Assembly: GCF_000003815.2 (NCBI RefSeq)
Contig: NC_049980.1
Span: forward strand, 26,035,815-26,099,814
DNA: 64,000 bases
Direction: 5' to 3'
DNA from: Branchiostoma floridae
Lineage: Eukaryota; Chordata; Leptocardii; Amphioxiformes; Branchiostomatidae
Below, piece after piece: positions 1 through 64,000 of this stretch. Numbering within the stretch: position 1 is the stretch's first letter; the number at the start of each line of letters is the position of its first letter. The notes beneath the pieces are model-generated. The model did no database searches. It saw nothing but the letters and a program-made list of their open reading frames with translations, and was not told the DNA's origin. The position numbers were made by a program, and so were the translations under genes.

Positions 1-327
1 TACGCTGTCAGTTACGTGTTTGTAAAGATAGCTGCCCAACAAAACACTAATTCCTGCTACACTGGGCAGATCTGTTCCACAGCATCCCCAAAGCTAGTCT
101 GTAAGAAAGTCATCAATCCCAATGTTTCTGTTCTATAAAAACTCCAGTTAACAACAAGACTATTACATACCCTATGGCTGTCTCCTTACAGGTACAGTGC
201 ACCAGTGCATGGCACTCTTTTGTTTGGACCCTCACTACACCTGGTTTGCACCAGCATCTGTTATTCCTAAAAAAATGTTAAGTAATTCAGGTAGCTAATT
301 AATTTTTGATCTTGTCCTCAGCTGAAC

Positions 328-3300
328 TTATTCTGTTTTCGATGAAGCTTCCTTGTTGTCATGATCCTTCTCTCGTCTTGGGAGAAAGTAGAGCGGCAGC
401 ATGCCCAGGAGGCAGCCTACTGTCACACCAAAAACACGACCCTGGAGAAAACATGAAGACATGATTTGTTGAGCGCTATGAGTGCAGTCGATCCTGATCT
501 CAACAGCCACTCAAGGGACTTAAGAAAAATGGTTGGTGACTGTTGGTGGCCGAGGGGCATAACAATGTAAAATTGGACGTGACTCTATGGTACCGGTTGA
601 AATTTGTCTTTCCTAAGCAGCAAAATTCTGTCCATGGATAGAGGGACAAATGCTGAGTTGATATCTATGTACAGCTGGGACAAACTGCTTGTTACAAGCA
701 GATTACTGATAGCATCATTGAGAATACTGATGACGTACCAGATTTGCTGCCCATTTTGAAGAAGACATGTCCAGTTGCTGAGGAGTCAGCTCCGGTGATG
801 GGAGCCCCACTTTCAACGCCAGCACCTCAACATAACTTGCTGCTCTGTTTATTTAAAAAAGAATATACATAACACTCAAAAGTGAAATTTACATCTACAC
901 AAGTGGTATCTGTAGGGATCCCTAAACTTTAACTAAGCACATAAATCTCAACATCTGGTTTATCGCTTGGTGTCCCCCGGCCCATCCTGTAAGTATTACA
1001 TGTGCTTTCACATCCTACATTGTATGTAGAGGTTTGATGACGGTTTCCAGCTACCACTGTCTACATGTACACATGAAAAGTCTTGCTGTCTCTGTTTGTC
1101 TTGCGATTTCTGTAAATGCAGAATATTCGCGGTGGTTTTATGTTTTTCCATGGTGGTAAGAGACTACAGTGCATGCTGCTACCGCGAACTTAAAACCACT
1201 GCAAACTGTCCTTTTCCCGTTACCGTGAAATTAAATCCCCGTGAAATTAAATGCATTTACAGTAATCTAATAAACTGTGATGTCAGTGAAGTAGAAGCAA
1301 GGAAGACACAAGTGTAAACAAATGATCATCTTAACAATCTGTTTGCTATGTTTTATGATTGATCCCTTTTATTTCTTTTTTGTTTTGCGACTAATAATCT
1401 TGCTAATAATTCAACTAAATTCTGGTATACTTACCCCAGCCCAAATAGGTCTGATAACAAGTTGCCCAATCCAGCAGCTAATAAAAATACATGAAACAGA
1501 ATACATACTTTCAATCCATCTTATGTTGAAAGCGCAATCCACAAAAATCAAATATTTAAGTATTCTGGTGAAAGGAAATAAGCCTTTGCAACTTTAGCAG
1601 ACAGAAAGACAATTATCAGGGTACTGCAAAAGACAAATTCTTATCTAGCAGAAATATATATGTGTTTCATCCTTACCTGCTAATGTTGAGATGCCTAGAG
1701 CAGTTCCTATCGTCACATCTATGTAATCACCCTGAAATGGAACGAAAATGGTTGAACAATATAGTCATGAGGAAAGGATACTTCATTCCATGAGTAAAGT
1801 ACTAGTAACAGCAGAAAAGACCATTTACTAGTACCTACTAGTAACATTCAATACTAACTGTTTTATTTTCATACATCACATTCTTCTTTCCTGTGTATTT
1901 TCTCTTTTGTATCTTTCCAAATATTGTAGCCTGTCAGGCAAACAGTTTTAAAACACTGTTGTCAATACAAAAGTAATCAAATCTCTAATAACCATATTAA
2001 TCATGTTATTTGCAATGTACTATGTAATAGAAAATGAAAGCACAGCAGTGATACTAGAATGATACAGCAATGGTCTGACAACATTCTTGCCTTGGGAGAA
2101 TAATCTATCCTAAAAAACAATTTCCTTCGACAAGAAATGACTTTCAACACATTGCAGCTGCAGATCCATCATGCATCTTATCTAGACAGTTATGTTATCA
2201 ATGAAAAAAGTGGTATCATATCAGGAAAGTTCCTTAAGCAAGCTGTCATGCACTCAAATAAAAACTAATGAAGGCTTCCTATTCAGGTCAATTCCTTAGA
2301 GCATACATCTCATGATAAGAAAGAATGCCCAAGCAGGATGGGTTTGATATTTGCTTTATATGGTTGGGTTTTCAGGGATTCAACATTCTGGACGAATACT
2401 AAAAGCCCAGAAATTTGCACACAATGCTGTTTTAACCACACATTGTTCTAATTTCTCTAAATTGGAGGTATTCTATATATGTTAAGGTTAAACAGTTGTT
2501 TTTATCCAACATGATATGATATAAAAGATAATATCCATGATGCACACATTACAATCAAAATATATCTTCATGCAAATGTTCACATTGTGTGATGTAAGCA
2601 AATATAAATGAAAACATCTGTAATAATACCAAATACAATAAGAACCATACATACTGCAACTAACATAACAGCATTGTCCAGAAAGCCAAAGCCTATGAAT
2701 GGCAAGATATTGTGTGTGGCAACTGGAAGGAATAGAAAAACATACATACATTCAGAACTCATATCAATATCTGTTGTTAGTTTCATGTCAAAGCAATCCT
2801 AAACAGTACATAAAGCACATGCACATATGACTTCTTTTTCATATCATGAAGTGTGTTCAATGTTACCATTAACAAACAACTAAGAAAATGAAATGAAAAT
2901 TGAAAAGCATGGATCTATTTCGTATTTGGCAGACTGTCAACTTATTGTTGTTGGTTTTGACCTTGCTAAATTGAGAAAGTCATGTTTGATTGCAGCAGTT
3001 GTGAGTTTGTCCAGGCAATGCAGGAGTGATGTTTATTTGGTTTGGACACACTTACCGAGCCATAATTGTCTGGATGTTGGTCTAATTGATGGATTCCCTA
3101 CAGAGGTACAACAAAAGGTGAAGTTACAAACATTGAAATATACATCATAATATTCCAATGTGATCTAAATTTCAAACAGCAAAAAGAGAACACAGCTTTC
3201 ACATAAACTTTATAGTATTTTTATTAAAACTTGACACAAAAATACAAAACTTTTCTAATCAGGATACCTTTTAATCATTGGTTTTAATTCTTCTATGTCT

Positions 3301-4834
3301 TGAATTTTGAGAGTTTTTATAATATAAATATGTGTGGAAAGGGTAATCAAGTATATTTCTGACTCACATACCCTCTATTTCTTTGATCTTCCATGTATCA
3401 AATTTTTCACTGAAGAAATACATTTATATTTCCAAAGTGCTCTTTAAATGGCATAGCCCATGTCAGCTTGGGAAACAAGAAGCTATTTACTATCAGTATC
3501 ACTCCAAAAAATTATTTGCACACAAAGTCTCACACACACTGAAACTCACTATCCATTCTAACATCAGTTTTTCCCCATTGTTCGAGGGTTAGACATGCTT
3601 GCACATTGGATGTCGTGGTTTGACGGCAGATCTCCAGCTGCTTCTGTCCTGCAAGTTTACATTATAGAGGATGAGATGGTTTGTTTTTTGGTCAGCTATG
3701 TGGGTTCTGTCCTTCCACGGTCATGTAGAAATGCCATAATTGTGCTAAGGCACCATTTCAGTTTCCAGTGGCATTGTTAAGGATAACGTTAAACATGATA
3801 TCAGTACTTCCTTTCAGGAATGGAGAGTTACTGACCCGGGTGTCCCAGACCAATTTGGTAAAAGAATTCAATTTCAAGCTCAAGAGACTGTGAAAGTAAA
3901 ATACAACTTATGTTTTCTTGTTCAATACAAACTTAATCCAATCCTGAACAATAATTTCACGCCTGATAAATCCTAATTATGACTATGAGTGACAAACTGT
4001 GCTATGATTGAAATGGGTCTTAACATTGCCAACACAAACAAACAACATATTCGATTGTCAATTTGCTTAGAACTCAATTTCATCCTCTAGCATGGAAACC
4101 CGTTGAGCTTTTAGTTAATTGAGGCCAAATCCTTTTGCCACACGATGATGCAGCTTTTAGTACAATTATGTAAATGAAAAACTATTAGCTCCTTCAATCA
4201 ACTGAATGCACAAATTGCTGCTGATTGAGTAAACCACACATATTAAGCATTCCAGGCTAGCCTTAAGACTTGATTTGTAAAAACAAAAAGGACCAACAAG
4301 CATGTGTGACCATATACAACTAGACAGTCTAAAATATAACAACGTCCAAAATGGAGTTCTCATTAAAAACAAGTCATGATCTAGTCATAAACAACAGACG
4401 ACCATGATGTACCGTTACTTTGCAGGGCGCACTGTGTCATACACTTATATGTTGGGACTGAAAATTTGGATTCATACATGCCCTTACCATGGATATTCCT
4501 CGTCTTCTCATTCTATAGAATAGATCTAGTGGAAAGACAAGTAGATAAAGCAACAGATACCGATACCTTGGCCCTCCTGTGATTCAAACTTCTGTAACTC
4601 AAGAAGCAGCGTCTGTCGTTCCATCTTCCGCAGCGTGTATACAAATTCCTTGGCGCCTTCTGGTTTGTCTAATGTGTACTCATAGACAGTCCTGTGCTGG
4701 AAAAAGGCTGGGAGATAATTTGTTCCGGACCGGAGCAGTACATGGTCGTGACACAACGATCGGACGACAGTAGAGGTGACAGCCTGAGAAAATCTGGTCA
4801 TGACAGCCGCCATTTTGGATCCAACTGTAAACAT
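328..4834 (-). CDS. TMEM65: TMEM65, mitochondrial inner-membrane protein, 7 coding exons
   Basis: Coding exons on the minus strand, in order: 4567-4834, 3056-3097, 2655-2722, 1677-1731, 1435-1477, 739-844, 328-441. All junctions are GT..AG with matching phase. They sum to 696 bp, 231 aa; human TMEM65 is about 240 aa. The family core is clear: LPFIGFGFLDNAVMLVAG (first membrane segment), IGTALGISTLAAAGLGNLLSD (second, glycine-rich), LTPQQLDM, and a C-terminal GVTVGCLLGMLPL membrane segment followed by a charged tail. The N-terminus is Arg/Ser-rich without many acidic residues, as expected of a mitochondrial presequence. The family lies in the inner mitochondrial membrane and is linked to mitochondrial Na+/Ca2+ handling. 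The start is the first of two in-frame ATGs (codons 1 and 8); the second is also possible. The 42-, 43- and 55-bp exons are too short to appear as open frames on their own. Confidence 0.93.
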
Positions 4835-5269
4835 GGAATTTACATTCGCCTAATCATATTCACGCTCCCTTCACTCGCACTGTCTCAAGCAAACTCAATT
4901 CAAACGGCATTTCGTTACTTAAGTAGTTGAATTGATTACGTTAATCCATTACTAATGAGTCTTTAGCCACGTTTGGCTCAAAAGATTAACTTGATAATTA
5001 GCAACATTCGGATTCGAGTGAACAGGCGGCTAATTTTACCGTCGGGAGGCATACACACGAGCGACATCTAGCGACTTTTAGATAAATCACAGCATGCACC
5101 ACAGAAAAAGTGTAATGCGGTGCACGTGTCCCAGAGGGCGTAGGGATACATTTAAAAACATATAAATCATTTACTTACCCGAGAATTTCAATGAGACATT
5201 CGTCAGCAGTGATTCAGCACAATTAGACACTTTGCTTCTCTTTGCTTTTTCCCCAGTGGGTTTTTAAAA

Positions 5270-5655
5270 AGCAAACTAAAAGAGGCCTTCAGATACAGGC
5301 AGAAGATCGATAGCCTACGGTGGACTCAATGTCTGGATCCAACCTACCGCCAGACACACGTCCGGCCCCAAATCTGACATGCTTTCAGAGACTATTAAGA
5401 AAAAGAAATGACCAAAACGAACGGACACGGACTATGGACGCTGAGCATTCGTTCTACTAATGTTTTGTACCATGTAATGTTATATGTAGTGATATATGTT
5501 AATAGATTTATCAGGACTCGATGTAATCTGTATCTGTATCTGTCATGATATGATCTCATGGGTCATGACCTCAACGAAAAGCGGCCTGTAGGCCGATTTG
5601 AACTTCTCATGAATAAATAAGCTTAAGGTTCAAACAAACAAACAAACAAACTTTG
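5270..5655 (+). mobile_element. 3' remnant of a non-LTR retrotransposon with (CAAA)n tail
   Basis: The segment ends in a short GC hairpin (GCGGCCTGTAGGCCG, about 5581-5595), a TGAATAAATAAGC stretch, and then a CAAA repeat (about 5630-5650). A hairpin followed by a simple-repeat tail is typical of LINE 3' ends. The upstream part reads like a decayed C-terminal coding region with several stops. The left boundary is approximate and the clade is not determined. Confidence 0.55.
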
Positions 5656-7915
5656 TGACTATACGATGGTACAGTTTTGCAATGTTTCTATACGTTTAGC
5701 TGACAAAATCGTCTTGAATATATTTCACCTAACCAAAGTATTGTCTTTGGAGCATACAAGTAAGGCGCATGTGTCATTTCTGACCGATCATTTGTGCTCG
5801 TATATCTTCCTGTGCTCGTATTTTGCATATCCAAGCGGTATGAACGTCACTGCATTTGCGCTAACTGATTTAGATATCTCCAATCAAAGCTACATACTGA
5901 TAGAAAGTATCAATTGCGTGCCTTTTTCTCTCATTACGATTATACGGTCGGCCTGTGGGGTCTGATTAGTAGCCCTGGTAATTCTTCCCGTACATCTTCC
6001 CAAGGCTCCTGTTATTACGTCTGGAGAGTAGGTAAGAAAGTGACAAATAGAAGAGAACATTAATCGTACTCTCGGGGAACATTAATCGTACTTTGTTAGC
6101 CCAAACTATGTCATGTCACGCAGATTTTTCAGCAGACAAGCATTGTCGAAATAATCAGATCGATGCCAGTTTTCTGTGTTGACTGTAGAGCCACAGTAAC
6201 ACCACGTTGCTATATATTTTGATAGATACGGCTCTACATAATCTGTATTAACACTTAATAACAGTTCTACTAGAATTTTTGAACTCTATTATCCCCTGAT
6301 TCGGTTACGTATACTGAAGTCGGCGCAAATCGGTGCACACTGGCGTGTAGTCCAGCAGTGAGATACCCAGCTTAACGGTGCCAAGCTGTCGATATGATTT
6401 AGCAAATGTTGTTTGTACTTGATTATTAAAGAAAAAGCATTTTGATCCGTTCATTATTTTCAATTCACTACTGTGATACAGTCCCTCCAGTTGATTCGGC
6501 GTTTCAGATAAGAAATGCATTGCCTTGTATCATCGGCCATCGCTACAATATAATACTTCGAACCTGGTATCCCTTTTCATGGATCGTCCAAAAATAATTT
6601 TCCTTCTCAGTTTCGTCTCTTTCTTCCCTGTACAATTTACCCTCCCACAAGTTATCACGGTCCGCTCTTTGGTGAATATGCCTTTGAGAGAAGGCTGAAA
6701 TACGCAAGGGAAAGAGACGACCACCTCATATATGTACAAGTGAACTTTGCAAGAAACTCAGGACAAAGACGCAGAGAGTTAAGTTTTCGATGTGACGATA
6801 AACTGCATGCCTTTATTCACAACTCATGGACAAAAAATGCCCAACAATACCATAGAAATTTACACAAAACTTAATGGAAAATTAAATATTCCGGCAAGTA
6901 AAACAAAAAATTGCAGTATGTACAAAAATAAGAACATTCCTGTATCAACCACAAGTAGCGCGCCCGTGTACACAATAAATACATATTGAATAAATTAGGA
7001 ATACAGCGTTAGAAAAAAAGGAGCACACATTCCTCAAAGATATGTCGCAAACACAAAATTTAAGAATTAAGCACTGTTCAATTTCTAGAACATATGCGTA
7101 GAATTCTAAAGCCTCACACTTCTAGAGGTATTCAATAATTTCTATGTTCCTAAAGTCTTACTCGTCACTCAGGGTCTACACTTTGTCCACGTACATTCAG
7201 CCTTGCAATCACTGCAGACAACAGCTTTTCTTTCATTTATACAAGAAGGCAGTTCCCTCATTAGGGCTGCAACTAATGCTGTATACGTGGCTATAATACT
7301 ATTCTGTACAGTCATTGTCACTGTATAATAGGTTCACTTTTTTGAATGATATAATTCGATTGGAATCTTTTCTTTAAAAAATTCTATGCTTGTCCATTCG
7401 CTTTATCCATAAATCAAGGTTATGTGGTCATGGCAGTGTGTTATGTTCAACACAGTTCTAATTTACTTTCAAACTTTGGTACGCTCGATTTGTAATGCTC
7501 ATAGGTCACTAATGTGGACTGAGCATTTCATCAGCACAATTTAGCGATTAACAGTGGCAAAATCATTGGACCATGTTCAATGGGCGATGTGCAGTGCGGT
7601 ACCGATTGAGAACAGCAAGCAGCAGTGAGTGTGTTTACTAACCCGCAAACACAACCACTGCCACTCAACAAAACCGTTTCTCTCAACCCGCCGCTTTTCA
7701 ATGATTAATTTGCTGTACCCAAAGTCGCGGTAGAATTCTTATAAAGCCATGAGGATATCGTCGAACAGACATCACCAATTCCGCATTACACTGACTTAAC
7801 CATACAACCCCGATCGCTAAGGACAAGCATTTCATCCTTTTTGTCTCACACTTGTCTCTTATGTGTATCAAAGACAAATTCCTTACATTTCTCTACAATT
7901 CAACTGGAATAATTT

Positions 7916-7945
7916 GATATATTTATATATATATATATATATATA
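7916..7945. repeat. (TA)n microsatellite
   Basis: Uninterrupted alternating TA run seen directly in the sequence, inside intergenic DNA. Confidence 0.85.
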
Positions 7946-10173
7946 CGTGACACAGTTCATCATCACACAAGTTCTACCACTACAATAGAACAATTTTTCA
8001 CACGATTTTGTTTGACACCAGCAGACATTATTCAAGCACAAACATTGATGTGTACTTATATATAGAATCCATTATGATCATGTTCTATCTATCATCTTCA
8101 GCAAAGTTTCCCCGTCTTGGCTACTTTGAATATACAAATCTACGTAATGCTGATAGTTGGTACGGTGCCCAGTGTGTGTAGCACCCTGAAAATGCATTAT
8201 TTATAGGAAGGAGTTGACGGTATTTTCCAACGTCATTTTCTCATTGCTTTTGTAGCTTTCTATTTTTTAGATGTCGTTCCATGTTCTTCAGGACAGGTAA
8301 CTCCATCCGACATGTAACGATTGTTTGTTTTTTGGACAAACCATTAACAATGGTGTATCCAAAAACAAGGGGAACGAAAATGGGAATAAAGATATAGAAT
8401 AGCACATGTAAATAGAGGGTGAAAGAATGTCCAGATCTAGATCTATTCTTCCTAAACGTTTTAAAACGAGTGGCCAATAATTTGACTCTTTTAGATTTTC
8501 CTATGGCTTTACTTTGGACGTGTTCATGTCGAGGCAAACTGAGTTCCCATGCCCGGGTGTGGATACCTGTATCCATAAGGAATTACAAACCAGACGTATA
8601 TAGCACACGATGAAGTGTGCATACGTGGTCTGGACTAGAGTGTGTGGTATCACAACTTTGAATGTCGTTCCTATTGAGCATGGGAGTTGTTCTCTCAAGC
8701 ATTTGGACTCTCTTCAGTTCAGATGAGTGGAGACTCATGTTAATAGACACGAGGCGAAGTGTATGTACTACTGGTCTATTTTGTCACATTAACAACCCCA
8801 ACCCCGGCAACAAGCCTTTTGAAACGTCATGTTACTAATTTTGGACCTGACTCCCATGCACTTTTGCTGGACTGAATGTAGCCAAAGACCGTGTACGGCC
8901 GTCACTCCCCACTCCATCAATAACGACATGCGCCATTTCACAGGCGCCATGTGCCCTCGACCCCTGCATCCTTTTACAAATGTGCTACAAATGTGCTTTC
9001 GTTTGTTCACGACCCCGCAAATCTGCGAGACAAACTTTTCGACCAAGGTGGTGCATGGTCATGGGCCCTCCCGGTTTGCCCCGACAAAACGCGCTCCACG
9101 GGTTATTGAACATGTTTAAAGTACCAAACGTTTCGTGTGTAGTGGTACCTTTTGGGTTCAAGAACCGGTAATATTATATGTATGTTTATATAACATACTT
9201 CCCATAACGCATGGCAACACTCTTCATGCGTGTCTAGGCCGAGAGATTTGCCAAACTTCAATAGAAAGACTGCGACAAGAGAATTTCGCTTGGCTAAAAA
9301 CAAGGTAGAGCCTTGGAGTCATAGCAGCAGTTAACGCAGTCTGCACATTACAGCGTTGGTGTGTTTTACTTTTAGGCTTCAAGCGGTAAAAACACCAAAC
9401 CTCTGCCATACTGAAATAAAGGCAGTTTTGAGCAAAACCTTTTTTTGTTTCATTTGACAAAGGAAGATGGAAGTGGCCTAGTTAGCTGAAATGTTGCAGA
9501 CTTGGGCAGTGAAGATTTTGTTTTGTCCGTCCATATTCATTCTAAGTTGCCCCAACAAGGAAATTTCAGTAGGTCTGTCCAAACCAAAGTTCCCAGGCCA
9601 AGATGGGGCAACGAAAATGAATCAAAATCCGGCAGTACAGTGACATATGCGGTTTGGGCAGATGAGATGATGTGCATAGTTTGATCATACAGTACATGTA
9701 GTCTAATGCATATTGGATTTCAGAGGGGAATCAAGTCCACTCTTAAAATGACACATAAATTCTCTTTTTCTGACATAGAACACTGTTATAGATATATATA
9801 TCTATGTTCATGGCATCACTGGAAATTCTTAAAGTTGCCCAAGTCAAAATGAAGTCATGAAATCTTTACATCAGTTCTGACTACCTGTCTCATTAAGACA
9901 TAACAACTGCTCCTAAAAATTGAGATTGTCGGGGTCAGATTCAAGTCACCAAGTCCTACCTCGTCATTTCTCGGGGGTCGAGACTCCGTCTCCCGACAAA
10001 CGTTGTCAGAATTTTCCCAGTCCTCCACCAATCCTCCACCTGGAAGATATAACTGTCTTCCACTCAGCAGCGGCATGTAGCGATCCAGACGCGAAGCGCA
10101 TCCTTACTAGGTTCCCCGCCACACATTTGGGCGGGACGTCTGAACTTTTAGGATGTTCACAGAACGTCGAGTC

Positions 10174-12729
10174 TCAGTTCTTCTGCTTCTTTCCTCTTTT
10201 TTGAGCTCGTGACATTCTATCTCTTCGTCGTCTGGACCGGCCGCTTTTGTGCCTGGGTAAAAAATGAGCCGACCGTTGTGTTTTTTTCGTCTTCCTTCCT
10301 CTTCTTGGCCTCCCGTTTTTAGCAATACTCAGATACCACCTGACGCCCTTGCGATGTCTTTTCTTCGGGTGCAGCGCCGACGAGTACGTGTTGAAGTTGT
10401 TGGCCTCGATGGTCTCGTGCCATTTGCAGTTGTCTCGGAGCTTCTTCTGCGAAGTCAGACAACGCTGCTGTATGAGAATGATTTGTGATAAGATCAGAGA
10501 CTAGAGCTGTGTGGTGATATGTGATGGTATGTTAACAGAGGATCTTTGTGGCGCAGGTGTTTCGCTTTTCGCTGGAGGGTACAGCACTGACGTGACAGTC
10601 GTGTTATAACCTCGCTGTAAGCCAAGTACTAAGACACGTATCTCACATGCAATAATCAATCATGTATGAAAATGATAAAGCTTCTAAAAATACAACCACC
10701 TGTAAACTGAAAGACTCTGTATCTACATGTGTCTGAGAATTTGCAGAAGGCTTCTAAACAGATCCAATCGCTACAATGGATTTATATCTGTCGTTTCTGA
10801 AAATTTTCCTCGTTTCGCTAGCACGGTTCCACTGATGTTAGGCTCACAGACAGTCCCTCCAGACAAAACACCCATCACGTCGGAATAATACTTTCCTAGC
10901 TTTGAAGGGTATCGCCAGGGCTTAATGGGGATTTTTCTGACTAACATCTGCCAAACACGGGTCAATTTGGTGGGGCTGAACTCGCTCACCCGTAACATGT
11001 TCTTCAGTTTTCAAAACTGCGTCCGTGTTGCCTGCTTGAAGCCAATGCTCATCAACTCAAGCATCCCCGGGGAAATCCTATCTATCTTTGTTTGGATATG
11101 AAACTGCTGCATGTCATCGCCAAACAAAGTGGCGACAGACAGTGGAATACCGGTGTTACCACTTTCCTAGCCCGGGGCAATACAGCTGGCAAATTTGTCT
11201 CTTGTTCTTTCCCGCTTCTCTCTACTCCTCAGTCTGCCAGGGAACGTTACTTTCCTGAGTGCCGTCCCGCGGACTGACACCGTACCGGTCCCCGGGCGCT
11301 AGCGAGACGTGTTTCAAAGGCAGTTTACAGCCTGGCTAAATTGATCGTTCTAGCTAATGCACTGGTCGTTTTGCACTTTACATTTTTGGCGTGCCTTCGA
11401 TGAAGAAAGTCGACACCACATCTATTCATGTTTTGTTGTGTTGTTGTTCTAACCTTGTGTAAACTAGTTACTATAACATTGCTTACACAAGATTGTCAAA
11501 GCGTCTGAAGTTGTGCTTTTATAGTCGGAACGCGCCAGAGAGACACTCTATACCTTCTCTTATTCAGAGTCATTCAGCGCGCCTATTCAACAAGTGGTTT
11601 CACGGCACACGACGGACTGTTTTCCGTTATCAAAACCAAACTCTTTCATGTCCTGTTTTCTACTGTTCCACTTACCGAGCCGTACACCTTGCCCCGTTTG
11701 TTCATCGCCAGGTACAGGCCGCTCTTCACACCTTTGATGGCCAGGATCCCCACATCCACGGCGCGGACTTGCAACAAAGCTGAACGGCAGAAATGGACAA
11801 GGAATAGTCTATTAACGGTAAAGTCAAACACACAATGAAACACAATGACAAAGAAATAAACAGGATGTCCTGTAATGGGACAAGAAAAGGGTGGAAATGA
11901 CAAGGAAAACACGGGCGGCATTCCCACTACCCGATTATGCACGTGGGTGAGCAGAATGCATCGATTAAAAGTTCCTGCACACAAGTCTATTTTGGGGAAA
12001 TACTTTTATAAAGTGCTTAACCGGTGAATATTTCAAGCACGCCAACCTGCGATCGGAGATAGATACTTCTGAAGAGGCCATAGGTCCTTTTAAAACAATT
12101 TGATGGCGAGATATGATTGGCATCTTGTCGCGTTGTTGCAGGTATTACTGGGCTGAGCGGAATGGCACCACAGGTGGCATAGAAATGGCTTTTCAATTTC
12201 CAAGCCTAGAAAAGCCGGTTACAGGAAAGTTCCCGGTCTTTGGGCGGGCTTAACACTACAGGATCTTAAAATATAATCGGACATTCTGAGACTTAAACCT
12301 TTCGGTGCCCGATCGTTTCTAGATCATCCCCCTCGTTTGATAGATATCTGTGGATCCGCGGCGAGACTTATTTGCACTACAATTAGCGAAATTGCGATGA
12401 TTTGTTCTCGTCCACCTGCCGGGTGAGCGGATTGTCAGGAGGGAGAACTGACAGGAGGTGACCTTACCGTACGGCGAGGTGTGATCCCGGGTGCCGTTCA
12501 CCTTCCCGTCGGCGTTGATCTGCAGGTGAAAGCGCGTGCGGCAGTACAGGCGCTGCAACCGCACAACACCCTGGATGCGAGTCAAGTCAGGGTTCGGGTT
12601 CTCGTTCCACGTCCCATGCGGTACTGATCTCTCCACGCGGGTGCTCGCGGTTGTTGTGCTCACAATCAGGTCCAAATATCCTCCGAGAACAGTTAATAGT
12701 AATGCCAATAGTCTCACTTCTGCCCCCAT
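10174..12729 (-). CDS. Fibroblast growth factor of the FGF3/7/10/22 type, 3 exons
   Basis: Exons: 12468-12729 (start ATG at 12729), 11676-11779 and 10174-10446. The middle exon is 104 bp, the classical FGF exon 2, and the phases 1 and 0 are the family pattern. Total 639 bp, 212 aa; human FGF10 is 208 aa. Residues 1 to about 24 form a hydrophobic signal peptide, so the protein should be secreted. The beta-trefoil core runs from about residue 57, with [11 protein letters not shown] (conserved Cys63), an N-glycosylation sequon at Asn78, [18 protein letters not shown] in exon 2, then [18 protein letters not shown] (second conserved Cys129) and [15 protein letters not shown]. The [13 protein letters not shown] block is characteristic of FGF7/10/22 and FGF3. 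The last 20 or so residues are very rich in Arg and Lys, suggesting heparan-sulfate binding or, as in FGF3, nuclear targeting. An open frame continues upstream of the chosen ATG, but only that Met begins a signal peptide. The exact subfamily needs a tree. Confidence 0.9.
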
Positions 12730-13885
12730 TCGGTACCAGGCGGTCCGGCGTGTCGTCAGTCTGCGTCGGTCTAGACCGTGTTGTGCCGCGGGCCGAGGTC
12801 TGCCCTGTTCATGGGGTGTGAAGTAAAGTGTGGCCGTTCGGCCTGAGCCAAGTCTGGCGGCGAATTCCTCAGGTGAAGCCGTACCTGCGACATTGCCTTG
12901 GTTTCGCACAGAAGAATGTCAGGTATTCACGTGGGAAACGCAAGGGGGTGAGACGACTCACTTACCACATTCCCTGTCCGTCGGCATTAGCTTTCGGAAG
13001 TCGCGCTGGCGGCGATGTAGCCGTCGGCATGCTTGCTCGCCTCTCAACTGCAGGGTAGGTCGGTTCAACTTGCCCGCCCGATCCCGGATCAACACATGAT
13101 TAAGTCACCCACTTGCTGGGCCTTTCCCCGCCTGCGCGCTTGTTTGTTGTTCCCGTGTTTGGGTACAAGCGCTCTACGTAACCAGGACCGCGCTATAGGA
13201 GGCAGGTGATATGCTATGCCCACTTTGTTGCGACCGCCGTGGTCAGAAACTTTTAAGTGGTTCTTGGGTATCAATTTGTACAATACGCCGACGTCACCGT
13301 TTTTGGACGATCCACACGGCTCGCAGTAGAGACCCAACAGTCATGACGGAACTTAATGGCATTTTCCTCATTGTCCATTTGTCGGGTCTTTCAGGTGAGA
13401 ATTGTCCCCAAACAGCTGCTCTCCTTGCATTATTGACGTGCTTTGTAAATGAGCTATTTTTACACGAGTATAAAGAGTCATTCTTCAAACACAATCACCA
13501 TGTTTTCTTGTAGCAGACAGAGATATACATCGCACCACGCGCCACCTCTCATGAATTCGTGCTCTGTAAACCCACGGCTTACTTCAATTGGGTGGAAAAA
13601 AGCTAAAGAAAGCCGCCCCCTCCACCGATTTCTAAGCCCTGGACAGTCGACAAAGAAACGGTCTCTGTCGTTTCTGGGTTACAACCACGTCAATGGTTTC
13701 CAACGAGCCCAATACTAAAAAGCAACATTTTCATCTACAAAAGCGCACCTGGGCGGCCCCTTTATACCCTTTGTATAGAGGGTCTACTCCTATCAGTTGA
13801 CTAACAAGAGGCAGGCATTTTCCGCTAGTGTAAACAATTTCTTACAGGATGATGCGAGAGGGTATTTTAACATGTATGTAGCGCC

Positions 13886-13985
13886 NNNNNNNNNNNNNNN
13901 NNNNNNNNNNNNNNNNNNNNNNNNNNNNNNNNNNNNNNNNNNNNNNNNNNNNNNNNNNNNNNNNNNNNNNNNNNNNNNNNNNNNN
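13886..13985. other. Assembly gap (100 N)
   Basis: Exactly 100 unknown bases, the usual placeholder for a gap of unknown size. Frames crossing it are meaningless. Confidence 0.99.
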
Positions 13986-15159
13986 CTCAAAAAATAAGAC
14001 AGAAGATGTGAACATAATGGTGCGGAGATCAGGTGCGATACAGGGATGACGTCAAGCGGCGGCGACTAGAAGGGTTCGTCGCTGCCCGCCTCTGTTCTGT
14101 GCCGTATCGTTACATCTTACAAGCACAAAACAAATTTACTGGAATGTTCTACAGCCCTAATGAGTAATGATGTACACACACACCCAATTTGTACTCCGGA
14201 GCATTTAGGGCAAAACGTATAAAAGCTCGACTGCCGTTTTAAGTGGGGAAAACGGCCGCAAGTGTAGGTGGTCTCGTGATAAAATCACAGCTCACTAAAC
14301 ACACACAATGGACACCCATTCCCTAATGAATACCATAATTACTACCCTTTGCGCTCGAAATCAGTATATTAGGCACGAAGAGAAAGGTTTGATGGACACT
14401 GATGAGAGCTGGACTATACCAGGAGCGGGAGATGACGCTGTGGGGCGGGGTCCGTCTCAACAGTACACCTGTCTGTTTACATGACGACAGCCGAGAAAAC
14501 GACGTTTAATAACGCAAGTAATAGGTGATGTGGTAACGGTTGTAGCATAACAGGTGGGGAGGTCTTCTGGGTCAGCGGAGATAACCCGAGGAGCTATTCT
14601 TCCCGCGGCAGGCCCACAAGGTAGGCTTGACAGGTTTGAGTGGATGTCAGGTCCTGCAAACACCGGGGAGGGAGCGGCCGTCAGGGTTGGTGGAAATGTC
14701 CCGTGGGTGTCTCACTGCTGGGTGTGTCGGGAAACATGAGATGGCGAGGGAACTGATCACCTCTGAATTTACGTCATGAGACTGACGACAGCGCAATATA
14801 AACGGGATTATAGAGGGACAGAGATTGTTCTGTGAAATGTTCTGTAGGAGGACAGTGAGTGATAGAGGGATGTTAGACCGTCATTTGTGGGTCTCGTCTG
14901 TGTTTTATGGATGGGTGGGTGGTCTTACTATGTTGGTAGTAAATATCATACACATGACCAGGAAGGGCTTAGGAAATGAATAGGTGCCGACTACACATTA
15001 GCGCTAGACTTTTTACAGCTTAGAGAACGTACGCTTCTATTATTCGAGCATAAGTCTTTGTTCTGCCGACGTCAAAATTCCTTTCTTTCACTTTTCTCAT
15101 CAGCCATTTTGTCGGTGTATATTTGACCCCTTCCCCCTACATTAACATTCTATTCTAGT

Positions 15160-15600
15160 TAGCAAAAGGAAGCGATGTCACTTTTTCCTTTCATTCTTGT
15201 GACCGGATACTCCTCTCCAAAGTACCCAGTATGTAGGTGTAGGTGTACTTTATGTGGGCTCCATCAATGGTGGATGGTATTTTCCCACCTGTTAACTCCA
15301 TCTATATTCTATTAGGAAAGGAAACAACGTCACTTTTTTCCCATTAACTGTGGTGACCGGATAGTAGCTCTCTCACCAAACAATTCCCCGGCATGTAGGT
15401 GTGGGTATATCTCTAACGTCTACGTGGTGTTTTCCACCTGTTCACTTTGGAAGGGAACCAATGTCACTTTTTCCGTGAATTCAGATGACGGGATCAAAAA
15501 AAAATTCTCAGCGTCGTAACGTAGGTGTATAATGTAGCATTTTGCGTGGGCTTCGTCAATGGTTAATTGTGTTTTTTCACCTGTTAATCACTTTCGGTGA
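15160..15600. repeat. Degenerate tandem repeat, about 3 units of ~140-150 bp
   Basis: The block GTCACTTTTTcc ... GTGACCGGATA ... CATGTAGGTGT ... ATCAATGG ... CCACCTGTTAA recurs at roughly 15178, 15330 and 15464, with substitutions and small indels. The units are in direct orientation. No coding content is seen. Confidence 0.75.
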
Positions 15601-17324
15601 GTCAGATCTCCCCTCCCCATCTCTGTCGACAAATTTCACCTGAGATTCCAATCGTCTATATCCCCGCACTATTTCGCCCACCTTTTCTTATTAATACCGT
15701 TATGATTCATGTTCAGAAAGTAAGCAAAAAAACTAAAACAAGTCACAATCTTATCTCTGGAATTGCACAAGAAAGGGCATCAGCGCTGTTTAAACCAACA
15801 TATTCCTTAAAAAAAGCTTGTCAACTTGCGTGTCGGACCACAGTTTTTCTCATCATTGTCCAAGGAGGTATCAGAACAAACCGAATCATTCTTTTTGACA
15901 TCGCTAATCATCAACCACTAACATGAATTGTTTTATAATGTGGCTTTAACGTGAAAAATGGTTAAGTCAAGAGATACTCACGTTATCTCTTTGTAAAGTT
16001 TTTCTATCGGGATTTTTGTGACATAGCAATAACCACTGAAGTCCGTCCCCTTATCTTGGGTTGACAGCTATCATTGTCACTTGCGGTGAGTTAGAGATAA
16101 AAGAAGTTTTGTTTCCGTAAAGCTTTTCAGCACCCGCCCGTATGGAACGGTAGTGAACACCGACAGACTTCCCGGATGCAGAATTTACCACCATGTCACC
16201 TTAAGTCTGAACAGCTCACCATTAGCGATCGGGGATGGAAGAGGAGCTACAGATCTTGACTCGGCGAATCCCTCTTTACATAAACAATGATTAATTCTGA
16301 ATGTGGCTGGGAGGTCTGAAACGCTATTCATTCAATGGGAAATATTCGCAGTTTTTTCTGTTGAAAGGAGGAGAATGGAAGGGGGATCTCGGACACTGAG
16401 CCCCCCTCTCCACCCACACACGAACTCACCCCTAAACGGATAATACGGGGAGTATAATCTCTTGGCAGGTCTTAGAAGAGAAGGGCGTTATCTGCTCGGA
16501 GATTAAGAGTGTCATATGCAGAGATAGCCTGTGACAATGACGGCTATGTTTCACCTCAATCCGCTTCAGGTTATAATCTGAAAAGAAGTTAAGTCTGCGG
16601 CACAAATATTCGAGCTGGAAAACAAACTCGTTTCAGCAAGTGTGACTTTGGTCTTAATTTCTTTGTCCATATATGGAAGCCTGTAAAGCCCAGCGTCCGA
16701 ACCTCAAGTACGTTTGTTATTGCAAGACAGATCAAATTCGCCACACGTGTTTGAGAAAATTTCCTTCATTTTGTTGCATTGTTGGCTGCTAACCCTGCAG
16801 GTCACATACATGAAAGCAAGTGTTTTTCCAGCGGGTTTGGGCAGCTATGTTTACATGAGATGAATGTGTTTTGTGTCGCAGTTCTTTACGCAGAAGATGT
16901 TGTTACAGAACTCTATTCTCCTCCACACATCTCGGTAATAAAACCACGGCTCGGAATGCTTTAGACGACATAGTTTAGTTTGTTCGGATAATGTATCTTC
17001 CCGCGGTTAGTCAACTTCTCGAGCTGCGGACATGTAATATAACCGTTACCGATACAGAGGCACTCCTGAGGCCTTTGTGGTCTAATTGGTGTACTGTGAT
17101 TGCTCTATAGAATCCCACAGCTTTTCTGAGTATCTCACAGGAACAATGCAGGCATGAGAAGAGCTTTTGGATGTTGCAGTAGAGTTTGACAGTACCTGGC
17201 ACTGGTTTCTCCGTCCTTACATGATGCCAGGGGATGGGGATTAAAAGAGATTAAGACCGGTCTGAAAGGAGGGTTTAGAGGATGATGAGAACTAAGCGGT
17301 CTCGTCTTATCGATATTATAAGGC

Positions 17325-17772
17325 AGAACGGATAGAAATCTGCCCGTGTGTTTTATCTTGTCCGCCTGTCTCCCAGCCTACACTCAGTGGAGCGAACAGA
17401 ACAGCAATGTTAGGACTTTTCTGGTGCCCTAATATGGACGTCGTATTCTTAAAGAAATAACCCTCTTATAACTTTGTACTCATCTACAGGTGGTTCATAC
17501 ACTCTGCTACCATTTAGACAAGTGTCCTTTGCGCGTGTAGTTTTGACGAGAACGGATAGAAATCTGCCCTTGTGTTCTATCTTGTCCGCCTGTCTCCCAG
17601 ACTACAGTTTGGAGCGAACTGAGCAGCGATGTTAGGACTTTTCTGGTGCCCTAAAGTGGACATAAAATTAAAGGAATTGCCCTCTTAAAACTCTGTACTC
17701 ATCTACAGGTGGTTCATATACTCTGCTACCATTTAGACAAGTGTACTTTGCGCGTATAGGCTTGATGAGAAC
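17325..17772. repeat. Tandem duplication, two units of about 224 bp
   Basis: The unit beginning GGATAGAAATCTGCCC near 17330 is repeated at 17554. It includes CTTGTCCGCCTGTCTCCCAG, TGTTAGGACTTTTCTGGTG and CATCTACAGGTGGTTCATA in the same order. The copies differ by scattered substitutions and short indels, so this is an old local duplication. Confidence 0.9.
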
Positions 17773-20204
17773 ATGGGAGAAAACGTCAATGTTCTTTATT
17801 CTGTCTCTCTTCGCATCCATTGAACTTCGCCTGACACGGGCGGGGCAAAAGTGAGGAACGTCTGTCTGCGGAAAAAGAGGGGGTTTGGTCCTCAATAAAT
17901 TAAGACGTTTACAAAATTCATCGAAAACAAATATAGTGCTTTAGGTAAATACGGAGAGGCAGTGACCCGACCAGCCCGGAGCCAGTCCGGGCCTTGTGTG
18001 CCGGTGTAATGTTGCCGCACAACAATACTGAACATTCTGAACATAGTTTCGTCCTGGTGCAAAACCCAGCTACTTGACCCCAAGAGCAAGGTGCGATTGT
18101 AGAGCGTTTCACATCGAGCAAAGCCCGATAAGTCGGGTTAAACCACTTGCCCAAAGCTGCGAGCTGCCACGACACGCAATGCGCTGTTTCCTTTCAATGG
18201 GCGGGAAAATGCTCCATTTCTGTTGCCGCTTTGCGTGGCGGGTGCGTTAAACATCAGTCTTTGAGCTCTCAACGAGCGCCGTAATGGAGGAGTTTTAATT
18301 CCACAGGCTGAAAAGTGCATACATTTGCCAGATAAAGGATAGTTCGCTCTTCATCCGATGATAGACACGGACGAGCTTGATTTCTGTCAAATTAGCACCG
18401 CTTCCAAATACTTTCCGTTTGAAACGCGCTTTACGCGGTCAGGCAAAACAAAGGAAATTGGGCAAGACCGATCGGTTTGATGTTTGAAAGAAGGCACAAA
18501 CTAACAAACAGGAAAAAAGGTGATGAAAAGTGGGAGGCAGACGTCTCTAATGTTAGTGGCTAAGTGGTTTGGGGTACGGAAGCAAACAGGTGGAAGCTAG
18601 AAGAAGGTATGTGGGCCGGGGACACAAGAACTTGCGGACAAAAGGTTAGGAGGGAGTGGTGGCGGTGTAGACTTGCAGTTGTTGTCAATTCCAAACTAAA
18701 GTTCCGCAGGCTTGAAAGGCATGCGCGTGTCGGCATACATTGATGATTTATCAAAATAGAAATGAACACCGTTACGTTGAAAGGGCGGCATGCCTTTTTG
18801 TCAGGCCCTTTGTCGAGCGTTTATGGCTTCTCGCCAACAAAAAGAAAGACTTCTCATTGAACAGCCATGAGTAAATGAACGACTTTTAAAAGCCTAGATA
18901 GCCCCGACCAGGGCTGTTACTGGCAAAGCCTAGCAATTAGCTACACTAACTGTTGGGTTATGTCTATTCGAAGGGTTTGCATAATTGGAGAGGGCAAACA
19001 GCAGCTTAAAACTTGAATCACTTTTCAGTCAATACACCGCGAGTAACATCAACGTGGGAATGTTCAAACTGTTTGTACTACAGGGCAATTAGTCACAATT
19101 GCGTCCTCCGTCGGCATATACTGATCTCCAAGCTCCGTTTTACTTGACCCGCACTTATGTTGGATACTGTAGCATTTAAACACAACAATGTAAATCCCCC
19201 CTTTTCTTCCCGTCCGCAACTATTCAGGAATTCAGACCACAGTTACTTTGAGCTTTTCATTCGAGCATCCAACGTGGACCGGTCAGCCATGGGAGAATTG
19301 GTGCCTTTTGTCCCACTCTAGACAAGCGTGGAGAATCCACCCGTTTACTTCTAAACACTGCCAAGATCATAATGACTAGTACAAGGGGTTAGTACACTCG
19401 GGACCGGCTTCTTGGTGCCAGGCTCCGGACTGGTCCACTCACAAAAGTTGGGGGGAGACGTAGGGGTACTTTAGAAGATTTTAGAACATTTCGTTCACGG
19501 GGCGCTGGTGTCAGGGGAATGAAATGGCAGATTGTGCTAGTAGTAGGTAGGTTTGAACAGTGTACCTTGGCATAAAATGTAATTGATATTCACACATACG
19601 AAATGTCCAATGGAGGTATTCAGCGACGGTCTTCTAACTAAATAGCCTGGTAACTTTTTGTGTGTAGCAACAAGGCCTACTCTATTTGAGGTGTTTAATT
19701 TGTGAACAAAGTTTTGTTTCACCTCTCCGAATCTACCACACTTACTTCCTTAATTCTCCTCTAAACACACACAGATCCCACATCATAAGCAAGGTGCGAG
19801 TAGGTTTTCATACTGACCCAGCCGGCGTGACCCGTTATCAACATCAAGGGGTGGGAAGCTCTGATTCAAGAGTCTTGGGGGGAGAGCTTATCTTAAACCT
19901 ACACAGAAAATCCAGGGGTCAAGAAAGTCCTCAAAGAAAATCCAAGGGTCAACCACTGCACTTAAGGACCAGCAGAATTGGCCCCGGCTACTTTGTCAAG
20001 TATTTCAGATTATCCTTAAAGTTGTTTCGTATGCTGACAGGTTTCTTTTGAAGTCTGGTCTTGCATTTTAGGGAACTGATAATGGATGTGTACAAGGTCA
20101 TGAGTCATTGCGGGGAAATGCCTTGTATGTAAATATGGGAGTAAACGTAACTGTATAAATGTGGCGGCGCTTGTCTGAAGTATGGTTAGGTGGGGTCACA
20201 CAGA

Positions 20205-20600
20205 AGTGTATATTGAGTCATGAAAATATGTGGTAGCAATGGTAGCTTCATGTTAATAATAAAGGGTGCTTCAGAACGTCAAGTGCACTGTAATGGTTAT
20301 ACAATCAAGGAATTCAAAAGTACATATTGAGTCATGAAAATATGTGGTAGCAATGGTAGCTTCATGTGAATAATAAAGAGTGCTTGAGTATGCCAAGTGC
20401 ACTGTAATGGTTCTACAATGAAGGAATTCAAAATCGCAGATTGAGTCATTAAAATATGTGGATACAAAAAGGCACTTGAGTATGTCTAATGTCCTGCCAT
20501 TGTTATATGATGAAGGAATTCAAAAGTGCACATTGAGTAATGAAAATATGCCGAAAGCTTCATATATATAGAAGAAAACAAATTTGAGTATGTCTGGTAC
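20205..20600. repeat. Tandem repeat, ~114-bp period, about 3.5 units
   Basis: The motif TTGAGTCATGAAAATATG starts at about 20213, 20327, 20441 and 20533, giving spacings of 114, 114 and 92. The first two units are nearly identical; the last two are decayed. Confidence 0.88.
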
Positions 20601-20887
20601 CCTGTTGTGGTTAAATACTGATGCAGTCATTTCATTGACAAATCAAATGCCATTGGTAATGTTAGTTGGTTTACAGAAAAATATCTTTAGCTGACACCTG
20701 TTTCCACCAAACTACATGAAATATACTATCATAAAACAACATGCATGCATCAGTCGTGGTAATGATTATTCATAAATTAGTTAATGATCTTAAAATTATG
20801 TCTCATGATAAAAAATCACGAAACTGGTGTCATATATGAAGTTGCATAAAGCATATGGAACAGCATTTATTTCCATTGTGTTTTCTC

Positions 20888-20914
20888 ATGTGTGTGTGTG
20901 TCTCTTAGTGTGTT

Positions 20915-20948
<34 letters not shown>
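20888..20948. repeat. (GT)n microsatellite
   Basis: Long GT dinucleotide tract interrupted by short non-repeat bases. The overlapping open frames are artefacts of this repeat. Confidence 0.9.
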
Positions 20949-20949
<1 letters not shown>

Positions 20950-23900
20950 ACATGCACAATGAGGCTAACTGATAGATGCAAAATATATTATGCTTGCACA
21001 TACCGGCGAGGCATTGGCATAGACATACAAGGGCATAGGACCTGGGCTCAGAATGCCCTGCCAAGGTGGATGGGAGTAGGACAATACATTGAAAGAATAG
21101 TGTTTGTAGATAGTACTGTTTTAGTGCAGCTTTTGCTGGATTTGATCTTGCATTAGTTTTAGCCTCTCCTGAACGAGGCACAGTGGGTGGCATACTCCAG
21201 GTAACATCCATAGACACTAAAGTTGATCTCACTTAAACCTGTTCACGATGGGTCAGCATCTTCAGGAGGTAGATCACTGTCATAAAAGTTCCATAATCCT
21301 TTTTAGAATGGGAAACTATTTCTGGGTAACATGCAGATGTCAAGCTTAGAGGATCAATGTCGGTGAGAACAAAGTTGACAGGTGTGGTTACCTGTTACAG
21401 GTGTGGTTACCTTGATCTTTACTGTCACCACCTTTGACTGTTTTCTCATGGGAAGAGGAGGCACAAGCCACACACAGTCAGTCAATCTCTCATCTAATGT
21501 AAAGGAAGTATTTCTCTCTCTCATACTTTCTGTATGTAGGGACAAAGTAAATCAAGACAAATGTTGTCATAACCTTCACAAGTCAATATAACCAAAGCCT
21601 CCTTTTCAACTCACCAGCAATGCCTTTCTACTCTGCAGTAATTATTGTTTGGGGCACAATGCCTGGTGTCCTGACATTCACATCTTCACGTCTGACCTCC
21701 CAGAAAAATGCGGTGTATTCAGCCTGGTGTGTGAAAATCCTTGGATTTCCATTTGCAGAGGTATGTACTGTTCAGGGAATACTCTGCTGAGGCTGACTGT
21801 CATCAGCCTCTCAATGTGCCCATCTCCACTGACACACTTGAAGTGTGAGACATGGTAGGTTTCTGTCTGGTCATATATGTGCAACATTGTCCCACAAGCT
21901 GTGATGTGTATCTATCACAGCATCTTGGGACAGCCAGCCTTAACCATGAGACTGACAAAACTGGCCATGGTCAGCTGGCTACCTTGAGGCTGTAGTGACC
22001 TAATTTATGCCGATGCTTCTTGTCTAATCAGCTTTAATTCCACTTCTATCAAGAAGGACAATCTCCCTCAATTAAAGCACTGTGGCCATGATTTACATTG
22101 CTCACCAGACCATGGAAATAATTGGCTGGAAAGTTCGTTGGTATCCGAATTCCCAACCATCCCAGCCTTGCTTTGAAACAGTGTAATCAGAGGGTTACGG
22201 GCACCTGTTATCTCCGACAACCCCTTCTTGGGTAGCGGCAATTTGCTGGGCTCGACAGTTCCTCCCCTCCCCCCATTGTGTGTCTCCGGTCGGCAGGTAC
22301 ATCTGAGACAGTGTTGATATTAATAAGACCTCTTGAATGTCTAAAGCTCGGATTAGCACTGCTCTACTTGTTTCCTCGCCTGAGTAACTTGGTGGGAAGA
22401 TACACAAGTGATCACTTACTGAAGAACCACAGCGCAAGGTATTGTTACCATGTTGAAAGACGATCAGACCCACACTCCATTTTGTTATCTATTAGGTAGA
22501 CCACCCCAGTTTGGTTACCCAGGACTGATGCGTCGTCCCACCTGACTTGTCACTCCTTTGTCTGCGCGCGCTTTTGCCTTCTTTTTATTTTTTACCTGTC
22601 TTCTCCGAAATCATCCATCTTGTCAGCTACAGTAACACTACTCCAGCATTTAGAACCCTATCCCCCCAACAAGGCACTCCCATCAGCTAATAGCCTCTTA
22701 ATAGGTTGGCGTGCCCCATTTGGGGACCCAACTGGTGAATCCTACACTGTTTTGGCTTGGCTTTTCTGTGTTCACAGGTGTAAGTGGACTGCTGTGGCTG
22801 GAGTCTTTTGTGCAGGTGCACGTGGCTGTTGTAATGAAGATGGCACAGGTCTGACATAGGTCAGGTGTGGCGGACCTGGGGCATGCTGCTGTCCGACACA
22901 TGACACTGTTTGCTTCAAAAACTTTTCACAGAGAAAACCCAGAGGATCCCTCTGCACTGTAGTTAACATTTTCCACACTCCCACTCCTTCCTTTTTATTT
23001 TTTTTGAAATCCCAAGCCTCTCATTTTCTTGCCATCCTAACAGTTAACAGTATTACTTCCCCACAGACGCTCGGAATGTGACTTCTTGCACCGGCTATTT
23101 CCCAGGTCTTTCATTTTTGTTCTGGAGTAAAATAAAGTGGATGCGCATGCTAACTGACGAAGACCATGCTCTCAGTTCTGTGGCAACTTCTGCCCAGTTA
23201 CTAACCCAGTATAAAATTCTAGCATCATTCCATGAAATAAAGCAGAAAGCTTCCACTGTCAACTGAAGACCTTGTGCCTGTCACCCAACATTTCCCCCCA
23301 AGGCTACTCCACTTGTAAAAATAGATAGGACGTGATCATGCATCCTTTAATGAAAGGGAGTCTATCCAACTGATCTGCGGCACTGTAGATCCTACAGATA
23401 TGATTGTAAACATAAATCATTCTATGTTCAGATCTTAATTCCACATCCTGTAGTCCTGTGTTAGCTACACAGCTACATGTAGTTGGGCAGTCCTGGTTGT
23501 ATGTCTTTCACTGTGAGGCAAGCCATAAATATGACTGGTCTGAATGAAAGGACAGTTGTCAGACAGTCAGAGTAAAAAGGCAGCACCTCAGCTTCCTCCC
23601 TAACCATTGTTGAAGTTTGGAATCTGCTGTATCCAAGCAGATGTTGGGATGAAAAATGTTAACCTGTTTCTGGATTCCATTTTCAGGCACCAGATCATCA
23701 GATGGTATTGAAGTACATTCCTTAGATGCACATGATCTCAATAATTTGCCTTAATGTAATATACTATGATTTCTGGGTTGTAAAAATTTGTGTGGGGGTG
23801 TGTGAGGGATATCTCCATCTCGCCAAAAGTTTAAGAAAAAAAACCAAAAGAAATTGTATATTCTGCTACAGGACTACAGGATGTATTCAATGATAAGGAT

Positions 23901-25048
23901 GGATTGAATCAGAAGGACTAAATAGATTTCTAGAACACAGAACATTATCAAGGTCTTTCCTTGCAAACATCTTTGCTGTGACTGATTTTTTTTAAAGGGT
24001 AAAGGAGAAATGCTGTGAAAATGTTCCAACTTTTCTTCAGGTCAATGACTTGTGTATTTATAAGTCTGGTATATTTCCATGTGACCTTTGTTGTGGGAAT
24101 TTTGTTTCTCTTAATCTTTTTTCCATGATGCATTTTCCCATATCCTGCAGTATGAACTCAGTAAATGATCAAAACCTTTCAACAGGACTTCACTCAAGTT
24201 TTAATATCCACACTTTCACAGCCTCTTCTCCTAGAGGCTATCAGTTGCACCCTTTGGAAACACAAAACTTGATGTTGCTACATTCCACAGGCTTCGGCCC
24301 AGTGACCAGGTGGGACATTCAAGGCCAGTCACTTCAGCAGGCCTGAGCCTGTCCAGAACACCGCACAGGAAAACTGAGGTCCCCGCTGAGGATCTGACCT
24401 TCCTTCTCATCAGGATTGTCTGCTGACTTGGTGACGGTTTGTCACCAGTCTGTCAACGCCGTTTCTTTCTGTCCGTTAAAACATGGTCTGGATGTTCTGT
24501 CCATCTTCAGGAGCATAGACGCCTCTTATGGGGATCCCCAGCCAGTACAATACCACAAAAATTATTTACTTTTAGGTACAGGTCTACAATACGGAATGTA
24601 AATGTGCCAGTATTATACCAAAATAATATGACACCCAAGTGTACACTTACTATAAAAAAAGTGGAATTCCTACAACAAGGATGACAATTATCAAGAATTA
24701 AGCAATGGATGAAAATATCACAAGGGCATTGAAATTAGTGCTACCTTTGATTTGAGGTCCTCTTGCTAGAAGAGGTTCTTTGAAGGAGATACCAAAAGTC
24801 CAAATAGTAGTATCCAGTATTTAATTATAATGCTGCTGGGGACACAGGGGTAGGCAGCAGTCCATAAGTCTTCACACCCTGCTTTCTAGCAGCTCTGTCC
24901 AGCGGGTTCAGCCTAGTTAGACTGCACATTTTGACGTCTTTCCTAATAAGCAAGTTGTTTACTGTTTCGGTCATCCTCGAAGACCAAGAAGACATGTCCA
25001 TGTCTGCCTCTGTACCTGATGGTACATTTAGGTATGCAGGTATGATGG

Positions 25049-25172
25049 TAGCCTGGGCACCATCCTGGTTAGTTTATGTCTGCTCTGATTGGCAATTTAC
25101 CCACCAAGCATGGGTGGGAAGTATGTTACATACTGGAGCAGAGGGAAAGTAACCAGGATGGCACCCAGGCTA
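25049..25172. mobile_element. Fold-back MITE with TAGCCTGGG ends
   Basis: The left arm 25049-25071 (TAGCCTGGGCACCATCCTGG...) is mirrored by 25150-25172 with only a two-base difference, and the interior has further complementary pieces (CTGCTCTG / CTGGAGCAG). The size and full-length fold-back structure fit a non-autonomous DNA element. No clear target duplication is seen here. Confidence 0.7.
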
Positions 25173-27670
25173 ATCCAACATGGCTGCAAAAGACAACATT
25201 TGGAGTAGTAAGTGATTGTGGGACATTAATCTACTGAAGGACAAGTTGAGTACATGTGCTGTTAATCCATTCAGACAACCCTGTCAATGAAATAACGTCA
25301 TCTTTGATATAAAAATAAATCTGTGAATTAATAAAACTGGTGTGGACATTGTTTATAACTACATTAAGATGCAAAATGCACAAGTGCTAGTAAACAAAAA
25401 CAATTACCGTAGATCTACAGCTACTTTAAATATCACACAATGGCATTGGCTTAACATAACATAACCTTGTCTGACAAATGTGTGAAGATGAAACAAGACA
25501 TTTTGTGGTTTCTGAGTGTTTATTCAAGGATTCTAGGAAATTCAGGCATTGTGTGATCTAAGTTACATGAAGATTACTTCTAGCAATTTGATAGGTGTGG
25601 AAATATTTCAATTCTGTTAACACTAAAAATTACTAAGCTAGTAGCTCTGGTAGCTTCAAAATGGCACAAGGTGTAGAAGCGATCTTGTCATCTGAGATGT
25701 AACTGTGGATTTTGCGGTTAAAGATCCTGTTTCATGTTGCCATGGTACGGTCTGAATGTCTGACATTTCTCCCACCAATACAATTTCGAACGTCACAACT
25801 CAGTTTATAGTTTTGGCACCCCGCGTGTGGCGTCAGCAGCGATGTTAGCCAACCGACAGGACCTATGTTAGATATGTCAGGCTTTCAGAGAAGGGCCTCC
25901 TTCGTCACTCAGATCTCCTTCATGATATGAGCCAGGACATAAAGAGCGCAATGCTCTGTTTCTAGGCAAACAAATGATTTTTCTGTCTTCTCAAAGGGTA
26001 CTTATCTGGCCTGTGGTAGTAACAAGTGTTTTGACATAAACAAACTTGGCCAAACAAGAGTGATCAAAGGCACTGTGTTTTAGCGAGGACGAACTGTACA
26101 AAGATGAACAGTGCATGTATTTTTATGTCCCACGCACTTTCGTGTCCTCAGTCAGTTTTCACATTTGTGCTACAAACAGCTCATTAGTAAATGTACAATA
26201 ACCGATAAAAGTCCTTGGTTACACAGAGCACTTGGTTACCCTTAGTCTCAATATTTTGCCAGTTTTGTCTACTGCAGATTCGTCAAACAACCACTCAACC
26301 CTTAAGCAGTATTGACAGTGTATACAACAAATCTGTAGAAAATCGTGGGGTCCATAATACACTTGCTGCTGCCACCAAGTCATGTTCCCTCCTCCACGTA
26401 CCTCTGAAGGCCCTATAATTGGAAGATGACAAAGCACTGACAGATCCGAACCATTTGTGGTTGGGGAGGGGGGGACTTAACGAGCAGGGTGTAAGTAAGT
26501 AGGGAGGTGCACGTGGCTAACCGTGGCATAAAGAACGCCCTTTTCCTCAACAGCTCTGAACCTGATTTACCCGTTGGTCCATGTAGCTTTTGTTCAAGTT
26601 CCCATTGCCAAATGCAGACTGACGTCAGTCCGCGCCCTGGCAGCCAGGCAGCCGTGTTAGTTACCAGTGTGAAAAGTCACCGTAATTGTTCTGTGGGACA
26701 TTGTAGTCCCAGCTCCACTAACAGCAGAATGGGATTTCTGCCATGAAGGTCAAGGGTGGGTGAAGGGTCTCCCCCCAGTCTATCGGTCTCCCCAATCTGT
26801 CAGAGTCAATCATCTCAACTTGTGTGATTTTTTATCACTGCAGGATCACATAAACTTCTGAGATAGTCATCACAGGATCTCATACAAAATGTCTGGGAGG
26901 CAAAGTCCAGTCTCCGAATAGTCAGTCATCATTTAGTCTGGCTGATGTGTCACAGGTACAATACTGTAACACAAAATTATCCACTTCTGTTCAGTAGGTG
27001 ACCATACAACCACATCAATGAAATTTTGTCAAGGTAAATGAAATTACTGTAAAACTACGTGAATGCTTTCAAAACTGATGTCTTCTATGACTGTCCATGG
27101 CTCGTCATATCTTATAAATATGCCAATGAGTTTAGTGTTTATGGAAAAGACTTGTACAGAAGTGCAGATCTATGGCATGAAGAAATGATGACCCAAACTG
27201 AATGCACACAAGAGATTATGGTTCTTCTTCTTCTTTTTGTACTGCTCAGCCCCCTTGACGGGGATTAATAGCAGTGCGCATGTTTGTTAGTTACGGGTGA
27301 TAGTGCCTTAAAACACAGGGAAAATAACACACTGGTTTTAACACTGCTTTCATTTTGGACAACAAAAATCAACTAAATCATGCTTATATATCTACAGACA
27401 CTGGATTGCTCAAATGTGGGGTCATTTTTAAAAACAATTGTCACTTATAATCACCAAAAAGTACCAAATTCTGCTTCAGTCTCTTCTTATTGGTTTGGAA
27501 TTTTCTTCACGATCTAGCGTGTGTGATCCAGTCGACAAAAGAGGCCATGACCAAGACCAAGAAATTCAATTTCTGTTGCCAAATTAGATCATTGCTTAAG
27601 TGAGTACAAGTCTTGATTTAATAAACAGTACTTACAACAGAAGCCCAAAGATACTTATCAGGGATCAAAT

Positions 27671-30600
27671 TCATTCCTTAGCCAATGCTGGCCCACCTTC
27701 AAATATTTTCTGCATAACATCATTTTCGATTGTTGTCTTTTTGCTTTTAGGCTTTTTCTTCTTTTCTCTTTCCTTTTCTTTCTTTTGCATCCACAGCCTG
27801 ATTTCCTCCTCTGTTTTCTGCTGCTTAAAGTTTCTGCCTGCACGACTGCTGACTTCCTCTCCTTTCTTCCTCTTCTTTTCTTCAATTTTCTGCACAGCTT
27901 TGCTTTTCTCAAGACTTTCTTCGAAGAATTTGGTCTCCTTCTTGGCTTGAAGGATCTCTGTCCGCATCCTCTGTTCCCTCACGGCTCGCTCGTACGCAAG
28001 CTGCTCGCTCAGATGGGTCCATTTGAAGCGATGCAGGTATTTAATGTTCCACAAGTCGCCATAGAACGGACTACGCCTCCTCGTCTCTATGGGCGTGTTG
28101 TTTAGAGACAGGGCGATCCGTTTAGCGAGCCTTTTGTCCCTGAACTCGACCCAACCCTCTACAAAGTTCTGCCGCTGCCTCTTGCCGCCCGGCTTCTTTT
28201 TCATCAACCGCTTATGTTGATCTGTAAAATTAGAGATAAAAGTTTGGCTGTATTCCACTCATGATGTTTTGGAAACATTACACACTCAGATAATTGACCT
28301 GAGAAGAAAGAAGTCAGTGTCGCCTTTTCTACAGGCAGTTAAATACCAGATTTCAATTGCAAATAAAGTAACTCAAGACGTACATACAACAAACAGCAAT
28401 TAACTCTGGTATGTAGACAGGCTATAATGCTAAAGGCAGCCTGAAATATCATGAGGAATTTTCGGAGGGAAATCATGCCGAACATTACAAGGGCCAGGAT
28501 CTTTGCGGTAAACATGTTCCCCGCAGAACACATGTGCTGTCAGGACAATGTCGTCGGTGCACTTGTAGCAATGGCAATGAGCTGTCTGTCCAGCTGGAAT
28601 GGGCCGGCAGACCTGATTTCCTGCCACCTTACACACCTGTCATGTCATTGGTGCCAAATCACACCAAGCAGATCAAAGCCCTTGTGATTCTGACCATGAA
28701 CATATGCAAAACATGGAAGAGGATATGTTTGTGCAAGCATACAGAATGACAAGCTAGCCCCCAGGCTGGCACAGCTTACAAACTTCAAAGCAACAGTTTC
28801 TTTACAAAGTTCCTCATTGTCAATCACTCTGACAGAACCACCGTCATACCTATGCAGACTTTTCATCCTAGGAAGTCTTGCAGAAAACAAAAAAGACAAG
28901 AGCCGGGTCCTCGGGGGAGTCGTGGGAAGGGCAGGTAGCTATTTGACTAAATAGGTGGAAGGAATCTTGGTAAGTGAGCATTTCCCACCTGTTACACTCT
29001 CCAGCATGGGACATGGGCAAACTGGGTACTAACAGTGGCATTCATGGGAGAAACAAAATGGAACGTGGAATTATAAGAAGCATGGTTTAGTATGAAAGCC
29101 AAAGGAAGATAGTGGCAGAAAAAAAGATACTAAGTAGTTGTCATTGTCATCATCATCATCATCTGTCAGCCCATTGAGCTTAGCAAGCTTACCAGTTAAA
29201 TAACCTGAAATGTTCAAGTACAATTCAATCTCTACTACTGAATAAAAAATGGAGATTTACTTCCGGACATTTTGAGTGACATCCTTCACTTTTCCTCAGC
29301 GTCACTAGAATGAACTGGCAGAGCAATCATCCGGAAACGTCCAGAAGTAAAGTTCTGTTTTTTTATCCAGTTGTAGAGATTGAAATGTATTTGAATATTG
29401 TTTACCTGGATGTCTAACTTTCATAAAAGTATGACCTGAAATGATGAAGGTTTCTGATCACCATAACTTACATATCATATATGTAGATTAGTAGATTTAT
29501 AGAATTATATTTCAATTTAGACAGCTCTAGTCCCATTTCGTTGATCATCTTTCATGTATCCTTCTCTAAACTTATTCTTGCTTGACTCAGCATATTGAGT
29601 CCCAATCCCCATAAGTTATGATGACAAGAACAATTATCTATCCAAAGAAAATGAGGGGAAGTTGAATAGTCTGTACAAACAGCATTTTCTGTTCTTCTAA
29701 AAAAAAAAAAAAACCACTCATCTTACTACACAATTCCTGCTTAGGTTGCCTTTGTTGATCTTTATTGACACTCAGACTATGATGTCTTTAAGAGTTTAAG
29801 ATATATGTCATTATACAAGAAATGGTTGCTTTCCCTTTTAACAAACCATACCTACATTTGTATCTCTGCATATTACGATCAGACTATGAGCAATTCATTT
29901 TTTTCAAATTCCATATAATGGGCAGGGGCAAACTTGGATCTTGGATCTTATCTACCCCTTCCAACATATGGCATTGAAGGTTATTTATAGATGGATATAG
30001 ATTTTCCATTTTTCAAAACTTATGAGTTATGACTGTTCCTACAGAACAACTTCTCATCATTCATGTACGACACAGAACACCAGCTTTAATTCATCACGTC
30101 AGAATTGTGAATGTCCTGCATTATACAACATCAGATCCCGACCTACAATCTACAAAATAGCATGTACCAAGCAAACGTTAATACGAACCTACTCAGCTAT
30201 GTTGGCAGTATTTCAACAGTGGAGATAAGAAGAGCGATACTTATACAAACTATGAGAGAAGAATGTGGCAGAAGTCCCAACAGTTCCTTAAGATCAAGAC
30301 AATACTCTGTATGTGTAACATCTGTTTATGAATATTCCTCTTATTGATGAAATGGGCAAATCACTTGTAAGTACACTGCAACTAGATCATGAATATGCAT
30401 GTTTAAACAAGGACGAAATGTTCCCCTACATCATGTGACTAAAAAGTACTGGAAAAACTCTGTAAATTAGTTTAAAAGTTTTAATAAGAGAATTTTAGAT
30501 GATATAAAATGTAACCTCTTTAGACCTCTACTTTAGTTATCTAACTCAGTGCATTTAGCCCATGATGGGCAAGAATATGCAATAAAGATCGTTGTCATTG

Positions 30601-33600
30601 TTTCAAGAAAATCAGAGAAAAGCTAGCACATCCATTTCTGTATGCTGAACATCCTGCCAGTATCACACACAAATTTAACAGCGTGTATCTAAGAAAGGTC
30701 ATTGACTAAGTTAATTGATACACAGCAAATGAGTCAGCTTAATTAAATTTGTCTCCAATAAAAAGCAGTAGTCCTTATTGCTAGACATCACTAAATCAGT
30801 GATTCACTATGTCTGGTTGACGCCTCTTTAGGAGCAGCAATGTTTGTATAGAAATCGGAATGTTGCTTTGCATTTCATACCACAGAGGTCAATTACATAC
30901 ACTTCATGCTGTTCCTTCATACACAAAATAGCAATTACCGACCTCAACTCACTCATCGCCATTCATTTATAGCATTGCAACAGTTGCAAAATCTCACAGA
31001 CATATGCAGATGAATTCCTTCATCTTACCTGCATCAGGGGTAATTAGGAAATAGAGTCATACAAAAAGTATATTTACAAACATTAAAGTTTCTATCAACG
31101 TTTCTCGAAGTTGTCTTGAAAGATATGACTGGAATGGCCGGCCCAAGTGCCATTTGGAGATAAAACCCAACAGGTTATACTTATCAAATTTTGAGGTCAC
31201 TGCTACAAACAAGTGTGTTTACAAATCAAATGTAAACAATAACAATATTAAATTACAAGGCATAAAATGAACCACTTCCAGACCATTACTTGGCCTGAGA
31301 ATTTTGGAAGAATGTGATTTGTGAAGGCAAGCGACAAAATTGGGCAGGCAAAATCTGACCAACTCAAGCTTATTCTAGTCAGCTACTGGCGAAGGTTATA
31401 AAATTTTTGACCTGACATCTATATGAGTCCATCTGTATTTTACAATCTGTTAACAGTTTGGGGCTTTGAACAGTTAATGTAAGGATGTGTACTACTTTTG
31501 TGTAGTGAACATTGTACTTCTTTGTTCAGATTCTTAATATACTTGTGCCTGTATGATATATATCTTTATAATTACAATATGACATTGAAAATACCAGTGC
31601 CTAATGCATATCAGTTTTATGTTGCATTTGTGGGGTCACTTTGGATGAAATAATCCGTACCTGCCAAATCTATATTTTTCAAGCCTCAGTACCATCCTCC
31701 ATAATGACCGCTGGCTCAATCATTTTGCTTGGTAACCACGTGGCTAGCAAGCAAAAGGATTGAGCAGGCGGTCACTACAGAGGATGGAACTCAGGCTTAA
31801 TTTTTTTAAGGACTTTAACCGGAAACACGACATATTTTTTGCTATGCCTAAGGCCACACCGATTTAATTTCTTGGTTCACGGATTCGCTCGCTCCTATTT
31901 TTTGGGAAAAAAAATAAAAACAAAAATTACCACTCAGCAAATTTTCACCATTAATGAAACCATTCACCAACTTTCTGGTGTAGCAAATTGGCCTTTATAT
32001 TATAAGCTCCTTAAAGTGTGGGTACAGGTGCTGTTACTGTACAAAAATAGTGTTTTTGTACTTTTTTCAAGCTGAAAACTTTTTTTCTTTATGTTTTGGA
32101 CTAGCTGTTACCTTTACCCCAACCATTTTACAATTTTTATTTTTATTTTTATTTCGCCCTCTCGCTCCATACTTTTTATGAAAAAATCCGTGAACCAAGA
32201 AATTAAATTGGTGTGGCCTAATCATCACATAACGTTCCGCTTATGCTAGCTGGTACTAACTGAGGGGGTGAAAGATCTGTCTGTGTCCGCCCAGGATCAT
32301 CACAGGAAGCACAACATGCACTAATGAGTAATTCCTAACAAAGAACAAGTCTCTTTGATAAGCTTCAATCTTACTCATCATGGATTCATCCCTCCAGGGG
32401 GGGCTGATAATATCAGGCATATGCCCCGCAAGAGCCGTTGAGCCTACTGAGGTAAAAACAATCATCGGATGTCAACAATACATGGATTTATTCACACATG
32501 ACGTACCTATGACACATGTGATATATTGTGGACAATTTCACTTGTCTCCACCCTCAATTAGCCGGGGCATCATATGGGGAATAATTAGTGGAACAATGGC
32601 ATAAGTCGTGCCTACTGGTACTCACACCTGTGTGGCCACCAGCTCACCGCAGGCCTGGAGACAAAGGAGCTTCACAGGTAACCCAGGTGGACACAGATGT
32701 TGGATTCATTTAACCAGGAGTAATATTTGATACATGAACAACCTCGAAGGGTACAGACTTGATGCTCTAGAGTTAAACTGAAGGATTTATGGCTCCAACG
32801 TAGGATGGTAGACACAAGGGAAACCTGCTTTGTCAATTTCTAAGCCGTTCAATGAAGGGACTTTAGCTAGGTGGTTGATCCTTAACTGCCATGAACATGA
32901 AGAAATACACGTAAGCCTGAAAGTGCTGTAAAGTCACAGTGATATTACGGTGATGTCATGTTTAAACAGGCGAAAATCATTTAAACAGCAAAGTCCACTT
33001 AACCAATTTGTATCAGTTGATTTTACCATGGTTTGTAGCAAGACAGCCTTTGTGATATAACATAGATGTATGCGATGCTTTGTGACACTGACTGGATACA
33101 ATACAGCTCAACTCTTGTCCTCACTGCTAATAAAAACACATGATCATAACAAGTAAAATTCCTATATCTATGATCTATATGATAAAATTTTGGGATAAAG
33201 CTTTGAGACCTTAGTCAGAAAATGAAAATGTAACACACAATCCCAATCATATTTTTTGGATTCCTAAACTTTTTAGTGATTAAGATGGCCTCCGGTATCT
33301 CCCTCTGCTCATCGAGTCAGACAGGGTGGACAAACAAAGGCACCAATTGATATCATACATGTACAGCTGCTTTGTGGGGAAGCGAGCGAACAACACCTGG
33401 ACAAAAGGCATGAAATCCCCGAACATGCAGCAAACCAGGAGGGGTCACGGCGGCACCGCCATCCGGCTGGTTGTACCTGCGGAACAGTGCCCTGCCTGTT
33501 CCCAGGGTCATCGCGCCAAGGAAACTATATGGCAGCTATTGTAATCCATCATAATACCCTGCTCAGGTGGGCTCAGCAGGTAGCTACTGTCTAGGTGAGC

Positions 33601-36600
33601 TGTGAGCACTCAGCTTGTTTATGTCCTTCTGATTCTGACTTCTGATAAATGGTTGTCTCCTACATATACGTGGCTGTATGTCCCACTACAGAGCAAGTGT
33701 TACACACACAGACAAGCAAATGTAGTAACTATGTTCCAAAGCATGTGTTACTAGTATAATACTGAAATAGGTTGTCAACTTTTTCCAAAATATTGTAAAC
33801 CAGCTTATGGTTCATGTGGGTGCTGTGGCCTAGTGGAGAAGGTGTACACAACTTTAAAAAACAATCATCAGATCCAAAGTGTATTCTACTCCAATAAGAC
33901 CAGTAAAAAAATGTATTGGGTGTCCATTTATGTTATCTGTGATACAATTTGAGGTACATGTAAGTTTAACACTGTGTCTGTGCCCATGTTAGGTATTATA
34001 CAGTATCAGGTGAATATCCCTGAGAGTTAGTCTAAACAAACTTAAACTGTTAATGTAAGAAACTGAGGAGTGAACCTTTCATGCCATAACGTACAATAAC
34101 AAGGCACACACACATGCACGCAAACACACACACACATGCACACGCATACACACACACACACACACACACATACCAACACACACATACACACACACACACA
34201 CACATACAACACACACACACTCACTTAGTCACTATATGTTTTATCATGTGTTTTTTTACACAGAATTTTAGAATTCTATAGTTAGAATCTAACGTTATCT
34301 ATAATATTTTTCAAATGCTTGAATTTTGAATAAATATCAGTATAGCCTCTTATGCTCTTCCTCTTAGGTTTGCCTTCCTCTTTACTAGAGAATCTGTGAA
34401 GCTGCCTGATGTACAACAACGTAAAGAGGAAGGAAAGTATGAGGGACAGGGAGTTACAGTTCTATAGTGATTCTGACATGTTTTGTTGAAATATTTCATA
34501 CGATATGAAAATAAGTTATGCAAAGGCCAACTTTTGAGAGGCATGTCAAGGAAGCTCTGGGAGGACTGTCACAGCTAGTTTTGAGAACTGTTGCAGCTTT
34601 TGTGTTTGCCAAGAAAAGAGAATGCAGCACCACCTGTATATAGAGACATTGTTTGGTTTAACTGTGAGTCATTCCTGTAAGTAACAATACTACCTCATTA
34701 ATAGATTTGACTTTTAAAAAATTCTATAGGGGCTAAAGGGCACCAAAGTTTGAGACCCGGATATTTAACTTACAAGTCCCTTGTACAGGAGATTATAATC
34801 GAAGGTACTCAGACCATTTCATTGAACCACAACAAAGAATGGTCTGCACATGTTAAGTTGGTGAAATGCCTATTCAACCAGAAAGACTAACTGTGCTCTA
34901 ATTACAAGGATCTGGGTCTTTTTCTGCCTGCCGTTTTCAGACTTGCTTCAGAGAACAAACACGTGTGACAAAAGCGCCACTAGTGACAGGGAGAGGAACT
35001 GCAACACACATACATTCATTCCATTGCAAAAACAGACACACAGCGATCTCTGTCCTGATCGATTAATCATAGATAGGCAATACTTTGAAAGTTAGCACAT
35101 ACAAACGCATACAAAGTTAGTACATTATTAGTATCACTGGTGTTCAAGGTTCCTAAAAATCATTTTAAGGAAATAAGATACCTTTAAAAAACATGACTTA
35201 ACTCTTGTAGGTATGTATTTGTTGTGCTTTTGTAGACCTTTTCACAAATGAAAATCCGGGCACCTACACTAATGTTGCTTTTACACTTTAACAGTTGTTA
35301 AGACTTTCAATCAATAATAAAATAGAGCAAAATCAAAACCTGTCATATGATCAAAAACAAGTCATCATCAATCAATGTCTATATAGTAATAATATACTGA
35401 TTCCTCTTCAAATGTCAAAGAATGATGTGGTGCCATCCCCTGTAATGCCCAGTGACAGGGCATACAGGTGACAGGTTCAGCATATCAAACAAATAATTCC
35501 TAATATGTAACTTTACTTGTCAGTAGATTAAACCATAAAATAACCAGGTGTGTTCTGGTGTACTATCCTTACCACCAGGCTGCAGGAATGTCCGTCCCAC
35601 CTCCCCGTACTGGCTGAACATGTGGCGCAGGTTTTTGGGGTTCATGCGTGGCGGCAGGTGACTCAGGTACACCACACCTGGTTCTGATGCAGGGGCTTCT
35701 GCCATCTCTGGGTCATCTTCATCTGATGCCTGGACAGGGTCTTCTGTCCTCACAGACTGGTCTTCATCTGATATAATAAAAGTCACACATGCAGCGTGAT
35801 GCAGATACAATAAGACTCACGATTCCAAACATACACACGTGAAATGCAGTGTTTATTACATGTAAGTTGTAACGGGGGGGATCCAATGTCCGGTAACTGT
35901 TCTAAGTGAATGCGCATGGCTTTTGTCATCGTACGTTTTACTGAGAACCCATCAAAAACAATTTAAGATCTTGTTAACAACCATATAACTGTGATTTAAG
36001 CTGTGCAGACATATGTTTCCTTTAACGGCAGCATTCCGAACTTTACTTTGACAGCGCGCGAAAGTTTTGGCAGGTTTGGACTTGCGTTTCAGTGGAACGT
36101 TCTAACACAAAAAAGGGGGTCCAAACTCCGATAAGTTAACAACCAATCCATCTCTGCATATCTTTAAGCATCCTATGCATGCAAAATAACACTAAGCTTC
36201 TTCAATACTATTTTTAGTCACAAATATATGCAAAATTTTGAATTACGATGCATGTTTAAATACGATTACTTACAAGGATTACCTCTCACGGTGAAACCAA
36301 CCTGTCGCCAAAAAGAAAAATGGCGACACTTTGTTTACGTCTGCCTGCGATTACACTTTTTCACTTTCGGCTTCTGTATTTCCTGCTTCAACCTCGTTTT
36401 TAACAGCAGAAATGACCACAGGATTTCTTTAGTCGGTGGGGATCGATTTTCTTGAATGATTGGTACTCTACTGACGGGTTGACTAACTCCATCGTGTTGA
36501 GCATCGCTCGGCTTCCTTCATAGGTGATTGACAAAGATGGCGGGGTTGACAGGGCCGTGAACATGCGGCATAATTCAGCTCCGATTATCCAACTATAAAA

Positions 36601-38941
36601 GCAAAGACACGGCATAGCTGTGCTTATTTAGGAAGTTTTATAGATAGCCTTCTCATCTGTGGTGGTATCTTTTCACATTTCGTATTTGACGATGAATTAT
36701 TTAATAGTTTCCCAGGCCATGTTCTCGATATGTTCGCTCGTCAGCATGCACGGAAGGCGTCAAACTTGTGTACTTTTTTCAATCGTTATCTGTTGGGGCT
36801 TACCAACTGGGACACATACTCTGACTTTTCAGTTATTTACAGCAAGGTTTAGTCCATAACAAGTTGCACTTATTATGTGCAGACACTTATGCATATCTCC
36901 GCAAAAATGATTTTAAAATCCTACCGGACTTACCTGGATACCTGGATACCATCTTCAGTCAAGAAAGGCCTCTGCCTGTAGTGGACTGCTCTAGACGCAT
37001 CCCTCATGGACGTACCACAGGTGTTCCCAGTGTCGATCCAAGTTGGATTTAAACTGGTTCACTGACTCGCTCATGACTATCCTTTCTGGTAAAGAGTTCC
37101 AGTCCTTTACGACCCTCGAAACTGAAGACATGCCCCCTGATTCTAGTTTTTGCAAGTGGGATCTTCAACTTGTAACTATGGCCTCTAGTTGAAGAACCCT
37201 TAGCTTCCACGAAAAACAGATCTGACTGTAGTCTCTCTTTCCCAGTCATAATCTTAAAAACTTGAATCATATCTCCTCTCCTACGCCGGTACTCCAGGGA
37301 TGGTAGCCTCAGCTTTTTTAACCTGTCCTTGTAAGGAATGTCCTTGAGAGCAGGCACCATTTTGGTTGCTCTGCGCTGAACTCTCTCTAGCCTCTGTTTG
37401 TCCAAGGAGAAGTGTGGCCCCCAAATAATATTACCGTATTCTAGATGGGGTCTCACCATCGTTTTGAAAAGAATCGGGATTGTTTGTTCATCAATGTTGT
37501 AAAAGGCTCTATTTATGAGTCCCAGCATCATGTTACCCTTGTTCGCTGCTTTTGCAGTGTGCATGTGGAATGCGAGATTGTTGTCTATAGATACACCTAA
37601 GTCCTTCTCTTCCACGGTTTCCTCTATATTCTGTCCACCAAGAGTGTATGTGATTTTCTGATTTGTCCTCCCCAGGTGTAGAACCTTGCACTTGCTCACG
37701 TTGAAACGTAGCTGCCAGTGCTGTGACCACTGATCTACCGCCACTAGATCCTGTTGCAATGCCTCCTGATCTCTTTTGTGTTTGACTGGTCGAAAAATCT
37801 TGCTGTCATCAGCGAAGATTTTTACTTCACTAGATATTGCCTCTGGTAGATCATTGATATATATCACAAACAATATGGGTCCAAGGACACTTCCCTGTGG
37901 AATCCCGCTTTTGACCTCTTTCCAAGATGAGAATTCACCATTAACTACCACCCGTTGTTTCCTCTGGGACAAGAAGTTTCCAATCCAGTTTCGTAAGTCA
38001 CCCACCACCCCATATCTCTCCAGTTTCTGTAGTAACCGTGTATGAGGTACTGTATCAAATGCTTTACGAAAATCCAGATAGATGACATCTACTGGATCTC
38101 CTGCCTGTAGTAGTTTTGTCCACTGTTCCATGGTCACTAACAATTGAGTCATACATGAACGTCCAGGAACAAACCCGTGTTGGGCGTCAGTGAAATAGTT
38201 GTGAGAAGACATGTGTTCTACAACTTTGTCCCTAATGATGGATTCTAGCATTTTTCCTACTACGGATGTGAGACTTACAGGTCTGTAGTTCCCCGGAGAT
38301 GATTTACTGCCCTTCTTGTGAATGGGTGTAACATGCGCCTGTTTCCACCCTTCAGGTAACTCAGAAGATGCAATGGATTTCTTAAAAAGAATTGTGAGAG
38401 GCGTAGCAAGGTCATGAGCCAGTTCCTTGAGAAACCGTGGATGCAAGTTATCGGGGCCTGCAGATTTTGCTGGGTTAAGCTCGGCCAATTTCTTGAGGAC
38501 TACTTCCTCAGTGATCTCTAAACCTTCCAATGACTTTGGACCCCTACCGGACTTTGGACCCCTCCCGTTAACGTTACAACAATAAAATTTAACCTCCTCA
38601 TAACGTTATCAGAAGTTTGGAAGCTTTTGCGAATTGCAGATCAGATCTTTACAGTTCACTTGCCCTGGTCATTTTACAAAATTATATCACTATAACTGTT
38701 ATAACGTTAGTTATATATATAATTAAATTATGCTGAATCTTGTGTTGAAGATCACTCCTAAACCGGAAGTGGGGAGGGGGGCGAAGCAAATTCACATGCA
38801 ACATTCGCCCCATTTTTCTGAAATATAACGCTCCATATTAAAGATTTTAATTCAAACCTGTGCTACTGGTTACCTACCTTTAGTCTGTTCTGTCTCCGGG
38901 TCACTGGAACTTGAGTCTTCCTTCTCTCCAGCTCCAGACAT
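27671..38941 (-). CDS. ABT1: ABT1/ESF2 nucleolar RRM protein, 3 exons
   Basis: Exons: 38878-38941 (start ATG at 38941), 35573-35767 and 27671-28221. Splice phases are 1 and 1, total 810 bp, 269 aa; human ABT1 is 272 aa. The N-terminus is acidic ([10 protein letters not shown]). The RRM begins at about residue 52 with [18 protein letters not shown] and [13 protein letters not shown], continues in exon 3 with [18 protein letters not shown], and is followed by the ABT1 hallmark [19 protein letters not shown] and [16 protein letters not shown]. The C-terminus is a Lys/Glu-rich, probably helical tail. Family members bind RNA in the nucleolus and are needed for small-subunit rRNA processing (yeast Esf2). 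The RRM is split by a 7.3-kb intron containing several fold-back elements, and the first intron carries a CR1 insertion; both are large beside introns elsewhere in the window. Confidence 0.92.
29219..29389. mobile_element. Fold-back element (MITE-like), ABT1 intron 2
   Basis: Roughly 50-bp arms 29219-29268 and 29339-29389 are inverted copies of one another (ATTCAATCTCTAC, AAAAAA, TTTACTTCCGGAC pattern) around a roughly 70-bp centre. No open frame. The target duplication is not clear. Confidence 0.65.
31681..31798. mobile_element. Fold-back MITE, ABT1 intron 2
   Basis: Left arm AAGCCTCAGTACCATCCTCC..TGACCG is mirrored by CGGTCACT..GAGGATGGAACTCAGGCTT, with further pairing inside (CTCAATCATTTTGCTTG / CAAGCAAAAGGATTGAG). 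It resembles the 25049-25172 element at its ends (AGCCT..CCATCCT). Confidence 0.75.
31850..32220. mobile_element. Non-autonomous DNA element with ~35-bp terminal inverted repeats
   Basis: The left end AGGCCACACCGATTTAATTT..GGTTCACGGAT (from about 31851) is repeated inverted at 32186-32220 with one or two changes. The interior is A/T-rich without a coding frame. The size of about 370 bp fits a MITE. Target duplication uncertain (TA possible). Confidence 0.75.
34100..34222. repeat. (CA)n-rich simple repeat
   Basis: Long imperfect CA tract with interspersed CATA, CATG and CATAC units. The minus-strand Val/Cys open frame across it is a repeat artefact. Confidence 0.9.
36932..38542 (-). mobile_element. 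5'-truncated CR1-type LINE inserted in ABT1 intron 1
   Basis: A minus-strand frame (37049 to about 38542) encodes a non-LTR reverse transcriptase fragment of about 490 aa. Visible landmarks are [58 protein letters not shown], and a catalytic FADD (the usual Y/F-ADD), with a C-terminal [14 protein letters not shown] region. The endonuclease half is missing, so this is a 5'-truncated dead copy. The 3' end (low coordinate) carries two copies of the octamer GGTATCCA (about 36938-36955), typical of CR1 tails. CCTACCGGACTT occurs at 36920-36931 and 38543-38554, probably the target-site duplication. The frame is still open, suggesting recent insertion. An 18-bp local repeat at the 5' edge makes that boundary slightly uncertain. 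Confidence 0.88.
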
Positions 38942-39746
38942 AATCACTTTGTGCACAAATCTATGAAGTTTCGACGATCAGAACAAGTACGAACAGTTCA
39001 CCACCAGTCAAGAGTAGAGTTCTTCCTTCATTGGCCCTAAAGCTGATGTCTAGTGAGTTAGGTAAGTCATTAGAACCATGACCTATGAGGGAATTATGTC
39101 AAAACAATGAGGTTTCAATCAAAACCACGCGTATTTTCTTCTTTCTCCACGTGTTTTCCGGGCGGATAATTTGGCATCAAGATCTGGAGAAACTGTTTTC
39201 TCTGTGCAGGTGCGTCCCCTGGCAGAAGGTGAAAGAACTGCAAGTAGTATGGCGTGCTATTGTTCGATTATGATGATGGGTTTTATATTGGAAATCAAAA
39301 TACCTAACAGTCAAATGGCAGAATTACGTGGTTATATCTCACAGAAATTCATAACTTACAAATACATCAATCGATGTATAAATAATCTAAAATACATGCT
39401 TATTTTCATATGTTAATTCTAATTCCAACATATAATCATGGGTATCCAGTTGAAGAAGATATTGCTTTTCAACAGGAAAGTCAAAAGAAAACAGACAAAT
39501 GACAACATTATCATCAGATAGGCAATTTTATTTGGCACATATTGCTATCAATAGTAGTATTAATATTGGTGATCAAAATAATTGCACAGAAGCAAATATT
39601 TCTTTGACTTTTTTTATCAGTTAGTGATTTGGTAACACTAATTGCTGACATTACAGTTAATGTTCTGTACACCTAAGGTATCAAGGTAACAATGAACACA
39701 GGAATTAGGCACATTCAATTGTAACTTTGCAATTACAACCATAAGT

Positions 39747-39801
39747 TTTCCTCTGGTAGTATTGTTAAAGTTAATAACTTTAACAATACTACCAGAGGAA
39801 A
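39747..39801. repeat. Perfect 55-bp palindrome
   Basis: Arms 39747-39773 and 39775-39801 are exact inverted copies (27 bp each) around a single A. No matching transposon termini or target duplication were seen. Confidence 0.95.
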
Positions 39802-40446
39802 TACGATGACCCATGCTGCATGTCATATAGCACATTGTGCTGCTATTCGAGGGGATCCATTGATTCAGAAACAGGTCTCTGTTATCTAATCCCAACAAGA
39901 CATCTATGAAAGGCAACATGTTGGTTAGCTGTTAAGTGACAAGGAATAACATGCATATGAGTTAGCAAGGACTAAGAAAAAATGCTGTGTTTCCACTGTG
40001 ACCCTAGCAAAAGCCTTTTTTGGTTGATTGTAAGCGCTGGCTTGGGAAATTTTGCTTTATCTTTTTATCTAAGTGACAAAAATTTTGCAGAATTGTTTTC
40101 CTCATGTGTTATATACTCATTTTGCTTGAAATTGACATTTGTGATTGTACAATGTGTATCTGTATATACATGTACTTACAACATGTGAATTTGTGAAAAT
40201 ACCAGTATACTGATAAATTTCAGCTTTACACTGTAAAGAGTATTTGTTGGATCACTTCAGCTTAAATCTGTAAAAAGATAATTCCTATCTAATTTTTTCA
40301 GGACCATAATCAGATGCACATTTTTTGCCGATGCGTAGCACCTGCTTAGAGGCGAGAGAAGCAGTTAGTTCAACCATGGATGCATGGATCGGTCAATTTA
40401 ACCAAACTTTTCTTATAGCCCTTCTATACGCACGATTACGCAATCA

Positions 40447-40536
40447 GCCAGCGTGGCGGAGCGGTCTACGCGCTGGGTGGATATAGTGATTTGCTTTTGC
40501 AGCCGTGGACTGTGGGTTCGAACCCCACTTGTAACA
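40447..40536 (+). pseudogene. tRNA-like (Leu/Ser-type) pseudogene or SINE head
   Basis: An A-box-like TGGCGGAGCGG (40454-40464) and a perfect B-box GGTTCGAACCC (40515-40525) within a fully paired T arm (GTGGG/CCCAC). A T-run terminator follows near 40539. The acceptor stem does not pair (GCCAGCG against TTGTAAC) and no good anticodon stem can be drawn, so this is not a working tRNA. It could be a tRNA relic or the promoter head of a SINE. Confidence 0.5.
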
Positions 40537-41159
40537 ATTTTTTTTCTTTGTTAGACAAATCTCATGTAATGTTTTTTTAATAGAAGACAGACCAATTCAG
40601 TAATTCGATGTTTAAAAACTCTTTTTTTCATGTGATTTTGTTTAACATCCAGGCTTTTTCCAAAATATGCACCGGCCAGCTTTTTTCAGAAGCTTTCTTG
40701 TTTCCTTAGCTCTAGTTTGGTATTAGTGACAATCAATCATTAGGTTTGAACTTTAAACATCATCAGAATATGATCTAACTTCATCATGGCCAATATAAAG
40801 TCGGTGGGTTTATCAGACACATATATTTGAAAACATCAGCCATAAAACTTACAATATAAGGCACTATATTCCACTAGATTTCTCTTAAATTTTTATAGTT
40901 TTCTGGCAACAATTAGATATCGCTTCCTTTCTTAACATAGGATTAGAAACATATTTGATTTTGTCTATAACGTTTAAAAAGGCAGGAATGTACCAGGCTT
41001 CTTCTGCTGTCCATTCATCATTCAGCAACAAAGTAAAACAAGCAGATAATAATTTCTTAAGCACAATTTTTTTTTTTTACTCTTAACACTTTCTGCCATA
41101 ACTACGGTATCACACCGCAGTAGCCATGGTCTCCCCACAGAGTTGTTAGGGGGGTCTCC

Positions 41160-44100
41160 CTACTTGCTTGCCAAGGGCTCCCTCCTGCCCTCGGCCATCA
41201 GTGCCTCGATCTCCTCAACCGTACGTGGGACGCAGGTCAGCAGCTCGCAGCCGTCGGCAGTGATGGCAATATCGTCTTCAATTCGCACGCCACCAGTGCC
41301 CTGGGCAACAATGGGGTAATATTACTGGGTTGCCAAGATAGATATTCAACTCATATTGCTGGATGTAGTCTACTATGTGGCTTACTGATCCATTATCTGT
41401 GTATTCATTTCTCTTGGCTCCAACTTGAACATTTCAGTAGTTTTGAGTTCTTTAAGAATAGCAAAAAGAAAAGAAACAAATCAATAACATCCTTGCACAG
41501 CCTAGTTACAATTTTGATCCACTAGGCCCCACCTGAAAGCGTTGGATGGCCTCTGTGTTGAAGAAGCGCGCCTGTTCTGGATTCTGCAGTGCTGGTTCCA
41601 AAAGTGCAGGGATAAAGTAACAGCCAGGCTCGATCGTCAGGACCATTCCTTCCTGGGGAATAAAAATCAACAAAGGTCAACATTCAGGACCATGCCTTCC
41701 TGTAGGATAAAGGTCAACAAGAGTCGACATTCAGGACCATTCTTTCCTGTAGGATAAAGGTCAACAAGCGTCAGTGTTCAGGACCATTCCTTCAACCAGA
41801 GTCTATAATACAAAAGTTAAGTTGACAGGTAACTATACTCCTTGTCAGAGTCTGGTTGTAACAGAAGTGGATCCTACATGTACATTGCACATACATATGT
41901 GTGCAGTGGGAAAGATTCACCTTTGCACAGATGTACCTGCTCTTTTCTAAGACTGCAGATCCTTCACTAACACTGTGCATCTAGACACCCCTGACCCCTG
42001 TACCTTGACCCCCGACCCCTCACCTCCAGTGCCCTGGTGGTGCGAAGGCTGCGTATTCCCGGCTCGTTGATGCGCTCGACCCCCTCTGGGAAGCCTCCAA
42101 CGTCGTGCACGTCACAGCCCATGAAGTGGCCCAGTCCGTGGGGCATGAACACTGCACCCAGGTGCACCTACATGTATGGGTGAGAGGGGTCATTGAGGCA
42201 TGTTGCTTTTCTTTAAACCTTATCTTAAAGCATGTTTTTGCAGAAGAAAATTGAGGATATGTGCACAAAGAGATTGATAGTTGCAACCTTTCTAAGGCTA
42301 AAGTACCTCTCCAACCAAGACCTAGTTCAAGTTCTATTAGGAACACTTTAATACAGACTAACTAAAATTTGCATTCATAAGTAGCATTGCTGTTTGCCAA
42401 AAGGAAACAAAATGTCCCCATGTGTCCAATGCTTTCGGCTGTTTTACTTTTGGAAACAGTAAGAAGTGCCTTTCCATCTCTATAGAGGTCATATGTGGGA
42501 TCTATGACCTCTGACCTTCATCATGTCGTCGACCTCTCCCTGCAGCAGCCCGCCGTCTCGCAGCTCTTGCAGTAGAACCCGCTCTGACAGGCGATGCATC
42601 TCCGGCCACGACACGCCTGCGGAAACAACATCATCGTTACATCACAGGCACACCAGCGAAACAGGCAACACCCTTACACTGCAGACAAACATACTCTGAC
42701 ATGATTTGCCACAACATTCCTGCAGAAACAATAGTGCAGTTGAGATTCATTTTGACTTCAGAATCTTAAGTGGAAACTGGTGAATATTGGATTATTTCTC
42801 ATGCTGTCATCCTTCCGACTTTCAACTAAATAGTACTGAATACTAAAAATCTTGACAGAAGGCATAATTAACAGGTGACCAACTTAAATACCTGGCCTGC
42901 AGGCGGCCATGACGGCACGATTAGAGCGCAGAACTGCCTCGTAGATCATCCGCTGGTCGGCCGTGAACTTCCCGTTGGCAGGGAAGGAACAGGTGATGTC
43001 TGAGGTGTAGCAGTAGTACTCCCCGCCCATGTCAAACAGGCACATCTCCCCATCGTTAATCAGGCGGTCGTTAGGAGCACCTGGAAATAACAGGTAACGA
43101 TATTTGTTACAAACAAAACGTGATGCCACAGTAGTACTCCCCACCCATGTCAAACAGGCACATCTCTCCATCGTTAATCAACGGTCGTTAGGAGCACCTG
43201 GAAATAACAGGTAATAATATCTTTTACAAACCAAAGGCCTCGATATATAATGTTAATAACTGTGGCGGAAGTAGGTTTTAGGCTCACCTGTGTGTCCATA
43301 GTGCAATGTGGCAGCGTTGTTGGAAGAGGCACAGATACAGAAGTGAAATGTGCCTCATGTTACTATAACACAATAACTATCAGTAGTAGGTTTATGACTA
43401 ACCTGCATGTCCATAGTGCAATGTGGCAGCGTTGTTGGATGAGGCACAGATGCAGGTGTAGGCCACGTGCCTCATGCCCCCGTTGCTGTAACAGTAGTGC
43501 TGGAACAGTGACTCCAGCTCAAACTCATGCATGCCCGGCCGGATGGCTTTCATCACTTCCTTGTGAGCCTCACTGCTGATCCTGGAATGGCAAGAAGAAG
43601 GACAGAATATCAGCCATGGATTGGTATAGTTCACCTGCTGGCATATCAGCGCAGCTGTCAGACTCCCCAGTTGGTGTACCTGTACAGCTTGCCTAAAGAT
43701 ACTATATTGAACTCACCTGCTGGTGTACCTGAGTACCTGTACGGCACACCTGCATGACTCACCTGTCGTATCCACCTGTTAAGTGTACCTGAGCACCTGT
43801 ACAGTTCATCTATAGAGATAACAGCAAACCTGTCGGAAACACCTGTTGGTGTACCTGTATACCTGTCTACCTAATATGTAGGTATCACAACATACCTTTC
43901 ACTTTCACATTTCACTTTTACCTGTTGTGTTGATAAGATCAACACACATGACAAACTTACCAGTTAGTGTACCTGTACACCTAGCCTGTAGGTAGAACAA
44001 CATGCCTTCCATTTCCAGTTTCACTTTCACCTGTTGTGTTGATATATCAGCACACATCACAAGCTCACCTGCTGGTGTACCTGTACACCTAGCATGTAGA

Positions 44101-45937
44101 CAACACCTTTCACTTTCAATGTTCACTTTCACCTATTGTTCTGATAATCAGCACACATGATAAAACTCACGATCACCTGTTGGTGTACCTGTAAACCTTA
44201 CATGTAGGTATAACAACACACCTTTCACTTTCAGTTTCACTTTCACTGTTGTGTCAGCACACATGATGAACTCACCTGTTGGTGTACCTGAGCACCTCTA
44301 TCTCCATGGGGGACTTGATAACGCGGCACTCCATGATCTCGGGGTGCAGCAGTTTGTTGTTCACGTTGAACTCGCTGATCCCGTCGAAAGCCGCCTCGCG
44401 ACACGTGGTACCGCTGTCCGTGTTCACGCCAAGGAGGGTCAGAAGCGCAGCCGGCTGGAGGGAATGTAAAACTTGATGTTCAGAAATGTAGCTCACTCCA
44501 GCAGAAGGAACATTCTTGTAAAAATAAGACTAGTGACAGCTAACTGAAAAGCTGCTCTTCCGCAGTTTGCAACACTTGTCTTTAATTGGTCTTGGGCCAA
44601 CTCTTGGCACCAGAGATCAACGTCTTGCATATATGTTCACAAAAATTCATTTTGAAGAGTAGTCCACAACTTAATACAAGTGTCCAACAAAAATGCCAGC
44701 AATTGGCAACATTCACTCCCTGCAACTGTGTGACTGTATGTATACACACTGTACTTTTGCTATAAGAGTCTATTTTAAATATTGATTTTCCAGTTCTGCA
44801 TTATTGACAGGGAGTAATTTTATATGTACTGTATTTGAGAACCTGCAGTACAACCAAATGCATTGCTGGACCTAAGGAGGAAACAACAGAGAGAAATATC
44901 ATGTAAAGCACTCTACTGTAGTTGTTAAGACAAGCTAGCAATGTTTATCCCAACCTTCTTATCAGCGAGGACCTGTGCGATATCGCAGGTGAAGTACACA
45001 TCATCGAAGGCGTACTTGTCACGGAAGTGCTCCGGAGGGTGGATCTTCCCCATCCACACCGCGTACTCTGCCGGGAGCTTCGGGATGAAGAGAGACGCCT
45101 TTCCCGTCGCGACTTCCACCGCGCCGTAACACCCCGGCTCCAGAACACCAAACAGCCAGTGGAAATACGACTCTTGGCTGGGAGGGGAGCACAAAGTAAT
45201 AGTATATGCATATGTCAAGGGTACGACAAAAAAAAGTAATAAATGATTGTTAAATTAGTTGCGGTCTAACTGTCATTTGGGAGCTTAACAGGAAACTGCA
45301 TAATTAACGTTAATCATCAATAATACATTGTAAATTGTAATAAAATTAATGGCACTTTGTCATTGGAACAACTAGCGTGAAAACAATCCTGACTTGAAAA
45401 AAAGGAATGAATACATTATTACATTATACATTAAAATGTTTTTTCTGTTTACTTGTTTGGCTGTTATCAGCTACCTCTCCAAACAACCAACTTAGTAGTA
45501 GTAGTAAACAAACCATCACACACAAAGAAAACCTCATCGGTGGAAGGAGCGACAGCTTTGATGCCGTTTCGTTAAGTTTCATTGTCGGTTTTGGTGGGAG
45601 TACCATCATCACATTCTTGATCTGTCATACATCTCTATCTAACTTACTGTAGAGTGACACACAGTGACAGTCCCTTAGTCGAAAACAACATCTGGAAACA
45701 ATCCCACATGGGGGAGGGGGGCAGGACGTGACCCTACCGGAAGATCAGTTCCTTGTCGCTGCAGTACAGGTTCTGGCTCTCCCCGCCCTGCAGCAGGACG
45801 TACGACCCGTCCGGAACCTTGTCGTTCCGCCGCAGCCGCTCGCACAGCCGCCGCCGGTTGTCGGCGAACATCGCCATCGGCACGGACAGGCACTGCTGCC
45901 CGAGACAGAACGCCGCTTCAGCACGACTAGTCGCCAT
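41160..45937 (-). CDS. PEPD: Xaa-Pro dipeptidase (prolidase), 9 exons
   Basis: Exons: 45738-45937, 44955-45177, 44276-44454, 43403-43581, 42892-43080, 42516-42616, 42024-42167, 41533-41652, 41160-41300. Total 1476 bp, 491 aa (human 493). It is a cytosolic homodimeric metalloprotease that splits dipeptides with C-terminal proline or hydroxyproline. An N-terminal creatinase-like domain (residues 1 to about 180) precedes the pita-bread catalytic domain. All five dinuclear-metal ligands are present: Asp277 and Asp288 ([15 protein letters not shown]), His371 (MPHGLGHF), Glu413 (LTIEPG) and Glu453 (VRIEDD), each one residue after its human counterpart. Introns are short and several are built of tandem copies of the adjacent splice junction. 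All junctions are GT..AG; exon 2 uses an unusual GTTGGG donor. The gene shares a short divergent promoter region with COMMD10. Confidence 0.95.
41638..41798. repeat. 47-bp tandem repeat across the PEPD exon 8 acceptor
   Basis: CAGGACCAT starts at 41638 (inside exon 8), 41685, 41732 and 41779, an exact 47-bp period. Each unit contains the exon start, a CCTG(G/T) acceptor-side sequence and a GGTCAACA block. Confidence 0.92.
43124..43199 (-). pseudogene. Partial copy of PEPD exon 5 (5' part) in intron 4
   Basis: Repeats the acceptor (TTTCCAG) and first ~75 bp of exon 5, including the code for [12 protein letters not shown], but has lost a base near the start so the frame shifts. Flanking intron sequence is also copied (ATAACAGGTAAnnATAT). 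Confidence 0.9.
43287..43362 (-). pseudogene. Partial copy of PEPD exon 4 (3' part) in intron 4
   Basis: Repeats the last ~75 bp of exon 4 (code for [11 protein letters not shown]) and a GTGAG donor in place of the genuine GTTAG, with a decayed 5' portion. It lies between real exon 4 and the exon 5 copy. Confidence 0.9.
43620..44290. repeat. Tandem array (~100-110 bp period) derived from the PEPD exon 3 donor
   Basis: The sequence CACCTGTTGGTGTACCTG, which at 44274-44291 spans the genuine exon 3/donor junction, recurs at about 44174, 44066, 43960, 43840, 43776, 43716 and 43665 with variation, joined by CCTTTCACTTTCA and TCAGCACACAT blocks. This makes up most of intron 3. Confidence 0.85.
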
Positions 45938-46365
45938 CTTGCACGAGAAAAGAACGATGGTCTATGTTGCAGGCTTCAGAACACAGCTCATATTTTGTCG
46001 TGTGCAGCTGGCTGTGGACTGTTTTGTGGTTGTCGCTTTCTTCTATTGCACTCTTTGTCCTAAATACAGTATATGTTAAAAAATGACTAAATAGCAAGAC
46101 AGAAAATATAAGGTAAAAAACCCCTGCGCGGGTCTGCAAACGAGGCTAACAACTGGGAAGGGGGAGGGACAGGAAGTTCAAATAACACCAACGTGGCAAA
46201 ATTACTTTCCCCCAACTCTTGCAAATTTGCGAACAGTGTTTTCTCAAACACTTGATTGGAATCTATATTGTCCTGTTCCTCCAGGTGTGCGCTGTTTACT
46301 ACGGACACACCATGTGCGTAATCAAAAGTTTGGTGGTACAAAGGTCAAAGGTTGCCTGGGACAAG
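45938..46365. promoter_or_regulatory. Bidirectional promoter region of PEPD and COMMD10
   Basis: Only 428 bp separate the start codons of two divergent housekeeping genes. No TATA box is evident near either start. Both starts sit in AAGATGGCG-type contexts (CAAGATGGCG), common at TATA-less housekeeping promoters and part of the YY1-type motif. Assignment as a shared promoter is inference. Confidence 0.6.
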
Positions 46366-49300
46366 ATGGCGCTGATGTTCACAGCTACAGCGAAGTAAGG
46401 GCCAATTTTCGTCGTTTGCTCTCTCAAATTGACTTTGTTTGATGTTATTTTTGTTTTCAGATCAAGTGGTAGCATTGGGGATCAGTTAGGAACAGTATTG
46501 ATGGTAGAAAAGTTCTAGAAATTGATATAGCGGCTATGAAACAGAGGACTTCACAGACGCTCCCTTATCAGGAAACCGGAGGCAAGATGCAGTCCCGGTC
46601 AAACCCCTTCCTCTTCCTATCTAAGCGACCGCTATCGTCGGTCTAAACATACTCAAAGCTGTGTGTCCATAGTGACTACTGAAAAATATCACAGTACACA
46701 GATAGCCACTGTAGTAATGATTCGCGCTGCTTAGGTCTATTGGGAAAATGATCATAGTGGCCATAAAAAAAGTGGCCTCACTTTTCAATATTTTCAGATG
46801 GCCAGCGATACTTGTTTGAGGGTCTGCATGGGGGGTCTTGGTAACAGTTAACGGTAAATTCAGGAGGGCCGATAACGGTTAACGGTAAATTCAGGAGGTC
46901 CGGTAACGCATAACGGTAAATTCAGAAGGAGTTACAAAACATAACACCGTTGAAAGTAACATTGACGTGCATTCCTATTCATACAACGCTAGCCTTATGT
47001 TATCAATGGGGGAAAATATCCGACTAAATTATGACAAAGCAAAAGGTGCCCAGAACCCGGAGGAATGACAGGAACATTGTCCATGACATTTTTAGATTGA
47101 CGGAGGCATAGTTCCCGTCCCGCCACATAGACGGCGGCAGCAAATTTCTTATGGGGGGATTGAACTATTGTTTCATCACATGGAGCGCCGAAGGGTATGC
47201 TCCCCCAGGAAAATTTTGAAATCAAGACCCTCTTAAATGCTGTTTCCTGCATTTTCGGCAAATTTTGCTGACTCAGTGACTGAGTAAGCTAGGTTGATTT
47301 TGACATTTTCATCAAAATACACAATGATTATAGCTTTGGCCTCCACCCCCAGAGCCCCCGACATATTTTACCATTTCGATTCGAGCTCAGAAGGCACGAG
47401 ACGTTGCAATATAAGTCCAGGAAAATTAAAATCTGGACCGTCTGAAACGCCATTTACTGCATTTTGAAGGACACATTTTGCTGTAAGACGAAGTTAAATT
47501 AGATGACATTTTTTTAGAGAGAAAAGTTTTTTACGCCTACCCGCGCCCCTAACATATTTTACCATGTCATCGTGAGCGCCAAAGGCGCCAGCCGTTGCAA
47601 GGAAGGTCCGGAGAAACCTCATTTTCAGCATTCTAGGAGTACTTTTTGCCCGAAACTAAGCTAAGTTTGATACTGAAATCTGTATTAGTGATAATGTTTT
47701 TGAGGGCGACGCTTCCGCAACATATTTTACCCTGTCCCGAGCCAAAGGCCGGGAGGCTAGGAGAAAATTTTGAAATCTGGACCCTTTGAAACGCCATTTC
47801 CTGCATTCTCAGGGGTTCTATCTGGCATTAGACTTCGTGTGTATAACGGGTTACGAAGAATTTCTTGGTAACGCTTAACGGTGAATTCGGGATAACAAAT
47901 AACGGTTAACGTTGAATTAAAACGACCAATAACGCTTCACGAAGAATATACCGATAACGATTAACGTTAAATTAGAGAAGGTCGGTAACGATTAACAGTG
48001 AATTAAAATGGCTCGTAACACTTAACGGAAAAAGGCATGCAGACCCTCTTGTTTGACTATACAATCCAGGATATTCTACAAAGAAGGGCTAATGTTCTTG
48101 GTACAAACAAAATGAAGCCGGCCTGGTCTTTCAATGCTCTTCAAACACTGTGTTGTAGTCCAAGTGAATAACAACAAGCATAGACATTCTGATGGTTTAT
48201 TCATTCAATCCCTCTTCAACAGTCTAACATCTTCTCCAGAGGTCTCTTCTTTATGCATGTGGGTTAGTCTATGCTACATTTGAATTAATGTTGTTGCTGC
48301 TAGCTAATACCACGTGTTACACAAGTACTAACAGTCCATGCAGTAATACAATGTATTTCCTTGTGTTTGTCCTCTCAGTATAAAGAAGGCTGTGAGTCTG
48401 ATAAACCAGCTGGATGCAGCCAAGTTCCCCAGGCTCCTGCAGAGGATCCTTCAGAAGCTCCATCTCAGAGTGAGACCGGCTTCCTGTTTAGCCCTGACAG
48501 GCTTTGTTATAAACCATTATATACTTTGTTATATACTAGGCTGCATTTAAGGAAAAGTTAAAAAGCTAGTCTTTAGGCTGTGACTATCACCAGTAAACAA
48601 GGACCAGATCACACAAACTTTAGATTGTTTCCCTTCTCTGCTCAACATCACAGTATGCACAACATTTAGATTTCTGCTGACTTAATTAATAATTAAGCTT
48701 GTTCCCAGGATGAGCAATGTCCAATTTTCTTCTGACTTGTTCCCAGGATGAGCACTATTTAAATCTCTTCTGGCTTGTTCCCAGGATGATCGGTCCTTTT
48801 CTGAGGAGGAGGAGGAGATGCTGCAGCAGGCCCTGGGGCTGCAGGGGGGCGATCTACAGCTGGTGTTAGAGACAACAGCCTTCGTCTTGGAACAGGTAAA
48901 CAAACAAACCAATAGCATGTCCTCAGACTGCAATGAGTAGACTTTCTGCACTACTTATGACAATACTATCAAAACATTAGAAATAGAACAAATTTTCATC
49001 AGCTTACCTAAAATAAGTCTGTTTTGCTTCTACAAACAACTGTCTTTCCTTGAAACAACTGTCTTCATCATTATGCACATGAAAAACATAGTTTCATTGC
49101 AGTCGTATGTACCAAAGTGCTGTATTTTCCCATAGAAAAAATAATGTTTGGGGGCAATAAAACCTGATGACGTCATCCATATGGCCCCAAAAATCAGATT
49201 TAGAATTCTTTTATGCCGATCTATCAATATTCGTTACAGTTCCATTCTTTCTTAATTCATTAATAAGAAAACAATGGAAAGTCAAAATGCCAATTTAGCC

Positions 49301-52300
49301 AACCCTGAAACCTTACTAAGTTACTGACTTGTGTCCCTGTCCAGGCTGCATACCACAGTGCCAAACCAGCTGTGTTGGAAGAACAACTAAAGAACATCCA
49401 GCTAGAGGAAGATAAGGTAGGAACAAGGATGTCATGTGGTAACAGGTTGTATTGGTGTCTGCACTTGTGTTTACACCAAACAGATATAATTGACCCACTC
49501 ATACCTTGAAGGATCCTTACTCTTTTTCAATAAATATGGTTGGTTTCTTTATGTTCTCAAGGTGTGGCTGTCCTCAAACATGGGACCTCCATTTAATGTC
49601 CTTTATCCAATGAAAGTCCCTAAGACAAACTCACTGTGTGAAATGGAAAGATTCAAGTTGAGTGCCTTACCTTAAGGCACAACATTGGAGCATACAGGGG
49701 ACTCAAACCCAGGACCTCTGGGCTTTAAACCAAACACCCTACTCTTACATTGTGCAATACTACTAGAGAAAGTTGCTGGAAAGGTATGTATCTACCAGTT
49801 TTGACATACATAAGCAGAGTACAGGGAGACTATTGGTTCATGATCGTATTTTCCAGTTCTATGTACTTCTGTGTCCCTGTAGATATCTGTGTTTGTGAAG
49901 GCGTGGTCAGCCAACGGTAAGGAGGTGATCCTGAAGCTGAGGAAGAGAACTCTGGCTCCTGACCAGGTGAGTAGGGGAGGTTTACTTCCAATCAATCATG
50001 GCTACCTGTGCCATGATGTGTATGTACATACATTGTTTTGTGTAATAGGGTGATCCTGACTGTCCATCACAATTAGCAGTCCAGCCAATGACAGAATGGC
50101 AGTTATCATTTCTATCAATTAGAAAGTGGCTGCATGTCTGTCAACTTGTCAATTACACAGTGTGTCTATGTATATGTTTTTATTCTACATTTCTACATTT
50201 TGACTGATGTAGGCAAGGCTGTGGGATCAGTATATTGTTAGTTTGGTCAATGCAAAATGGGAATCAAGGCAACCTGCCAGAATAAAGTAAGCAAATAGAT
50301 GCACTTTTTTCCATTCTTAGCAGCAAACTTCTTAAAAAACTGATGCTAATTCTTAGGGGTTTCAAAGAAAAACAGGGTGTCACACATACGTCTTCTTCTT
50401 AAATACTACCAAAAAGCCCCGCAAGGGGTGATGTAGGGGGGCAACATACAGCACTATATAAAACTCAAACCCTGTTTCCTGCCCAGATGTACATGTAGTC
50501 CGTGAACAGGACAGTAAACATACAGAACTAGTGTTAAAGCTATACTGTACTCCAGGGGAGAGTGTTCCAGTTCTGCTAGTAATATTTTTCTGAATCTCAA
50601 AATGTAATTGTATCGACCACTTGACATTGAACTTGGACAAGAGAGCAGTTGCATTATAAAGCAGTAACCCCCCGAGTACCCTCCAATTAAATTACAGCCA
50701 GGTGTAACACATTATAATGTGAACAACCATTGGACAAACTTCAACTTGGCAGCTCTTAAGAAATATTTGGTTGAGCTTGAAAATCACTTTTGCAATGTGT
50801 TTCTGGATACTTGTTTGACAACTTGTAGCCTTAGTAGCTTTATGCCCCATTTGCTTTTGGTAAAAAAATGGGCTTTGATCTTTGTCAATTATCCTATTGA
50901 AACACATACTTAAGGCTTGAAAAAAGGGCCTTCATAAAAAGTGGCAGCTCTTAAGAAATCGAGGTCCGATCTTAAAAACAATGCTTGCAGCATGTGTGTG
51001 ACTAGTTGTTCATCATTTTTCATTCTTAGCAACCTAATTCTACTATTCATTTGACCTCAAAATTCACCTGGAACTTTAGTAATTGTCCCATAGGAACCAA
51101 TAGTTAAGGCATTATTCCCATCATGCATTTCAATCTTTTAAAAAATTCTCCACCAGACAGCCACAAGGGTCATCTTTGTAAAAACTAAAAGAAAACAGAG
51201 GGTTAACCACCTCAAACTCCGAGGAATCCCCGCTTACCTTTGACCCCAGATTTCTCCTGATACCACCAATATGACACAACAACTAAAATCCTTCTTCGTT
51301 CCACCTAGACTGCTAAACTGAACAAATTTTGACACAAATGAGAAAGATTAGACCTTATATGTTCCTTCTATCACAAAAAATCTACAGGTTGAGCCAAAAT
51401 CTTCAAGGAAAAAGAAGATTTTAAAGGATTTTAAGTCACACCCAAATCGTCTTCCCATTTTGGGCCTTCTACCGCGCAGCTCAACTGTGACGTCAGCCCT
51501 GAAGGGGCAATACCCAGTTACTGGATTATAAATGGTCCCTTAATTTGTTCATCTGTGATTAATTGTTACACATTTAGTTGATTTTGTGTACATAAAGATG
51601 TGGTCTTTTAGAAAATAACACTCTCCTCTGGAGTACAGTATGGCTTTAACACGAACACTGTTTCCTGTCACAGTTAGAGTCAGTGAACTGGAGACTGAAC
51701 CTACAGATGGCCCAGGCATCACAGACTAAGATGAAGCTGCCCAACGCCATGTTTGAGTTGGGAGTCAGACATGATGATGATGTGAGTTGGCATTTTTCTG
51801 CTGTTTGAATTGTAAACTTGTACATACATGATGCAATCTTCATCTTTGTGAGCATGATTACATGCTAGTGGCTGTCATATAAAAATTTTCTTTCACCTTG
51901 CATTGTACAGCACATTTGAAACTATTGCCACATAGAATGCTGTAGATAATTTTTTCACCAACATTTGGCTTGAAACACTAGTGACTGTTTTACAAATGTA
52001 TACGGTTGAGTGGATTCATTCCTCAGCTAACTGACATTGTTAGCATCATAATCATTCCTTTAAGACATTTGGAGCTGCATAGTTTCTGTTTCAAGCTCTT
52101 ATTCAGCCTGTCATCCGCGATTGTTTCACACATAGTCAGTGGTTTAGGTGGTAAGTGGGGTCTGCATTTAGATTGAAGGCTCCTACAGTAGACTATGGAA
52201 ACCTGTAGCTGGTTGCCAAATCTGTGTGAAGAAATGAGTTCTGGTGACGTGGTGTTCACATGTTGACATTTAATAACAATTGATTTCTTTCTCTTTCTGC

Positions 52301-52786
52301 AGACAAGAGAAAAAGTGCGGATGGAGTTCACTCATGATGAATTGTATGATTTCTATAGTCAGGTAGGTACATGTATACGTAGCCAGTCTGTCTTATTTGC
52401 TGCATTTCTTTTTCCTCTCTCTATTTTGTTCCTTGCTGAATGAGCTGTTTTCTCTTGTTATGTCAAACTCCATTTAGAATCTGTTACTTAAAGCAAAGAT
52501 ATAATGTAGTATTTCTAGTCTGATATGGACCTGAACTACTGACCACCTTTGCATTAAGATCACCTGGCCAATGCGACTACTTTTGGTAGTCTCTACATTA
52601 TTTCTAATATAAATGCAAACCTTAAGAATCCTGTCTTAAGTAGTCACCATTTTCTTTAAGGCTTCGGTATAGATACATGTAGAGAGATTTAACTATGTAT
52701 ATACATGTGTATTTGTAATTTTGTTTGTTGTATGTTCTCCACAGTTGGAGACGATACAAGAACAGCTGGACACTCTTGGCTCCTGA
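46366..52786 (+). CDS. COMMD10: COMM domain-containing protein 10, 8 exons
   Basis: Exons: 46366-46394, 48379-48469, 48785-48895, 49345-49416, 49883-49966, 51674-51781, 52303-52362, 52745-52786. All but the first boundary are phase 0; total 597 bp, 198 aa (human 202). The N-terminal helical (HN) part contains [30 protein letters not shown] and [16 protein letters not shown]. The C-terminal COMM domain (about 128-198) starts with [14 protein letters not shown], holding the conserved Trp135, and ends [28 protein letters not shown] proteins assemble as a ring in the Commander complex (with CCDC22/CCDC93 and Retriever), which recycles endosomal cargo. The first exon is only 29 bp; the start is chosen by context (AAGATGGCG) and correct phase into exon 2. 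Polyadenylation could be near AATAAA at 53398 or 53418. Confidence 0.94.
46819..48047. mobile_element. hAT-like non-autonomous DNA transposon in COMMD10 intron 1
   Basis: 12-bp terminal inverted repeats AGGGTCTGCATG (46819-46830) and CATGCAGACCCT (48036-48047) are flanked by the 8-bp direct repeat CTTGTTTG (46811-46818 and 48048-48055), the target-duplication size of hAT elements. Both sub-terminal regions carry iterons of TAACGGTTAACGGTGAATT type (46840-46925, 47865-48030). The interior consists of about four degenerate ~180-bp units (ACATATTTTACC near 47368, 47548, 47723). There is no transposase frame. Confidence 0.85.
48698..48790. repeat. 38-bp tandem repeat of the COMMD10 exon 3 acceptor
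   Basis: CTTGTTCCCAGGATGA occurs three times, placing AG|GATGA at 48709, 48747 and 48785, exactly 38 bp apart. The last is the genuine acceptor by homology. Use of either upstream copy would insert sequence with a frameshift and an early stop. Confidence 0.93.
50531..51652. mobile_element. 1.1-kb inverted-repeat DNA element in COMMD10 intron 5
   Basis: The 36-bp left end (50531-50566, GTGTTAAAGCTATACTGTAC...) is repeated inverted at 51617-51652 with two mismatches. Both ends contain TTAA three bases in, so a piggyBac-like TTAA insertion is possible, but the GTG/CAC beyond it also pairs. The interior holds a decayed duplicated block (GGCAGCTCTTAAGAAAT at about 50748 and 50943) and no transposase. 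Confidence 0.8.
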
Positions 52787-54377
52787 TAATCCTCTTGTAC
52801 ACCCTTTCAGAAATTCAGATAAACCTGTTTATTTTATTGTATGTAAATTACCACATAAATACTCAACTGTGACTTCATTAGTCCTTACAAATATCAAGGT
52901 TCACTGTGAGATCATGAATAGCAATGTTACAATTGAATGTTGATTCAGTATTGTGTCAAATACTGAATGTGTTAAATACAGACATACCAATGTTCAGGCA
53001 CCTCAACCCTGGATATTGTAAGCATGTGTAACATGTATGAAAAAGTATTGTGGTTTCCTTCATTGTGTTGCCATCAAAGTAAATCTTGTAATCTTGAAAT
53101 TCATATATCTCAATTTTGAAGATAAATCACAGGAGAAAAGCAACTCAAGCCTTGGTTGTTTGATATTTGTAGTCTTAATACCAGGCATTCCAACCCAAGA
53201 TTATGTTGGGAGAAACAAGTTTGGGGTAATAAATGTCCTGAAGAAATTGAAATCTCCACTTTGTGCTTACAGTTTGCACATGTATATGTTTTTCTTGTTT
53301 AAAAGATCTCAATTCTTTGTTGGAAATCAAGTCAAGGAAAGAGAGTTCAGTATTATGCAACTAGAATGTTTATTCAATCCAAATGAATTACATCACAATA
53401 AAACTTGCGGCCTTCACAATAAATCTTCCAGTGGTTCTGTATAAAATGGCACTATTGCCAGAGAGTCCTGGCAACAACATCTAGAACTGTTCCAAAATTT
53501 ATGTCTTCATCTTTGGAGAGGAAAAATCCAATAGTCCAATGTTGGCCATACAAACAATTTAAAAAATCATCAAAGTCCACAGCACACCAGCAAACAAACC
53601 TGACACATAAAACAAGCGCAAACAAAACCAGGTAATTAGATACACAGATAATACTGTGCATTGACAAATTAGGAAGATGTTGATCACTTAATCATGCATG
53701 TTAAGATTAACAATGAATTAACTTGATGGTTCCTTAGGAATGTTGTCCAAAATCTGATGCATCATCAAAAATTGATTTGACAATTCGAGTCAGTCATATT
53801 CTACTCAACCGATTTTCTATGTTTACAGTACATCAGTGGGAATGATATAAAGTTTCTGATTACTGCAGTTTAGCCTTTAATGATATTCTGAAATGAATAA
53901 AAAACACATAGTTTTCCTACATTGTAAGCTATGATTTCCTGTAACATTTGTCAAAGAAGTAATCTGCTGAAAACAAAAACAAAGCACATCTATGCACCTT
54001 ACAAGCTCGCTAAATGTGAGATGTAATTGCTCCGAAGAACAGGAGATGTGCACATGATAACATGATGTGACAGTTCCCAAAGAAGGGTGTGCACAGTATG
54101 TGATGTTTAAACTTTCTATGTAAGGAAAGGCACGTGGTCCTCCAAGCTAGATTAATATTTTCCAACAGGTTAAAAAATAGAGCATCTTGAATTTCATTAG
54201 CACTCATGGTAAGTAGCATGTATACAGTAACGTATCACATGGGGGTACAGAGAGGAGTGCACCCCAGGCAAAGATCTGGTAGAGGGGTATAAAATGACAT
54301 TTGAGCCCCATACGAGCGTGCTAATAACAACCTAGGTCACTGTCGGCTTTGTTGGTCTTTGAAGCGCTAGAGACAGT
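52787..54377. other. COMMD10 3' UTR and convergent intergenic region
   Basis: COMMD10 and glycosyltransferase copy A converge here. AATAAA hexamers near 53398 and 53418 could end the COMMD10 transcript. The frame 53037-53444 has no recognisable family and lies in the probable UTR. Confidence 0.55.
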
Positions 54378-57300
54378 CTAAAGGCCAAATGCATCCAGAA
54401 ACTGCCGGTGTGACGCCTCCCAGTACTTGGATGTCAGCAGTTTCTCCTTGAGTTTTCTTGCGGCCTGGAACTCCCTGTGCCCATCCGTCAGAATCTTGAC
54501 GATCCGCTTGGCCAGTGTTTTGGCGGCCTCTTCATCATCATCTTCGATCTCCACGATCAGACGGTCGAAATCCGGATCTTGGCTCCTTAAGAACCAGGCA
54601 AGCCCAGACTTGTGGGAGACCAGGACTGGCACCCCTGCAGCGATAGCCTCCAGACCGACCAGTCCGAATGGCTCTGCACGAGACGGCATCAGAACGACAT
54701 GGGCCTGCTGCATGTCCTTGGACAGATCTTCTTGGGTGCCGTACTTCAGGGGAGTGAATTTACCTTTCTTCTCGTTGGCTTGGATGATTGCCTTGCTTTC
54801 TGGGAAATCTTCAGCTGTTACGCCACGGGCTCGCCACTTTGTGTGCGGTAGACGGTCGAATACGATGCCCATGGACTTCGCAACAAGGTCGTAGCCTTTC
54901 AGCCTCTCCACGCCCTTGACCCTGCTGATGGACAGCACCACTTTCATTTCGGTGTCGACATATGTCATCTCCGTCGTGCTGAAGACGTTGGATGGCTCGG
55001 GCAAAAACTCGAAATGAGGTTTCAGTTGCCTTGTTTGACTCTTGTAGTAGTCATACATCAACGGGCCCACCGAGAATATCACGTCAGCATGCTTCAGGTC
55101 TTCTAGGATGCTGTCATTCTCGTCTCCGATGGTCAGCACCTTGGCATCACTCTTGTAGTGGCTGACATCTTCTGGGATCACATGAGTGACCTGGACGAGT
55201 TTGGCGTCGGGAAGACGTTGCTCCCTAATCATCCGTGCTGCGCGGCTCGTGAGGTTAACATGGCCGATGATAAAGCCTATGTTTGGTGGCAGCTTCGGGT
55301 AACGACTCTGGTGGTCCCAGGTCAGCCAATTGAGCTCTGGCTGTCTCGGATCACCAGGAAAGGTCGCTGGAACGATCAGTTGAACGCCATCTGTAGCCGC
55401 GTCATTCTTGTCCTCTTCTGTGGCTTCCAGGACTGTGCTGTAGACCTCTGCTCCTTTAGAGACCAGTAGGCGCGCCATCCCGCGGTGGATGGTGGATATG
55501 CCCCCCTTCCTTGTCCCGTACTCGTCGTTGAGCATCAGCACCACGGGCTTTGATCTCGAACCTTAAAACAACCAAAATCAAATATAACTTCAAAAACAAA
55601 ATCCTCACTTTTACTTTATTTGTCCAGTAACATACACTCAGGGCACTCATTGCCTTGTCGGTCAAATCTTTAAATAAGGCAGATCAGAAATCATGGGAGA
55701 GTTTTTGTTTGTCATTCATGATTAATGTTTAAAAGTTTCTGCTTGGCCTTGAAGGTAAAGCATAGTCCATGGATTAATAGACTGTTAGTCCACGAAATAG
55801 AATATAAATGACACCCTATCAATTTACAAAAAAATGTAAATTTGACTCATGGTCCCTACCGCTCTTCCGACGTCTTTTGGGAGACGCTGCCGATCCAGCA
55901 CCACTACCGTCAGACTCTGCTGCTTCTGGAGACACAATGTAAATTCAGCATAGGTTCACTGTTGAAAGGTATTGACCAAGATGGCAGGGGTCCTCATTTT
56001 TAGAAAAGGCGCTATGCTGCGTTACTTTTGTTGTTCTTACATGGCTATGGCTGTCTTTAACACTGTTTTTAGAGGCACAGCCCCATGCTGCGTCTTGAAT
56101 GCTGACCTGCTAACTACAGAATTGGCTTAAATCATAGGAGAAGCAATGCAATTCTCATGAACGCAAAAAATGATAAAGTGCTTGTGCGTGAGCAAGCCAG
56201 TAATACACACCTGTTATCCTCCTCTTGCCCGAACCGCCTGTCCTTTTTCCGGCCCCAGCACCATCTGCTAGTCCTGCGGAGGATAATGTGCGGACAATTA
56301 GGTATACTCTTAACATATACGGAATATTTGGGTTTGGTGCAAAAACATACTGCTCCATACCCAAACGATAAATGACGCCTACTGAACATAACATTTCTCG
56401 TGGTTCGAATGTAACTTAAAGATTAAACGATATAGATTGAAAATATGCCATTTTACAGTTTTCTGCCGATATTCATTAGTTAAATCTGTAGAGTAATTCA
56501 CCTGCAGCTTCCCTCAAAGCTCTCTCTATGGGTCCAGCTTGTGGCGTCGGCTCCTTTTCCAACTCTGTTATAAAGGTTTCAAGTAGATTTCAAGATTATT
56601 GTATTTCATGTCTTTGGTATCGAGGCTACGTATACCCAGTCGAATTTGTCCTTATCTTTGGAGATTTGAAGATTTAAAGGAAAAGAAATGACCAAGTTTC
56701 AGACATGTTTGCAAGTTGCAACCTAACCTGACATGCGTGATAACAGGTATACGTGCTTGCTTTCGCTCAGTTCAATCACCGTTGCCCTGAGTAAATATCT
56801 TCCTCACTCATTAAAATGAAATTGAAAAGCTCATACCTGGGTATTTTTTCTTTAGACCCTTCACAATCCCCTCCAGTTCTGCATCAGTTAGAGCCTCCAT
56901 CAGCACCCCCATGGTCGCATCGGGTCCCTTCCGCAGTCGCCACTCCCCCAGCATGTCTTCGCAACGAGATATGTCATCGATGTTTCTGCCGGCGATGTTA
57001 TTGATTGTTGGAGTGTCAAAGGCAAGAAAGCCGGCCAGATCCCTCCACTTATTGCTGACCCTGTTCTTGATGAAGTAGATGTACCTAAATGGAATGTCTA
57101 AAAACGAAAAGAAATGGAATTGAATTTGTCACATTATCGTCTCACGGTCATTTTCTGAGCTTCGAAATTCAACCATCAAGGCCCTAGGTGAAATTTAAAT
57201 GGCTGACCATGCTATGTTTCTAACATTCGAGTGTCCTGCTTTCCTTGAAAGTGTATGATAAAGAAATATCTCTTGTTTGGGCTGTAGGTGGTTTATTACC

Positions 57301-57527
57301 TACGTATCGTAATCACTATTGTTAAGTTACAGGATATAGTTGGTGTGATGGGATACTTGGAGAATTGGAAGAATGGTTTGGCTTTGTCCGATGGTGTAGC
57401 TTGTTCTGGATGACTCATTGCAAGTACAATATTTATTTCGTACCTGCTAATGTTTGATTTAAAAAAGTAAAATAGGCTGGAAGGAGTATCAGAAATCGCA
57501 TATTGTCTCACCTTGGTCCGACATCAT
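54378..57527 (-). CDS. Death-domain / GT-B glycosyltransferase fusion (copy A), 6 coding exons
   Basis: Coding exons: 57512-57527, 56837-57097, 56502-56564, 56211-56273, 55860-55925, 54378-55561; total 1653 bp, 550 aa. An in-frame stop lies directly before the ATG ATG start. Residues 6-92 form a Death-domain fold: VSNKWRDLAGFLAF, PTINNIA, then MLGEWRLRKGPDATMGVLMEAL and ELEGIVKGLKKKYP. Three short exons encode a Gly/Ser/Lys/Arg linker (KRTGGSGKRRI, SPKRRRKS; possible nuclear-localisation signals). The rest is a GT-B glycosyltransferase of GT4/Glycos_transf_1 type: an N-terminal NDEYGTRKGGIS nucleotide-site loop and, at residues 453-461, the EX7E motif in EPFGLVGLEAIAAGVPV. There is no signal peptide or membrane segment, so a cytosolic or nuclear protein is expected. 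All introns are phase 1. Acceptor and donor sugar are unknown. Function (modification of a signalling partner after Death-domain recruitment) is inference; I recognise no vertebrate orthologue. Confidence 0.85.
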
Positions 57528-57964
57528 TCATCTGATCTTGTTCCAGTCTCGACCATACGGTAGATACAAACGTTCAGAGATCTACTGTTTAGAGAGAAGG
57601 TTGAATATTATCAAATGTGGCATGCGATGGTTCTACCATTAACGTTTGTCCACCATTTCGTACCAACACAAACACTTTTGAGGTGGCATTTTGCCCATAT
57701 CCTTTTTCAATCAAATTTTGACTTGTTGAAAAGATTACACAGATTGCCACCATTTTACCCATCATGGACTGATTTCGGTAGAGGTTACGCTATCGCCCCT
57801 TGCTGGTAATGAAAGTGTGATCGAGGCAGACAAATTTGTTTGTTTTTGCTCAACATCTGTACACTCAGGCCAAACAGAAAAAAAAACAACTCTATTTTCA
57901 GAAAAGTCGGAGGCGAAGGTAGCAAATTTCGAATGGGGGTGGGGGTGGTAGAACGTTGTTGAAT

Positions 57965-58180
57965 TTTCACGAGACAATCCAGGGGGTAGGAGATCTGGGG
58001 CTATGCTCCCCCTGACCTGGACCCTCTATTTCCTGCATGTTGAGGGGCTTATTTTGCTGGTAGACTAATCTAATGTTAAATGACATTTCTATCATTATAA
58101 GTGAAATCATACAAAAGCTTGACCTTTTCGGGGGCGATGCCCTCAACATATGTTTGTGGGGTGGCGACCGCACTGTCCCT
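57965..58180. repeat. Dispersed unit of the ~180-bp satellite found in the 46.8-48.0 kb element
   Basis: Shares ATGCTCCCC, GACCCTCTATTTCCTGCAT, ATTTTGCT, TTAAATGACATTT and GGGCGATGCCCTCAACATAT with the units at 47190-47730, in the same order. Confidence 0.7.
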
Positions 58181-58807
58181 TGTGCCGCCACTGTTGTACA
58201 TTGTAATTACCGTACCCATTTGTTCACGGAATGATTATCGATACGTCAAGTAACATTTGCACAGCAAGGTTCACACTGTCCAAAGTTCAATGTTCGTGTT
58301 TTGATATTAAAGCAGAGTTTGGTATTTGCTGCTGTTATATCACAGATCGAAACGACTTGATGGTTCGGACTGCTAAAACTACCAATTAATTATGGTTGAT
58401 TGGTTCCTTTCATATGATCATGGACACCCATAATACAGTCAGGCATGTCACCCAAAAGTGAAAGTCGAGTGCAGGTAAATAGGAATGGTGGCACTGAGCG
58501 TCACCTGATTCAGACAGGTAAAAGGAGCCCATACGTAAACAGTGTCGGAGGTACGGTATTGCAACCGACGCGCTGGCAAGGTACAGTATAAAATTACAGT
58601 CTTAAAAGACGTGAAAATCGGCCCATTGAGTGTGCTAACCTTGGTCACTGTCGGCTTCTTTCGTCTTTGACGCGCTAGAGACTTAAACGACACCCAATCA
58701 GAATCTGTATCAGAATCATCACCAAACACACACAGGAGAACTGGTAAAATATTTCCGTGATTCAGACCGCTCAGGTGCTTACATTTCTGCTTCGTTTAGT
58801 TCTGACG

Positions 58808-58837
58808 TAGCCTGGGAGTGTAAGGAGCCCCAGGCTA
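58808..58837. mobile_element. 30-bp mini fold-back element with target duplication
   Basis: TAGCCTGGG....CCCAGGCTA is flanked on both sides by GTTCTGACG (58799-58807 and 58838-58846). The ends match the 25049-25172 element; it is probably an internally deleted copy. Confidence 0.7.
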
Positions 58838-59194
58838 GTTCTGACGGTCAACATCGATACTGACCAACTCCGAAACCTAAAATACTGACCACTCGGCACA
58901 ATTAGTTCGCACCCCAAACGTCCCAGACCTCTCGATAGGCCACACTATTTCTGGTACATTGTTCGCCAACTTTCCACCAAATGTCATTGTCCAAACCCCG
59001 CTCCACCTTGGCATCGCGCCGCCACCGTCGTGAGTCAGTAAGAGTTTGATGGAAGTGTAAAGGCACTGGAGTAGGTGGCACATAGCTACAATATAGCTTT
59101 AGCTGAGCTGAAAAGAAAGAAGATTTCGTACTCACCACGTAGCGAAGACACACATTGTGCCCAGTTCCAAAGCTTGCCGCGCCTTTGTGAAACT

Positions 59195-59262
59195 TAACCG
59201 TCTACTTTCACTTCACATGCGCACTGCATCAATGTGTTTGTTTTTCACCTGCAAGCAGGAGG
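59195..59262 (-). promoter_or_regulatory. Promoter block of copy A, shared with copy B
   Basis: TACTTTCACTTCACATGCGCACT (59202-59224) and TTTTTCACCTG..AGCAGGAG recur at copy B (62139-62195). Read on the minus strand the first gives GAAGTGAAAGTA, an AANNGAAA interferon-regulatory-factor-like site. The regulatory role is inferred from conservation between the paralogues. Confidence 0.5.
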
Positions 59263-59950
59263 CCGTGACAGGGGTGTCCATACCCGAAAGTTCACACTGA
59301 CGAGCCCAAAACAGAAAAAAGTTGACCACATAGGCCAAACTTATGCGGCTTTACAAGTAAAGATTATAACTTATTTATTCACCTACGCTGCAGAGAAATA
59401 CTACATGGTTCATGGCGACACTGTCAGATATGGTTGACTGGTCACAGCCACGATACACACTGTACACTGGCGCGCCATCCATTCAGGTGGAACAAAGGTT
59501 AAAGACACCAATAGGCGGGTAATCAGTGCGGCTGTGAAACCTGGGAGCAGGTGAGCTGGTGGGAGCGGGGGGGGGGGGCTGTACAACATCATGACACGAA
59601 CTCACTCGTGAACCCCCACACCTGACTGATGTGAACATGTACCTAGTTACGGTTAGGGGCCGCTTCACAGATGGGACGTATAGCCGTGTTGGAGAATAGC
59701 CATGCTTCACGCTTAATATCGATGAGAGTAGGGGTCAATCCCGGTCAGGTGCGCTGGCCAAAACCTTACTAGTGGCCTTATCTGTTTGTCAGTCGACCCT
59801 TATTCTGGGATGTCCTACCCGGGCGTTTTTAGGGTCGTCTAACCTTTTTCGTGCCACTACATTTTCGAGATTCTGTCCAGTCAAACCAATGAATAAATAT
59901 TGCATGGATACAAAACATCTTGTGTCTGTGCGGACTTGTCATCATTTGAC

Positions 59951-60060
59951 TAGCCATGTATCCAAACCTATCAGAGCCACCTATTCCCTTCCTACTCTCA
60001 CGCAATGCGTGAAAGGACGAATAGGCTCGGCAGCTATGATAAGTTTGGATACCAGGCTAC
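59951..60060. mobile_element. Fold-back MITE with 8-bp target duplication
   Basis: The arms TAGCC..TATCCAAACCTATCA and TGATAAGTTTGGATACCAGGCTAC are inverted copies; the centre pairs as CTCACGCA/TGCGTGA. CATTTGAC flanks both sides (59943-59950 and 60061-60068). Ends and target size suggest a hAT-type MITE in the same family as 25049-25172. Confidence 0.85.
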
Positions 60061-60595
60061 CATTTGACGATGTAACGAAATTGAACGTATAAACAATCAT
60101 CGAAAGCATTTTCAAAATACTACTGGAAAGAAAGTTATTTCTATTTATTTATTTATTGATCTTATAGGGTGGTCCCTTTAAAGTTATTTTTGAAAGCAAA
60201 TGTCATGGAAAATTACAAATCAAGAAGAAGAAAGAAGAAAAGTCTCTAAAATCTACATTATGTGAATAAAATAAAACCACAGAGACTCGCAGGTATCGTG
60301 CAAATATCGAGTTTATTCATGTCCCATAATCAACTTTCACACTTTTACATTTAACACTTTCTTTCAATCTAGAAATCATGTTTTGCATTTCTACGGTCTA
60401 TTAAAGAAAGATACTTAATTTTTGCAAAATGTAGCCAGGTTATTCTTCAATTTGAAGTTGGTCGAAATCGATCCGAAATATTCACGGTTCACAGGAAACA
60501 CATAAACAAACCTAGACTTAAACGTGGATGACAATACCTCCTCCATGTTGAGGCAACCCATATACACTGATGGTGGAAGATGTTAGCTAAAGGAC

Positions 60596-62041
60596 CTAAA
60601 GGCCGAATATCTCCAGAAACTTGTTGTGTGACGCGACCCAGTATTTTGAGCCCAAAAGCCTCTCCTTCAGCCTTCTTGCAGCCTCGAACTCCTTACTCCC
60701 GTTGTTCAGGATCCTGATGATCCGCTTGGCCAGTGTTTTGGCGGCTTCGTCGTCGTCCTCATCTGCAATCTCCACAATGGGGCGGTCCCAGTCGGGATCT
60801 TGGTCCAAGAACCAGGCAAGACCAGACTTGTTGGAGACCAGGACTGGCACCCCTGCAGCGATAGCCTCCAGACCTACAAGTCCGAATGGTTCTGCACGAG
60901 ACGGCATCAGGACGACATGGGCCTGCCGCATGTCCTTGGACAGATCTTCCTGGGTGCCGTACTGCAGGGGAGTGAAGGGTACGAACTCAACTTTATTGGC
61001 TTGGATGATTGCCTTGCTTTCTGGGAAATCTTCACGCTTTATGCCCCGGGCTCGCCATTTGGTGTTAGGCCGAACCTTGATCACCTCACCTAGGGACTTC
61101 GCGACCAGATCGTAGCCTTTTAGCCTCTCCACGCCCTTGACCCTGCCAACGGACAGCACCACTTTCGTTTTCGTGTCGACATATTTCACTTGCGTGTTCT
61201 GGAAGATGGCAGACGGCTCAGGCAAAAACTCCAGGTGGTGGTCTTCTTCTCTTGTCTCGTTTTTGTAATAGTCATACAAGCGTGGGCCCACTGAGACTAT
61301 CACATCAGCATGCTCCAGGTCATCCAGAATTCTTGCTTTCTCCTCTTCTATGCGCAACTCCCTTTCTTCACTCTTGAAGCGTGCGACGTCTTCTGGAATC
61401 ACGTGAGTGACCTGGACGAGTTTGGCGTTAGGAAAGCGGAGCTCCTTGATCTGCCGTGCTGCGCGGCTTGTGATGTGTACATGACCGACGACGAAGCCTA
61501 CATTTGGTGGCAGATTTGGGTAACGATTCCGGTGGTCCCAGGTCAGCCAATCGAGCACTGGCTGTCTTGAATCACCCTGAAAGGTCGTTGGAGAGATCAG
61601 TTGAACGCCATCAGCTGCCGCGTCATCCTCGTCCTCTTGTGTGGCTTCCAGGACTGTGCTGTAGACCTTGGCTCCTTTAGAAACCAGTAGGCACGCCATC
61701 CCGCGGTGGATGGTGGAAATGCCGCCCTTCCTAGTTCCATACTCATCATTGATCAGCAGCACCAGAGGCGGGCCTCCAGATCCGTGTGCTAGTCAAAGAA
61801 ATAAAGATATAATTAGGAAACAAATCAATGTCAAGACGGTGACAAAATCAACTATAATAATGACCTTTATGTTTTATCTCTGAGGCAAGGCACTCTCTCG
61901 ATACAAAAATGTCGACGTCAGAGGATACTAACTTCAGGTGGGCTTTGGTCCCAACAAGAGCAAGAAAGGTGCTAAGAAGGAAGGATATAGAAGACAGGTC
62001 GAAATGAAAACATCGTCACGGTGGTATTTTTTACCTTCCAT
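60596..62041 (-). CDS. GT-B glycosyltransferase without Death domain (copy B), 2 exons
   Basis: Exon 1 is only 7 coding bases (62035-62041, ATG GAA G) followed by a GTAAAA donor; exon 2 is 60596-61788. The phase-1 junction is the same as that joining linker and enzyme in copy A. Total 1200 bp, 399 aa. The enzyme is collinear with copy A from INDEYGTRKGGISTIHRGMA to the EYGT-opposed C-terminus FLEIFGL, with the EX7E motif at residues 302-310 (EPFGLVGLE). The closest agreement is around EX7E; the middle (residues about 130-190) is more diverged. The 246-bp intron has no room for a Death-domain exon, so this gene encodes the bare enzyme. A shared promoter block and tandem same-strand layout show it arose by local duplication with copy A. 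Substrate unknown. The start is inferred from phase and position just downstream of the conserved promoter block. Confidence 0.82.
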
Positions 62042-63962
62042 GCAGGTTATTTCTCTTCTTTAAGCGCAAAATGTGCTCATTTCCGAAGATCGCAACACTT
62101 CCGGCAGACTGACTGAGATCAAAGTGCATGTCACCTTTTTACTTTCACTGCACATGCGCACTAATTAGACAGATAGGGTTTCACCTGTACACAGGAGACA
62201 ACAATGGACGCTGTCGTGACACTGTCGTAACTTATTATGTAACCGTCTGAAAACTGCACGCGAACCTTCATATGGACCAAGGAGCTTTTATATCAGAAAA
62301 GCTCCTTGCTTGTATGGACAAAATATGGCCGTATTTTGATAAGTTACGATTGTTTTTAGTTACCTTTGATTGTGTAGTAAAGTTTAAGTTAACAATAGTT
62401 GTTTAAACCCCTTACAGACCCGCAGTATAGAATGACATCGCAGCTATTCAGGTGGAACAAAGGTGAATGTGCCCACAGGTCACAAGTAAGCAATGCTGGT
62501 ATGACGGCCATGGAGTAGTTGGCTGCGTATGATTTACAGCTGTTGAGAGAAAACATACTATTCCCAACATTCGCTGCCCTAGGTTTTAACAGAATCGTCT
62601 ATTTTGAGTCTGTCGTAGAGTTTTACCGGATGACTTTAGCTGCCAATTGTCTAAAATCTGGTTGACCGTTATGGCACTACACATACAATGGCCATACCAT
62701 CAAGTTATTGGCCATACCGTCAAGTTTGCGTTTTTTGGGGCCGCGGGTTAGAGATCTTCATTGGGTCTAGTGGGTTTTCTAATTCTTTTCCCCGCTTCCT
62801 CGTTGGTTTTGAGCTCCGTTTGACCGAGGCATCTCATTTCTGTGGTCTGAACCCTCTTCTCTAAATCTGAAGCTTCGGGTTTAAGATATAACTATTATAA
62901 GAACTGTTTAAACAGCATTTTGTGGTGAAAATGCTATTGGGCATCAAACAATAGATAAGGTAATGAGCTAAAGTGCTGTTTTAAACATTGTAAAGTACGG
63001 AGCAGGGTATGAAGTACTTGTATTCTGTAATGCAACAAAACATAACGTTTTCGGTAGTATTGTAACGTTAGGCCACATACAGATTAACGTTAATGGCCAA
63101 GAACCAGTTTCACGTTCGCGGAAAAATATAAAGTTATAATTGTTTATCAAAGGACATGTATGGGATTGAATTTATTCATTTTGGATGAAGATGGTGCTGT
63201 CCATCGGTACCTTCTATTTCATCTTTTATATATGGCCTCTAAGCGTCAAACTTCTGTACGTAGAAAAAACATCATGATCATACGAGAAAAGTATCCCGGG
63301 GTACATGTGCCCCAGTTTGCTTGGCGACAAACGCGAACCGTGGCATGGTCTCCATGCGGAATCCACGTGAAGTGCACAGCTAACAACGTTTGTTCACCTT
63401 ATATTTTTTTCAGCCAGCAGGTACAATGTACCTGTCTGATCATTATGGCTGTTCCAACGTGATCGAGGCACCGTCCCGTGATTCGAACACGGGACGATGA
63501 CGATGCAGCTCCAACCAGGATGGTAACGTTATGTCCCTTTCGGATTGCCGCTTTTTTGACGCCCGTTTGTTGTATGAAACCCACCACCAACACTAGTTGT
63601 TAAGTTAGGCATATGCATCTATGTATGATTTTATTCAGTCGGATTCACTTATGACAAACATGCTTCACGGTTCGACTGAATTTGTGTCAGCTAGAAGTAG
63701 TAGAACTTTCTCCCGAGCGGCATGGGGTATGGAACGGTCTATTTTTTGCACATAGGTGCATCTGACACTTAACTTTACATCGTAAATTTATCAACTGATA
63801 ACGTTATCTAAAATTAAAAATATTTCATTTGCCATTATGTCTTATATATAATATATTTATTTTCATGTAACAAAGTGCCTATTTTACTTCTATTTCCCTG
63901 GAATCGTCTCAAAATCTGTAAAAGTCACCCCTACCGCGTAATAAACTCTTCTAGTTTCCAAG
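62042..63962. other. Upstream region of copy B and right-hand intergenic DNA
   Basis: Contains the copy B promoter block (62120-62200), a perfect 12-bp-stem hairpin (62278-62308, CAAGGAGCTTTT / AAAAGCTCCTTG) and a tRNA T-arm-like piece on the minus strand (about 63462-63500). No further exon chain seen. Confidence 0.55.
62120..62200 (-). promoter_or_regulatory. Promoter block of copy B
   Basis: TACTTTCACTGCACATGCGCACT (62139-62161) and GTTTCACCTGTACACAGGAG match the copy A block in the same order. It lies about 100 bp upstream of the copy B ATG. The minus strand reads CAGTGAAAGTAAAAA, a weaker GAAA-repeat than in copy A. Confidence 0.5.
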
Positions 63963-64000
63963 ATGGCGAAAAGAGGCATCGGACGGGCCCAGTGGCCAAG
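63963..64000 (+). CDS. Possible gene start running off the window
   Basis: CCAAGATGGCGAAAAGAGGC has the start context used by COMMD10 and PEPD here, and the frame stays open for the 12 codons available (MAKRGIGRAQWP). Too short to identify; could equally be a chance ATG. Confidence 0.35.
   Translation, partial: MAKRGIGRAQWP

Follow-up and report, generated by a model that had tools for sequence, protein, structure and literature searches.

A predicted Death domain–glycosyltransferase fusion gene in the lancelet Branchiostoma floridae

Introduction

In the portions of the account by Kaur (2021, PMC8195603) available to us, family 4 glycosyltransferases (GT4) are described as potential effectors of bacterial conflict systems that some animals acquired by lateral transfer. 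The same portions report GT4-TRADD-N-LRR proteins in cephalochordates, hemichordates and cnidarians, and a coral with more than 500 GT4 copies. With these animal GT4-conflict proteins, the lancelet gene described here shares the enzyme family, the expansion in marine animals, the fusion to immune and cell-death domains and the prediction of an effector role, whereas neither a Death-GT4 fusion nor a Death module shared with caspases is found in those portions of PMC8195603. The domain order differs as well: in the cephalochordate GT4-TRADD-N-LRR proteins (Kaur, 2021) the GT4 precedes TRADD-N, followed by LRR, whereas the GT4 exon of the gene described here ends in a stop codon, and the families that Pfam detects in its predicted protein of 550 aa are those of Death and glycosyltransferases alone, with no TRADD-N or LRR.

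Corals possess proteins that combine NACHT with a glycosyltransferase, according to the excerpts at hand (PMC4083563, PMC5013795, PMC12314368). Like the lancelet family, the coral families in these excerpts are large, tandemly arranged and associate a GT4-type enzyme with sensor domains; the coral enzyme is joined to NACHT, TPR, LRR or ankyrin parts, whereas the lancelet gene is a minimal Death-linker-GT4 arrangement without a sensor. For amphioxus, the available part of Zhang et al. (2008, PMC2575513) reports the shuffling of domains, caspases whose prodomain is a DD, DED or CARD, and proteins that combine LRR with caspase, and its main text contains no word beginning with "glycos". Caspases with a Death-fold prodomain have, as does the present gene, an N-terminal Death-fold adaptor and a C-terminal enzyme, which is a protease in their case and a glycosyltransferase here. 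Our search, which covered PMC8195603 apart from its Figure 6A and source data, found no published description of a Death-GT4 protein or of a GT4/caspase exchange in lancelets. What seems new relative to the known GT4-conflict family is that the closest copy of the Death-linker module lies before a caspase, and that GT4 and caspases alternate after COR-B.

Results

Gene Structure of the Death-GT4 Locus

We analyzed a stretch of 64,000 nucleotides of the Branchiostoma floridae genome (the window). Six exons on its minus strand, from 57527 to 54378, join into one open frame of 550 aa (Table 1), and all five introns have GT..AG boundaries and lie in phase 1. A first-pass annotation of the DNA had proposed such a frame, spliced from a Death-domain exon through three linker exons to a full GT-B enzyme, and the frame holds over all 550 codons. 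Exon 1 is the weakest part of the gene model; it has no alignment in L044 or L043, the two loci compared, and an out-of-frame ATG lies immediately 5' of the start codon used.

Table 1. Predicted exons of the Death-GT4 gene and the tandem GT4 exon, in window positions.
Feature	Position	Strand	Length (nt)	Basis
Exon 1, start codon (MMSDQ), phase 1 donor	57512..57527	-	16	GT donor and frame
Exon 2, Death domain	56837..57097	-	261	Pfam Death 1.3e-11; AlphaFold2 pLDDT 93.8; paralogue in L044
Exon 3, linker ELEKEPTPQAGPIERALREAAG	56502..56564	-	63	Length and splice sites same in L044
Exon 4, Gly/Ala/basic linker	56211..56273	-	63	End of exon and donor align with L044
Exon 5, linker with NLS-like SPKRRRKSG	55860..55925	-	66	Acceptor, donor and reading frame conserved in L044
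Exon 6, GT4-conflict glycosyltransferase with EX7E	54378..55561	-	1184	Stop at 54378-54380; Pfam PF20706
Tandem paralogue GT4 exon	60596..61792	-		74% identical; Pfam PF20706 1.6e-76; phase 1 acceptor candidate

The model stands above chance, since L044 contains paralogues of exons 2 and 3 that agree with them exactly in length and are bounded by GT/AG sites. Ka/Ks, computed for exons 2, 3 and 6 only, shows purifying selection on the predicted coding sequence of all three: the Death exon has a value of 0.45 over 86 codons, exon 3 one of 0.37 over 21 codons, and the GT exon of the window values of 0.12-0.33 against five paralogues. In an independent copy, L043 (C17), a Death domain, a GSGA-rich linker and GT4 likewise splice into one open frame, all in phase 1. 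Support for exons 2-6 forming one predicted gene is good and indirect, and at the level of sequence the predicted fusion of a Death domain with an intact GT-B glycosyltransferase is confirmed.

The Death Domain

Death domains are the plugs of cell-death and immune proteins, and assemble Death-domain proteins together. A 93-aa piece, comprising exon 2 and the first residues of exon 3, matches Pfam Death at 1.3e-11 (44.9 bits against a cut-off of 22.6), which bears out the first-pass call for this exon, and the match persists at 3.6e-10 when the whole 550-aa protein is searched. A nine-row lancelet profile matched the solved Death domains of THOC1 (1e-12), RIPK1 (1e-11), FADD (3e-11) and PIDD (4e-9), and those of ankyrins as well. 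Structural modeling with AlphaFold2 gave a confident, all-helical model of the Death part (pLDDT 93.8), in which DSSP assigns five helices, two of them long.

The GT4-Conflict Enzyme

The C-terminal part of the protein (residues 165-543) matches Pfam PF20706 (GT4-conflict, described by Pfam as "Family 4 Glycosyltransferase in conflict systems") at 7.3e-73, with 246.2 bits against a cut-off of 26 and coverage of profile positions 1-384 of 385. The families Glycos_transf_1 (6.3e-15) and Glyco_trans_1_4 (1.2e-12) match the same protein; the first of these had been suggested as a check on the enzyme, for which PF20706 is the sharper name. At E-values up to 1, Pfam reports nothing on the 550 aa beyond GT4-type families and Death. 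Membership among the enzymes that glycosylate Death domains is therefore not supported, nor is the first-pass analogy to bacterial enzymes of that kind, the full-length bacterial relatives found being Streptomyces GT4-conflict proteins. Three of the ten bacterial loci found match over the full length. Two of the Streptomyces proteins, L045 and L046, read as ATPase-TPR-GT4, with a GT4-conflict domain that is C-terminal as in the window gene and 30-31% identical over almost the whole domain, but an AAA ATPase and TPR take the place of the Death domain. As for a known anti-phage protein, neither the Death part nor the GT part matched a PADLOC anti-phage profile.

Both glutamates of the EX7E motif are invariant in the 27 aligned lancelet copies. 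The AlphaFold2 model of the GT part has a GT-B fold (mean pLDDT 84.8, pTM 0.85), and Foldseek ranks sucrose-phosphate synthase (TM to query 0.70), BshA (0.65) and MshA (0.73 for 3c4q, 0.43 for 3c48) as its best PDB matches, at 16-18% identity. The full GT-B enzyme of the first-pass annotation is thus borne out by both profile and model, and, given the invariant EX7E glutamates and the modeled GT-B fold, the GT4 part is likely to be an active retaining glycosyltransferase.

The linker joining the two parts contains, in exons 4-5, a basic run KRRIT..SPKRRRKSGSRSK, which we take to be a classical NLS-like motif; basic stretches are also present in the linkers of the GT4 copies on C4 and C18. Because of this run, the location of the protein is not fixed as cytosolic, the term used for the enzyme at first.

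A Related Death-Linker Module Lies Beside a Caspase

The nearest relative of the Death exon, at 74% identity, is in L044 (C2:30.687 Mb), 4.6 Mb away on the same chromosome. There the Death exon, at 261 nt, and the linker exon after it, at 63 nt, have exactly the lengths of exons 2 and 3 of the window gene, with GT/AG sites, and the likeness in DNA continues into intron sequence on their flanks (83% over 330 nt, 78% over 252 nt). L044 also aligns with the end of exon 4 and the entire exon 5, splice sites included; gaps in exon 5 are of 6 and 3 nt only, and those in the introns are of 1, 2, 3, 4, 6 and 10 nt. The segment of exons 4-5 and intron 5 (L044 83-780) is placed upstream, not downstream, of the L044 Death exon, and L044 is thus a rearranged duplicate.

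Downstream of the L044 Death and linker exons, on the same strand, lie exons that match caspase (Pfam 2.7e-8, 2.2e-26 and 6.2e-9), and the joined caspase p20 part has caspase-2 as its best PDB match (3e-35); the link from Death to caspase is one of exon order and strand only. About 23 kb before the L044 Death exon, a GT4 fragment (C2:30664390, residues 242-394) is 84% identical to the window enzyme. This is no proof of a duplicate of the window gene, as identity over the same residues is 81% for both the tandem copy and L015, and the fragment is only slightly closer. Further caspase and Death matches are found on the other side of this fragment, at C2:30658342-30660283 and 30661614, on the opposite strand.

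GT4 Copies and Their Partner Domains

A six-frame search found at least 103 genome matches to the GT exon, of which 70 span at least 370 of the 394 residues, and a single one of these 70 has an internal stop; all counts of GT4 matches are lower bounds. We read the upstream DNA of 29 copies, a non-random set picked mostly by score or closeness, and searched it with Pfam in open frames selected by eye. A Death domain lies upstream of GT4 in 11 of the 29, eight by Pfam (the window, L022, L023, L024, L029, L030, L042 and L043) and three by likeness alone (L032, L033 and L034). The order of a Death domain on two exons, a linker exon that is basic or coiled-coil, and GT4 recurs in L030 (C4) and in four copies on C18 (L029, L032, L033 and L034), with Pfam Death matches of 1.2e-9 for the joined exons of L030 and 7e-6 for the second exon of L029.

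Other partners over the Pfam cut-offs upstream of GT4 are FIIND (L022, L024), LRR-Roc-COR (L015, L025, L026), OTU (L010; L019, which lies upstream of the first L010 copy; L011, L015 and L025), COR-A (L010, L028) and IIGP (L012). LRR stands ahead of Death in L029, L033 and L034, and Roc and COR accompany Death in L022 and L023, where COR-A is slightly below the cut-off, as is a DED in L011. No partner over the cut-off was found in 10 of the 29 copies (the tandem copy, L013, L014, L016, L017, L018, L020, L021, L027 and L031), L018 having a COR match below it. The upstream DNA of the tandem copy, which is partly masked, yielded neither a Death exon nor another N-terminal partner. TIR domains suspected by eye in L028 and L016 gave no Pfam match, and the ZU5/FIIND-like stretches in the same two loci were rejected for the same reason. 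With distances of up to about 7 kb, some of the upstream domains are perhaps in other transcripts than the GT4. The IIGP open frame of L012 (252-1310; interferon-inducible GTPase, 8e-32) is on the same strand as the GT4 exon, 6.3 kb before it.

A candidate phase-1 acceptor is present at the GT exon in 21 of 27 copies and absent in six, several copies also having candidates in other phases. In a tree of 32 rows (29 lancelet and 3 Streptomyces enzymes), the lancelet enzymes are split from the Streptomyces ones with a support of 100/100. With Death+FIIND counted separately and the 12 unlabelled rows left out, the Death label changes at least twice on well-supported branches, from which it follows that the GT4 cassette has switched partners.

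Alternation of GT4 and Caspases After COR-B

On C14, COR-B matches are followed on the same strand, within 0.8-3 kb, by GT4 (1945250, 1970983, 2902172 and 2917299) or by caspase (1987161, 2020305, 2036250, 2931986 and 18609715), so that neighboring COR-B-bearing copies at 1.94-2.05 Mb and 2.90-2.93 Mb differ in their effector. L026 and L025, on C14 and of the GT4 kind, are LRR-Roc-COR; the caspase-bearing copies of C14 are placed by coordinates only. Among all 40 COR-B matches, the next 5 kb downstream on the same strand contain GT4 in 5, a caspase-family match in 7 (two of the seven weak, on C5 with 36 bits and C6 with 29 bits) and neither in 28.

The proximity of GT4 clusters to caspase matches was compared with rotations of all 103 GT4 and 94 caspase places, the sizes of several contigs being estimated. 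Five of 40 clusters lie within 20 kb of a caspase match (rotation mean 0.28, p 0.0005), five within 50 kb (mean 0.50, p 0.001) and six within 100 kb (mean 0.82, p 0.0015). Rotation of a subset (84 GT4 and 39 or 23 caspase places), also with estimated sizes for several contigs, placed 4 or 5 of 37 clusters near a caspase with p 0.0005-0.002 over six settings. By coordinates alone, 80 of 88 GT4 places being covered, Death matches lie within 20 kb of GT4 on the same strand 12 times upstream and 9 times downstream; as the clusters confuse this count, it was discarded as evidence.

From the Death and linker exons before the caspase in L044 and the alternation after COR-B on C14, GT4 seems to take the slot of a caspase on two scaffolds, and the GT4 exon seems, as far as genomic arrangement can tell, to be a shuffled cassette in an effector position that is elsewhere held by a caspase.

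Discussion

We regard the Death-GT4 protein as probably a two-part executor, in which a Death domain is connected by a flexible basic linker to a GT4-conflict enzyme of the retaining GT-B type that is clustered by Death assembly. The Death domains of an activated sensor would nucleate the Death domain of the Death-GT4 protein, for which relatives of the window gene carry candidate sensor parts (LRR, Roc-COR, FIIND and ankyrin). The assembly would raise the local concentration of GT4, and the clustered enzyme could then move sugar from a nucleotide donor onto molecules of the invader or the host near the platform, a transfer that may constitute a cell-death or antimicrobial step. The first-pass annotation had suggested a signalling or immune effector; a role as an effector in immunity or cell death agrees with the enzyme family, the GT4/caspase alternation and the conflict and immune domains found with GT4 (Death in the window gene; Death, FIIND, LRR-Roc-COR, OTU and IIGP upstream of paralogues). 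The same annotation knew of no described function for the architecture; for the enzyme family, an effector prediction in conflict systems is published in the available portions of PMC8195603.

Since relatives of its parts stand beside caspases in the same positions, the enzyme may serve as an alternative executor in cell death or immunity. That the lancelet glycosyltransferase serves as such an alternative to caspases, on shared Death and LRR-Roc-COR scaffolds and exchanged by recombination in phase-1 introns, is a tentative extension that we hold to be possible and less probable than the two-part executor itself. If it were true, lancelets would have in sugar transfer a second currency for executing cell death or immunity. 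Bacterial defence-like systems, corals and lancelets all contain GT4-conflict enzymes, and the available portions of the accounts name no target for them. The minimal Death-GT4 gene and the Death-linker copy before a caspase would provide a simple natural test of which molecules are modified, and of whether the caspase is replaced or complemented.

Glycosylation of Death-domain partners by GT4 upon assembly, the view taken in the first-pass annotation, which would tune or block apoptosis or NF-kB signalling, appears unlikely to us. Death domains do gather Death-domain proteins, and with a close Death-linker copy upstream of caspase exons the platform could be common to GT4 and caspase proteins; however, Pfam does not link the sequence of the window protein to any enzyme known to modify Death domains, the bacterial relatives are fused to ATPase-TPR parts, and 18 of the 29 lancelet copies have no Death match upstream. 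Somewhat more doubtful still is that GT4 consumes or alters a nucleotide sugar or another small metabolite, and so acts by shutting down metabolism instead of glycosylating proteins. Metabolites are often targeted by bacterial conflict systems, and BshA and MshA, both glycosyltransferases of small molecules, are among the best-matching folds, but at 15-18% identity fold likeness does not give the acceptor. It is highly improbable that our model wrongly joins two adjacent genes, one giving a Death-linker transcript and the other a GT4 transcript: the tandem GT4 exon does stand without a Death exon found upstream, but phase-1 splice sites agree at every junction, the C4 copy and the four C18 copies keep the order of Death exons, linker exon and GT4, L043 splices in the same manner independently, and exon 6 has no in-frame ATG ahead of the first strand of the enzyme.

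Elsewhere on the minus strand of the window, two further open frames were noted by eye: one of 518 aa at 37049-38605, resembling a LINE-type reverse transcriptase, and one at 27671-28258, resembling a protein of the ABT1/ESF2 type.
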